Of a DNA stretch of 64,000 bases, positions 1 through 64,000 are shown piece by piece. Location: contig CM034546.1 of the NCBI GenBank assembly GCA_020055645.1, forward strand, positions 6,696,001 to 6,760,000, given 5' to 3'. How positions within the stretch are numbered: the first letter of the stretch is position 1; each line of letters opens with the position of its first letter. Under the pieces are notes generated by a model that had not been told where the DNA came from, did no database searches, and was given only the letters and a program-made list of their open reading frames with translations. The DNA comes from Tomocerus qinae. Lineage: Eukaryota > Arthropoda > Collembola > Entomobryomorpha > Tomoceridae. The position numbers and the translations under genes were made by a program.

Positions 1-1297
1 AATAGGAGCTGTTCTAACTTATCTCTTGGTGATGATGCAATTTCAACTTTCATAAGAGTCCACATGGTCTATGTTCTATAATATATATTATGTACGTAAT
101 TGAATTGGAATCATTTTCCGCCTATTTCTCAATCTGCTTTTCAAAAGGCTCATATACAGTCTTGAAGGCAAAACAAATTATGAAAAATAATGCAACTTAT
201 TATATGAAATAAAAGCTCAGTCGACTCTTTGGGATAAGTTCTAATCCCCACATTCTGATGCGATGTTATATTTTTTTTAAACTGATAACCTGGTTGAATA
301 TGTGCATTTAAATATTTTCCAGCGCTGTCTATTTAATTTGGGCGTCATAGATTTTAGCTCATTTAATGTTTCTGAATCGGAGGATTTCCAAAATCCTAAT
401 TTCTCGTCGTGTAGTACGTGGCGTGGGGAGTCAAAATTGGTCTTTAAAAATGTAATTCATTCAATTAATTGGTTTGTCGACCAAAACCCTATAAATTTGA
501 GTCTAAGCATTATCTGAGGTAAAAGCTACGGTAATTTTGCAGTCTAGGGTCAGCATAGTCCGTCTCCTCTATTTCCAATTCCATAAACTGATAGGAAAGG
601 AACTAGGAATCTTAATTTTAGTTGTTGGGGTAGGTAGAGAAATAAAGATACACACAGTATGAAGTAATACAACATTGTGTCTTGCAAGATTAGCCGGCAA
701 AAATGAGTTGTTTTGAATTGATCGCTTTGGAAACTTTGACAGACTGAGACTGGACTTGAAAAGAATAAAATTTATTAATAATTTTGTAGTTTTATTCTGT
801 ACCTGCGTTTCAATAAATGCTTACTTAACTTTCAAAATCCTTAACCCAAGGTGAGTAAACAACAACAGATTGCAAGTAAACACAAAATTAAAAAATAGTA
901 AACATGTACATTCAGCATACAGCATTTTAAAATGAAAATTTGAATATTTTGTAAATAATTTATTGATAATTGGGAGATTATGACAGATATTCAACCAAAG
1001 AAATCTTTCTCACAATTCAAGGATAACACAGACAGGTATTGGAGTCTTTTCAATACCTATTCATGTTAATTTGATGACCGGCCACTAATTGTGAGACTTA
1101 TCTATTGAGTAATATCAAATATTGAATTGAAAATTGAACTTCTTGTCAATCTTTCATCCTTCATCCTTAGATAGTGGTCCTTAGGCATTTATTTTCTCCA
1201 TGATCCCCATATATGATATGATAATTTTGAAGTTTATACATTTATTAAATATATTGATTGTGGTATATTAACATTAAAATATTGTTTCACTCAGTTA
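1..1297. other. Left flank, no gene recognised
   Basis: AT-rich sequence with only short open frames (for example 302-517) that have no recognisable domain and no convincing splice context. I see no RNA gene or clear transposon ends here. The last part is the upstream region of the zinc-finger gene; a pyrimidine run ending in CCTAG at 1340-1344 could be the acceptor of an unseen 5' untranslated exon. Confidence 0.5.
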
Positions 1298-1360
1298 TTG
1301 TACTTTAAACCATTAATTATTATTTTGTTTATTTTGTTTCCTAGTTCAAGTCAGATAATA

Positions 1361-2984
1361 ATGCCATCTAAAAGACGAAAGAAGAAGCGATCTAAGGAAG
1401 AAATAAACAAAATAAATAAATTCAAGAGAAGGCGAGAGGACGCCAACTTACCAGAGGAACTGAAACTGCAGCGGAAACTGCGCCAGAAAAAGACGGGCAA
1501 AGCTTTAAAGGAGCGCAAGAAGATAGCTGAAGGACAGAATAATTTGCGCCAAATGCTGGAATTCACAGAGCAACAATACGGAGAGTGCATTAGAAAAGGC
1601 TGTTCAAAGTTTACTAAAGAAGAACGCGCTTTATACCGCGAAGAAAAACCTGTGAAGAGTAGGAGACTTTTAAAACGAGGAGTAGTGGATGCCAATTCAA
1701 TTATCAACCAAAAAGTTAATACCCGGAAAACGTTGATGGAAATTGGAAAATTAAAAATATCGTTGGGAGCCTTGAAACAAGCTACTTATGAATTAGTGAG
1801 ATTGAATGTAAAATCTGAAGTGGAACGTCTGGAATGTATGAATTCATATTTAATATTTATTAAGTCATTACCTAATATTACTTTTTATTGTCATAGTCGC
1901 CGCCAAAACTAAAAGCCAGCGTCAAAAGGAACGTGAAGCAAAATTAACCGATGAAGAACGGCGTTTGAGGCTAGAGAAAAGTGCACAACGTAAGAAGGAA
2001 CGTCTTGAAAACTTTACAGAAGAAGAGCGGCGATTATTTCTGGACAAAGTGGAGCGTAGAAAAAAGCGAAATTCAGAGAGGGCGAAAAAACGTAATGCAG
2101 CATTAACCGAAAATGAGCGCTTTTTAAAACGACAGAGAGAGGTGAAGCGTGGATTCGAAAACTCCTCTATAGAAATGTTTCCATTGCTAATCGTTGACAA
2201 GACTATTTGCGGACTATTTGCATGCGTTGTTTGCAAGGAAGAAATGGGCTCAGAAAGGGGATTGATGAGACATTATATAAGGAACCACACCGAGTCTGAA
2301 ATATCAAAAGCAAAAGAAATGCTTCAAAAAAAAGATGTTAAAAGTGTAAATAAATTTCTAGTCAGAGTATACAAATGTGAATTATGTTCAGAAAAATGTC
2401 ACCAAATTTCCAACCTCAGAACGCATCTAATGCAAACGCATCCCGACAACAAGGAAATCCTAAAGAAAATTTGTTTTCCGTGTTCTCTCTGTAAAGAAAT
2501 TTTCTGTTTCAGAAAACATTTACTGCTGCATCTGAAAAAGTCTCACGAAATGTTCACTCAGTGTCCAGTATGTAAAGAAAATATGGAATCTCAAGAGGCA
2601 TTTACAAATCATGTTGCTGAATTCCATTCTGATTGCATCAGGAAAGATGAAATGATTTTACGATATGAAGGAGGATACTTTTGCCAAACATGTGGTTATG
2701 CCAATAAAAAATATGACCAAACAAAGTCACATTCCCAAGTTCATTCTCCAAGAGATATCTTTCAGTGTGATTTGTGTGACTTAAAGTATAAAACGAAAAA
2801 CAATCTCATCCGCCACAAGTTAATGGATCACGAGAAAATTAGATGTGGAGTTTGTGAAAGACGATTTAGCGACGAACAATCATGCCGAATACATAACTGC
2901 CGCCGTCGTGAGGTTTTACAGAAAAAAATTCGAAGAACAGCAAAAATCAAAGAGTATTTAGAAAGTAACGTGGAAGTGCCGTAG
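1361..2984 (+). CDS. C2H2 zinc-finger protein with a basic, coiled-coil-like N-terminus
   Basis: Two exons, 1361-1835 and 1897-2984, join in phase 1 across a 61-bp GT-AG intron (GTATGA donor, CATAG acceptor) and give about 520 residues. I chose the ATG at 1361 because the start MPSKRRKKKRSK is preceded by a likely acceptor rather than by more protein-like sequence. Residues 1 to about 255 are rich in Lys, Arg and Glu. They include about three repeats of a 24-residue pattern around TEEERRLxL, so a charged helix or coiled coil is likely. From about residue 265 to 500 there are seven C2H2-type fingers (CVVC, CELC, CSLC, CPVC, CQTC, CDLC and CGVC starts, most with H-x3/4/5-H). The linkers are not the TGEKP type, so DNA binding is plausible but not certain. 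Nuclear location is inferred. No close family could be named. Confidence 0.8.
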
Positions 2985-3597
2985 AAAGAAGAGAAAATAA
3001 TATTAAACTATCAGTGATTATGGTCCAACCTGGAAAAAACCTCTATTGACCGTTTATAAAGAAATTACAGAAAAGAATTACAAAATGTATTTAGAAGAAG
3101 TCATAGAAAAAGAAATAAATTTGTTGAAAGAACGAAAAGCTGGAAAAGATTTCATAAGTTTTTGTATGTATTATTGTATAGGTAATTAGAATATAATTTA
3201 ATCGCTTAAATTAACATACTAATAGCTTGGATTATTTCAAGGCCGTTATGAACTTTTATGTTATAAATGAAGGAAACGCATGAAGTGGAATGAGTGTACA
3301 TTTCCTATTAGTTTCCTTGATTAGGTAGGTGCTTGCTCACAATGACGTCTTTGATTTTCTTGGAATGTTCAACAGTTCAACCTTTCTCTTTACAGCGCAG
3401 CCTTGCATACTACACATTATAGACAGTTTGCCTTCAGGATTCAACTAGTCGGAGAGAAAAATATTATGTGCTTTATTAATTTGTGACTAAATTATAGTGG
3501 CAATTTTACATTTTCATTTAAAGCAAAGTCTCTTTATAATTACAGTAATTGTGAAACAGTTAATTCACCTGATTTGCTTGTGGTAGCTGGATAAGAC
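2985..3597. other. Spacer between zinc-finger and F-box genes
   Basis: Contains the 3' untranslated region of the zinc-finger gene and the F-box upstream region. One frame (about 3017-3189) stays open for 57 codons and reads as a charged helix, but the space to the stop of the preceding gene is too short for a normal intron. No transposon ends were seen. Confidence 0.4.
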
Positions 3598-3608
3598 TAT
3601 ATATAAAA
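3598..3608 (+). promoter_or_regulatory. TATA-like box upstream of the F-box gene
   Basis: TATATATAAAA lies 28-38 bp upstream of the ATG at 3636. A TCAGA initiator-like pentamer begins at 3619, only about 20 bp downstream, which is closer than the usual 28-32 bp. The assignment is therefore weak. Confidence 0.3.
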
Positions 3609-3635
3609 ACTTCAAAGGTCAGATCAAGTTAAAAA

Positions 3636-5533
3636 ATGGAGAAAACGTCGGCCGTGAAGAAATTAAAACTTGAAACTGTCCCCCCGTTTGTCCAGAGTAT
3701 TTACAATGGAAGGCTTATTACGGAAAAAGAGAGACTGGAATCGGTAATTTTTAAAGATTAAATTGAAGATAAATATTTGAATTGTAATAGTGTAATTAGA
3801 ATTTTGCGTAAATACTATATCATCTTGAATGTTGTGTGCTAATTTAATTGATAGATCAATGAGCAGGAAGCAGAAAACAAATTCACGCTCAATCCACTTC
3901 AAAATCCGATGCAAATTAATACAGTAAGCGGAACAAATCCGGTTTAAACCATTATATGAATATAATTAATATAATAATTAATTGGATGTAATATCAATTA
4001 TATTGTGATTATAAATTTTTAAAGTAATATCACATTCAATTGCAGATTATTAGAAATCTGTTTGGATATTTCGGAGTTGAAGGCTTGAAATCCTGCCGTG
4101 CTGTTTGTCAAAAATGGAATGCTGAAGCGGAGCGCCTTCTTAGAAAAAATGCAAGAATTACGTTTGGTCGTCCTTTGAAAAACTCTGATATAGTCCGGCG
4201 TCCGGAAAATTTTCTTGAAGCATTTCGTCATTTTTCTGCATCGACAACAAATCTACCTTTTACTTCATTTAGTTTTTTGGATAAAGTGAAATGGCGAGTT
4301 TCAGATTTAGAAAACTTCATAGACCAGCACAGGAACGACATTCTGGAGCTACAACTTAATTATATTGGGATATTCAATGAGCACGATGAATGGGAAGAAG
4401 AATTGGACATCAACTATTGGTTTTCCAACTTATTCATCCCAAAACTGACAATTTTAAATTATGACGACGAAGGAAGAAACAAAAATATAACAAAATTTAC
4501 ATTTTCTTCAAAAATACTGGCTTCGACTACGCACATTAATCTAAGTCAATGCAACATTAAAATTGAACACGAAAAGCCCCTCTGCCCAATTTTCTTTGAC
4601 ATTACCAGCTTGAACTTTTGGAAAGACGGAATTTTACTGAAGGAATATTGTCTTCACGATGCAATTGATTTTAGCAAAGCTCAACATATTAGTATAGCTC
4701 GCTGTGACGATGAGTTGTACACAATTCCCATTCTAGATTTCAGCCAATGTTTTGGTCTCAATGTACAATATATGGAATTGACTGACGTTGATGTTCGCAG
4801 TTGGGATGCTGCCAAAGTCGTAATTGAAACTTTGGTATTAGATTGTATTCCACTTTTAGACAAAACAAAAATCGAAATTAAGGAACTCCATTTCAAAAGT
4901 TCTGACATTGATTTGTCTGTTTTGCCATTGTCAATAGAAAAACTTCATTTCTTTTTTTACTGTACTACTGATATTTTTTGCAGCGAGTCTGTAACTTTGC
5001 CGAACTTGATATTTTTAAACATAATGGAATCCTACGAGTTAGAATGCTTGAGTTTCTTTGCAAATTGCTCCAAATTACGAGATATTGACATCGACTCCAC
5101 TGGGCATTCTGGCACTGAAAATGTTCTGTTGAACTTGGAGTGGTTGCCGAATAGCGTGGAACGAATGAAAGTAAAAGGAGTTGAAAATATTGAATGTGAA
5201 CTTGGTGATAAGAGGAAACTGGATAAACTTGTTTTGGAAATGTATTCATTGGGAGACGCGGGAAAATTTTTAAATAAAATCATCCCGATAATTTTGGTTC
5301 TGCAATGGAAAAGTGAATTCGAAACAAGCGGAAGTCTTTTTTTGTTTTTGCAGAAATTTAAAGAATTAATTTTATACATCGGTCCATTCATTTGGGATGA
5401 CAAAGTCAATGTATTCGAATTGAGTCCTTTGATGCCTCTTGTTGACAATAAAGCAAAATATTATGTTTTCGAAAACAATCAAGGACGATCCATGGAAGCA
5501 AAAGAATTCGAGGATATGAAAGTACTGGACTAG
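3636..5533 (+). CDS. F-box protein with leucine-rich C-terminal region
   Basis: Three exons (3636-3743, 3855-3923, 4046-5533), all joined in phase 0 by GT-AG introns of 111 and 122 bp, give about 554 residues. The first two small exons encode a charged leader starting MEKTSAVKKLKLE. An F-box-like segment spans about residues 52-96, with the pattern NPMQINTIIRNLFGYF, then LKSCRAVCQKWN, matching the family's L-x-I-F-x-Y-L and C-R-x-V-C-K-x-W core. In known proteins the F-box binds SKP1 in a ubiquitin-ligase complex. The remaining roughly 450 residues have irregular leucine-rich segments (for example TSLNFW, LIFLNIMES), as in substrate-binding LRR-like regions, but no regular repeat could be drawn. 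Large F-box/LRR families are common in springtails. The target is unknown. Confidence 0.75.
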
Positions 5534-7537
5534 AAATGAATATTTTTAAATGTAAATTAACTCGGGTTAAACATAATCGATTTAAGGCTCGCCATGCATC
5601 AAGAAAACTTATGAAGTTGATTAATTAATTTTGAATAGCTATTTTGAAAGCATAATCCATCTGTAAAATAATTTATCGGTGTATTTTTAATTTTACTGAC
5701 TAAATAATTAAGAACTGGTAAATTGTTGTAATTTTTCCAATAAGTTATATTGATACTAATATTAATATATACATTGATGATAGTTTTTTGACACAATTTT
5801 ATTCATGTTAAATGGTTACAGTTTAATACTTTGGTTGGATAATATGAAGTTGATTAAAAATATTATTAATTAAGTATCTTTTAATTACGTATTTAATAAT
5901 GTGGTTCACTTATATTTAAATAAACTGTTAATGTAACTTTTTAAATTCACAGGATCCATTGTATGCAGCAGTTAAAAGCTACTGTCAGTAATAAACAGTT
6001 TCTAAAATGAGTGCAATCAATACTGTCTTTACGTAATTACAATGAAAGTTATTCAGGATTACTATTTAATTTTTGTAAAAACTTTTTGTGTTTTAAGCGT
6101 ATGAAATTACAATTTTGTGGCTCTACATAAAACATTTCAGGAATCGGTTACGATTACTATACAAAAGGGGTTTTCTGGCTACCATTTTTTCAATTTTGTA
6201 ATATATTGCTCGATATCTTTTGAACGAAGTAAAACTAAACTTTATATTCGACACATTTTTAGGTGGGTATCGTTTGATTGATTTTGATCATAAAAATATT
6301 GAACTATGAATATGAACAGCCATAAATCAGAAGCATATGGTGAATTGGTGATACAATTTCTAAATTTTGTAACAATAAAAGATGTTAACAAGGACCAGTC
6401 AATCGAGAAGAACGACTTTGATTTGGCGAGGGAAACATTAAAATTACTTTGCTTTACAATTATAAGAGGTTTTACTGCCCAATGAATTTGTTAAAAGCAT
6501 CGGTGGTTAGATATATTTATGTACATACATGCAATTTTTTATTTTGTGCCCCTGGTGACTAAATATGCAGTAGATATCCATATACTACAAAAATGAAGTA
6601 CCGAGAATGTTACATTTAATGATTTTCTTTAACTGCACTAGTTTGTTGTTATCATTATCTTTGACAGTCAAATAAGTTTAATTACTAACCAGACGAAATT
6701 AAAACAAATGTTACAGATTCCACTATTACTGCAGCATAACCACCCACAAAATCATGGTTACTATTACGACATCCATAGAATAATTTAGAAAAAATTATTA
6801 AATAAATTAGAAAAATTGCATAATGTCGGGGCTTTAACAAGGAGAGTCATATTTTACAATAACCTAAGTGACCGATTTATTCAAACTTGAGTTAAGTTGA
6901 ATGTAACAAGCTGCTGATGTCGCTGGAGACAATCAGGTCTTGTCATAATAACCTGTTATGCGTCAGTAGGTCGGTAATATATTATGGTAAAAAAATTCTG
7001 CTTCCTTATCTTCTAGGTCAATCGCGACGAGTGGGTTAAAGGACAAAGTCCACATTTTTGTGTAATATTCGGCCCTATCTTAAAATAGGGACTGCAATGG
7101 AATATGAAGTTGAAATTTTGCTGAGGTGTAGATTTAGTTCCTTATTTTCAAAACATGCAAGAACCAGAGTGCTGCACCCTTTTAAACGAGATATTAATTA
7201 TTTTGTAGGGACGGTTTTTGCATGTAATTAATAGGGAAATAAAAATCTCTTAAAGAATTCGGTATAAAAACGATATACTGCAAACTCCAACAGATATGAA
7301 ATTCGGGGACATTGATCATATATTGGACATCAACAGAATTGATTATATATTGGAGCACAACAAATACAAAATCCAGCATGCTGCACTTCCTACTTTCGGC
7401 GATTCAGCAACCAGAAGAACGTTTTTCGATTTTCATGCTACTTTCTTTGCTACCATAGAGTATGACGTCATTCTGAGAAGGTTCTCTATGATGGTAACTA
7501 TGGACATCTAATATGCAACAATCCTGTTTGTGTCAAC
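5534..7537. other. Gene-free AT-rich spacer
   Basis: About 2 kb with only short open frames (for example 5599-5796, minus) and no recognised domain, RNA gene or paired transposon ends. Confidence 0.45.
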
Positions 7538-7680
7538 ATCTATAATCTATTATAATTTCCGGGGTATGTATGTATGTCTGTGTGTTCACCCTTCCCCCAT
7601 TTTACCCATGTTGACATTTCTATACGAATTATAATTTCCGGGGGTGTGTGTTTGTGTGTTGACATTTCATTCAATTTTTT
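7538..7680. repeat. Imperfect GT-rich direct repeat
   Basis: Two diverged copies of a block with TATAATTTCCGGGG followed by a TGTGTGT-rich run and a TTGACATTTC motif, about 75 bp apart. Probably a decayed tandem duplication. Confidence 0.45.
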
Positions 7681-7690
7681 GGTAGTGTAG

Positions 7691-7835
7691 CCGATTTGTT
7701 ATGTCACACAGCGACATTTCCTATACATTTCCATGGGGCAGAAAAATATTTTAGACAAAATTATTTTTTGACACGCATTTTCACTATAGTGATGCCCCAT
7801 GCAAATGTATATGAAAGTGTGGCGTCATGAATCGG
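7691..7835. repeat. Foldback (MITE-like) element
   Basis: Imperfect inverted arms of about 45 bp meet around a short AT-rich centre. The best-preserved part is ATACATTTCCATGGGGCA at 7723-7740 against its complement at 7793-7810 (one mismatch). The outer ends both start CCGATT when read inwards. No clear target duplication was found. Confidence 0.5.
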
Positions 7836-7877
7836 TTTACATACAAAAAAATTTAGAAGTGCCTGGGAATTCCAAAC

Positions 7878-8010
7878 CATAGGAGGAATTCTCTTGTAAT
7901 GTCCTTTTATAAATCACCCGCTGGCCAACAAAACATTTGACGGACCTCAACACAAGGGGAAATAAATACGCTGCATCCGAATACACTCCCACCAGAGAAT
8001 TCCTCCTATG
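7878..8010. mobile_element. 133-bp MITE with 17-bp inverted repeats and 8-bp target duplication
   Basis: The left end CATAGGAGGAATTCTCT (7878-7894) is matched perfectly in inverse at 7994-8010. The element is flanked on both sides by TTCCAAAC (7870-7877 and 8011-8018). An 8-bp duplication is typical of hAT and P superfamilies; CA ends fit either. There is no coding capacity, so it is a non-autonomous copy. The perfect ends and duplication suggest a fairly recent insertion. Confidence 0.8.
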
Positions 8011-8280
8011 TTCCAAACCTATTTTACTTCTACTAGCCTTGAGGTGAAGGCATAGAGTGATATTCTCCGATTTTGCACCCGATTGGAATTCTACCTACGA
8101 TGTCACAGAGGTGTAAGCACCTAAGACCAAGTAACAATGATTATTTGGTTGGGTGGGGTATCTACTTCCCTGTGGTAGTAAGTGGAATATGAAATCGGGA
8201 AAACGCCTGTCTTCACCTTGTAATGGTTTTGATATAAAATCAGTTACTAGAATAACAAAATCGACGCATCTTGGTAATGC

Positions 8281-8590
8281 TAAGAAGCATAAACTGTATA
8301 AAGAGTGTCTAATAGAGAACTTCCCGTAAGGAATTTTGAAAGTTTATAAAAGGGACATTTTTCACTAATTTTATCCCTAAATATCCAACTTTGTGTGGTT
8401 GATATGTAGTTTGAAAGGGAATAAATGCAGAACGATTACTTGGATGCTGTGTTGAAGCATTATAGCAAAGGTAGAGATAAGGGACGTTTCTCAGAAAAAA
8501 AATCCCTTATAAATCTTCAGAAATCTAAATAGCAAAATTCGCTACTGGACTCTCCTTATACAGCTCTACGACTACAGTTTATGCTTCTTG
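8281..8590. mobile_element. 310-bp hAT-like MITE
   Basis: Ends read YAAGAAGCATAAACTGTA inwards from both sides (8281-8298 and 8573-8590). Homology between the arms continues past a 12-bp insertion in the right arm. Flanking octamers GGTAATGC (8273-8280) and GGTAATAC (8591-8598) match at 7 of 8 positions, as expected of an older hAT duplication. No open frame. Confidence 0.6.
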
Positions 8591-8598
8591 GGTAATAC

Positions 8599-9335
8599 CA
8601 ATAACCAATTTCTGCATCTTTCTGCAGCCAGTTTGAGGAATGGGTGCATTCAGCTTTCTTTTAGCTGAGAAAAAGTCCGTGGTCATGGGTAGGTACCAAT
8701 ATAATTATTTTTGTATTTAAAATAACCGAAAGCTGTCTCGTTTTTACAGAATTGAGCATGCCGCAACTGTAGGCTTGACTTATTACAAATTATCACTGAT
8801 ATTCGCACTTTTATCGTAATCAAAAAAATCGGACCGTTCTCATTTTAATTCAGCATTCAACTCATTTAGAACTGTCACAAAAGTAACTGCACATCATTAA
8901 ACAAAACATTTGTTGACGGAACACATTATTTGATGTACTGCCTATATTCCCGCACTCAGGAACCTTAAGTTAATAAATAGTATATATAATGTTGACTGTG
9001 GCAATAGAAGAAAGTTATTAAATGGTGCAGATGCGAGTGGCACTAGAAATGATCCAAAGTTCAAGAAATCCATATTTGTGACAACTCCAAACTCCCACTT
9101 CTAAATCTGATATTGATAAGCGACGCAAACCTAAGTGATATCGATAGTGAACTGTAGTTTTGGTTGCATAGGACATTAATTAAACTTTCATAAATTACAG
9201 AATAAACCGGGAAATTGCCAACACTGCCCATTTATAACAGTAAATCCAATCGTAGCTATGGGGATGTCCAATGCGTTGGTATATGGAAATTAAAAACGCT
9301 TTTAACTCGTCATTATTTTTATTTAGACAAAACAA
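8599..9335. other. Gene-free spacer
   Basis: No coding frame, RNA gene or paired repeat that I can support in this stretch. Confidence 0.4.
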
Positions 9336-9356
9336 CGTTTCGATTTCTTCATCAGG
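9336..9356 (-). ncRNA. Hammerhead-ribozyme-like core motif
   Basis: The minus strand reads CCTGATGAAGAAATCGAAACG, which has the two invariant blocks of a hammerhead ribozyme, CUGAUGA and GAAAC, seven bases apart. Downstream on the minus strand a GUC triplet could serve as cleavage site. Helix I and a stable helix II are not convincing by eye. Such motifs are known from terminal repeats of Penelope-like retroelements, so a decayed fragment of one is the best guess. Confidence 0.3.
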
Positions 9357-9399
9357 TTATTGTCTAATGAAAACGAAAAAAGACAATAAACAATTTTTA

Positions 9400-10944
9400 T
9401 TTTTATTAATATTTATCGAGTACCATAACTACTTATCATTTTAAATGCCAATATTACCTTAGACATATAGCCTACAAAATAATGATGTTACAAAAAGTCA
9501 GTAGAGAGATTATTACAGATAAGAGTGTATAACTAAATATAATATAATATAATACCATCAATGAAACAATATAGAACTATTTTACCTTACCAACTTCTAT
9601 GGAGTAATGATTTAAATGTAGTTTAATTTCAATTTGTAAAATATTGCCAATTTATATCAAAAATTTGATTTTGAAGAAAGTCTGCAAAAAATTCCACTCG
9701 TGTAACTGAATGAAATCTCAAAGTTAAACAAAATGTTACATACATTACACAACAAATAAGATCAACAAATTGTATTTACACTTTTTATGCATTCCGTACA
9801 ATTACAGTACACTGTATTTCAAAATTCAGTGTTGAAATAAATATTTTCCTTGAGAATGGTTTATGAAAATTATATAAAATTTTTCTATGTAATTCTGTGC
9901 TCTGATTAGCCAATTTCAAAAATGCATCGACCAATCAGTAGCGAGTTTCACTGGAAAATCGAATGAAATTGGATATTACAGGAAAGGCGTCGAACTGTTC
10001 ATTATCAGTTGTGTGGGCGGCGCCCTTACTGCTTCGCCTAAAGAGTGCGAGTGGTGCTGAGGTGAAGCGAGGAGTATGCTTATGCCTACAATAAACTTTT
10101 CTCTGCATTTCTTCTGCAGCACTCATTGCGCATGTATGTCACAAACAGGCATCGCGTAAAATTGTATTAGTATTATAATGAACGAATTTGTGACATTGTG
10201 ACAAACCAGGTAAACTACGACACAGGTACAACAATCATTAAAGGTAAATTTCATCGTTCAAAGTTTATGCTTATGTTGATATAGCGTGTTTGATACTTTG
10301 CACCTAAAACACAAATCTGAAATCATTTTAGTCAAAAATTGGCAATGTTGAGGAAGAGTTATATGAAGGCCTACATTCGCAAAATGGAAACCTTTCAATT
10401 TTCATTTTTCACATTTTCACATTCCACTTTTAATTTTAACGTTTTTTTAAATAAAAACATTTATCTCGTGAATGAAATAATATTTTTGTCACAATTACTG
10501 TTCAGTTCATAAAATTGGTTTATTTATATCTCAAAATATTATTTTTCATTGTGTAAAAACGTACAAGCAACAACTTAAGTATAAAGCAATAACACTAAGA
10601 AATAATAGAAATATAGAAATATGTATCAGTTAGTATATTTTTGCATAAGCAAATTCGTTCGATATAATATCCCTCTTCCAGATGAGTTAGGCAAAAATAA
10701 GTCAATAAAGTTCTGCGCAACTTTGTTCAGACCTTATTTTTTTTCAGTTACATCCGTGATGTGTACCATTGGGCCTTGCAACGTCGAGAAGAATGTATGG
10801 TCGGGTTGGCCTGTCTAATATCATGACCCCCTACATTTTAAGAGTGATGGTTTTTTAACGCCACTAAATAATCAAACTTTGAGTTGCATTTTGTTATTTA
10901 AAGGATAACTTTAACTTTTAACGTTTTGGAATTGCCCGCACAAA
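9400..10944. other. Gene-free spacer
   Basis: AT-rich sequence without a supported gene. Short frames at 9935-10126 (minus) and 10621-10818 (plus) have no domain, codon pattern or splice context. Confidence 0.4.
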
Positions 10945-11157
10945 CATATTATAATTATTATTTTATTATTATATCATCATATTATATTAATTATTATTTT
11001 ATTATTATATCATCATATTATATTAATTATTATTTTATTATTATTAAATCATCATATTATACTAATTATTATTTTATTATTATTAAATCATCATATTATA
11101 CTTATTATTATTTTATTATTATTAAATCATCATATTATACTTATTATTATTTTATAT
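10945..11157. repeat. AT-only minisatellite, unit about 42-45 bp, about five copies
   Basis: Copies of a unit made of ATTATTATTTTATTATTATT followed by AAATCATCATATTATACT stand head to tail. Early units have lost a few bases relative to later ones. The open frame across it (Tyr/Ile-rich) is a product of the repeat and is not a gene. Confidence 0.8.
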
Positions 11158-11635
11158 GTCCTTTCATATTTCCATAACCGTCTAATATTTACCCTGTATT
11201 AGAATTTTTCTAGGAAAGATGCGAATGCTCACTTTTTTCTATTCCTCACACTAATTCAGAATGTACAATGTGTTGCGGATCGGAAAAAAAGTCTTAAAAT
11301 AATTACCACATACTGCTTTCGCTCTTTGCTCGGAAAGGAACTTTGGCTTACTTCTTATGGTTTTTAAAATAAAATATTACATGATTTTAATTCAGGAGAC
11401 GTTTTCGACACATGACGAAACAAGGTAGGAAACGTTTTAATGGAGAATATCGCATAAAAAGAGGCAACAAATTCTACAAAGAAATTGGTATCGGAATTAA
11501 TAACAGTAAAATTATGTATTCATGTCGCGGACGTATGTTCATTTTTACAAGGTTGCAACGAGAAAATTAGTCAAATAGGAGACAAGTTCAAGATTGTCTG
11601 CAGGTAATAATACCTACAAATAAAATTCATGTTTG
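11158..11635. other. Gene-free spacer
   Basis: No supported gene or paired repeat. Confidence 0.4.
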
Positions 11636-11960
11636 CTTGATTTGAATTTATGAGAGATGAGAAATGATGTATAAATTCAAATGATTTCCTCCAACCAGAA
11701 AAGCTGCATTGAATCAACTATAATTTTCATTGCTCAATCAGCAAGCGGCTTTCGTACAGTCATCATCAGGCTATGTTGTGTGGAGTCAACAGCAGAAAAT
11801 TTTATAATAATAATAATAATTTTGTTAGATTACATTATTCAAAATGTAACTGAAATAAATACTAATGTTTACAAAACTAATGACAGTCTTAAGAACCTGG
11901 TTGGAGGAAATCATTTGAATTTATTCATCATTTCTCATCTCTCATAAATTCAAATCAAAC
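11636..11960. mobile_element. Foldback element with about 63-bp inverted arms
   Basis: The left arm (11636-11698, containing TTTGAATTTATGAGAGATGA and ending CCTCCAACCAG) is repeated in inverse at 11897-11960 with few mismatches. The 200-bp centre contains an (AAT)n run and, on the minus strand at 11748-11770, a hammerhead-like core. No open frame of note. Superfamily unknown; a Penelope-like remnant or a MITE are both possible. Confidence 0.6.
11748..11770 (-). ncRNA. Hammerhead-like core motif inside the foldback element
   Basis: The minus strand reads CCTGATGATGACTGTACGAAAGC, with CTGATGA and GAAA blocks nine bases apart. Helix II pairing is poor, so activity is doubtful; it may be a decayed copy. 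Confidence 0.25.
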
Positions 11961-13315
11961 AAGGATTTCTTATTGCATGGTAAGTCAAAGTTTTGACATT
12001 AAAGAGTTTTGACATTAAAGATAATATGAGGATTTTTGTTGAGGGGTATTGCCAACTGGGAATGGACTGTCAGTCGTTCCAAAGTGACGTTGGAAGAGCT
12101 GATGTTGCTGATGGAGGTGGTGGTGATGGTAGGGTGTCCGTTAAGTCTACGAACTCCCGTCACCATCTCCAGAAACTTCTACACTCCGAATCTTAAACGA
12201 CAAGCTTACTCAGCACAAAATAATTATCTACACGCCAACAGCTACTGCCTCCTGTAGAATATTTTAAATAATCACGAGCTCCATGTCATGTACTGCAAAC
12301 CTATCACTGCAAACATTACAGCCTTGTTGTGTTTTACTTTCTAAATAAAATAAACTATTGAATGGAAATACTAGTTTTGATATTATTTTTAAATGTATCA
12401 ATAAAATATATATCAATTAAAATTGTTCAAGCATCGTTAGTTTCATTGACATCATTGGTTGCGTATTGTCTTGGTTGTTGTTGCGGGTTTGTGTGGATGT
12501 AGGTCTGACTCTGCGACCTATAATAATAAAAATTGCAATAGAAAAATTATTACATGTTAACCGAGACTTATTAACAGGGAAACTGCTTATCAAAACACTA
12601 TAAATTAACAAAACCCGAAATTACTTTTAAATATAATCTAGAATTTCATACGAAAACAAGAATAATACATATTATCTAGTTCTTCCTTTTTACAAGTCAC
12701 ATAAAGTATTTTTGGTCTAGGTAAAATAATCAAGGAAGATCAAAATTTTACTATTCAATTTATGAGAAGTATGGAGAGAAGGATGAGTGGAGAAAATCAA
12801 TGAGAGAGAGTTTCTATTTTAGAAAACAATAACAGAAGAAAAACTCAATCGATCTTAGTTTATTAGTATAAGATACAAAGTTCTTATACCCAAAAAGGGT
12901 GTGAAGAATTTAGAACAGTTATTTAAACATAAACAATATTTTTAGGTGACACTACATAGTTGTTACATCAGTCTTTAAATTATGAAGGTTAACAAGTGGA
13001 TTCAAGGAAAATACCGACGCAGCATAACTTAGTTTAGTTGCTGCATAACATAGGTAGGTAACAATGAAATACCAAATACTATGAAATACTAAGAATGAAA
13101 AACAAATGAAATAATAAATATGAAATAATAAAAACAATGAAAATGATAAAATGGGAATAAAAGATATAATTATTTACCAATTGTCAAGAAAGAGTGATAA
13201 ACAACAACACGAAAGGAGAAACAAAACAATACTGTTATTGTTAGTTCCTCCTTTCTACTTGTGCTGCTTGTGTTGGTTGGTGGGTAGTATGGGTTGGAAA
13301 GAGTACTATACAAGA
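11961..13315. other. Gene-free spacer
   Basis: No supported gene. The short frames near 12000-12260 are low-complexity and have no domain. Confidence 0.4.
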
Positions 13316-13375
13316 AATGGCCTACGTGCTGGGTCTAAGTGAATGGTTAAGAAACTTAGCCTCACGTAGGCCATT
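13316..13375. repeat. Short inverted repeat
   Basis: AATGGCCTACGTG (13316-13328) pairs perfectly with CACGTAGGCCATT (13363-13375) around a 34-base loop. Weak complementarity continues outside. Probably a transposon end-pair or chance hairpin. Confidence 0.45.
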
Positions 13376-14126
13376 CACTGAGCCAACCAGTCCAGCCAAT
13401 TAAGTTATCGACTAAATTGGTAAATTAATTTTCAAATGAAATGAAAAAATAAATACATGAATGGGACAAAATTGATTAAGAAATACAAAATAATAAAAGT
13501 TTGGAGGGAAAATAAAAAATAACTGAGATAAAGTTAAAAATAATGTGATATAAAATAATGGGACGGATAAGAATATTTCTTTTTTCCTATTTAAATTCCT
13601 TCTTTACTTAATATCATATTCATCTGTTCATAATACATACATCTTTTTCTTTTTTCGTTCTTGTTCTTCTTTTTCTTCTTCTATTTCTTCTTCTTTTTCG
13701 TCTTAAATTAAGTTTATTTTTGCACCACAATCATTCAACATAATATCATCATGAGACTATCAGACTGGTGCTTTGCATTTAGAGATGCCTGCAATGAAGG
13801 TCATTAAGGTACAAGAAAAATGCATTCATCTTTGCCGGCTAAATATATTGCAGAGGATTTAGCAGAAAACATTGCCACCGTGCCTCCTTCCGAATGGCAC
13901 CATGGGTTAGGTTAGGTTATGGATAGGTTAGGGCCATGGGACACATCCGTGAATGTTACACTAACCCTCCTTTGATTGCAAAAAAATTTCAAGCAACTCG
14001 GTTTATTGCCTCTAAATTTGTTCCTGCAGCCTTGTCACAATACACTAGAACACTTATACAACTTTTCAAGCATCTACTCACTGGTTTCAATGCTAGGCAA
14101 AAATTATTAAACCTATTGTTTAATAT
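13376..14126. other. Gene-free spacer with a pyrimidine-rich tract
   Basis: A TTC/TTCTT-rich tract lies at about 13635-13705 and a short GGTTAGGTTAGG stretch at about 13905-13920. No supported gene. Confidence 0.4.
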
Positions 14127-14176
14127 GTCCCATGTTGAAGACAGCAAAAATGCCTGCTGTCTTTAACATGGGACAA
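14127..14176. repeat. Near-perfect 21-bp stem hairpin
   Basis: TGTCCCATGTTGAAGACAGCA pairs with the inverse sequence ending ACATGGGACA around an 8-base loop, with one internal mismatch. The loop and stem are too short for an ordinary miRNA precursor. More likely a collapsed foldback element. Confidence 0.45.
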
Positions 14177-14639
14177 ATTAGGGACATTTGCTAATTTTTT
14201 GTATTCCAAGGGCTTCCTCAAAAATTGTTACTTTCTTTAACACCATTAGGTTAGAAATGGGAATCGATGACCAATTTTATTATATATGTGATCAAGCCCA
14301 AGATAATATTAGAATGAAAAAAAGCGACGCACTGGTCGCATTCTTCAGTCTTTTCGACAAATGAAGAAGTTCGTCAAATGTAGTCAGATCACAAAGGCCT
14401 TATAAAACTGTTACTATAGGTCCACATCAAAAAATTAGGTAAATTGATTACTATACCGATACAGATGCTGAAAGGACCTACCGCTACTGGCATTCCTTCC
14501 GATATGGAAGGAGGCGAGGAACTTAAAGGTAAGGTATTCTCCAAGTACCAATTTTCAACTTTCAAAAAACCCATCTGCTTCTTCTACTGCACCTTGCCCA
14601 TGTTTTTCTACTAAACCTGGAAAAACTGAAAAAGCCACA

Positions 14640-15505
14640 TGTTCTAAAACTGAACATGGAACATCACCTCAAACTGAACATGCAACTAAAACAAGAAAAC
14701 GATCCAAGTCTAAAACTGCACCATGCTTTTCGAAATCGAAACTTACACCAGATACCAAAATCGGCACAAGAGGACAACGAAAGGTCTTATATAAAAATTA
14801 AAGAAATTTTGAAAACTCCTTCAAACAGCGCTTGTTTCCCTCCTCTTGAGCGTACGATTCAAAAACCCCACAGACACTCGAAATTCAAAAATTAAGATCT
14901 GTAGTTGAAAATTTTGACAATCTTTCCACAGTCCTTTCAGATGGAGAATATTCTTTAGCTAATATACTCTTTGAAACTTCTCTGTTTAATTTTTTTGCCC
15001 CTAGGGTAGTAGTTAATGGAATAAAATACAACTTAGAATATAATGAACTTTGCTCTGCCTGTCGGAACCCGGATACTGAAAAGGAAGACTTATACCACAT
15101 AATTTGTAAATGCCTACCGTATTAACCTTTCAGGGACACGTTGTTACCCGCTACTAATTTGACTAAAAACAACTTCTACACTCTTTTTGAGGTTGAAGAC
15201 AAAAAAGGCCTAGCGGACATTTACAATTACCTTACGGTATGTGGTACGGACCTTCAAGCTTAGAGCATGGGTTATAAATGAGTAGCATTGCCAATCCATA
15301 CCTTACCTTAGGATTAGACTTATTTGTATTTGATAATCTACTTAAACACAATGGTATGATATAAGATATTTGGATATGGTTACATTATATTGATAATAAT
15401 AATATGATTTTTGTCTTAATTTTTTGCAAATTGATTCCCTGTGTAATGAATGTTAATTCAAAAAGCACAATAAAAAATATCTATATCTATCTATCTATCT
15501 ATACA
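14640..15505 (+). mobile_element. Truncated non-LTR retrotransposon (LINE), 3' part
   Basis: From about 14868 to 15263 one frame reads as the C-terminal end of a LINE reverse-transcriptase ORF, with a zinc-knuckle pattern CSACRNPDTEKEDLYHIICK (C-x2-C-x12-H-x4-C) as in Jockey/CR1/R1-like elements. A stop codon at about 15122 interrupts the frame, which continues to TAG at 15261. A roughly 240-bp 3' untranslated region follows and ends in an (ATCT)n tail at 15478-15503, a usual LINE 3' end. The 5' side is a Lys/Thr-rich stretch in other frames. A dead 5'-truncated copy. Confidence 0.65.
15478..15503. repeat. (ATCT)n microsatellite at the LINE tail
   Basis: TATCTATATCTATCTATCTA-type run directly after CAATAAAAAA at the end of the LINE 3' untranslated region. 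Confidence 0.8.
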
Positions 15506-15585
15506 CTTTCAGCATTTCAATATTATTTCATCTTTACTTTTATATTTATTATTATATATCCATCAAAGCAGTGTGCAAAAAGATT

Positions 15586-15652
15586 GTCAGGAGTGGAATT
15601 CGAACCCATGCCCTCATACGAGGAATGGAACTTAAACCCACCGCCTTAGACC
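15586..15652 (-). pseudogene. tRNA-Leu(UAA)-derived sequence, 5' end lost
   Basis: The minus strand from 15652 to 15586 reads as the 3' four-fifths of a tRNA-Leu: GGTCTAAGGC (end of the D arm), an anticodon stem-loop GTGGG-TTTAAGT-TCCAT with anticodon TAA (15632-15634), a long type-II variable arm, a T arm with the B-box GGTTCGAATTCC, and acceptor strand TCCTGAC. The 5' acceptor strand and the first part of the D arm are replaced by unrelated sequence, so no full cloverleaf can form. It is a pseudogene or the head of a tRNA-derived SINE. Confidence 0.65.
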
Positions 15653-15659
15653 AAAAATA

Positions 15660-17512
15660 CTAACTAACTACAAAATGTTCCAATTCCCAACCCAACCTAA
15701 CCTCTTATGCTTTAAACTTTGAGCCAAATATCTAGTTGGCTTTTCGCTTAAATCGCTAAAGGCTCCATTGCCTCTTAAACTCTACATACTCTCTTAGACT
15801 TCCAAAATTTAGCCAATCAACAACCCTTTAGCAAAGAGACTGAAGGGCCCAATGCTTCCACATAATTTTAAGTTGGGTAAGGTAAGATTATGGTGGCTAC
15901 CGTTATGATAATTGTAATGATAACGTTGTTTTATACGATTTTTATACCCTTCTAGAAACTATTCCGTTTTAAGAAAAAATGTCGAGATTTTATTTTACTT
16001 TTTGCATATTTTATATTTCCTTCATCCTATTGACGTTAGTGTTAACTGTTTTACTCTGCGGACTACAAACTACAAGATGGTTCCGTTCCGATGTTAGACA
16101 AGGCCTGAAGCAGAAGGCAGAGGCTTTGGTGTAGGAACTCCGTCTAAAAAATAATAACAATAATATTTTTTTTGCTTGGAGTATTTGGAGTTGCATCTAT
16201 GACTTCCATCCCCTCACGGTGGGTTCTATACTAAACTTGAATTGCATTTTGTCATTTTGGCCTTTTGTACGAAATAATGTATATAAACAAAATATTCTCA
16301 CAACAATACATGACCCAAGATTTTTAGGATTTGGAAGGACCTCTTGTAACAGACGACTTGTTGTGGATCGTCCCTACTCCTTAAAGGACAAACCTAAAAA
16401 ATAAATGTCAGACTTTACCCAAGGATTGTAAATGCCTTCCTATTCAATCAACAGTGCACTAATCCCGTGATATTCATTCACCCAAAAATCAGTTAAGTAG
16501 TTAAACGATAATCAATTCACAACACTAAGCACACTAAAAACACAATAATAATAGTGATTATTTATTTAAAAATTCAATTACTGGAAAAAGACGCGTCAAA
16601 ACAAAAGGCTATATAGATTGGCTTGATTATCAACGAAAAAATAATGTTGGATGTATGACCCCATGTATAGATAATCGAGTAATGCCAACACAAGAAAATC
16701 AGAGAAGGATGCAATAGCTCATAAAATAGATCAAGACTCAAAGATTACCAAGTGCGTACACCGGAGAAGAAGGTTAGGTTAGTTGGGCCAGTTGCTACGT
16801 TTTCCAAGATAAAAACATCAATATGCAGCACAAGACAAAATACAATCGAAAGCGTGTGAAGGGCAAGGTATTACGGAACTGTGGTTTTGGATATTTAGGG
16901 GTTGGCGTGTATCATCATTACATTCAAATTCTGTAATCACTGAAAAATTATTTCATATTTACATTTCAAGTATTATCAGCCGTCATCGTTTTCTTGAATC
17001 GTGTGAAAATCATTGAACATAAGTGTTTTAAGTAAAGTGAGTAAAAAAGAACGAATTTGAATAATTTGTAAATGATAAGTAACCGGGAATTGGAAAAATC
17101 AGGCAGCAAATTTCTAAGTATTTTCAAAACCAGTCACTATTTGCCTTTTTTTACCTAACCTAATGAAATTGAAACAACCAAACATTTATTATGAAAATAG
17201 GATTAGGTTAAACTGAATTGTGAATGTCATATGAGTAACTTTAGTTTAAAATTGAATTTTGAATCTTATATGATTGAATTGTGTATGGTATATTATTACA
17301 GTAAAAGTGGGGTAGTAGGGCGGAAAAAAATTTATAACTCTCTGGACTGAATGGGTTGAGGGTAATTCCTATACGTAAACTGCAGTTTTGGCCCTCATAT
17401 TTTGGTGTAGATTATTCTACACAATTACGGTTTCCTAACTACCACATTAAAGTTATGGAATCTATCTTTGGTGATATTTAGTGCTTAAAATAAACCATGT
17501 TTAAAAATAACT
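15660..17512. other. Gene-free spacer
   Basis: AT-rich, with no frame longer than about 60 codons and no paired repeats that I can support. Confidence 0.4.
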
Positions 17513-18475
17513 GTGCCTTATAAATTTACTAACATGTCTAAAGTGAAATGCACTACCTGCTACGACAATGTAAACGATAGGTCTGGTGTGGGTATTGTGG
17601 TAATCCGTTTCCTCATAGCTGTGCACCAAGGTATGTTAAGGATCTATGTAACTATATCTGGATTTGCAATGACTGTAAGGTATGTAAAGTCTCGATATTT
17701 TCTCTGCATAATAGAATTGAACTGGAAAATAAGGTAAAACTTTTGAAATCTGATGATAATGACCATATTACTCATCAACCAGACCTTATAACTAGTAACA
17801 TTAGTTCCAATTCTGCAAAAATTGGTAAACTAGAGCAAAAAATCGAAATAGAGAGTCGTAAGCATAATACTATAGTACGAAGAGTGGACTTTTCTCATTG
17901 TGACCCAAACTAATTATGTACCAATTACTGAACTGACAGATATTTTGCTAAGTATTAATTGTAGTATAGGTTACGTAAGAGATGTGTTCGTTCTAGTAGG
18001 AGGCATAAATAGAATTATAAAGCTTACATTTACTAGCCTAATGGAACGTTGGACAGTACTATTGTCAATCTAACTAAACAGCAAGTTGCTGAAAATAAAC
18101 TTAAGAGAAATAAATTGGTCATTTAAAATTTTTAATTTAATTGTTCTTAATATTATTGATAATGAACTACCTACCTCTATTGTAAGCCCTACCCAAGATA
18201 ACATTGTACATAGAAATGTCGACCCTGAAATTGATATTGAACCTTCCACATCTAAAATTGCTCTGATGCGTAATAATAATAATGAGAAAATGATTCACGA
18301 GTTACCATTAGAAAAAAATCGAACTTTTTTCAGAACAGAAAGCCAATAAAGGCACTACCATAGCACATGTAATTGTTCGTGCACTTGAAAATAAAGTATT
18401 TCAAATCTCCTATCATTTACATGCTAACCAAATCTATATATTATGTATTACAGAAACATGGTTAAACGACCTTAT
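17513..18475 (+). mobile_element. Decayed LINE copy: ORF1 with PHD-like finger and start of ORF2 endonuclease
   Basis: Starting with MSKVKCTTCYDNVN at about 17534, the sequence continues after a frame change as CGYCGNPFPHSCAP and then W-x-C-x2-C, giving a PHD-like zinc finger. A coiled-coil-like segment follows (about 17700-17880), then acidic and Asn-rich sequence to 18347. At about 18370-18470 the frame reads LENKVFQISYHL and then ITETWLND, the usual N-terminal motif of a LINE apurinic-type endonuclease. The copy stops there, so it is truncated at its 3' side and has several frame changes. Jockey/CR1-type elements have this ORF1 layout. Confidence 0.55.
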
Positions 18476-18599
18476 TATAACGACCTTTTTGCTTTTATAT
18501 TAAGAGCTACATCCATATAACCGTACGTGATTACTTCTTAAAGAATTGATTTCCTCGAAGCATTCAAAAGTTTCCCTTTTGTATATTGAATAAGCTGAA

Positions 18600-18910
18600 C
18601 CCAATACTTGTTATTTATATGCTAATTTATAAATTTATTTTCAACCTTTGAATTAGGATGTAGATGCAAGGCAGGACAACAAACTAGAATTTATCATATG
18701 TCTATTTGCATGATATTGATAATAATCAAACGATCATATTTAAACGTGTTTGCCTGCAGGTATCCTTTTACAAAGTCTAGACGTGCAGAAGTTTGCGGAA
18801 ACTGGTTCCTATTGCTGCGTCAGAAATGTGTATGTTGAATTCAACCGATAGTAATTTATAAATTTATTTTCAAAATCTGAAGTAGGGTAGTGTATAAAGG
18901 CAGCTAAATA
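18600..18910. repeat. Direct repeat of unknown type
   Basis: The stretch TAATTTATAAATTTATTTTC at about 18629 and again at about 18852 is followed by similar sequence in both places (GAATTAGG/GAAGTAGG, then AAGGCAG). The two copies, about 223 bp apart, look like a decayed tandem duplication. Confidence 0.4.
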
Positions 18911-18964
18911 ATAAATTCCAAAAATCTCTTCAAGGAGGAGTGCAACAAGTAATAATGAAGAAAA

Positions 18965-19225
18965 TTGGCTTTTTTGAGACAAAACTTTTCGTTTTTCAGA
19001 TTTAGGAGTGACCCTGGGAATATTCCCATTTACCAACCCACATTTATTGATGTCCAGGAAATTTTGGAAATTATGGGAAATAAAGCCCAAAAATTTGAAT
19101 TTTGCCTTACTTTTGGCTCTATTTCCTACAATATCCTAAACTTCTAATTTCCCACTACATGGTGATACTCACATTTCGTAGTAAGAAATGGGAAACTTCC
19201 CGTTAGTGGTATTGCCTAGTCGAAA
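18965..19225. repeat. Dispersed repeat, related to 28378-28675
   Basis: Shares diverged blocks with sequence inside the first esterase intron: GGAAATTATGGGAAATAAAG at one end and AATGGGAAACTTCCCGTTAG against AATGGGAAATTTCCCATTGG at the other. No coding potential; family unknown. Confidence 0.4.
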
Positions 19226-19784
19226 CCTTGGGATTGGCTTCTCGATCCGCCCCCTACTGAATAAGTGCGTTTGAGCAGACAGTGTATAAATATGCCGTAA
19301 ATATTTTCGAATGACGCGTGCCCAAAATACGGTAAATGACGTGCCACAAACAGTGTATTCATTAGCAATGTGAAACAATTGAAATAATTATTTCTATCGT
19401 TGTGCTGTGCATTATTAATTATTAGTGACCTATTACAATGTTTAAACTAAATATTAATGTGTAAAATGTCACATTATTCACGACTTATGGTGTCAATTTT
19501 TTTAAAAAACTGTTAAAACACAAAAAGGAATTTACGGCATGCCTCCTTAAATTAAATTAATAAATGAAGCAAATTGCTTTAGAATGAATAAAACATGAAT
19601 AAAAATGAATAAAACAAATTTAAATTGCCATATACATGTGGCATTTCAGAAACACTCGGTATTCGACCACCTGTGGCTGTGACAGAACAAAAAGCTGGTT
19701 TTAATTAACGAATGTATATTTGCATGATAATACAATTGTGAAGTGAAGGTTATCTCAATTGAAAACATAATTTATGTACCTTAG

Positions 19785-19818
19785 CCGCTTTCGACAAAAT
19801 CATATTGTCGTCTTCATG
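19785..19818 (-). ncRNA. Hammerhead-like hairpin motif
   Basis: The minus strand reads CCATGAAGA, then CGACAA-loop-TTGTCG, then AAAGC. The middle forms a clean 6-bp hairpin where helix II of a hammerhead would be, and GAAAGC follows. The CTGATGA block is damaged (CATGAAGA), so this copy should be inactive. The setting is like the two other minus-strand motifs at 9336 and 11748. Confidence 0.3.
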
Positions 19819-19829
19819 GAATCTAAAAC

Positions 19830-20227
19830 TTAAATGATAATGCAGATAATTATCATAAATTTAATTATCTGAATAATCATTCTAGTTTTAAATGACTTTT
19901 AAATTGACAGCCTTTATTAGTTGACAAAGAATTGTTATAATCATGAGTTGGAATTATATAAGATATTTACTTTGCATGATAATGACCAAACGGTCACACC
20001 TAATTGTGTTGGTTATAATTATAAGCATCGGCACACAGGAGTTCTTTCACATTAAAACAGTCTGGGAGCATAAAAATTTACAGCAACTGCACGACTTCTT
20101 CTGTGTGTGGATATACATCAAAATTTTCACCTGATACTAACCACCTACACAAAATTGTTTTAGATTATTTGCTTCCTTTTTAAGCTCGCTAGTTAGTAAA
20201 ATAGTAAAATATCTTTAAAACTATAAA
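19830..20227. other. Spacer upstream of the trypsin gene
   Basis: No supported feature other than the presumed promoter; no clear TATA box at a fitting distance. Confidence 0.35.
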
Positions 20228-21541
20228 ATGATGAATTACTACATATTTAGTTTGTCTTTCTTGGTTCTCTGCAAATTCTTTTCGGGTACGTCATTTTCTT
20301 CAGATAAGCATTTTTGTGGCATTTACAAATATGCACAAAAATCACTTTTCTTTTTGCTGTAATATGTATCTGTGTAAACTAGAATTATTCACTATGTTAC
20401 CAATTTAATAAACGCTTCGGAATTAATTTTCAAACATTTTATTAGATTTTAAGATATCTTGTCTAAAGTGCCTAAATAATTAAGAAACTGCAAAAAAATA
20501 AGGTCATCAGATAGATTCAATTGATTCTAATCTATTCTTTTACAGCAAAGGCCAATAATATCACAACGAGAATAGTCGGTGGGACGGAAACTGTTCGTGG
20601 TGAGTTTCCATGGATCGTTCAAATAGCTATTGACGGAGTCCCTAGCTGTGGAGGGTCCATCGTCAATCAGAATTGGATCGTAACTGCTGTAATCATCCAA
20701 TTTACCTTTTAAAAATAATAGGCAAAAACACAATTCGAAATTCTTAATCTTCCTTTAGGCTCACTGCTCAACTTTTGGAATCTCTTCATATGCCGTAACT
20801 GCTGGAGAACACGATCTGCGAATTAGTGAAGGGTCCGAACAGAATCGAACCGTTAGTAAAATAGTCATACACCCAAATTACAACAGGTAATACTAACGTT
20901 ATTCACATTACTATGACATTTAAAAACCTAAATTTTTTTTTGATTTTGACGCCCAACTCGAATGGTACAGTAGCATATAATCAGACATAATACGTGTTCC
21001 ATTTTATTTTTCAGAAATACATTTCAAAACGACATCGCTGTGTGGAGAGTGAATGTTCCTTTCAAGTTCAATCGGTTTGTCCAACCAGTTGTACTGGCGG
21101 GGGTATTGAATATTCTGGATTTCATTACATCTCTTTTTTTGAAGAGCGGCGTAGCGGTGGGGTGGGGCCATGTGTCGAATATGGGAACCCCATCTCCAGT
21201 TCTAAGGAAGGTGACATTACCCATAGTGCCTACTCCTTCCTGCCGGTCTCAATTTCAAGGGAGATTTGATATCGTGGATGGAATGATATGTGCGGGCAGC
21301 GTGGGTCGAGACTCCTGCCAAGGAGACAGTGGGGGTCCTTTGATGCGTCTCAGAACTTTGATTGGCGTTGTCTCCGTTGGAATTGGATGCGATTCCGGAT
21401 TTCCCGGCAGTACGATTTATATTTTATTCCTTCTCAGAAATTTCAAAAAGGTTAAATTTTTAAAAGTTTATTCTATTGCTTACAGTTTACTCTGATGTTG
21501 CCTACTATTCGCCTTGGATACTTTTACAAACTATTAACTGA
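20228..21541 (+). CDS. Trypsin-like serine protease (secreted)
   Basis: Five exons (20228-20285, 20546-20688, 20759-20886, 21015-21409, 21486-21541) joined by GT-AG introns keep one frame and give 259 residues. Exon 1 encodes a signal peptide (MMNYYIFSLSFLVLCKFFSG). Cleavage after Arg28 would free the mature start IVGG, so the propeptide is very short. Catalytic residues are present: His69 in TAAHC (the codons are split over an intron), Asp116 in NDIAVW and Ser215 in GDSGGP. The residue six before Ser215 is Asp209, the S1-pocket position that gives trypsin specificity. The usual SWG near the substrate cleft is SVG. The last exon gives PG-IYSDVAYYSPWI, the standard C-terminal end. Likely a digestive or defence protease; complete as it stands. 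Confidence 0.9.
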
Positions 21542-22508
21542 ATTAGGAATATATTTATACATTTAAAATATTCGAAATTCATTTTAAAAATTTGAATTAG
21601 GTTTTACAAATTCGAAATGCATTTTAAAATTTCGTAATAAATTTTAATCACTTTATCCGCAACTCACAAAAGAGATGCCTATTTTTGATGTTTTGCTATC
21701 TGGAAATATAGATGCATATTAAAGTGGTACCCTGAAATTGTAATCAATATGACATTCTTATTGTAAGAGGTAAAATTTCTATACATAGTTTCCTGGAATT
21801 CCTTGCTCATTTTCAAAACAAACGGTCCAAAATCTGAAAGATCTAGGTCATTATTATTAATGGAGTAGTAATTATTATCTAGACATGATGAGACAAACCT
21901 TTGTGGGTTAATAATAAATGAGTTGAGTCAATTTAGTAGGAGTATTATCATTTCATTTTCAATAAGTCATTGTAAATGCAAACGGGTGTAGGAACAGAGT
22001 TGCTAGATTTTCTCAATCCAAACTAGAATTTTGTAGCCTCATAAGCCATTTCATAAGCCATGTTTAGTAGTTTAATTGAACAACTATATCACTAAGTAGG
22101 ATAGTTAGGACGACTCGCCATTCGCCAATATAAAGCGTCTCTACATTTTAGGGCTAAAAAAATTGGGAATACATTTAACGAAGAAATTTAAACAAGGAAT
22201 TGGAAGGAAATGAATTAGGCCCGCAGGTGCTTGAAAGGAAATAAACCAGGAAATGAAGTAGGAACGAAGTTGCAAGGAAATGGATGGAATAGGAAGTAAG
22301 AAACATGGAAGGAATTAAACTAGGCAGAAAATTAAGTAGGAACGAATTAATTTAGAAATTGGGCTGTTGGAAACAATAACTTATTTATTAAAATATACAA
22401 TAGGACTCTAATCTGTCAAAGCATAATGTGAAACTAATTTAAGGTCTAGAAACCAATAATTCGCATATTTTGAAAACCACAAATTCTCTTGTTAATGAGA
22501 GAATTTTG
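21542..22508. other. Spacer containing part of the IR-block upstream region
   Basis: No gene. From about 22130 to 22340 a purine-rich tract with GGAAGGAAATGAATTAGG-like and AAATAAACCAGGAAATGAAG segments matches the upstream regions of the two intact IR copies (about 32120-32320 and 42390-42690), so the block shared by the copies includes non-coding DNA. Confidence 0.5.
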
Positions 22509-23354
22509 CACCACCAGCCATTAGACAATTTGAGGATTTTAACGAACTCATTGAAAATAATTACAGGTTGTTGTGTCAGAGAAATAAGCGAATTGGTGTA
22601 TTTGAGGACATGTCTGATTTTTTCATCAAACATAAAATATTGGAAAAACTGAATTACATTGAATTGAATTACAATGAGTGTTTACATTTACGATTGGGAA
22701 ATAGAAGATCCTGCTAAGCGCTTTGGAAATGATGAAATTGCTGTTAATGAAGTAGGATTGAAATTGTTGACTAATTATACATTAAAGTTATTTTTCTTTA
22801 CACAAAATGAAGAGGCTCAATATCGTGTACCTATGTTTGCAAAAATGACCTCTGTTGACGCAGTTTGCAGCACTAAAAAAACAATCACCTTAAATACCGA
22901 AGCTTCGACGTTTCAATTTTGTTGTCGATACAATTTCATAGATTATTTCCGGCGACTGTTGGAGGAAGGATTATTTAGTAATTGGGAGGAACAATATAAA
23001 TATGGAAGTGATTTACCTAGTATTCAGCCCTTTTACAAAATGAAGTTCGAGGGAACTTTAGATCCTCCGATAAGTCTCAACATGAAAATTCAAGCAATTT
23101 TTATTTTATGTGGTTATCTTATTCTTGGTTCATGTATTATGCTTCTTCTGGGATTCTTTTCTCATAAATTATTTTTATCATTTCCTCGCTTTAACTGGAG
23201 AATATTAGCATTTTCATATCGACCTCATCGTTTTAGTTTTTCTGATACCCTAGGAAGAGCATTAACACAATTTGAATTCTTTGGTTGGAGATTATTTACT
23301 ATCATTATAAATTTTGTACATAGTTTTACTCTTTTTTCAGAAGGCTTGTCTTAA
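22509..23354 (+). pseudogene. 5'-truncated ionotropic receptor copy
   Basis: Homologous to the IR at 32695-34566 from its residue about 396 (APPDIRQFEDFNEL) to the C-terminus. Everything upstream (signal peptide, N-terminal domain, first two membrane segments, pore) is missing. A short insertion and a frame change lie near 22645-22680. From 22674 the frame is open to TAA at 23352 and keeps the ligand-binding S2 part, the final membrane helix (IQAIFILCGYLILGSCIMLL) and a 60-residue cytoplasmic tail. The truncated protein could not form a channel. Nucleotide identity to the 32.7-kb copy is high by eye, so the duplication is fairly young. Confidence 0.85.
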
Positions 23355-23457
23355 AAAGCTAATGTTTCATTTATAATTAAAAGCTAGGTTGTACTGTCAA
23401 AAATTTCTACTCTTAAAAAATTTTTGTACCTATCAGAATATGAGATGATAGTTTTTC

Positions 23458-23688
23458 CATATCGTCCTTTAAGGAACCAAATAGCCTATCTCCACTTTTC
23501 GTTTTGTGTACGAAATAGCCTAAATCCATTTTTCGTTTTGAGGACGAAATAGCCTATCTCCATTTTTCGTTTTGTGGACGAAATAGCCTATCTTCATAGC
23601 CTAGACTCTCTCGACAAAGCACCTATACATGGCGCAGCATTTAGGCTCCATGGCGTATAGGCTATTTGGTTCCTTAAGGGACGATATG
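23458..23688. mobile_element. 231-bp MITE with 32-bp inverted repeats and internal tandem repeats
   Basis: Ends start CATATCGTCCYTTAAGGAAC and pair over 32 bp with one mismatch (23458-23489, 23657-23688). Inside are about three tandem copies of a 35-bp unit with CGAAATAGCCTA and TTTTTCGTTTTGWGGACGAA. It lies in the 3' flank of the IR pseudogene. The same flank next to the 34.5-kb IR (about 34790) lacks it, which supports insertion after the IR copies separated. No target duplication is clear. Confidence 0.75.
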
Positions 23689-24134
23689 TTGTTGGAAAGG
23701 TACGTACTGGTTGGATGACTTGAAACGGGCCTTGTCGTTTTTGCAGACACTACAATAAACTATAAGTGTATATATAAGCTCTTACCTAATCATAATCATA
23801 ATCCTCAGGCAATTTAAATCTACAACTTTGCTTTACTATGCAAACAACTACAATATGACAAGAGATTTATACTCTATTATTTGTCATTTTTCTGCTAACT
23901 GAATAAAAATGTAATTATATCTATTAAACTCAGCATAAATAAGTATAAGATAAATGTCCTTTTGTATTTTATGTCCAATTGCCCCAAAAATACTAATAAG
24001 GAAAATTATAAACACAGCCTGAATCGTAATTGTCACTTAGTCACCCCGGGCAAAATTTTTCCGATCTTATCTATTTACGACTGTGGTCTTAATTATTACC
24101 TCAAGAAGCTACCCTGAAAATTTCAATTGCCTGG
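23689..24134. other. IR 3' flank and spacer
   Basis: The first roughly 200 bp match the flank after the 34.5-kb IR (TTGTTGGAAAGGTAC onwards). No gene. Confidence 0.5.
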
Positions 24135-24142
24135 CTCAAACC

Positions 24143-24315
24143 CAGGGTTGCGGTGGATGAAATAGGATGGATAGTGAAAACTGGACAAAATCAATTTCTT
24201 CCTGGATAAAATTGATTTCGTCCAGGACAAAAGTGGACAAAATTAATTTTGTCCATGGACAAAACTGGTTTCATCCAGGGCAATTTTCATTTCGTCCGGA
24301 CAATATACAACCCTG
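24143..24315. mobile_element. 173-bp hAT-type MITE with perfect 8-bp target duplication
   Basis: Ends CAGGGTTG and CAACCCTG are flanked by identical CTCAAACC octamers (24135-24142 and 24316-24323). The inside has several copies of the palindrome-like GGACAAAATTAATTTTGTCC and diverged forms of it. CAGGG ends with 8-bp duplications are typical of hAT elements. No coding capacity. Confidence 0.85.
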
Positions 24316-24323
24316 CTCAAACC

Positions 24324-26345
24324 GTTCTAAAATTATCATGCACAGAATTTTCGGGACCGACGGATAGACAGAAATAGTATTCGTCTACAAACCAGATAAA
24401 CTGCTTTGAATAAAACACTATATCAAAATTGTGAAGTCACAATCTGAATAACATTCAGATTGACTTCACTTAGCTCACACACGGCTCTGCAGCATAAGGC
24501 TCGATAGTGTAGTAGGTATTTAAGTACATACAATGCAATGTTAGTTACTTCACATGTGCATAATATTATAATGCAACTTGGGTTGTGTGCATATTATTAT
24601 TGCATGTAGTAAAATTAGTCTTTAAACTCTCCGGCTAGCTACCCGAGGACAAAGACAGACCGAGGTATTAAATACCTCTGCACACCGCACATTACACACA
24701 CTCATTATCTCAAACTCAAACATTAAACCTAAACTCAACAGTTTACCTTTTTTCATTATTTTCATAAATATTATTTTATTTTAACCATTATTTTTATTTC
24801 AAAACTGCTCTGTTAGTTAACACAACAGACCAGTTTATTAATTTTACTTGTGAAGCCCTTTCAACGGCCTTCCGGCAAAGGTTCCCACAAAACGAAAGTA
24901 TAATTACTTTCAATAAACTTAACATCTACAGAAGTGACATTCCATCCAGTCACGAAGAAGGACGAAAGGACTGAAGACTCGCTCTACTTGCTACACTACT
25001 TGCTACCAGGTTTAGTAAAAGTCTTAGTTTGCCCCTTTTGTCGCTTAGCCATAAGTTAAGCATAAAATCTCTACATTTGTCGAGAAATTAGCTTTGCTAC
25101 GGCTAAGCAATACCCCCAATAAAAGGCATTTAGCATCGGAAACCCATGCATTATTCCCTACTATAGCCTTTGGGTAATAAAAATATTCTACACTTTCCTA
25201 AATCTATTTTTCACTCATTTTCTACTTCGTAAACTAACTTACATCGAATTCAAACACGAGTTACCTTTTATTAAAGGCCTCCTAGTTAGAATAACGTAGG
25301 TCAATTTACTAACAATTCGGCACATGCATTTACTTTACTTACTAATTCATAATTACTCTTCATTCGTAACTACATAATAATAATAATACACGAGAAATCA
25401 AGGTAACATTGAGCCAGCATCTTAGGGTATTGAGCCATACCACACTACGAGCTAACTCTCTTACTGTTATCTTGACATAACTTTAAAAGCTAAATTATCC
25501 GTTGTGTATTTTTCATATTAATAACTACTCTGTAGGTTGCATCTGTAGCATAAATAGTACAATTGCGACCTTATTAGAAAAGTACTACAAAGAACGTGGA
25601 AAAGAATTGCACTTGCGATTCTCCTTTTGCTGTCTCTATCTTGTAAGATCGGGCCAAATAATATTCTTACAAAGTAGAGTCACAAAATGAGTATAGAGAC
25701 TTTGCAACCATCACATAATAAGGTGCATGACTTATCATTTGAAAGCTTTATTTTCATACTTAGCTCAGCTAAAAATCTAGCTTGTTTCACCAAGGTCACA
25801 ATATATTCTTACTTTGGTATACTAAGTGATAGACAACGCGTACTTTATTATGCAATGCATTGTATGGTGCGTAGCCGACAGAAAAGTATGGAAATGAACT
25901 TACAATGTCATTTGATCAGAAAACCTGAATGATAATAGGGTGAATGCCTCTTTTACAGATATAGAATGCAAATTATTACTTAGTATCCTCATTTCCAAAG
26001 CAACAGGCAATAGTCAACAGTATTTTAGGATGGTAATCAGACAATAACACACACGACTACTATATTTAAAAGAGCAAAATCAAAACTATTATAGCAAATC
26101 CTATCACACCAGAAATTGGAGTTAATTTGAAATATCAACTAACATAAAATCGTTATGTATTAACACATTGAAATTATTCATTGGGTAATTTCAGCGTAAT
26201 CCATTCGGCCAAATTTCTGGATACGTCACTGCATATTCCCACAATCCACTTGCACACTGGAAACTTGCCAAAACCTTTGTTGTATCATCTTGATGTTTTT
26301 CAACCTTATCATGACTATAATATAAACGTGATTGAAATATTATGG
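24324..26345. other. Gene-free spacer
   Basis: About 2 kb with a small inverted repeat at about 24430-24468 (AATCTGAAT/ATTCAGATT) and otherwise nothing I can support. Short frames (25502-25690, 25687-25932) have no domain. Confidence 0.4.
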
Positions 26346-26393
26346 ATGTACGGATGTTTGTATGTACGGATGTTTGTATGTACGGATGTTTGT
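26346..26393. repeat. 16-bp tandem repeat, three copies
   Basis: Three perfect copies of ATGTACGGATGTTTGT. Confidence 0.85.
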
Positions 26394-26853
26394 ATGTGGC
26401 TAAAGATGCTAAATTCCATCCAGATGGAACTTGGTTTTATGCATACACGCTTGCGGGTTGTGTCACTGTTGTGCGACGTGGTAGTTGAAACTCCTTTCAA
26501 TTTAGTATACCGTGCCGTGACCTTATTTTATACGCAGGAAAGTTTAAAATTTGGCTATTCATATTGGAACTATATTTTTTCAATTCGCAAATGGTTTTAA
26601 GCTAATAGAAGGTTAAAAATGTTTTACGTCTTAAATAGAAAAGCTAAGTCCATTCTTAAATAGAAAATATTCAGAGCGGGATGAAGTGGTAAACTATTTT
26701 TTTAAATTTCAAATGTGTACGTTGTGAATGTGCCACCTATGTATTAAAGAGATTTATTATCATAAAATTATGACTTCTAATATCACACCTTTTGATTTCC
26801 ATACATTTCCCAGTTTTCCTAATTTTCGCAGGTGACTAAAGGACACTTTAGAC

Positions 26854-26961
26854 TAGAGAGTTGCACGGGCACAGGCAGCCCGTACGGGCAGCTGCCCAGC
26901 CCGTGCCCGTACGGGCACGGGCGGGCACGGGCACTAAATTGCCTGCCCGTGAAACTCTCCA
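26854..26961. mobile_element. 108-bp GC-rich hAT-like MITE
   Basis: Ends read TRGAGAGTTKCACGGGCA inwards from both sides (2 mismatches in 18). Both flanks carry CTTTAGAC (26846-26853 and 26962-26969). The centre is made of GCCCGTGCCCGTACGGGC-type repeats and is strikingly GC-rich against the AT-rich surroundings. Non-coding. Confidence 0.65.
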
Positions 26962-27460
26962 CTTTAGACTCATCCTACTCCTTCATTATCAAGCTTCGTG
27001 ACGTCAAAATGACGTCATGTCTCATCGGAAACAATTTTTAGTATATTTAAAATCAACTGATATGACGTCATTAATCGTGATGATGATAGGAATAGGAAGA
27101 GCATAAGTAGCCCTTAACAAGTTTAGGTGGGTGGATATTTATGAGTATAGAATATGTGATGACATTTTCGTTGTGAATGATTGTTTCGAGTGTCATGGAA
27201 GTTGAAATTTTCCTTGCATTGACACTATACATTAATGGTAGTATTTGTAATTAGTTATTCTAAACCCGGAGTTTAAAAAAATTCTAAAACTTCAGCTTAT
27301 TACGACAATATTTTTGTGCTTGAATTGTATGAAGTGACTATCAGCACTTACTCTGGTCACCCATTAGGGTCACATTTTTTACTTGGGGAATAAAATTACG
27401 TCTCATAGTTAAAGTTAAAGTTACTCTGAGTCATCATTATGCATACTGTCAATCATAGAT

Positions 27461-27705
27461 GTAAGCATCCCATCCATTTTACCCAAAATCGCCATCCAGG
27501 TGTTTGGATGGGCTGGAAGGGATGTGTTGGTGATGGCTGTATTAGGTGGTTTACTTCATTTGAAAACTGGTGATGATTAAATGGATTACTTTATTTGGAT
27601 ATTGGTGATGGGCTGGATAGGATGTTTATCTTTTCTTGGGTGTTTGGTGATGATGGGATGGATGGGGTTGGATGTTCCATCTTTTTCATCGGATGGGATG
27701 TTTAC
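27461..27705. repeat. Foldback element with GTAARCATCCCATCC ends
   Basis: GTAAGCATCCCATCC at 27461 is matched in inverse at 27691-27705 with one mismatch. The interior has many GGATGG and GGTGATGG repeats. No clear target duplication; probably an old MITE. Confidence 0.5.
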
Positions 27706-27791
27706 CTACAACTACAACTTACAACTATGCTGGCACTAGGTGGGTGAAGGGAAGTAGTTTCTGAAATACATTCTATCCGTCTTACAATATT

Positions 27792-27849
27792 GCCCCGGAA
27801 TACACACTAGCTTTATTTATAACAGGACCTGTGTCCTGTGACCGGCTAG
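27792..27849 (+). mobile_element. Helitron-like 3' terminus (copy A)
   Basis: ACAGGACCTGTGTCCTGT forms a hairpin, followed after 6 bases by CTAG (27846-27849) and a host T. That is the canonical Helitron 3' end (hairpin about 10 nt before CTRR, inserted between A and T). The 3' region matches copies B (36085, minus) and C (47577, minus). The 5' end of this copy was not located, so only the conserved 3' part is given. Confidence 0.6.
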
Positions 27850-27854
27850 TTAAA

Positions 27855-27863
27855 TATATAAAT
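27855..27863 (+). promoter_or_regulatory. TATA box of the carboxylesterase gene (candidate)
   Basis: TATATAAAT lies 76-84 bp upstream of the esterase ATG (27939) and only 5 bp after the Helitron 3' end. Spacing to the start codon is similar to that of the GR genes. Confidence 0.45.
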
Positions 27864-27938
27864 ACACATTACTTACTATGTCCATTCGAGTATGACCATT
27901 TGAGCATTTCACATCACAATCATCTAATTTCCTGCAAA

Positions 27939-30900
27939 ATGTTTCGACTACCAAACTTCTGTTTTTATTGTTTTCTTAGTTTGCCAATACTTTTATCAGC
28001 TAATAAAATATTAAATCCTATTGTAACAACTGGTGACGGACAACTGAGAGGAACTTCCAACATTTCTCGAGATGGAAGGGATTATTACAGTTTTCTGGGA
28101 ATTCCTTACGCTGAATTGACACGTCGGTTTCAGGTATAAAACTTTACGCTAAAACTAATAAAATATGAAATTAAAATAGTTCTATAGTAACAGTGTCTTG
28201 ACAATCCGATATAAATTTATTATTAGTAGTAGTTATTATTCCAATTTATTACCAATATTGAAAAACTGACAAGATAATTGATCCAAAGACTTTCCAGGTA
28301 TTTACTTAAACATATATATATATACAATTAGAAGACCTCTGAACAATACTCAACCAAAATGTGGTATAATTTCTAGCTATCCCAACTCAATACTTTGGTG
28401 GGCTTCAAACCAGAGTTTCGGATTTTGCCATTTTCCATACTCCACTCTGTTGAATGTCTGAAAAATTGTGGGAAGTGGCAAATAGTGGAAATTATGAGAT
28501 GTGGGAAATAAAGCCAAAAAATTTTGGTGGAATTAATTCTCCATTTTCCATAGTTTATCCTTTTACATAATTTTTCATACATACCCTTTCCCTCTTCCTT
28601 TTGATACTACATTTCTCCATACAAAATGGGAAATTTCCCATTGGTGTCATTTTCCAGTTTAAATCTTGTCAAACGTAAATATCCACCCCGACGAGTCGCG
28701 ACTTTCTGACAAATTAATCTTTATCCAAAATCCTACTTTAAATTTGCATATTTTGAGGATGTGTGTTTTATCATTTTTAAGGTTGCCAGTTATCCTCAAC
28801 CTTGGAAAGGCATTCGAAATGCTACAACCTTCGGCCACAGCTGTCTGAGTTACTCCGATTATAAAGATATATATTTTGGAGATGAAGATTGCCTCTATGC
28901 CAATGTGTACACACCCAAGGTTCATTTTAAAAATCGTTGTGCAATCCATCATTGTAGTACAAAGTAGCTGTTAGCCTGAAATTCCAATTTTGCTATGCAT
29001 AGATTCCTGATGGCGGTTCACCTTATTTATTCCCAGTTATAGTTTATATCCACGAAGGAGGATTTCTATACCATAGTGGAAACATTTACAACGTCAAGTA
29101 CCTAATGGACGAGGATGTTGTGTTCGTCGCCTTTAATTATCGTTTGGGCGCATTTGGTAACTTCTGCCATATAACAACCTTTTGTTTTTGCTCGTAATGC
29201 ATCTTTTAAAATGAGGTTAATTTAAATAGGGCAATTTGGCATACCTCATGAATCGAGGTTTTGGTTGGAAGTTCCAACCAAAACTTTGAACTTGGAACTA
29301 TTAATATAAGTATTAATATTCGAAATATATATTATAAATAATTTTCTGTGATTTTCGATTGAATAAGTCGTTTGGGAAATAATAATCAGCTTTTAAATTA
29401 TTTGTTGGAATAATTATTAAGCTTTACAGTACTTACAATACAAAGTTATATTTGCAAACCCTAAATGCTCAGGAGACACTAAAGACGAAACACACTTGTG
29501 TTTCACTTCGCAGTGCCATATTTTAACTAAATAATATATATTCAAGGCATGAAAAATCCCAAAACCTAAATTTTTGGGTATTAAACAGTAAAACCTTCGG
29601 GTTTTAGGCGAAAATCTAAAAAACAAAATCCTTTGAGCGAAAGCCCATAAAAATCAAAAGTCAGGTTTTTGGATTGTGTTTCGAGTTTCGGGTATGAAAT
29701 AGCAAAATTCCATGGGTTTTTCATGCCCTGTATATATTCAAAGTCTGGTAATAAGGGACTTGTGTTCACCAACAGGATTTCTGAGTACCGAAGACGAAGA
29801 AGCTCCTGGAAATATAGGATTGAAGGACCAAGTCAAAGTCTTGGAATGGGTCCAGCGAAATATAAAATACTTCAACGGTGATCCGGATAAAGTCACGATC
29901 ATGGGGTATAGTGCGGGAGGTGCCTCCGTGCAATACCACCTGCTCTCTTCCATGAGCAGAGGATTGTTTCACAGGGCAGTAGCCTTAGGGGGGTCTGCAT
30001 TGAACCCCTGGGCATTTGCACCCAAACCTCTGGAAAATACTAAAATTCTTGCCAGGGAGCTTGGATGTTTGTTTAATGACACGAAAAAAATCGTTTCTTG
30101 CCTCCAAAATAAAGACGCCAAGGAAATAGTAAAATTGCAGAAAAAACCATTTGTCAAATGGTTCCTTGACCCTTATTTTGTTTTCGTACCCTCAGTAGAG
30201 AAAAAAATCGGAGATGGAAGCCAAAACTTCTTAACCAAAACTCCAAGGCAAATTATCAACTCCAAAAATATGTCTGCCAACATACCATTGATGACTGGTT
30301 GTGTTAAAGAAGATGGTCTGTTAATACATGGAGCCTGTAAGTAAATCGACATGTCATTATTATTTTATTTTATATCCAGATACGGAATATAAACATACCG
30401 AATTATATTATATTACTTATTCAAATAAGTTTATTGTTAGTTTTACTATCTAGCAACTGCTCTTTTGATGATCACTGATTATTTATGGCATGCTTCTAAA
30501 TCAAATAATTTGTGCAGATGTAGCTCGAAATGAATCATTGTCTCAATCTATGGACTTGAATTGGAATTATGTGGCTCCAATCACTTTCTTCTATGAGGAA
30601 ATTCAAGAAGCTAATTCCAGTGTCGGGGAGGACATTTCAAGAAAAATTAGAAATTACTATTTCAATTCTAACGACTCGATTGGCTGGTACACAAAGTATA
30701 AACTTGCTCACGTTTACACCGATCGGTGGTTTATGAAAGGAATCAAGGATTTTGCCGTTTCCTATGCTGAAAATAATCCACATATCTCTGTTTTCAATTT
30801 CATCGTAACCTACAACAGGCTTCCTGGCCTTGAGGAGTATCCAAGCTTTAATACGACAGAAAAAATAGGTAATAACTGACTCTGATGACCTAAGAACTTA

Positions 30901-31550
30901 AGATACAGCTATAGCTACACAAAAAATAAATTTAACGCGTTGGAAGTAGGAAAAAATATTGTTAATTGTACTTCATTTTTGAGAATGGAATCTGGAGTAA
31001 ATTTGCTTTACTGGGTTTGACATACAATTCCGGTAAAATATCAAAAAATTGCATAATTTTTCTTATATTTCTAGGCATTACACACCATGATGACTTACAA
31101 TTGATTTTTAAATGGCGTACAAACATTGTACCGGGATCTGAACATTACAATCTCTCAAAGACCTATATCAAATTTTTCATTAATTTTGCCAACTTTGGGT
31201 GAGTTGAAGTTACCTGTAATTAAAGTGGCTAACAAAACTTGTACAACAAACCGATTTTTGAAAATATTGTGCAAAAACATCTTATCTTATTTCATTTTGT
31301 ACTCAACGCATAATATCGAGCTTTTGTTGGATGTAGAATTTATTTTATTGCAATTATAATGGAATAATTTAAATTTATTTCCCTCCGCAGTGACCCAAAT
31401 GGGTATCAGCAGACCGGAACAAAATGGACACCATTAGATCCTTACGAACAGCGTTTAAAATGGTTTCTTATTGATGAAACATTTCAACTGACTCCAACAA
31501 ACTTGGCCGAACGATCCGATTTTTGGAATTCTTTACCCGTAGCACAATGA
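27939..31550 (+). CDS. Carboxylesterase (type-B esterase, alpha/beta hydrolase)
   Basis: Seven exons (27939-28133, 28782-28919, 29003-29156, 29776-30336, 30518-30868, 31075-31198, 31391-31550) keep one frame and give 560 residues. A signal peptide starts MFRLPNFCFYCFLSLP. Family motifs occur in order: FLGIPYAE, EDCLYANVYTP, oxyanion-loop H128-EGGF (usually HGGGF), NYRLGAFGF, and nucleophile elbow GYSAGGAS with Ser208 (usually GESAG). Then come the acid position Asp342 in KEDG (usually Glu in DEG), His470 in GITHHDDL, and NFGDPNG. All three triad positions hold usable residues, so hydrolysis of ester substrates is likely. Compared with the paralogous tail at 41682-41973, the last exon has one extra T near 31530, which ends the protein at WNSLPVAQ and removes a C-terminal hydrophobic segment. 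Intron 3 carries a hAT MITE. Substrate unknown. Confidence 0.85.
28378..28675. repeat. Dispersed repeat in esterase intron 1
   Basis: Diverged relative of 18965-19225 (shared GGAAATTATG, GGGAAATAAAGCC and AATGGGAAAYTTCCCRTT blocks). Non-coding. Confidence 0.4.
29543..29730. mobile_element. 188-bp hAT MITE in esterase intron 3
   Basis: The left end CAAGGCATGAAAAATCCC and the right end GGGTTTTTCATGCCCTG pair with one mismatch. Both are flanked by TATATATT (29535-29542 and 29731-29738), a perfect 8-bp duplication. The end sequence CARGGCATGAAAAA is the same as in the element at 53626-55449, so both belong to one family. It does not disturb the exons. Confidence 0.85.
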
Positions 31551-32694
31551 AATGTTTGTGAAATCGGACAAGTTTTGTTAATTTATTTAATTATTATTTG
31601 TTGGAATGGGAATTTCTAAATGTCAAGTGGCATTACTCAAAGTTGTCTGGTTTTTAGATATTAATGACCGGTTGTTTGAAATTCAAATAAACAAAATTCA
31701 AATTTTGAATAGTATTTAATGTTTTGCTACACTACTCTATTTAATAATATTTAATTATGCATGCTTGGAGTTACTAGTTGTTGCCGATCTGAATAAAATA
31801 AAAACATGATTTGAAAGTCATTTGCTTAAATCCTTGCATGGTACAATGCAATAGCAAATTATTAATCATGATCATCGATTTCATTCTCGGTTTTGGGTGT
31901 TTACGAAAGCAAATATTTGTTGTCCAAGCCAGGAACCCATATACTGTATATTATTGAACCAAACCGGGTGGTTCTTGAAATTTTTCGTCTATATAGATGC
32001 ATTAGTATTCGATTTTAGTCAAGCTAGAGAAGTGACGAAGTTCGAAATTTAGATTTCGTTAATTATTTCGTTCGCCCATCCTAAGGATATCTGTGACGGC
32101 TGGCTAAGTTACAAGCGTGTGCATTTTAGGGATAAGGAAACGAATTGAGAACTAAGAAATTTGGAAGGATCATACAGAGAAGAATGAAAAGAAATAAACC
32201 GGGAAATGAAGTAGGAACGAAGAAAGCTGTATGTTTGGAAGGAATGCATGGACTAGGAAGTAGGAAGAAAGAAACAGGAAAGGAATGGACTAGGAAATGG
32301 ACTATCTAGACGAAAGGAGTGGTGGCTGAAATGTTAGCCTGCTATAATTTAAGACATCCATTAACTGTAGATCTATTTATATCCACTTGCAGTTGGAACA
32401 CTTACTGCTTTTAATGGCCATGTCAATGTCTGTATCGGAGATACAAAGTATGTACACTAATTATTCGCTTTACGACAAGAAGGAAAACGACTAGGAACTA
32501 ATTTGAGATGCATAGCGTTCAAATATTGGAATAGTATTGTATTTTGACTTTGTCGCTGTGTCCCAAAAGGAAGTGAAACTAAATTTAACATGCTTTAATA
32601 GTATTAGTATGCCAACTTTAGTCAGCATAATCGCAATCCCAAATACTCTTGGTTTCAATTCGGCTATGAAATAAACACCTTTCAGTTGTGCAAC
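31551..32694. other. Esterase 3' flank and IR upstream region
   Basis: No gene. 31551-31800 is the former esterase C-terminal coding DNA and 3' flank (compare 41850-41990). About 32120-32690 matches the upstream region of the 43-kb IR, including the last 40 bp before the ATG (GAAATAAACACCTTTCAGT). The TTTCAGT there resembles an arthropod initiator, but it is only about 10 bp from the ATG and has no well-placed TATA. Confidence 0.45.
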
Positions 32695-34566
32695 ATGGTC
32701 TCCACCGAATTTGCCATTATCTTTAAATCTACACTTATTTTAAATATTTTCAAAATAGGAAACTGTGGAAACTTGTCTTTCTACAAAAATTGTGATTTCA
32801 AATTGATAATATTTCCTCATTCTGTATGGGTAACAGAATTTTTGTTGACCAATCAAAACGCACAGCCTTGGACAGTGGCCAGCTATAACTATAACAATTA
32901 TTTGTTAGGTCGAGATGAAAACCGTCCTAGAGATTTGTCGAAAAATGTGTGCATCGTAAATATTTTAATGGAGCCTCACTACGGCTTCCGAAGTTTGCTC
33001 GAGTTTTTTGGGCAAGAAATAAATCGTCGAGCCTCTATTTTCATAATAGTCTACGGAAACAGAGAAATAAAATCGATGAAAGAAAAGTGGCAATACAATG
33101 CGAGACAGCAATTGGTTTGCCCACTTTTTGTATTAGTCATCCGCAGTTCCTACCTGCATTCTGTTTATACTGGTACTCTCTACAACAAGTACGGAATGTT
33201 GTATCTGGACACTGAAATACTGGAAGAAAATTGGGAGAGAGTTTGGTACTCTTTGAACAGAAATCTACATGGGACCATGATTGCAGCCAGCTCTATTGAC
33301 TTTCCTTCCAACCGTCCTGCACAATGGCCAAATGCAATCAGTTCTGTTTATTCATCAATAAAAAATGGAAAGAGGTCTTCTCCACCTCCCTACAGAGCTG
33401 TAGGAATTATGGGTCAACGATTAAATTTTACAGCTTATTTTGCAAGACATCTAAGTCTACTCAAAGAATTCAAACCGTGTGGATACATTAAGATGGTGGC
33501 AGTTTACAACGGACGATTCAGCACACTTTGGTCGTTGACTTCATTCATTGAACCTTTAAAAAAAGAAATTCCTGTTTACTGTCAAGCAAAAAATGAACTT
33601 CTTGCTGTCCGTTTGTCAGTTTTAATTCAGAATACATTTGATGATCCTTGCTGGTGCCTCATTTTGGTTTTGTTTCCAACTTCATTGCTGATTTTAACTT
33701 TTGGAACGAGCAATTCCTTATTTAGACAACGATTTAATTGGATTACAATATCCTTTGCATCTGTTCTTCTAGATCAGTCGGTTTCTATTGTTAGAAAAAA
33801 ATGTCTGTACTTGGTAGTAGTGACTATGGGGTTTGTCATAACGATTCTTTACGGGACGTGGATAACAAGCGAAATTGTTGCACCACCAGACATTAGACAA
33901 TTTGAGGATTTTAATGAACTCATTGAAAATAATTACAGGTTGTTATGTCAGAGAAATAAGCGAATTGGTGTATTTGAGGATATGTCTGATTTTTTCATCA
34001 AGCATAAAATATTGGAAAAAATGAATTCCAGTGTTTACATTTACGATTGGGAAATAGAAGATCCTGCTAGGCGCTTTGGAAATGAAGAAATTGCTGTTAA
34101 TGAAGTAGGATTGAAATTGTTGACTAATTATTCCTTAAAATTATTTTTCTTTACACAAAATGAAGAGGCTCAATATCGTGTACCTATGTTTGCAAAAATG
34201 ACCTCTGTTGACGCAGTTTGCAGCACCACTAAAAAAACAATCACCTTAAATACCGAAGCTTCGACGTTTCAATTTTGTTATCGTTACAATTTCATAGACT
34301 ATTGCCGGCGAATGTTGGAGGAAGGTTTATTTAGTATTTGGGAAGAACAATATAAATATGAAAGTAATTTACCTAGTATTCAGCCCTTTTACAAAATGAA
34401 ATTCGAAGAAACTTTAGATCCTCCTATTAGTCTTAACATGAAAATTCAAGCAATTTTTATTTTATGTGGTTATCTCATTCTTGGTTCATGTCTAATGTTT
34501 CTTCTGGAATTCTTTTCTCATAAATTATTATTGTCGTTTTCTCGCTTTAATTTGAGAACATTTTGA
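32695..34566 (+). CDS. Divergent ionotropic receptor (IR), copy 2
   Basis: A single exon of 623 residues. I chose the ATG at 32695 because its paralogue at 43052 starts at the same place (MVSTxxIIFKS). The order of parts is that of IRs: a signal peptide (about 1-28), an extracellular region with a conserved Cys and NIxxEPHYGFRSLLEFFGQEINRR, ligand-binding S1, first membrane helix (about 319-338), a pore segment with VLLDQSV (about 356-362), helix 3 (about 370-390) ending GTWITSEIVAPP, S2 with MLEEGLFSIWEEQYKY, and the last helix (about 583-605, IQAIFILCGYLILGSCLMFL). IRs are chemosensory cation channels related to ionotropic glutamate receptors. The cytoplasmic tail stops about 50 residues earlier than in the relatives because of a stop at 34564; this end may be tolerated. 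Ligand unknown. Confidence 0.8.
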   Translation: MVSTEFAIIFKSTLILNIFKIGNCGNLSFYKNCDFKLIIFPHSVWVTEFLLTNQNAQPWTVASYNYNNYLLGRDENRPRDLSKNVCIVNILMEPHYGFRSLLEFFGQEINRRASIFIIVYGNREIKSMKEKWQYNARQQLVCPLFVLVIRSSYLHSVYTGTLYNKYGMLYLDTEILEENWERVWYSLNRNLHGTMIAASSIDFPSNRPAQWPNAISSVYSSIKNGKRSSPPPYRAVGIMGQRLNFTAYFARHLSLLKEFKPCGYIKMVAVYNGRFSTLWSLTSFIEPLKKEIPVYCQAKNELLAVRLSVLIQNTFDDPCWCLILVLFPTSLLILTFGTSNSLFRQRFNWITISFASVLLDQSVSIVRKKCLYLVVVTMGFVITILYGTWITSEIVAPPDIRQFEDFNELIENNYRLLCQRNKRIGVFEDMSDFFIKHKILEKMNSSVYIYDWEIEDPARRFGNEEIAVNEVGLKLLTNYSLKLFFFTQNEEAQYRVPMFAKMTSVDAVCSTTKKTITLNTEASTFQFCYRYNFIDYCRRMLEEGLFSIWEEQYKYESNLPSIQPFYKMKFEETLDPPISLNMKIQAIFILCGYLILGSCLMFLLEFFSHKLLLSFSRFNLRTF

Positions 34567-35440
34567 TATCAATCGCATCGTTTTTCTGATGCGCTAGGAA
34601 AATCATTAACACAATTTGAATTCTCGGTTGGTAGATTATTTAGTATTATTATTAAATTTCTAAATAGTTTTACACTTTTTTTGAGAAGACTTTTCTTAAA
34701 AAACTAATGTTTCATTTATGTCTAAAGGTTGACCGTTAAAAATTTGTACTCATGTTACGACATGGGTCAGAGTGGAACATGATAGTTTTCTATTTGTTGT
34801 TGGAAAGGTACCTACACTGGTTAGATGACTTAAAACGTGCCTTGTCGTTATTGCAGACACTATACTAACTCTTACCGTTTGTCTGCAATTTGATTCTATA
34901 TTTTGACTTGTCTTTGGAATGGACAATTACCACATGAAAAGAGATACTGTCTTATTTGTCTTTACTGAGTTTTACAGCTAACTTATCGAATAAAATTTTT
35001 ATTATCTTCAATAAACTGTAAAATAATCATTGCTATTTTCAGTGGCAGCCTTAAAATGCACATTGCGTATTTGATTCATTAAGGAACGATTTCACATAAG
35101 CCCTGAAATACTGAAAAATGAATTTTGACCACATTTTTGCTGGTGGAAATTATGTTTTCATCCCGGTATCCAAAGTGCCAACAGAATTCTTCCCAGTTTT
35201 GGTGGAAAATTTAGGAACAATCAAGGGACAGCTGGATAAAATTGCGCGTAAATTTTTGCAGTTTAGAGCAAAAGGAAGCGGTATGGTGCGTAGCGGTTCC
35301 TTCTTCCTTTTTTTCTCCCTTTCTTCCCTTTTTCCTTCCCTATGTGAAAGGATATAGTAGGCCACGGGCTTCGATGTATATTCCAATCATTTGAAACTAG
35401 AATGTAAACAGTGTTGTTTGTTTTTAAATCTTGTATACAA
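34567..35440. other. IR 3' flank and spacer
   Basis: The first part is the lost C-terminal tail and the flank shared with 23355-23900 (without the MITE). The short frame at 35118-35357 has no recognisable domain. Confidence 0.45.
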
Positions 35441-35860
35441 TCATTTTAGATATTTTTCTTTTCGGTATCCACCTTGATCCGAAGTAGTTTCAAAACGAAT
35501 CGTTGGATCCAAAATGTAGCCTCTTTGGAAATTATGGTCAATTATCAATATATCCACTCGTCTGTTGGAACCATCGATAGCCATTGTAGGAACTTCCCCG
35601 TAAACTTCTAAGCCCTTTTCTTTAAATGGTTTAACAATGAGTGTTCTAATAATGGTGATGTCTTGCATTACGATGTAACAATCCATTAAAAAAGGCAAAA
35701 AAGCCAAAATATGGACAAAAGTGTAAAATATGTAAAATAAAGTGGGTGCCAAAATGCTTGAAAAGTTGCAAAACGTTGACCATGCATTCTACTTGTACTA
35801 TAGGCAAATATTCATCCTTATGGCACACCTGAACTTTGTATGATATCAAGTTAAAATACA
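35441..35860 (-). mobile_element. LINE C-terminal fragment
   Basis: On the minus strand two overlapping frames together read like the end of a non-LTR retrotransposon ORF: a zinc-knuckle part (HFILHILHFCP) and then GSNRRVDILIID and RGYILDPTIRFET, a motif pair seen after reverse transcriptase in many arthropod LINE proteins. There is a frame change between them and no upstream reverse transcriptase, so it is a short dead fragment. The LINE clade is uncertain. Confidence 0.5.
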
Positions 35861-36084
35861 ATTAAACCCCTTTGAACCTGTGACAAATAATATAATAATA
35901 TAATGTCAGTCTTAATAGTCCAATAAAATCTATTATTAATTTATAAACATATGGCATGTATATTGCATAAAACAATTAATTACATTCTGGAAAAATAAGG
36001 TTGTTCCGAAATTTAACTAAATATTATGTTAATGAGCAAATCTTTTGATATTCAATCGAAGTACATAATATTAATATATAAGTA

Positions 36085-36300
36085 CTAGGCGGTCACAGGA
36101 CCCAGGTCCTGTCATGAATAAAGCTAGTGTGTATTTCGGGGACGATGCGAAGATAGATTTTTAAAATTCCAATTGACGTTTTCTCGGTTTCTCATTTGGT
36201 GGGCAGGAGGTAGAGATTTTACATTTCACTGATAGACAGTAAAAACATTTCCCAAAACTTCGCCTTAGTACGACCTAAGGTAAATACTCGTCACCAAAAT
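36085..36300 (-). mobile_element. Helitron-like 3' region (copy B)
   Basis: Read on the minus strand it ends in a hairpin ACAGGACCTGGGTCCTGT, then GACCGC and CTAG (36088-36085), followed by a host T (complement of A36084). About 200 bp further in match copy C (GGTTTCTCATTTGGTGGG, ACTTCGCCTTAGTACGACCT). The 5' end (TC) was not found, so the true length is unknown. Confidence 0.6.
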
Positions 36301-37160
36301 GGCCATGAAAAATGGTGCCATTTTCTTTGTTTGTGGATACTTCCTACCTGGCTTCTTCGTTACTGTATATTGTATGCTGAGCCAGAGGTATTAGAAATAA
36401 TAATTGGAATTCTATGATGCTGTTTTTACCTCCATAATGTTTATGTTTTATGCAAAAATTTAATCATCGAAATAAGCAATGAGCAACAACTGTAAAATAC
36501 ACTACTGGTTAGCAATACTGTCGGTTTTGATGATGAATGACGATTTTCCTAAAGTTTATAAAATTTAATATCAATACTGCTGGCCTAGTTCAACTTATTG
36601 ATGCTTTTTGCAGTCAAAATTATCAAGCCCGTCCAAACTTTGATTATGCAATTTCATTGCTAAAAATAATGACGTATGTATACATGGCATAAGTAATGAG
36701 AGGGTTCTTGAAACAATAACAAAATCAAAGTAGGAATAATTCTATTAATGCCAAAATTATTTGGTAAGTTTATTGGTGTGTAATTAAATAGGGTACAATT
36801 AAACAAATAAAATTCATTAAATAAACGACAAACAAATATACTTAGCCTAACTAATTGGAAATAAATCAAAGTGATCTTAATTCAAAAATACATGAAATAA
36901 TAATAATAAATAATATCAAATAATAATGAGTTAGTATAAAATAATAATAAGAGTTAATATCAAATAGTATTAAGAATAAGAATTAATTTCAATTAACCAT
37001 AAGAAGAATTAATATCAAATAGTAATAAGACTAACAATTAATAATAACTAACAATAAGAATTAATAACAAATAATAATAAGACTACTAATTAGTATCAAT
37101 TATAATAGTAAGAATTAATATCAATTACAAATAATAAGAATTAATATCATAACATGCCTT
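36301..37160. other. Gene-free spacer ending in an AAT/TTAATATCAA-rich tract
   Basis: About 36880-37160 is a degenerate low-complexity run of AATAATAA, AAGAATTAATATCAA and related words leading into the 36-bp satellite. No gene. Confidence 0.5.
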
Positions 37161-37167
37161 ATTGGCA

Positions 37168-37698
37168 ATGGACCAACAAACGGTCACGTCTGCCCTATTG
37201 ACAATGGACCAACAAATGGTCAAGTCTGCCTTATCGGCAATGGGCCAGCAAATGGGCAAGTCTGCCTTATCGGCAATGGGCCAGCAAATGGGCAAGTCTG
37301 CCTTATTGGCAGTGGACCAACAAACGGTCACGTCTGCCTTATTGACAATGGACCAACAAATGGTCAAGTCTGCCTTATCGGCAATGGGCCAGCAAATGGG
37401 CAAGTCTGCCTTATTGGCAATGGACCAACAAACGGTCACGTCTGCCCTATTGACAATGGACCAACAAATGGTCAAGTCTGCCTTATCGGCAATGGGCCAG
37501 CAAATGGGCAAGTCTGCCTTATCGGCAATGGGCCAGCAAATGGGCAAGTCTGCCTTATTGGCAGTGGACCAACAAACGGTCACGTCTGCCTTATTGACAA
37601 TGGACCAACAAATGGTCAAGTCTGCCTTATCGGCAATGGGCCAGCAAATGGGCAAGTCTGCCTTATTGGCAATGGGCCAGCAAATGGGGAAAGTCTGC
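37168..37698. repeat. 36-bp minisatellite with a 252-bp higher-order repeat
   Basis: About 14.7 units of 36 bp. Three unit types (encoding, if read, MDQQTVTSALLT, MDQQMVKSALSA and MGQQMGKSALSA) follow the order A-B-C-C-A'-B-C, and this seven-unit block is repeated twice (37168-37419 and 37420-37671) before a partial unit. Because 36 is a multiple of three, a frame on each strand stays open over the whole array (37162-37734 plus, 37125-37730 minus). The composition, the bidirectional openness and the lack of flanking exons argue for a satellite rather than a gene, though a repeat protein cannot be excluded. Confidence 0.85.
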
Positions 37699-38231
37699 CT
37701 TATTTGGCAAAGAGCCGTTAAAACGGTCAAATAAATATTTTATGATAGTAATAATGTGAAGAATTTTTAGTTAGCTTTCAAAAATAAGTTGTTAAGTGTA
37801 TCAACAAACTCTATCATATTATAAATAGAATCCCAAAATTCAATGAGTCCATTAAACTTTCTTGTCATAATAGCACAACAAAACTTCAATATGCGAGTGA
37901 AAATGAATAAGTGCAAGAAACGATATATTTAATTGAAGGAAGAAGTTTTTACTACCACGCAACAGTGTATTCAAATTTAATAATTTTGTCATACTTTGCC
38001 GTTAAAACTCACAAGCGTGTATGCATAAATTAAGCTAGTTCCATCTGAATGGAATATAGCATCTTTTGCAAATAAACCAAACAGTGGTGTGGTGTTCTTA
38101 CATTTTGAAATTTAATAACCGTACGGCGGCCAAGCAATAACAATCATAACTTAGACCATTCTGTTTTGAAACGTAGTGGCTTGCCCTATTCTCATAAGTA
38201 CATACAAACACACAAACATACGTACATACAA
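37699..38231. other. Gene-free spacer
   Basis: No supported feature. Confidence 0.4.
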
Positions 38232-38382
38232 ATGTTTTTAATAATGTACCCCAAAGTAGTTGACCCGAAGTCCACTATAATCAAAGTGCCTTTGTCAGGT
38301 AACTTCGGAAGGCATCCGACACATGCACGTTGCGTGTAGTGGACATCGGGTGAACTGCTTTGGGGTACATTATTAAAAACAT
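38232..38382. repeat. 151-bp foldback MITE
   Basis: Arms of about 46 bp beginning ATGTTTTTAATAATGTACCC pair across a 60-bp centre with a few mismatches (38232-38277 against 38337-38382). No clear target duplication. Lies downstream of the minus-strand IR. Confidence 0.65.
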
Positions 38383-38668
38383 TAATTATTTACTACGCGT
38401 GCGCCAGTTTATGTTTATACTTAGTCTTGATATAAAAATACATTATTGATATTGATCAATTTGAGATAAAGTTAGTTATGTTTGAGAGCATGTTAACGAG
38501 CCAAGCAATAATTATTAAGACAAACAGCAAAGTAACCCAGCACATTTAATATCATTAAAAATTAATGTACATCTATAATTAAAAAGATATAACTATTGAT
38601 ATTGAAATTAAAGCACTAGGTAGGTAATATCGTATATTGTCTAGTTCGAGGAAGTGCCAATTAGCTGA
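38383..38668. other. 3' flank of the minus-strand IR
   Basis: No supported feature. Confidence 0.4.
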
Positions 38669-40588
38669 TCATCTTTTACGACAACAAAAACAATCCCTAC
38701 AAACTTTTGTGGTACCGTTTGTTAGTTTGTGTACAATATCTAGTGCGTGAATTGTTAGCATTAATTTATAATGCCAGATATTTTCCAGAAGGAAAATAAA
38801 GGAGGAGCCAAGTAGAAAGTATCCACAAACGAAAAAAATGGCATGAATTTTCATCGATAGACTTATGGGGACATCCTGAGACTCTTCGTTCTTCTGCTTT
38901 GAATAAGATATTTTTTTCTGGTAATGGAATCTGAAATCTCTGAATTGCTTAAAATATTTTAGGAAGCCGCCCTCCTGCATTAGATGAAAATATGATTGGA
39001 ATTTATAACGGTAGCAATTTTGGAAATAATAAGTCATCGGTTGAACAATATCCGTTTCTTTAACAGTCATACAAGTTCCTTTTGATGATACTACTGATGG
39101 TATTAAGGGCACGATGTAGTTACTTCCTTCTTTATTATGTACGCTTAATAGTCTAAGTGAAAAATTTGTCAACAATTTCTTTTCAAATGTCCAGAATTCC
39201 ATTTTTCTATCATCAGTTGTTGTGTTAAGCTGCCAATCAAATCTGTAGACACTCGAATTCATTTTCTCCAACATTTTATACTTTTCAAAGATTTCAGTTC
39301 TATCTTCATCGAAATTAAATCTTTTGTCTTTTAGCAACAAAAACTTGTATCCACTTTCCACAAGATCTTTAAAGTCGAAAAATTGTTTTCTGTCGGGAGG
39401 TGCAATAATCTCACTTGTTATCCACGTTTCATATTGATTGGCAATTATAAATCCCATTGACACAATTACCAAGTACAAGATGTTTTTCCCTTTATTGGTA
39501 ACATCCTGATTTAATAGGATGGCCACAGTGGAAAGAAATATCAAATCTAATTTCTGGTAAAAAGAAGTAACTCTGAATGCCAAGAAATAAAATGAAATCG
39601 GAAAAAAGGAGAATATCAGCCACCAGCAATAATCATCGAATGAATTTTGAATCAGAACTGTCAAAGGAGTATCGATTAAACGAGGATTTGCCTCACAGTA
39701 GAAGGGAATCAATTCTTTAAAGTATTCAATGAACATAGTTTCATCCCAATTTACTTTATATGGTTTTAAATGGAGTGATAACATGTAAATGGTCCCACAA
39801 TCTTTTTCTTCTTCCTTTAAATAGTCAACTTTCTTTGTATATACCGGAGTGAAATTCATTTTTTCACTCATTAACTCAACACTCATTACTGTATGTTGAC
39901 AAATGATATACTTTTTATGGGCCATGCGATAAGGCTTTTTGGTGCATCCCAGTATTTGCTTAACACCTCTGTGTTTAAAATATACATTAATACCACCAAT
40001 TTTAATACCTTGAAGATTTCCGTTCAAATCTTTCCAAATGCTTTCCCATTTCCCTTCAAAGACTTCGTTTTGAATGCGATGAAGTATTAATGGCCCCTTT
40101 TTTGGATTGTAAAGAATTGGAGTGTAAACCGAATATTTTCTTATATCTTTTATTGCCAGAATAAAGAGAGGAGACACCAAATTACGAATGAGATTAAATT
40201 CCCATTTTGGATTCATTGTTTTAAGTTCATCTTTGATGATGATTATAAATCTTGAATCACGACGATTTATTTCTTTTCCAAAATGTTGAACCAAATCTCG
40301 CACAGTACGGCCTGGCCCCATTAAAATATTTAAACTGCACAAATTTCTTGACAAATCTCGGGGATTATCTTTATGTCTACCAAAGAGAGTTTTGTTATAG
40401 AACGGTGTTACCAAGGTCCAAGTTTGTCCATTTTGGTTTGAAAATATAAAATCTGTCGCCCACTGAAAATTACGAATTATGATCATGTTAAAATCACAAT
40501 TACTATAAAAAGACAAATTTCGAAAACAATGAACACTGTTTATAAAAATGAAAATTAAAGTTAGTTTAAATTTATAACTAGAATACAT
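38669..40588 (-). CDS. Divergent ionotropic receptor (IR), minus-strand member
   Basis: A single exon of 639 residues on the minus strand, starting MYSSYKFKLTLIFIFINSVHC (signal peptide). Same plan as the two plus-strand IRs: LSFYSNCDF near the start, RDLVQHFGKEINRR, first helix with CWWLIFSFFPISFYFLAF (about 318-336), pore ILLNQDV, helix 3 ending ETWITSEIIAPPD (about 369-400), S2 with MQEGGFLKYFKQF, and last helix IHAIFFVCGYFLLGSSFIFL (about 580-603). It has a Cys-rich cytoplasmic end (CRDCFCCRKR). It is clearly more diverged than the pair at 32.7 and 43.1 kb, and I saw none of their upstream repeats or esterase remnant next to it. It is therefore an older member lying in opposite orientation between the two halves of the younger duplication. 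Intact. Confidence 0.8.
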   Translation of the reverse strand: MYSSYKFKLTLIFIFINSVHCFRNLSFYSNCDFNMIIIRNFQWATDFIFSNQNGQTWTLVTPFYNKTLFGRHKDNPRDLSRNLCSLNILMGPGRTVRDLVQHFGKEINRRDSRFIIIIKDELKTMNPKWEFNLIRNLVSPLFILAIKDIRKYSVYTPILYNPKKGPLILHRIQNEVFEGKWESIWKDLNGNLQGIKIGGINVYFKHRGVKQILGCTKKPYRMAHKKYIICQHTVMSVELMSEKMNFTPVYTKKVDYLKEEEKDCGTIYMLSLHLKPYKVNWDETMFIEYFKELIPFYCEANPRLIDTPLTVLIQNSFDDYCWWLIFSFFPISFYFLAFRVTSFYQKLDLIFLSTVAILLNQDVTNKGKNILYLVIVSMGFIIANQYETWITSEIIAPPDRKQFFDFKDLVESGYKFLLLKDKRFNFDEDRTEIFEKYKMLEKMNSSVYRFDWQLNTTTDDRKMEFWTFEKKLLTNFSLRLLSVHNKEGSNYIVPLIPSVVSSKGTCMTVKETDIVQPMTYYFQNCYRYKFQSYFHLMQEGGFLKYFKQFRDFRFHYQKKISYSKQKNEESQDVPISLSMKIHAIFFVCGYFLLGSSFIFLLENIWHYKLMLTIHALDIVHKLTNGTTKVCRDCFCCRKR

Positions 40589-41330
40589 TTGTTCTAGGAA
40601 GATTGGTAAATGATGTCTTACGCGAACAAAGAAATATGTAGCAGTAAGTTAACAATGACTCAGTATTAAATTCTATATATTTACGTTAATTATGAAATTG
40701 AATTAGGTACTCAACCCGTGGGTAATCATTAGTGTAAGTGATAAGTGTACATAGTTTAACAAGTAATCAACAAGTTAATTTATAAGCAATCTGTTTTTGA
40801 CTCACAGCATGTAATACATTAGTCCATTACAAATACATTAATAAATGAGTAAATAATACATTACTTTTGTAGGGCAACTTTGTACAAATTAAGAGCTTAA
40901 ATATAGAAGAATAGTGAAACGCGGGTTAGTTGTAGAGTGGTCATAAAATAATTACCAGAGCAATCAGGAAGTATTTCTCGAAAATTAAATACAGATATCA
41001 GTTTCTTGAGATATTAAAATCCACAGTATAATTTTCAATTTCACCAGGCACCAAAGTCGTATATACGAATTATCTAAAACTTAAATGGTAATTAATGTAA
41101 TTAAAATAATCCTTAAATTTCCTGTTTGTACCACAAACTAACAAACAAACAAAGTCGGATACGAAAGTTATTCATAATGTGATTACAATAATCAAATTAG
41201 CATTAACTTCATTCTATATAGTGAGTGTTAATTAATTACAGGTTTCTATTCTAACAAATACGATGAAAACTGATAAAAACACTTGAATGCCAATACTACC
41301 AACGCTTTGTCTTTGATATACCTATACCAT
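40589..41330. other. IR 5' flank and spacer
   Basis: No supported gene. The promoter of the minus-strand IR should lie at the left end of this stretch, but no clear TATA box was seen. Confidence 0.4.
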
Positions 41331-41973
41331 AATCTCTCAAAGACCTATATCAAATTTTTCATTAATTTTGCCAACTTTGGGTGAGTTGAAGTTATCTGTT
41401 ACTAAAGTGGCATTGCACAATAACTGGTTTTGAAAACAATATATAAACAACATAATTGACGATAGTACTTAGGTATCTTACTTAAGTTTAGATTATTACT
41501 TAAGTTTCTTAAGTTTACCTGACTCTGTTTTCCTTGCGTCTATTCCGGCTTTCACAACTATACCCTGTCTTTACATTTTACATCATTTTGTACTCAACTT
41601 ATATAATTGTACTTTCGCACAATTTATAATTAATTTTGTTGCAATTAAAATGGAATAATATTAATTTATTTTCCTCATCAGTGATCCAAATGGGTATCAG
41701 CAGACCGGAACAAACTGGACACCATTAAATCCTTACGAACAGCGTGTACAATGGCTTCTTGTTGATGAGACATTTCAAATGACTTCAACAAACTTATCCG
41801 AGCGATCCGATTTTTGGAATCTTTACCCGTGGCACAATGAAATGTTTGCTTTTAAAATCGGACAAGTTTTAAGTTATGTTATTTTATTTATAGTTGTTGG
41901 AATTTATCGATTTGGCACATTACTCGATTTAGTATTTAATTATGCATGGAGTAATAAGTTGTTGCCGATCTGA
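41331..41973 (+). pseudogene. Carboxylesterase 3' remnant (last part of exon 6, intron, exon 7)
   Basis: 41331-41380 equals the end of esterase exon 6 (LSKTYIKFFINFANFG). A GT-AG intron follows (41381-41681), then 41682-41973 equals exon 7 and its former extension: GDPNGYQQTGTNWTPLNPYE, then FWNLYPWHNEMF and a hydrophobic stretch VLSYVILFIVVGIYRFG before the stop. All upstream exons are missing, so this is a by-product of the segmental duplication that also made the IR at 43052. It keeps the longer C-terminus that the full-length esterase has lost. Confidence 0.85.
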
Positions 41974-42117
41974 ATAAAAACATGATTTGAAAGCCACTTG
42001 CTTATAAATCCTTGCATGGTAGAATACAAATAGTAAATAATTAATCATAATTCATCAATTTAGTTCTCCTACCGCGGTTTCGGTAATTCACGAAAAAGCA
42101 AGTCGTCTGCCTAATAT

Positions 42118-42240
42118 TACAATGTAACAAGCCATTTGATCATGGCTGCTACAAAGTAACAAACCATTTCATCATGGCTGAGACAAAGTAACAAACCATT
42201 TTATCATGACCGCGACAAAGTAACAAACCACTGTATCAGG
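42118..42240. repeat. 33-34-bp tandem repeat, about four copies
   Basis: Diverged copies of a unit with GTAACAAACCATTTCATCATGG and CTGCGACAAA-like sequence. Confidence 0.65.
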
Positions 42241-42436
42241 AGTTAGGTACTTTACTGAATCAAATTGAGTAGTTCTTGAAGTTTTCATCTAGATGCGTAA
42301 TTGGTACAGGGCTAAGATTATATTCAAGCAAGAGAGGCGACAGAGTTGCAGGCGCATCCGGATAGCTGTGATGACTGGCCAAGTTACAAACGTGTACATT
42401 TTAGGGCTAAGAAAATATTTAAAGGGGGTAATGAAA

Positions 42437-42572
42437 AAACTTGGAAGGAAACGAATTGAGAATTAAGAAACTTGGAAGGAAACGAATTGAAAACTAAGAA
42501 ACTTGGAAGGAAGTGAATTGAGAATTAAGTAACTTGGAAGGAAACGAATTGAGATCGAAGAAACTCAGAAGG
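42437..42572. repeat. About 33-bp tandem repeat upstream of IR copy 3, about four copies
   Basis: Copies of CTTGGAAGGAAACGAATTGA followed by GAATTAAGAAA. The homologous sites upstream of the IR at 32.7 kb (about 32145) and of the pseudogene (about 22195) hold about one copy, so the array expanded in this copy, about 480 bp before the ATG. Confidence 0.7.
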
Positions 42573-43051
42573 ATTACGTAGAAGCATGAAGTGGAAATAA
42601 ACCGGGAAATGAAGTAGTTATGAAGAACGCTGTAGGTTTGGAAGGAAATAGACCAGGAAGGAAGAAACAGGGAAGGAATGGGCTAGGAAATGGACTATTT
42701 CCTCAGGTTATTTTAAAATCTATATGAAAGGAGTGGTGACTGAAATGTTAGCCTGCTATAATTTATGGTGCTTTGGTCATGTCAATGTTCAATGCAACAT
42801 GTAGACTAATTATACGCCGGAGGACAAGAAGTTGAATGACGCGGAACTAATTTGAGATGCTTAGCGTTCAAATATTGGCTTAGTATTGTGTTTTGACTTC
42901 GTTGCTGGGTCTCACAAGGAAGGGAATTTAATTTTAGCATGCTTTCTTAGTTTATCCCGTCTTTTATACAAAAACTAGTAAGCATAATCACATTCCCCAA
43001 TTCTCTTGGTTTAAGTTCGGTTGTGAAATAAACACCTTTCAGTCGTTCGAA
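42573..43051. other. Upstream region of IR copy 3
   Basis: Homologous to 32170-32694. The last 30 bp before the ATG (GAAATAAACACCTTTCAGT) are the best conserved part and probably hold the core promoter. Confidence 0.4.
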
Positions 43052-45067
43052 ATGGTCTCCACCATTATCTTTAAATCTGCACTTATTTTAAATATTTTCG
43101 TAATAGGAAACTGCATCCCTCAATTGTCTTTCTACAAAAATTGTGATTTCAATTTGATAAAATTTTCCTATTCTGCTTGGGTGACAGAATTTATGTTGGC
43201 CAACCAAAACTTACAGCCTTGGACAGTGGCCAGCTATAACTATAACAAATATTTGTTAGGTCGAGAAGAAGACCGTCCTAGAGATTTGTCGAAAAATGTG
43301 TGCATCGTAAATATTCTAATGGAGCCTCACTACGGCTTCCGAAGTTTGCTCGAGTTTTTTGGGCAAGAAATAAATCGTCGAGCCTCTACTTTCATAATAG
43401 TCTACGGAAACAGAGAAATAAAATCGATGAAAGAAAAGTGGCAATACAATGCGAGACAGCAGCTGGTTTGTCCGCTTTTTGTATTAGTCCTCCACAGTGC
43501 AACTCATCATTCTGTGTATACTGGTACTCTTTACAACAAATACGGAATGTTATATCTGGACACTGAAATACTGGAAGAAAATTGGGAGAGAGTTTGGTAC
43601 TCTTTGAACGGAAATCTGCATGGGACTATAATTGCAGCCAGCTCTGTCGACTTTCCTTCCAACCGTCCTGCACAATGGCCAAATGCAATCAGTTCTGTTT
43701 ATTCATCAATGAAAAACGACATGATGCCATCTCCACCTCCCTACAGGGCTGTAGGAACTATGTCTGAACAATTAAATTTTACAGTTTATTTTGCAAGACA
43801 TCCACGTTTACTCAGAAAATTGAAACCGTGTGGATATGTTAGAATGATGGCAATTTATAACAAACGCTTCACAACGGATTGGTCGATAACATCATTTATC
43901 GAACCTTTAAAAAAGTTGATCCCTTTCTATTGCCAAGCAAAAAATGAACTTCTTGCTGTCCCTTTGTCAGTTTTAATTCAGAATACATTTGATGATCATT
44001 GCTGGATTTACATTTTGTCTTTATTTCCAATTTCATTGCTGATTTTAACTTTTGGAACGAATAATTCCTCCTTTAGTCAACGATTTAATTGGATTACAAT
44101 ATCCTTTGTATCTGTTCTTCTGGATCAGTCGGTTTCCATTGATAGAAAAAAGTGTTTGTACTTGGTAGTAGTGATTATGGGATTCGTCATAACGATTCTT
44201 TACGGGACGTGGATAACAAGCGAAATTGTAGCACCACCAGACATAAGACAATATGAGGACTTCAATGAACTCTTTGAAAATGATTACAAGTTATTGTGTC
44301 AGAAAAATAAAAGAATTGATGTCATTGAAGAGAGGTCTGATTTTTTCATCAAATATAAAATTTTGCAAAAAATGAATTCGAGTGTTTTCATTTATGATTG
44401 GGAAGTAGAAGATCCAGCTAAAAACTTTGGAGATGAAGAAATTACTGTAAACGACGTAGCATTGAAATTATTGACTAATTATACATTAAAGCTATTTTCT
44501 TTTACATTAAAAGAAGATGCTCAATATCGTATACCTATGATTGCAAAAGTGGCTTCTGTTGATGCAGTTTGTATGTCCACCAAAAAAACAATCACATTAA
44601 ATACCGAAGCTTCGACGTTTGAATTTTGTTATCGTTACAGATTTATTGACTATTTCCGGCGAATGTTGGAGGAAGGGTTATTTAGTAATTGGGAAGAACA
44701 ATATAAATACGAAAGTGATTTACCTAGTATTCAGCCTTTTTATGAAATGAAGTTCCAGGAAACTTTAGATCCTCCTATTAGTCTCGACATGAAAATTCAA
44801 GCAATTTTTATTTTATGTGGCTATCTCATTCTTGGTTCATGTCTAATGTTTATTCTGGAATTCTTTTCTCATAAATTATTTTTGTCATTTCCTCGTTTTA
44901 AGAGAATGTTAAAATTTTCTAATCGATTGCCTTGTTTTACCTTTTCTGAGCACCTAGTGAAGGCATCAAATTATTTTGCATTCTTTCTTGATCGATTTAT
45001 TACAGCCATAAAAAAAATTTCTCAGAGCTGTACAAGGAAAATAAATTTTCAAAAAACAATTTACTGA
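43052..45067 (+). CDS. Divergent ionotropic receptor (IR), copy 3
   Basis: A single exon of 671 residues, the most complete of the plus-strand IRs. Signal peptide about 1-24 (MVSTIIFKSALILNIFVIGN), conserved LSFYKNCDFN and RSLLEFFGQEINRR, S1, first helix near 316-335 (CWIYILSLFPISLLILTF), pore segment with VLLDQSV, helix 3 near 368-388 ending GTWITSEIVAPPD, S2 with MLEEGLFSNWEEQYKY, last helix near 580-603, and a basic cytoplasmic tail of about 70 residues. The order matches IR chemosensory channels. The tail differs from the tails of copies 1 and 2. Upstream lie the esterase remnant and two minisatellites, showing that a block of about 3.7 kb was duplicated. Ligand unknown. Confidence 0.82.
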   Translation: MVSTIIFKSALILNIFVIGNCIPQLSFYKNCDFNLIKFSYSAWVTEFMLANQNLQPWTVASYNYNKYLLGREEDRPRDLSKNVCIVNILMEPHYGFRSLLEFFGQEINRRASTFIIVYGNREIKSMKEKWQYNARQQLVCPLFVLVLHSATHHSVYTGTLYNKYGMLYLDTEILEENWERVWYSLNGNLHGTIIAASSVDFPSNRPAQWPNAISSVYSSMKNDMMPSPPPYRAVGTMSEQLNFTVYFARHPRLLRKLKPCGYVRMMAIYNKRFTTDWSITSFIEPLKKLIPFYCQAKNELLAVPLSVLIQNTFDDHCWIYILSLFPISLLILTFGTNNSSFSQRFNWITISFVSVLLDQSVSIDRKKCLYLVVVIMGFVITILYGTWITSEIVAPPDIRQYEDFNELFENDYKLLCQKNKRIDVIEERSDFFIKYKILQKMNSSVFIYDWEVEDPAKNFGDEEITVNDVALKLLTNYTLKLFSFTLKEDAQYRIPMIAKVASVDAVCMSTKKTITLNTEASTFEFCYRYRFIDYFRRMLEEGLFSNWEEQYKYESDLPSIQPFYEMKFQETLDPPISLDMKIQAIFILCGYLILGSCLMFILEFFSHKLFLSFPRFKRMLKFSNRLPCFTFSEHLVKASNYFAFFLDRFITAIKKISQSCTRKINFQKTIY

Positions 45068-47576
45068 TTCGTATATAATATTATAAATAACTAAAATGTT
45101 TGGGAAATGAAATATTTAATTTATCAATTATAGATAATTATAACCTCTATTTATTTTATTAGAAAACAAGTTGAACCAAATCGTCCATGTATTCTAGTGG
45201 CTCAGCTCAGTAACCATTGTATCTAAAAACCATGTACAATTATGTATTAAAACCATGTATAACGTTGTAAAAAAATAGGGAATGGTACAAGGCATTCCAC
45301 AAGATATTATGTAATTTGAATTTCTTGCTCTCTTTTCTGCATACAGATATTGCCCTAGTTTATTCAAATTTTTAGATTCTTATACATATGTAAAAGCAAT
45401 TAAAAAAGAATAGAACAAAAAAAATAGAACAAACTATTTTTTATAGTTTTACAAATTATATCTTTTACCACCAAGTTTAAGGTATAGTATTTTATATTTA
45501 ATACCATTGGAAACCTCTTACCACTGGTTAGTGGTAAATAATGGTATTGTTATGTACACTTAAAGTGATGGATTGCACGTGTCACTTACAACATTAAAAC
45601 GTTAATACAACGTACTTGGCTATGCAACGTACCTACCCAATACATGTAAACTTCGTATAAAGCATAAAATAAATTTAATTTACGGCAAAATTTCCAGTAG
45701 TTTTGCCTATAAGACATCAACATTATTTGAGCTACTACTAAGAAAAAAATACATTTGTTTCGCTTGCCTTGCTTTTGGAATATTGGATTTTATCAACGTC
45801 TCCATCTTATTGGAAGTCCTTAATTTAGGTTAGACATTGAAGTATTGGCAGTGGAAAGGATTAGCTTTCTAGTGTGTTTAAGCATTAAGGTTGCGTCTAA
45901 GGCTTTCCATTACGATTCGCAACATCCTCCTACCTCCATTACCACAAGGCCGTACGAATCCAAATTTGAAAATGAAGATTCTTCGACTAATTATCAAGTG
46001 CATAAACCTAGTCCTTAGAATTGTTTTAAAAAATAGCATTGTTTGATTTTTGACAATAAAAAGTTGAGTCATTTTATGCAAATGTTAGTGCATGCAAAAG
46101 ACCCTGTGAGACAGATACATTCAATTTGTAGTCGTTACTAAATGGCGGAAATGAGAAAATTTAGTTCTAGGTTCACTAGATATTTTTCTCTCTTTCTTTT
46201 TGGTATCTTTACAAAATCCCCAAAAGTGATTGGGTCACTTTTGGGGATTTGTCAAATGTCATGAAATGTCAAATCACGATTTTCCGATATAAGATCAGGG
46301 GATTGATATCATTGAGTAGAATTTCACTATTACCAACAGCAAATAGGAAAACCTGAAATGAAAAGTTTTGCGACTGATTTGTGATTGCGCTTGTAGCCTT
46401 GTAGCCCAATTATGTATATAGTGTGTCTATTTATTTAATATATAAAAAAGTATCCTTTCGTTTGACATTGCACAATCAGTGAATATTTTTAGATCCAAGC
46501 AAACATTCATTTACCCTACATTTAGTTTAAGCAAAAATTGTAAGCAAAGAGTATTGAAAGGTCTTATTATTCTGAAGAAATATGCAAACATACTAAGCAC
46601 AATTCCAGGAGTTATAAGCATAAAAATTGCAGACATGAAAGCGTCTTATTTAAGCAGGCTGGATAATATACTGCACGTTAGTTTTATACTGAGTGTAATT
46701 TTAGACTTGCAAACATAACTCCAGTTAAGCTTTTAAGTTAAATGACATTGTTGCGCAAATTTTTTGCGTACCTTACCCTTTAAACTTACAGCTTGTAATA
46801 CGCAAAAATTGTGGCAAACCTTAATTGGCAAATGAAGCTAATTGTTACTGATAAATGATAACTAGCATACCTATCAGTCATTTCCATCCTATTAGTAGGT
46901 ACTATTAACACAAAGAAAGTAAATATATTTAGTTCATATAGCACAACTTCAGATTATTACTTACTGCAGCAATAAAAGTTCTTTTTGGAATGCAGTCTCT
47001 GTCGCAAAGTAATCTTTTAAACACCATTGTAAACATCCGACAGAAAACGAATTTTTATTAATTAATTAGCCCCCATACCAAAAGTAGGAGACAAATTTTT
47101 TGTTCTCTCATTCATTCTAATTTTAAATTATTTTAATTAGACTAACTCGTAACTCTTAGCAATAAGTTGGTATTAAACATGCTTGGCAAGCATCCAGGAA
47201 TTTGGACAGAAGAGATGAAATACAACGTTATCTCAATATAAGACTTTTTCCCATAAAACTGATTTTCAATTTTAGGGAAACAGTTCTATTTTCTCAGATT
47301 TAGGGGGCGCCGAGCCCCACACAACTGTATGTGCTTGCTGTCGATATAGCAATAAAGTAAATAATAAATAATAAGGCATACATGACGCCAGAAACTATTT
47401 TGACAAAACTGAAGATGGAGAGACAGGCAACTACGTGGACATTGTCGAGACATGTCCAAATAAGGTATTTTTGGTATAATAGAGTGGAACGCCACCCGAT
47501 CCACGTCATTATTGTTCTATTTCTGCCATACCAAACATCAAAGCTAAAACTGAAAACCAAGCCATCTATATTTTTA
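45068..47576. other. IR 3' flank, then duplicated non-coding block (copy 1 of 3)
   Basis: No gene. From about 45606 the sequence matches 58020-60365 in order (for example CCAATACATGTAAACTTCG, CAGTAGTTTTGCCTATAA, TATCCTTTCGTTTGACATTG, GACGCCAGAAACTATTTTG), with indels. A third copy starts at about 63650. It is the upstream part of the GR duplication unit. Confidence 0.65.
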
Positions 47577-48989
47577 CTAGGCGGTCACAGGACCCAGGTC
47601 CTGTCGTACATGGGGCTAGTACTTCTACAAAAAATTTTGTAGAGACTGGTTTGTAGTAGGCCAATTACACCAGAATTCAGATGGGTTCAACACTAATATA
47701 CACAGATTTTTTATATTAACTCCGATTGATCTTTCCACGGTTTCTCATTTGGTGGGACGGTAGGTAGAGATTTTACATTATTAGAGACAAAAAGTATTCC
47801 AAAACTTCGCCTTAGTACGACCTAGAGTCAAATTGAAATATGATTGTGGGTACTGATGTTTGATTCGAGGTTTACGGTACTCAAACCATAACCTTTGTAC
47901 ATACTGCCACTAATTTATACAATGGACCATTTTGAGGTCAAGTTAGCCTTAATTGGCAATGTAGTGTCAAGTAGTCAAATAGAAAACTGAATAGTTTACA
48001 TTGTTACGTTTTGGTCCCATAAGAGAGTTTAAACTTTTATATTATGGGACTTTTCGAGCTGACCCCATTACTATTGAGTTTCATTCCTTTCTTAGCGACC
48101 TGCTGTTTCTATTTTGGGAACAATTAAACCGTATGTAAAGACAAATTTTAATTCAATGTAGGTTGACCCTAAATGTGAATCATGGAATATTCGAGCACAT
48201 AAGTGAACATAACGTAAATTAGAACTATATTTTATTCATTGAGCTGCCAAATTTCTTCTCCTGAGGTAGGGAAATAGCCGGACAGGTTAACTTTTGAGGT
48301 TTCGGCTTGAACAAAAATTGAGTCATATTTCGGCAATAAATTTTGGAAATTAGTGTTATTTTGTTAGCAACCAACTATGATTACCGTCCTCCATTGAAAA
48401 AATGAGACAAAAATGTTGTACATATTGTCGTGTAAAAAGTGAAGTATTTTCAGACAATATTCCACAGTTCTAATTTTGCTGTTTCCAACAAATATCTAGA
48501 ACATGTTTTGCTTCTTTATTTTTCAATTAAACTATTGGTTGTGAAATTGAGAAATATCATAATTCAATGTAAATGGATCATTTATAAAATTTCCCGCACA
48601 TGAAATAATGAGATCCTTGAGAGCATTCACCACGGAAAGTTGGAAAAATTTGCATACAGAATGCATGCAATACTTCTGTCATGAAATATTTGAATATTAG
48701 AAATAATGTAATACTTCAACATTGTTACATTCAACGCACATGAACCAGTCTACATTTATCATGTAGAGTGATGATAGTTGTGTATTGTGTCAGTCAATAC
48801 TGGGCAAAACAACTGACTCTAACGTGCGCAAAATTTTGTATCTTTCAAAATCAAATTTTGATACCTAGACGTTTCGAAATTATGTGATGCAGTAGCACAT
48901 AAATCTCTTGATACAAACATACAAACCTACACGGGTACACATACGGAATTATTTACGCGCATGTCCCACTGTGCTCTTATAAGAAGAGA
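47577..48989 (-). mobile_element. Non-autonomous Helitron-like element, 1413 bp (copy C)
   Basis: On the minus strand it starts TCTCTTCTTATAAGAGC (48989 downwards) and ends with hairpin ACAGGACCTGGGTCCTGT, GACCGC and CTAG (47580-47577). It is inserted between A47576 and T48990 without duplication. The paralogous locus reads TATTTTTA|TACGG at 60365/60366 and is empty, so both ends are fixed to the base. No Rep or helicase reading frame is present. The 3' 250 bp is shared with copy B. The insertion lies about 20 bp upstream of the GR TATA box. Confidence 0.85.
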
Positions 48990-49008
48990 TACGGATTACT
49001 TGACCAAA

Positions 49009-49015
49009 TATAAAA
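49009..49015 (+). promoter_or_regulatory. TATA box of GR copy 1
   Basis: TATAAAA in the context TACTTGACCAAATATAAAA, 98 bp before the ATG. The same context and spacing occur before GR copy 2 (60385), and the stretch is better conserved than the DNA around it. A TCATCT initiator-like word lies about 33 bp downstream. Confidence 0.5.
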
Positions 49016-49106
49016 GTGTGAACAGTAAATGTAATTTCTCTTCATCTAAGGGGGACAATTCGCTCTTAAAATTTTGGTAATTGAACAAGAACACTGAGTT
49101 GCTGGA

Positions 49107-50618
49107 ATGGCAAATTCTTTGGAGCAAAAAGTCATCCTCATTTACTCACAATTGGCCTCCAAATTTTTCAAAGTTGCTGGGTTTTTGAAATTAACTCCTT
49201 TTGAATGGGATAGTGCAACATTTTCTCTCCGCTTATGTCGGAGTAACTCACAATATTTCATATGGTTTCAGGCATATTTTTACTTGGGGCTAACTTTTTT
49301 ATACACCATTGCTAGACTCTTTCAAGAACTAATGTCCCCTAGTGATACATTTCAGGCGCACAAAATTGCATCTTACATTCAATACTCATCCATGGGCTTT
49401 TTAGTTATTGTGATGGACTCTGTAATGTTCTTCCGAGGAAAGGAACTGGTGGTATTATTCAAAATGTACTCTCAATTTCTCAAAACATTTCAAGGTACTA
49501 TTTTAAATTTTATAATTGAGTTACGTTTATTTGATGTGTCTGATATGTTTGTTTGATAAACCACGGAATTGTTGTTTTAAATACCTTACTCTTAGAATAC
49601 TGATTTATAAATATAATTAATAATTTTTAAAATACCTTAAACTAAAAATACCTATGCACGTATAAAGTGTAGCGATGCACATGTTAGTTGCAGTTGAAGA
49701 CAATTTTCTGAGAATTCCAAATTTTTTTAAATTTTAGTATATGATAGTGAGGAACTAACTGTGCTTCACGACAAAATCCCAATTTCACTTAACCTTTTCT
49801 ATTCTAATCTAATAGGTTCCATTGCCAATAAAGAAATGTATTGGAAAAAGCAGTTGAAGGTGGCCAAAGTAACTAGAGTGTTTATGTTCACTTTTTCCGG
49901 ATTTTTCATTATCTGCATTTTTGTAACTTCTGCTCATATCATCATTGGAGGTGACTTGGACCCCATTCACAGATTCATGATTGAGAATTTTCCTGAAGAA
50001 CTAAGCCATTTATTACCATTTCAAATTTTTGTTGCCATTTTGTTTATGTATTTTATATTTTCCTTAATTTCTGTTAGTTTAGTTTTCTTTTTGCTATTTT
50101 TCTACATGTACTTCATTCAGGTAAACTTACATCTGCAAGAGATTTGCCAGAATAATCAAACATCCAAAAAGAAGCAAAGAGAAGCATATTTGGTTTACAA
50201 CACAATGGTTATTATTAGCCGCTATTTTAATGAAAATTTCTCATCGGCATGGGGTTTAATATTAGTAGCCTTTAATATCTACCATATGCTGGTCACATTC
50301 ACTTGTATCAAAATGTTCGACATCATTCCATTGGCAGGATTTATCTACCTACCATTGGCGTGTTGTTTCATGTTCATAATAGAAAAGATAATATTGGAGG
50401 AAATAGGACTGTCCTCTTAACAATCAAACGCCGTTCTTCAGACCTGGAGAAAACAACTACATGGAAAAGAAATCCAAAAGACATTAAAATCTCTTCGGGG
50501 CTTTGGAGCAGAGTTTCACAATTGTTTCGTAATCAAAGGATCTACTACAGTCACATTCATGCAGCTCATGGTCAATAATAGTATTAATCTAATTCTATCT
50601 GTTAAGATTAATCGATAG
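49107..50618 (+). pseudogene. Gustatory-type receptor (GR), copy 1, with premature stop
   Basis: Exon 1 49107-49494 and exon 2 from 49816 (acceptor CTAATAG, preceded by CTTAAC and a pyrimidine run) join in phase 1. Membrane-spanning stretches typical of an inverted seven-helix receptor follow each other (for example YFIWFQAYFYLGLTFLYTIA, FQIFVAILFMYFIFSLISVS, AGFIYLPLACCFMFIIEKI). At 50418 TAA replaces the Glu codon found in copy 2 (SS-stop against CSEQ). The stop cuts off about 66 residues, including LKSLRGFGAEFHNCF and the seventh helix; the frame would otherwise run to 50618. If expressed, 330 residues are made. GRs are ligand-gated chemosensory channels; loss of helix 7 should be inactivating. 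A Helitron sits just upstream. Confidence 0.7.
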
Positions 50619-52311
50619 TCAACAGAAATCTCTAACATCCCTTTAACAGCCACAATCCCAAATATTTGAATTAGAATATCTTCAATTCATCATTCAAAGC
50701 CGTAAGCAATTTGATGGAACATGGTGGATTAAATAAACTAACAGGTGAATATGTGGAGGTAAGCTAATGGTTTGAATTTCTGACTGCTTGTCGAAATTTA
50801 GCTTATTTAACACATAACGTAATTCCTCTATTACAACCAAAAGATGTTCTTGTAAATGTCAATTTAATTCAAATGGGCTAAGCGGGAAAATAAAAGTCGG
50901 TTGAAGTAACGTAGAGGTTGCCCAACTTAAAATTTGTGCCATGAAAATACAGATCATACGTGGACCCGCTTTCAAAGGTGCTAAACTAATCAAATCAATG
51001 TATGTTATTAATATTGTATGTACACTAGGGTTACTGTTGCAAATCATTCAATTCAGCATTATTCAAAACTACATTTTTACCCCAGCACTTTAACGCAAAG
51101 AGAAATTTATTTTGTTAATTTATTTAATAATCTTGGCAATCGATTTTGTCTGAAAAACGTAAATTATAAAAATTCACCTCGCTATAACGTCATTATGGTA
51201 ATGAATTAACCAATTAAACAAACAACCCGTTAAAACGTTATAGATACAATTCCAGCTCTATTAACTAAAGGTTCATTACAATTTACAATACAATTAAAGG
51301 CCCATCAAAATATACAAGCTGCGCTTTGATTCTAACACTTATTTAAATTATTAAGGAAAAGTGGAAATAAATACAAGTTTTTTGAGTAAGGTAAGTATGT
51401 AGTGATAAAATAGGAATATAGATAGAAATAATTAGTCACATCAAAGAAAGGGAAATTAGGTAAAAAGTTAACCGCACGTACTTCGAAATATACAATTCAC
51501 CTCCTGATAAGGCCTCAGGTGAGTTAACCACTACTCATCTACACGTTCGAAGTTATTAGAGAGGATATGAAATTGGACAGAGTAATACAAATGTGAGTAA
51601 GGGTACCCATATTTGACATCTTTCATTTTCTTTTCGAAATACAATAAAGCACTTTAAAACATTATAACGATTATAAAGGTTGGTAAATGACTTAGTAGTA
51701 CGTACGCTTTAAATAAGGATTCACAAAAAGAATGCAATTATTTTCTACTTTTAAAATAGCGGTTTTACTGTTTAGAATGTAATCAATGACAATTTTGGAA
51801 AATTAAAGCATTAACTTTCTTAGTTTCACAACAGATCCATAGTTAATAATTGCTTTCTTTAAATGTTGAATTTTGATACTGTATCGGCAGTAGTAGCAAT
51901 ATTGTAGTAAGTATTCAGGTAAAACATAATGCTTATTTAGCATAATAAGTTAGCAGCAAATATTATTTAATTAAGAATTTGGTGTTCGCTAAAAATGTGA
52001 GACAATATTAATGATTACAGAGTACTATTCCTTTGCCATTAGATGCAATTTATGTCTATCTATAAATAAACTCACTTTTACTAAAAAAAATCAATAGCTG
52101 CAAGGACAGAGAATCGAAGGGCAAATAAAGCTCAATACTCACGCCAATAATAATAATGGCAAAACCGTTGGTATTGCAGACAGACAGGCCAGAGGCATAC
52201 TCTTTATTATTGTGCAATATATGACAAACAAAAAGAAATGTTTTAAGTTAAACTAAAGCGTTTCGCTATATTTAAGTTTAACCATTTTAAAGTTATACCA
52301 ATGTAATCATA
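50619..52311. other. Gene-free spacer
   Basis: Contains GR 3' flank similar to 62349-62700 at first, then AT-rich sequence without supported features. Confidence 0.4.
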
Positions 52312-52916
52312 TAGGGCCGGGGAATTGGGGGGGCAACCGGGGCGACGGCACCGGGCATCAAGCTGAACGGGGCAGCAAAGTAAAAGAAAAATAATATTTT
52401 TTTTTGTTATGTGACCGATCTGTTAGTATTCCAAAGAAACTATGCTCTCAAAAGACCTGTTGTGTTTTTTAATATATTTTTTTAATATAGTTTAATTATT
52501 GTACCAAACAATAACCTCTTCTACAAATCCTAAAATCGATTTACTAGTAATAATCACATCAGAATATTTCTTCAAAATGAGTTTGAAATATTAGATATTT
52601 TTGCGCATTAGTAATCTGCCTATCTATTCGCCATTTGGTTAAATTCAAAATTTTCTTATTTCTTTAGGTTTCTTGTTAGGTTTTTTTTAATTAATTATTG
52701 TTTTTTTTAATTAATTATTGTTTTTTTCAAAATTTTCTTAAGCTCTGAGCAAATATATATTTTAACATTCCATTAATTAATAAATGAAACAAAAAAATGT
52801 AATTAGCATTGTACGATTCCGAGTTCGAAAATAACAATCCTCAAACGTGAGCACTTGGCTTATAGTCCTCCAATTAATAACAAAATTAGTGATTTCATCT
52901 TCCTTCCAAGCCGTCA

Positions 52917-53132
52917 AGCCGTCTCCACCCAAATAGAGTCAATTCAAACTATCATCATCCACACTGTTCCAACCCCAGCCTTCCCAACACTAGCCGTGTC
53001 AATCCAAATTTCAAACTAAACCGTCTTGACCCAAGCCGTCTTGACCCAAACCGTCTCAACCCAAACTGTTTTAAGTTAAACCTTCTCAATCCGAACTGTG
53101 TCAAAGCAAACCGTCTCAATTCAACCAGCATC
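52917..53132. repeat. Degenerate 17-18-bp tandem repeat
   Basis: Diverged copies of CCGTCTTGACCCAAA / CCGTCTCAACCCAAA. The hAT element at 53626 lies near sequence of the same kind (ACCCAAAC flanks). Confidence 0.6.
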
Positions 53133-53284
53133 TATTCCAAGGACGCATTGAGGTATGCAAATAGCAAAAAATTTGAGTTCCGCGCGATTGTTTTCAATTT
53201 TTAGGGTATTTTATTCCCATTTTCGTCAAAAAATACCAAAATTTTTCGCGCTACGCGCGAATATATACGTTTAAGTTATCTATA

Positions 53285-53639
53285 TCAAATGTTAGCCCCC
53301 CTCCGAAACCCAATCCTGTAACATTCTTGACGTACCCAAACCAAGGCATGAAAAATCAAATGTTAGCCCCCCTCCAAAACCCAATCCTGTAACATTCTTG
53401 ACGTACCCAAACCAAGGCATGAAAAATCAAATGTTAGCCCCCCTCCAAAACCCAATCCTGTAACATTCTTGACGTACCCAAACCAAGGCATGAAAAATCA
53501 AATGTTAGCCCCCCTCCAAAACCCAATCCTGTAACATTCTTGACGTACCCAAACCAAGGCATGAAAAATCAAATGTTAGCCCCCCTCCAAAACCCAATCC
53601 TGTAACATTCTTGACGTACCCAAACCAAGGCATGAAAAA
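53285..53639. repeat. 71-bp tandem repeat, five near-identical copies
   Basis: Five units of 71 bp start at 53285, 53356, 53427, 53498 and 53569; only the first differs (one G for A seen). Each unit runs from TCAAATGTTAGCCCCCCTCC to ACCCAAACCAAGGCATGAAA. The last 14 bases of each unit, CAAGGCATGAAAAA, are the end of the hAT element that begins in the fifth unit at 53626. Confidence 0.9.
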
Positions 53640-55449
53640 GGTTGCCTTTTTGCTAGCAAAAAGGCAAAAAGTCACCTTTTTGCCTTTTTGCTACCTTTTT
53701 GCTTTTGTGCTTTTTGCCTTTTTGGAGTAGTCACCGCCACCTGTGATACTTCATTAAAGCTAACTTTTGTAGACTGTCCCGTCCTACACATTCAAATATT
53801 CAGATAAATTGCAGATGTTAGTTATATTTTTTGATTATTAAACTATTTATTACTAATACTACACAATTCAAAATGAACTATAATGTATTTGTGACAACTG
53901 ACAAACAGAGGCGGCTTTCCCAATGGGCGGACTGGGCAGTTGCCCAGGGCCTCGCGCTTTGAGGGCCTCGCGCAGAGCTTTGACAAAAAAAAATTGAAGT
54001 TCTTTCTGTTGTTTGCATTTCAGAAACACTGATTTTAGTTTAAGTTATACGTTTTGATAAACTATATTTACATACTAAAGTTTTAACAGCTTTATTGCAG
54101 CACAACTTGTAATAATTCAAGGAAGAAAGTATACTATTTCTCTAAAGTTGATAATTTGAAAAGTTAAAAGTAGATCTCTGAAATTTTTTATCTGATTTCA
54201 TTGAACAAAGTTGCATTTTGCAATTTACTAAAACCACAGGATTTCAGTAAGTTGCAGACAATTAAGGTTTCAGTAATCGCTGTTTCTAAACGGTATGGGA
54301 ATATAGTTTAAACGAAAAAAATTCAAATGTTAAAATGTCTCAATAGCGCGATTACATCTTAATACCCCTCGGATTGTAATACCTTTGCCTTTAGAAGGAA
54401 TTATTTCATTAACATCCAAAAAATCATAAAAATTCTTCACGATGATATTGTTTTTATGACCAAATTCAGTTAAAAACGAAAATTTTTTTCGCTTCGCTAG
54501 AGAAACTTCTATAGTTTTAAATATTATAAAAATAGTAAAAAAATGCTTGACTATTGAACTGCAGCAAAACTGCAGCAAATTATAATACAATATATTTAAG
54601 GACCCCACAGCCAAAAAGGATTTAAGTATTTTTTAAAATCTTTGAATCTTAATGCATAAGACCGCAGATAAAGTTTCTCTTCCATTTCAGTTCCTCCGCA
54701 ATTGCAAAATTAGTTACTGAATAGTCCTCTTTTCAGGAGGAACTGAAAAGGAAGTGAAACTTAACGACGGTCTAATATTTATAAATCATACTCTTCCGGG
54801 TACCATTTTTAGCTGGCTAAAAGTGATTTTGAATAGCCTTAAGTGAAATACATGAAAAAACAATTGTTTGAATGTTCAACCAAATCAACTACGATTTCTG
54901 CAATTTTAGCAAAACACAATAAACGGTTAGCATTGTGATTCCCGAACATATAAATTGCATTTTTGTGAATTATTACTATAGGGCCTCGCGAAACCATTTT
55001 GCCCAGGGCCTCGCGAATCCTAGAGCCGCCACTGCTGACAAACCGTATAATAAAAAATGAGCCATGCAGGTTTAACATCTGCGTATTGTGTACAATATTA
55101 TTTGAGATATATCAACTCAACCAAAATAGCCACTATTTGACTGTTACTGGTTAGAACAGCTCTAGGTTCTTGTTTTTTTCCTCGTGTTTTTTAAAATTGC
55201 TTACAATGTTAGTTTGTTGTTTTCGATTGTTTTATTGTCTAATGAATGACCGATTGAAGATTAAGATAATTAAGAATTGCTGTTTCTTAAAATCGTATTT
55301 CTTGTTCACATCCTTGGTTGTCAACATGTCAATTGCTCATTACCCCATTTAACAGCAAAAAGGCAAAAAGGTAGCTTTTTGCTGATTTTGCTAGGCAAAA
55401 TGGCAAGCAAAAAGGCAAAAACGTAGCTTTTTGCCTTTTTCATGCCCTG
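53626..55449. mobile_element. hAT-type element interrupted by a second hAT
   Basis: Ends CAAGGCATGAAAAAGG (left) and CCTTTTTCATGCCCTG (right) pair with one mismatch and are flanked by perfect ACCCAAAC octamers (53618-53625 and 55450-55457). The interior ends are rich in GCAAAAAGGCAAAAAG in both orientations. Without the nested element it is about 690 bp and non-coding. Same family as 29543-29730. Confidence 0.85.
53906..55034. mobile_element. Inner hAT-type element, 1129 bp
   Basis: The left end CAGAGGCGGCT and right end GAGCCGCCACTG are flanked by perfect CTGACAAA octamers (53898-53905 and 55035-55042). Both ends hold GCCCAGGGCCTCGCG. CAGWGGCGGC ends are common in arthropod hAT elements. 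A 94-codon minus-strand frame (54330-54614) has no transposase motif that I can recognise, so the copy is non-autonomous. Confidence 0.85.
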
Positions 55450-55682
55450 ACCCAAACGTGTCAAGACGAAAAGTCTCTCCTAAATCTTCTCAGTCTTAAG
55501 TATTATAGTATGGGCTTTAAATTTGGCCTTCTTTTACTTACCCTATAGCCTATTTTAGTATAATTATGTCGCACAATAAAAATATTTCCCCGTAAATAAA
55601 CTCTGGAATGACTTTAAAGTTAGTATAAAGGGGGCATCAAAATAGCTTTTGCCCGGGCAGCATGAAAACTTCACCGGCCCTG

Positions 55683-56000
55683 TAAATGTGGCTCAATTGC
55701 CAAATATTACTACTTAGTTATTGATTAGTATAAAAAGCTTTTTTTAAATTATATTCAAACAACACTTAATTTGCAAATTCAAAATGCTAATGAATATCTA
55801 GCTCTTGCTGAGCTTCAGCATTAATTGGGATTCTCATAAAATCAGAAGAGTTAATTATATAAAGTAAAACATTTTATTGTCGGTTGGCGACCAAATATCG
55901 AAACGAAATACACATGTTTTATTCCTGAATTGGTGTGCAAGTATTTAGATGTAATTTTTTCAGTTTGCTGTTAATTAATTAATATAGCTTTGGTGCATAA
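55683..56000. other. Gene-free spacer
   Basis: No supported feature. Confidence 0.4.
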
Positions 56001-56439
56001 AGTGCTATATAACAAGGAGTTGTCAACGTGAACAGTCCCAAGCCACACAGAGCTGACTGTACCACGTCTTCCTCATACTCACAAGTCAAACACAATTCTC
56101 CATTCTAATTACTACACCTTATTCCTCTTCCTTTCCTACATTACACATGTAGTTCAGTGGTCAGAACGATTGCCCGGTTTGCGATAGACACTGGTTTCGA
56201 TTCCAGTCGTGTGTATTCAATTTTTGCCTTCCTTTACCTATCTAACTTCCTAATTTATTCTAATTTACCTCAACTCACCTTCCCTCACTCTGCTCATATA
56301 CTTACCTCTGAGACATCCATCCTGAAGAACTTATAAGCTCACTTACAGAGTATATCTTAACCTATAAAACCTATTTATAATTAAAGCACATTTACATATG
56401 AATATTTTTAGCATAGACGGAAAACTAAAACCCAACTTA
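56001..56439 (+). mobile_element. SINE-like repeat with internal tRNA-like head
   Basis: The two ends of this stretch (AGTGCTATATAACAAGGAG at 56001 and AGTATATCTTAACCTATAAA from about 56346) occur fused in the insertion at 57129-57239, which defines a mobile family. The middle contains the tRNA-like sequence at 56143-56214. Exact limits are uncertain and no target duplication was found for this copy. Confidence 0.45.
56143..56214 (+). tRNA. tRNA-like cloverleaf, anticodon GGT (Thr), probably a tRNA-derived SINE head
   Basis: All four stems pair: acceptor ACACATG/CGTGTGT (7 bp, one G-T), D stem GTTC/GAAC, anticodon stem ATTGC/GCGAT (one G-T), T stem ACTGG/CCAGT. A-box-like AGTTCAGTGG and B-box-like GGTTTCGATTCC are in place, and a T5 run (pol III terminator) starts about 6 nt after the end. 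Two features are wrong for a working tRNA: the base before the anticodon is C rather than U, and the T loop has eight bases. With the surrounding repeat, a SINE head or tRNA pseudogene is more likely than a true tRNA-Thr gene. Confidence 0.5.
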
Positions 56440-56668
56440 TTTTTCTAGATTTAATGCTAATACTACTAAAAATTTTAAAAATCAATGTGTTTTTAAATAA
56501 AGAACAGCAAACCATTTCATTAATTAGAAATTTAACTTATATGCAGACCGAAGGGAAATGTGAATCCTTCATCAAATACGAAGAATGTTCAAGTCTAAAA
56601 AATATTTAAAACAAAAGGTGAATATTTTTTATTTCCACTTACATTATTTAATTAGGCAAATTTGTAAC

Positions 56669-57596
56669 CTGATTTTATTTCCGAGGATGTTCATTTCGGT
56701 GTTCATAAAATAATATTCGCTCAATAGAAAGCTGAGAATACAACCAAAACATGCGATTTGCCACCAAAATAGTACTGCAATTCGAATGAAGAGACTCCAA
56801 TGTTGATACTCTGGAGGTACGAAATTGACAGGATGAAGTCAAGAGTCGTGGATTATAAAGGTGAACATGGCAGTCCCAACAGGATAGACAATTGTAGCTG
56901 TCGATGCCAGTTTTAGGATGGTCACTTCATATTTTTTCATGTCCAAAGACTCATTCAAAACATACTTGCCTATAAAAATTAAATTTCAATTAACTACATT
57001 ATTATAATAATTAACAATAGTAGTTACATATCTTATCAAATGACAAACCTTCGATCTGTATGCAGAAATGGCATCCATTTGTAGTCATTTGGGAAATGAT
57101 GGGCAGGTAGTTTAGAATCATTGGTGAATGAGTGCTATATAACAAGGAGTATATCTTAACCTATAAAACCTATTTATAATTAAAACACATTTATACATAA
57201 ATATTTTAAGCATACACGGAAAAGCCAAAATTTAAACAACAGGTAGTTTAGAATCACCAGGTGAAACGGAATTCTAGTTGCAAAGCACATAGTGGCGAGA
57301 AAGCAAATGGCATAGTTGAACGATTCATCATTTTCCAAGGTAAGAATGCCGAGACTCACTGAGAAGTAGATGAACAAGGCAAACCAAGTTAACGCGGAAA
57401 TGTAATTCTTCACTCGGTCGTATTTTAAAGGGGATACACTCAGGTTAAGTTTCTCGGCATCGAAAATTGCTGGGAACGCCCCGAGACACTTTCCTCTTGC
57501 TTTACATTTAAACCATTGAGGCGTATTAATTCTAAACGATTTTTTGGAATTTGAAATTTTGATTCGTCTTCGGACTTTTTGTTCTCCATTTTGCAT
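56669..57596 (-). pseudogene. Gustatory-type receptor pseudogene split by a SINE-like insertion
   Basis: On the minus strand, exon 1 (57596-57049) starts MQNGEQKVRRRIKISNSKKS and has receptor-like hydrophobic segments (YISALTWFALFIYFSVSLGI, NYAICFLATMCFATRIPFH). The reading VILNYL continues as ILNYLPIISQMTTNG only after a 111-bp insertion (57129-57239). The next exon (56969-56669) has clean splice borders and reads KYVLNESLDMKKYEVTILKL, two more hydrophobic segments, and one in-frame TGA (HDS-stop-LHPVNF). No further exons were identified, so the 3' half is missing or unseen. Clearly dead; only distantly similar to the two plus-strand GRs. Confidence 0.6.
57129..57239 (+). mobile_element. Short SINE-like insertion with 25-bp target duplication
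   Basis: The insert is bounded by direct repeats CAGGTAGTTTAGAATCAYY plus GGTGAA (57104-57128 and 57240-57265, a few differences). That is the length of target duplication expected from target-primed retroposition. It equals the two ends of the repeat at 56001-56439 with the tRNA-like middle removed at a shared AGT. Confidence 0.65.
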
Positions 57597-60365
57597 TTAA
57601 TTTTTTGTGAAATAATTGCTTGGCATTTGTTGAGTACATATACATATACAAAGTTTTTAAGTAATGAAATCTGGGTATTTTCTGTGCACGTTGGACATTA
57701 TTGCCGTGTAACAGTTTTGATCGAGCTAGAAAGTAGGGCGAAAAATTACAAATTAGAAAATGTAAGCAAAATTCAAGAAGTTTACTTTCTACATCACAAT
57801 AATTATAATTTTATTAGACAAGTTAAAGTTTATAGAGAAATGGTTTCTACATTATCCAGTATAATAATATGTACTTTTTTACAGCTGAGGGTTTATATTA
57901 CTAAGATCAATCTATGAATTCTTCAAAATTAAGTGAATTTATATAAAGCAACACTTTTAAGGCATATAACATTATGTACTTGGTTGGTGAAGCACGTTTA
58001 TTGAACAAAAGTTTTACCCGTTTGTAGTAGCAGGTCCTACCCAATACATGTAAACTTAGCTAAAGCATAAAATAAATTTAATCTAAGGCAAAATTCCCAG
58101 TAGTTTTGCCTATAAAACATCAACATTATTTGAACTACTACTAAGAAATAATTAACTTTTGTTTCGCTTGCTTTGGTTTAGAAATATTGGATTTTATCAA
58201 CGTCTCCAATTCTCCACTCCATTGTAATGGAGGTACATAAATTAGGTTAGGCAATGAAATATTGGCCGTGGAATGAATTAGTTTTCTACTGTGTTTAAGC
58301 ATTAAATTCTAGTGTATCTCATATAAGGTTAAGTTCTCTAATTTCCTATAAGACCAGTATACTATACTACAATTAATATTGTAAAAAGTGAACTCATTAA
58401 AGCTCTTTTTTCATTTCTTAAGTACCTATCCATAATTATTAGTTTTGTTTTATAATACAAATTTTGTTCCTGTGTCTTTAGGCTACAGTATTTGAAGCAT
58501 TCGGAAAATACTAATATAACACATATTGTATAACTTTTAACGTCTATTAAGCCTTAGCTGTAAATTAATCCATAATAATAATAATGGGCAAAAAGTATCC
58601 TTTAGTTTGACATTGCACAATCAGTGAATGTTTTTACGTCCAATAAAAAAACATTCATATACCCTACATTTAGTTTAAGCAAACAGTATTGAAAGGTCTT
58701 ATTATTCTGAAGAAATATGCAAACATACTAAGCACAATTCCAGGAGTTATAAGCATAAAAATTGCAGACATGAAAGCGTCTTATTTAAGCAGGCTGGATA
58801 ATATACTGCACGTTAGTTTTATACTGAGTGTAATTTTAGACTTGCAAAAATAACTCCAGTAAGCTTTTAAGTTAAATGGCATTGTTGCGCAAATTTTTTG
58901 CCTAGCTTACCCTATAAAGCAACGTCGTTGTAGTACGAAACAAGTGTGGCAAACCTTAATTGACAAATGAAACTTAGTGTTACTGATAACTAGCATACCT
59001 AGTTCATATAGCACAACTTCAGATTAATTCTTACCGTAATTAAAAGTTCTTTTTAGGATGTAGTCCCTGTCACAAAGTTATCTTTTAAAGACCATCTTAA
59101 ACAATCCGACAGACAATTTTAATTAATTAATTAGCCACCACCAAAAGTAGGAAACAAATGTTTTTCTCTCATTCATTCTAATTTTAAATTACCTTAGTTA
59201 GACTAACTCTTAGCAATAGTTGGTTTTGAATAATATGCTTGTCAAGCATGCAGTAATTTGGTCAGGGGTGGTGCAATCTCGAAATAATACTTTTTAGCAT
59301 AAAAATAACTTTCAATTTTGGGGAAACAGTTATATTTTTTCAGATTTAGGAGGCGCCTAGCCCCACGCAACTGAATGTACTTGCTGCCTGCTACCGATAT
59401 AGCAATAAAGTAAACGAGCCGTCCATAAACCCTGAAATGTAACAACATTGTGGAAACATTCACGCATAGGAATCAAGCTTTTTTATTATTTATGTAGTTG
59501 CGATGATAAGTTAATTTTCTTGTCCACACTGTCCATTTAGACGAATTTATTCGAAAATGTTTGCATTTAATAGTAAATACTCGAATTTATTCGAAGGTCC
59601 TCGAATTTATTCAAAAATTCTAGAATTAGGCATTGAGATTGAGATTAAGTCAGACTTTCATTTCGTTCATATGATGTGAATAAATTCAACAGAAAAGCTT
59701 AGTACCTACATTGAAAATAATGAATTAGATACTCTGATAACAATTGATTAATAATATAATAATAATAATTAAAAACTCAATTAATAAGGAAATTTTCGTA
59801 TTGTTATATTATAGTTTATGGCAAATAAAACAATTGGTAATTGGTATAGTGTATCCAATCCATTTCCCTATAAATAAAATCAGGCCTACGGTAGTGCATT
59901 AATAGTACGTCGAGTCTTAAGTTATACCGCCACCGGGTCCAACAGCCAGTTTCACTTGGCTTACAGGTTCAGCTTATTCTCAGCGCAGCCTTTTGCTCCT
60001 GCTCAGCAAAATCATCGATAGCCAATACAACACACCAAGCAAACGTATTTCTTAGGCGGCGACACACGACACACACACACGACAAACCTTCTTATGGGGT
60101 TAGAGATAGTTAATAAAAAGTCATACATGACGCCAGAAACTATTTTGGCAAAACTGAATCAAATAAGTGGAAATGCAGACAACTAGCAACTGAATGACAA
60201 CAACGGACATTGTCGAGACATGTCTAAATGTCTACTTTGTATTTTCCAATAAATAAAATTGTAGTATAAAAGAGTGAAACGTCAAGCAATCCACGTCATT
60301 ATTGTTCTATTTCTGCAATACCAAACATCAAGCTACAACTAAAAACCAAGCCATCTATATTTTTA
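57597..60365. other. Duplicated non-coding block (copy 2 of 3)
   Basis: From about 58020 matches 45606-47576 in order, with indels; about 59410-60115 is extra here. No gene. Contains a CGAATTTATTCGAA-type short repeat (about 59537-59625) and an ACACACGAC microsatellite (about 60062-60085). The end joins directly to the GR promoter, where copy 1 has the Helitron. Confidence 0.6.
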
Positions 60366-60384
60366 TACGGAGTACTTGACCAAA

Positions 60385-60391
60385 TATAAAA
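60385..60391 (+). promoter_or_regulatory. TATA box of GR copy 2
   Basis: TATAAAA in TACTTGACCAAATATAAAA, 95 bp before the ATG; same spacing and context as GR copy 1. Confidence 0.5.
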
Positions 60392-60479
60392 ATGTGAACA
60401 GTAAACGTAATTTGTCTTCTCCTTAGGGAAACCATCTCTTAGAAATTTGGTGATTGAATAAGAACATTGATTTGCTGGA

Positions 60480-62348
60480 ATGGAAAATTCTTTGGAGCAA
60501 AAAGTCATCCTCGTTTACTCACAATTGGCCTCCAATTTTTTCAAAGTTGCTGTGTTTTTGAAATTAACTCCTTTTGAATGGGATAGTGCAACATTTTCTC
60601 TCCGCTTATGTCGGAGTAATTCCCAATTTTTTATATGGTTTGAGTGTTATTTTTTCTTAAGCCTAGGTTTTCTGTACACCATTGCTAGACTACTTCAAGA
60701 ACTACTGTCCCCTAGTGATACATTTCAGGCGCATAAAATTGCATTTTACATTCAATATTCAACCCTTGGCTGTTTAGTTGTCGTGATGAACTCTGTAATG
60801 TTCTTTCGTGGAAAGAAACTGGTAGCATTATTTAAAATGTGCATTAAATTTCTCAAAAACAATCAAGGTAACACATTTTAAATTTTATATCAAACTATCA
60901 ACTATTGGCTATGAACGAACCTAGTTTGTTTGTTGTGTCTGATAAGTTTCTTTGATGAACGACGAAATTGTTGTTTTAAATACCTTACTCTTGGAATGCT
61001 GATTTATAAATATAATTAATTAATTAATAAGTCTTAAAACTGAAACTGAAAATACCTATGCACGTATGAAGTAAAGGAACATTTCAATGCCAGTTGCAGT
61101 TGAAGGCCATTTTCTGAGCATTCCAAAATTGTTTACAATTTAGTATAGACAGATATTATTTGATATCGGAAAGTCAAAAAATTTGTGGCGCAGTGGATAA
61201 TAAAGGAAATTCATTTTTGCTTTTGCTAAACAAAACTTTTGTTTTTGGTTATTTAATGATCTCTTTCTTTTCATTTCTGCAGAATTTTCGAAAATAATAT
61301 TTTTCTTGGAAATTTAATTTTTTTAAATTTTATTTATTTCTTAAAACCTTTTCTAGAGTATCAAGTAACATAATTTTTTAAAAAGGTTTCATCCTAATCA
61401 GTTGATTGGTTCTCTTGCTAGAAATTATTCAGATTTTACTCTTTGTGGATCCCCTACCCACATGTTTTTTTCTTTCCGATATCAACTAATATCTGTCTAA
61501 ATAATATGATAGTGAGAATCTAACTACTTGACGACAAAATTTTATTTAAGTTCTTCTATTATAATCTAATAGGTTCCATGGCCAATAGAGAAATGTATTG
61601 GAAAAAGCAGTTGAAGGTGGCCAAAATCCTAAGGGTGCTTATGTATATTTTTGCCGGAATTTGCATCATAGGCATTTTCGTGGCTTCTGCTCATATCATC
61701 ATTGGAGGAGACTTGGACCCCATTCACAGATTCACGATTGAAAATTTTCCAGAAGAACTAAGCCATTTATTACCATTTCAAATTTTTGTTGCCATTTTGG
61801 TAATGTATTTTATGTTTTCCTTAATTTCTGTTAGTACAGTATTCTGTTCGCTATTTTTCTATATGTACATTATTCAGGTAAACTTACATCTGCAAGAGAT
61901 TTGTCAGAATAATCAAACATCCAAAAAGAAGCAAAGAGAAGCATATTTGGTTTATAACTCAATGGTTATTATTAGCCGCTATTTTAAGGAAAATTTCTCA
62001 TCAGCATTGGGTTTAGTATTAGTAGCCCTTAATATCTACCACATGCTAGTCACATTCACTTGTGTCAAAATGTTCAAAATCATTCCATTGGCTGGATATA
62101 TCTACCTACCATTGGCCTGTTGTTTCATGTTCATGGGAGAAAAGATAGTTGTAGAAGAAATAGGACAGTGCTCTGAACAATCAAACGCCGTTCTTCAGAC
62201 CTGGAGAAAACAACTACATGGAAAAGAAATCCAAAAGACATTAAAATCTCTTCGGGCTTTTGGAGCAGAATTTCACAATTGTTTCGTAATCAAGGGATCT
62301 ACAACAGTCACATTCATCCAGCTTATGGTCAATATAGTATTAATCTAA
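60480..62348 (+). CDS. Gustatory-type receptor (GR), copy 2
   Basis: Exon 1 60480-60867 and exon 2 61573-62348 join in phase 1 (G|GT) and give 387 residues. N-terminal MENSLEQKVILVYSQLASNF, then hydrophobic stretches matching seven helices, and the C-terminal part LKSLRAFGAEFHNCFVIKGS, which resembles the conserved last loop of arthropod GRs. In known GRs this part leads into helix 7. Here a one-base deletion relative to copy 1 (near 62332) ends the protein at QLMVNIVLI, about nine residues short, so helix 7 is clipped. The 705-bp intron holds a MITE (61146-61499). Predicted plasma-membrane chemoreceptor, probably still functional but with a shortened end. Ligand unknown. Confidence 0.75.
61146..61499. 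mobile_element. 354-bp MITE in the GR copy 2 intron
   Basis: Ends TAGACAGATATTATTTGATA... pair over 28 bp with one mismatch (61146-61173, 61472-61499). GR copy 1 reads straight through the same place (TTTTAGTATATGATAG at 49732), so it is an empty paralogous site. Superfamily unclear; a TA-type target is possible. Non-coding. Confidence 0.8.
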
Positions 62349-63269
62349 TTTTATCTGTTAACATTAAAGGATCATCAACTGAAATCTAAAGCCATTGTCA
62401 AAATTTAGCACATAAGGTAATTTTTTCATTACAAATAAAACATGTTCTCGTAAATATCAATTTACTTTTAATGGACTTAATGGACGAGTCCCAAACATTC
62501 AATAAAATAACATGCAATAATTTTTACCCGGCAGCACTATTGAAGTCACGACGCTCAATCTTTGAAACTAAAATTGAGCTCTAAACAAGAGAAATATTCA
62601 CGTTGATTTATTTAATCATCTTGCTAATGAATTTGTCTCAAAAGAGAATTTTAAAAGCTCACCTTGATATTATGTTAATTAACCACTACTTAAATAAATA
62701 AATCTTATCTTTTAAAACGTACATACATTTGTATCAAGTAAGGCCAAGTGGAAGTAAATACCAGTCTTTTGGCACTGACTATCAAAATAGATCAGGTAGA
62801 TTCTCTTGCACGAATGAAAACACACTTAGGGCACATTTTTAGGAGTGGTAATGGTTTTGCAAATAATAGCTGTTAAAATTATGTATGGCTGGAATATAAA
62901 TTACTAAATTATTCAATCTGTTGTATTCACAGTATTCAGTGTAGAGGACGGCTTCATTATTAAACGTGACTTAAAATAAAGCAAAAAACTTGTACTTATT
63001 TTATTGCGAGCTGCAAACATCTTTTCCAATAATTTAATTTGGCTAATGTAAGTCCTTATACTTCGCAATCGGTAATGCCTTTAACCGCAAATCCGGGAAT
63101 GCCCCGAATTGCCAACAAAATTTTGACCCCTTTGATCGATTTTGTCACCTTTTTGTCAACCCTTTTAGACTTTTTCTATTTACGACAATAATATGTTAAA
63201 TATATTATTACGGTATACTACTACGTATAACTAATTATGCTGTTGTTTTGTTGTTCATAACTTCAGGAG
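62349..63269. other. GR 3' flank, no gene
   Basis: First about 350 bp similar to 50619-51190. Nothing else supported. Confidence 0.4.
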
Positions 63270-63420
63270 CAAGAACGTATCCACGAATTTGACCTAGGGG
63301 GCACCAAAATCTATTGGAGAAATTATGGAATATTAGCGCGAAATTTGTTTGGATTTTAACCTTTTTTGACAAAAAAACGCCTTTTTCTGGATACTTAGGG
63401 GGGCACTGGATACGTGCTTG
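63270..63420. mobile_element. 151-bp hAT-like MITE
   Basis: Ends CAAGAACGTATCCA and TGGATACGTGCTTG pair with one mismatch; GGGGGGCAC / GGGGGCACC stretches lie inside each end. Flanking octamers TTCAGGAG and TTAACGAG agree at 6 of 8 positions. Non-coding. Confidence 0.6.
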
Positions 63421-63649
63421 TTAACGAGTTTCCACTTTCTACCGAAGTGAGATAACAAATACGGTGAAAGACGTAATATTATCATTTCATCAACCAGTTA
63501 TACAATAGACTATTACATAACATCAACACCTTCGACCCAGTTATTTCATTGTGGCACAAGCATCAGTCTCTCATCCTTACAGTCATCTATAAACCATCTA
63601 TAAACCGACTAAGAATATTACCAATTCACTGTAACAATAGTGTAACTTG

Positions 63650-64000
63650 TAAAACGTTAAGTTCTCTAATACGTTTTGCCATAAGACCAGTATAATAAAC
63701 TACAATGACAATTTTAAAAAGTGAATTCCTTAAAGATTTCTTCATTTCTCAAGTATTCATAATGATAATCATTAGTTTTCTTTTAAAATACAAATTTTGG
63801 TCCTGTGTTGATAGGCTATAGTATTTGAAGCATTCGCTAAGTACTATAATATTATACATATTTTATTATTTAAATTGCAACTTCTATTTAGGCTTTGCTG
63901 TAAATTCATCAATAATAATAATAATGCGCAAAAAGTATCCTTTAGTTTGACATTGCAACATCAGTAAATGTCTTTAGTTCCAAGTTAAGCATACATGACC
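63650..64000. repeat. Start of the third copy of the GR duplication block
   Basis: Matches 58322-58670 (for example GTTAAGTTCTCTAAT, ATAAGACCAGTAT, GTATCCTTTAGTTTGACATTG). The block runs off the window. Confidence 0.7.

Follow-up and report, generated by a model that had tools for sequence, protein, structure and literature searches.

A 1413-bp segment of the analysed window, a stretch of 64,000 nucleotides from the genome of the collembolan Tomocerus qinae, is almost certainly a non-autonomous Helitron which entered the first of two duplicated gene blocks once the duplication had taken place, copied there by a related element's Rep/helicase transposase; we hold this reading with high confidence, together with the nicking and composite-forming mechanism proposed below. 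The element itself is ordinary in kind and belongs to a large family in the genome, and this family shows unusually clearly which sites Helitrons choose and how one element can arise from two. The features of the window are collected in table 1.

Ends, empty site and family of the window element

On the plus strand the boundaries of the element read A47576/CTAG...AGAGA48989/T48990 (a slash marks the junction here and below), and on the minus strand, in the orientation of the element, 5'-TCTCTTCTTATAAGAG...CAGGACCTGGGTCCTGTGACCGCCTAG-3', with the 5' TC at 48989-48988. The first-pass annotation had described an insert of 1413 bp running from 5'-TC to CTAG-3' on the minus strand, with a hairpin 6 nt before CTAG, and the sequence is exactly so. 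Because A47576 and A48989 are the same letter, alignment cannot separate 47577-48989 from 47576-48988, and the boundary was chosen by the TC...CTAG convention. The fold of the 3' hairpin is weak evidence by itself (z -1.95; 6 of 200 shuffled sequences fold equally well), its weight coming from conservation across the family. The element contains no long reading frame, its longest stop-to-stop stretch being 55 codons, and compared with a long copy of the family (L031) it is shorter at two places, near 47698-47700 (by about 95 bp) and near 48095-48109 (by about 130 bp), in both cases probably through deletion.

Table 1. Positions of the features discussed, in window coordinates (a dot means that no strand applies).
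Feature	Position	Strand	Evidence or remark
Non-autonomous Helitron, short form, 1413 bp	47577..48989	-	paralogous empty site; family copies with the same ends
3' terminal CTAG	47577..47580	-	CTAG in 25/31 aligned copies, T next in 25/25
3' subterminal hairpin of 7 pairs with a 4-nt loop, 6 nt before CTAG	47587..47604	-	folding; 452 genome termini
Right terminal sequence, about 124 bp	47577..47700	-	86% identity to the Rep/helicase-bearing locus L048
5' subterminal small hairpin CTCTT-N5-AAGAG, within the left terminal sequence	48974..48988	-	
Host base adjoining CTAG (minus-strand T)	47576	.	minus-strand 3' flank TAAAAATATAG
Host base adjoining 5' TC (minus-strand A)	48990	.	
Paralogous empty site, A/T	60365..60366	.	
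Second, more diverged outer-type Helitron	36085..38430	-	5'-TCAAGACTAAGTATAAAC...; same 3' hairpin and CTAG; no short element inside
Third, degenerate copy of the same 3' end, ending GGCTAG/T	27769..27849	+	

The annotation had also placed the insertion between A and T, with nothing at the corresponding position of the duplicated block, and the alignment of the two blocks indeed yields an exact empty site. With blastn, 47361-47576 aligns to 60106-60365 and 48989-49741 to 60365-61147; the flanks of the element, once joined, are the empty paralog, both reading ...CCGTA/TAAAAATA..., and no base is gained or lost at the junction. The label of the blocks as gustatory-receptor ('GR') blocks is not supported: a Pfam scan of six open reading frames found no receptor family at E<=0.1, its single match below the cut-off being to an unrelated family. 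The paralogous frames of the duplicated blocks resemble, by eye, multi-pass membrane proteins.

A search of the genome (334 Mb in 115 contigs) with the whole element gave 107 matches from the 40 candidates scored out of 1620 at first look, and many of the matches listed break off at position 1 or 1413 of the element. The 27-bp 3' terminus, comprising the hairpin and CTAG, occurs at 237+215 = 452 genome sites with at most two mismatches, and the reversed pattern at none, which rules out chance; it has no exact match in a viral-contig and a genome-contig collection, neither of animal genomes. We fetched 39 copies and inspected their ends. Together with the window copy, 31 of these have an aligned 3' end, which is CTAG in 25, CTAT in four, CTTA in one and truncated in one, and the base next to CTAG is always T. 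At the other end, the 15 short-form copies counted are all preceded by A and begin with TC in 14 cases, the exception (L016) having TT; this count leaves out L015, whose 5' flank is common with that of L013, L022, which adjoins outer-Helitron sequence, and L042, whose eroded 5' end is preceded by G. The expectation that copies elsewhere would share the ends of the window element thus held for most of them, with 6 of the 31 3' ends departing from CTAG. Copies with both ends range from 1.35 to several kb and combine one conserved 3' end with several different 5' ends.

Empty sites were sought for 19 copies by joining 60 bp of host flank from either side and searching the genome with the result. 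Sites spanning the junction exist elsewhere for five of them, the short forms L013, L017 and L020 and the long forms L031 and L043; for the other 14 none was found among the best 40 scored candidates. Eleven empty sites were fetched and aligned, of which nine (for L013, L017 and L031) are gapless at or next to the junction, and the single sites of L020 and L043 show an A/T join with small gaps within some 6-10 bases of it. The target is A/T at all six loci with empty sites, the window included, and because it always is, a one-base target duplication is formally indistinguishable from none.

The relation of the insertion to the block duplication can be judged from divergences. The blocks differ by a distance of 0.16 in the right flank of the element (749 columns) and 0.27 in the left flank (176 columns), and by only 0.116 and 0.106 in two further stretches. 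In a tree of 38 family rows, inferred from the first 900 bases, the window copy sits in an eight-row short-form clade (98/96, from a bootstrap that had not settled) on a branch of its own of only 0.037. Since this is less than half the divergence of the immediate flanks, the Helitron most likely landed in one copy of the block after the duplication, as had been proposed from the empty site; half of 0.16-0.27 is well above the branch length, although half of 0.106 is only slightly above it. The opposite history, in which the element predates the duplication and was precisely deleted from the second block, appears very improbable to us. A single empty paralog cannot fix the direction of the change, and putative excisions have been proposed for a rice Helitron family (PMC4683698); yet a base-exact deletion would be needed, whereas the rice cases described in that report show incomplete excision, deletions in the flanks or filler sequence, and the short branch of the window copy and the A/T empty sites of five other family loci stand against it as well. 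Still more improbable, to the point of deserving next to no weight, is a cut-and-paste DNA element of another kind that duplicates one base of its target. Such a duplication would fit the alignment equally well, the first letter of the element and that of its 3' flank both being T, but a terminal inverted repeat is lacking (no exact inverted match between the first and the last 60 bp exceeds 5 bases, a length that 455 of 500 shuffled sequences also attain), the hairpin and CTAG occur at one end only, and elsewhere in the genome a Rep/PIF1 frame is followed by this same 3' end. A corresponding test for subterminal inverted repeats in the 120-bp ends gave a longest exact match of 8 bases, which 68 of 500 shuffles reach.

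A Rep/helicase-bearing relative and the likeness to known Helitrons

The reading as an insertion copied by a related element's transposase is consistent with a candidate for that element. A profile search of the genome with Pfam Helitron_like_N gave 96 matches, and among the termini listed, which cover contig C1 up to 57.5 Mb, one (locus L048) is found 3.3 kb downstream of such a match and on its strand, and for a second match there is a terminus 9.3 kb downstream. The frame at L048 is 1595 aa long and contains the domains Helitron_like_N (E 7.7e-60), PIF1 (2.2e-57) and Pif1_2B, with HAH at residues 692-694, the YxxxY motif YIFKY at 856-860 and a Walker A motif. The last 124 bp of the locus are 86% identical to the window copy and the last 130 bp 89% identical to L031, and the locus carries a related tandem repeat. 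The terminus shown to be common to L048 and the window family is the 3' terminus only. A putative left end of L048, a base at which five relatives begin to match, was rejected, as these relatives share 100 bp more upstream; the base is therefore where L048 departs from them and not the end of the family. On domain content and the matching 3' end, L048 is likely to be the autonomous partner of the short element. The earlier expectation of autonomous relatives with Rep/helicase has thereby found a candidate locus, and the identification of the window element as a non-autonomous Helitron is sustained by its exact ends, the empty site, the 452 termini and this Rep/helicase locus with a matching 3' end. 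Residues 38-102 of the L048 frame, ahead of the Rep domain, show a weak match to Pfam STPR (E 9.7e-5, below the curated cut-off).

Canonical Helitrons begin with 5'-TC and end with CTRR-3', have a hairpin near the 3' end and no terminal inverted repeats, insert between A and T without target duplication, and encode a Rep protein (of the HUH type, with two tyrosines) joined to a PIF1-like helicase that drives rolling-circle transposition through a circular intermediate. Of these features the family shows the TC/CTRR ends, the hairpin, A/T insertion without duplication, no terminal inverted repeats and a relative with Rep/PIF1. The preference for T-rich sites that marks Helentrons and DINE-1 is not seen in the family, where the six empty sites are A/T and A precedes 15 of 15 short-form copies. 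Helraiser/Helibat1 from bats is described as alike in the arrangement TC...hairpin...CTAG, in A/T insertion without duplication and in its two-tyrosine Rep nuclease and Pif1-like helicase (PMC4778049, PMC5876387). The insect family Hel1 is alike in being short and non-autonomous, with TC/CTRR ends, A/T sites and exemplars differing by acquired stretches, whereas the three Csup exemplars quoted for it, compared here by description, measure 162-257 bp against 1.35 to several kb in our family (PMC6544945). DINE-1/HINE elements, which are non-autonomous Helentrons, are likewise non-autonomous rolling-circle elements, some with tandem repeats, but are described as preferring T-rich sites and having subterminal inverted repeats (PMC4067079); the window family has A/T sites and a CTAG end.

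A one-sided signal at the target site

The host sequence beyond the 3' end of the copies carries a phased signal. Counting the 3' flanks in which ATA starts at +7 or +8 gives 22 of 25 in a first set (the CTAG-ended flanks) and 45 of 52 in a second (55 further flanks fetched, minus three repeats). The same count at offsets 14-35 of these flanks gives a mean background of 8.0% and 8.6% and a maximum of 16% and 17%, respectively. At +7 alone ATA is found in 14/25 and 29/52 flanks, against a single-offset background of 4.3% in the second set. The pattern T(N5)ATA, corresponding to +7, was first spotted by eye, and the choice of +7 or +8 was made after both sets had been inspected. Closer to the site the ATA background is higher (e.g. 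16/52 at +4 or +5); AT-richness accounts for part of the signal, and the peak at +7/+8 goes beyond it. On the 5' side of the 15 short-form copies nothing stands out apart from the A at -1.

The insertion profile of Helraiser shows AT-richness that is strongest on the 3' flank (PMC4778049); compared by description, the difference is that AT-richness is what is described there, whereas ATA is phased at +7/+8 here. Among the open-licence papers listed, none was on such a phased signal, and we make no claim that it is unpublished. The HUH nuclease would, we infer, nick the target at A/T, guided by the single-stranded DNA that follows the nick on its 3' side. A signal of this kind, phased and one-sided and taken from natural insertions, is something that structural models of the Helitron nuclease would have to account for. 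The left ends of the elements contain a similar motif, with ATAA at +10 in the short form, at +14 in the long form and at +5 and +9 in the repeat around L013, in the three left ends compared, so that one shared way of reading left end and target is possible.

Long forms, apparent composites and nested copies

The 5' end could be aligned in 38 copies, and 20 of these have 36-bp minisatellite units ahead of the left end of the short form; in the best-kept of these long forms another left end lies in front of the minisatellite, so that they look like composites of two Helitrons. The far boundary was inspected in 12 long forms: nine begin TCATGACTAAAG, each with A before it, and three are without that start. 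The second Helitron of the window has a minisatellite at 37155-37710 (15.4 units of 36 bp, a 144-bp period also being detected), and the junction in the long forms, CCA/TCTCTTC, falls at the A/T of the repeat unit CCA/TTGCCRATA, which itself matches the target signal.

A composite could arise if, as we propose, a transposition event that has begun at a left end runs on until it meets a hairpin plus CTAG and ends at the first one: a Helitron nested in another would then be carried off behind the left end of the outer one as a new composite. Composite transposition of neighbouring Helitrons has been named as a route of capture (PMC4067079). The converse order, in which the long form (two left ends and the minisatellite between them) gave rise to the window's short form by a start at the inner left end, is a less probable but still sizeable alternative. 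The tree of the 38 rows is star-like, with long branches for L032, L041 and L044; the long forms stand among its unresolved basal rows and the clade of the window copy consists entirely of short forms, as that order would have it. Against a single origin of the long forms, the free tree implies six changes between the long and short labels, and just one change was seen in 0/200 bootstrap trees; a single long clade is not rejected by the AU test (p-AU 0.122). Against the long form coming first, the second Helitron of the window is an outer element that has the minisatellite without the short element, and the junction within the repeat unit looks like an insertion, even though the original nest, i.e. 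the end of a short element joined to the rest of a repeat unit, was not found genome-wide at up to three mismatches.

The origin of long forms by fusion of a short element with an outer one, which we prefer, has an apparent parallel at two other loci. At L013 a short form lies 187 bp inside another repeat, the 5' end of which is TC; of 39 non-self rows (L015 and four tandem copies included) 19 begin exactly there and 29 within 4 bases. The junction-spanning empty sites of L013 are this outer repeat without the insert, and L013 is thus a nested, donor-like locus. At L015, 42 kb away, the identical 187 bp are followed by an element differing in 3 of 1617 columns, and the whole begins after A and ends CTAG/T; L015 is apparently the retransposed product. 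No clean empty site was found for L015: the search mostly returned two separate repeats to the left and right, overlapping by about 8 bases at the junction, and one gapped match of 81% spanning it. The outer repeat at L013 is preceded not by A but by G, abutting a CTAG; from its TC start and its mobilisation, rather than from a Rep gene, we infer that it is a Helitron. This apparent donor-product pair is nearly free of mutations, which makes the rule 'outer left end to first hairpin' directly testable.

A more far-reaching proposal, which we put forward tentatively and regard as rather less than an even bet, is that targets and left ends are recognised by the transposase through a common single-stranded signal, in which ATA(A) follows a T at a short distance downstream. 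As the 36-bp minisatellite repeats this signal (the 15.4-unit array of the window matches ATN5ATA 13 times), the elements might attract each other's insertions; each nest would be a ready-made composite with an outer left end and an inner right end, and new families might be born by a self-targeting repeat.

Several further loci touch on nesting. L049 (around G000:C1:11748321-11748346) was considered as the founding nest, having the sole CTAG/TTGCC junction at up to three mismatches, with an inner 3' CTAG that runs directly into TTGCCAATA of the repeat unit. The inner element of L049, however, is a different Helitron, with an apparent remnant of a Rep-protein N-terminus by eye, and we keep the locus as another insertion into an outer Helitron's array of 36-bp repeats. 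The 5' flank of L022 resembles, by eye, the 5' part of the outer Helitron near 38000 in the window, a likeness suggestive of a further nest elsewhere in the outer element. At L061 (G000:C1:8386313-8386417) a Helitron CTAG abuts the long-form-type 5' end TCATGACTAAAG with zero bases between; one Helitron 5' end abutting the 3' end of another has been described from Myotis (PMC4778049, PMC5876387).

Two minor observations concern the surroundings of the family. Contig C1 carries 33 of the 40 scored copies (the window copy included; three are close neighbours), against its share of 42% in the assembly (binomial p 3e-7), and might be a sex chromosome or one of low recombination. Within the window, 53284-53639 is a tandem repeat of five nearly identical 71-bp copies (99% matches).
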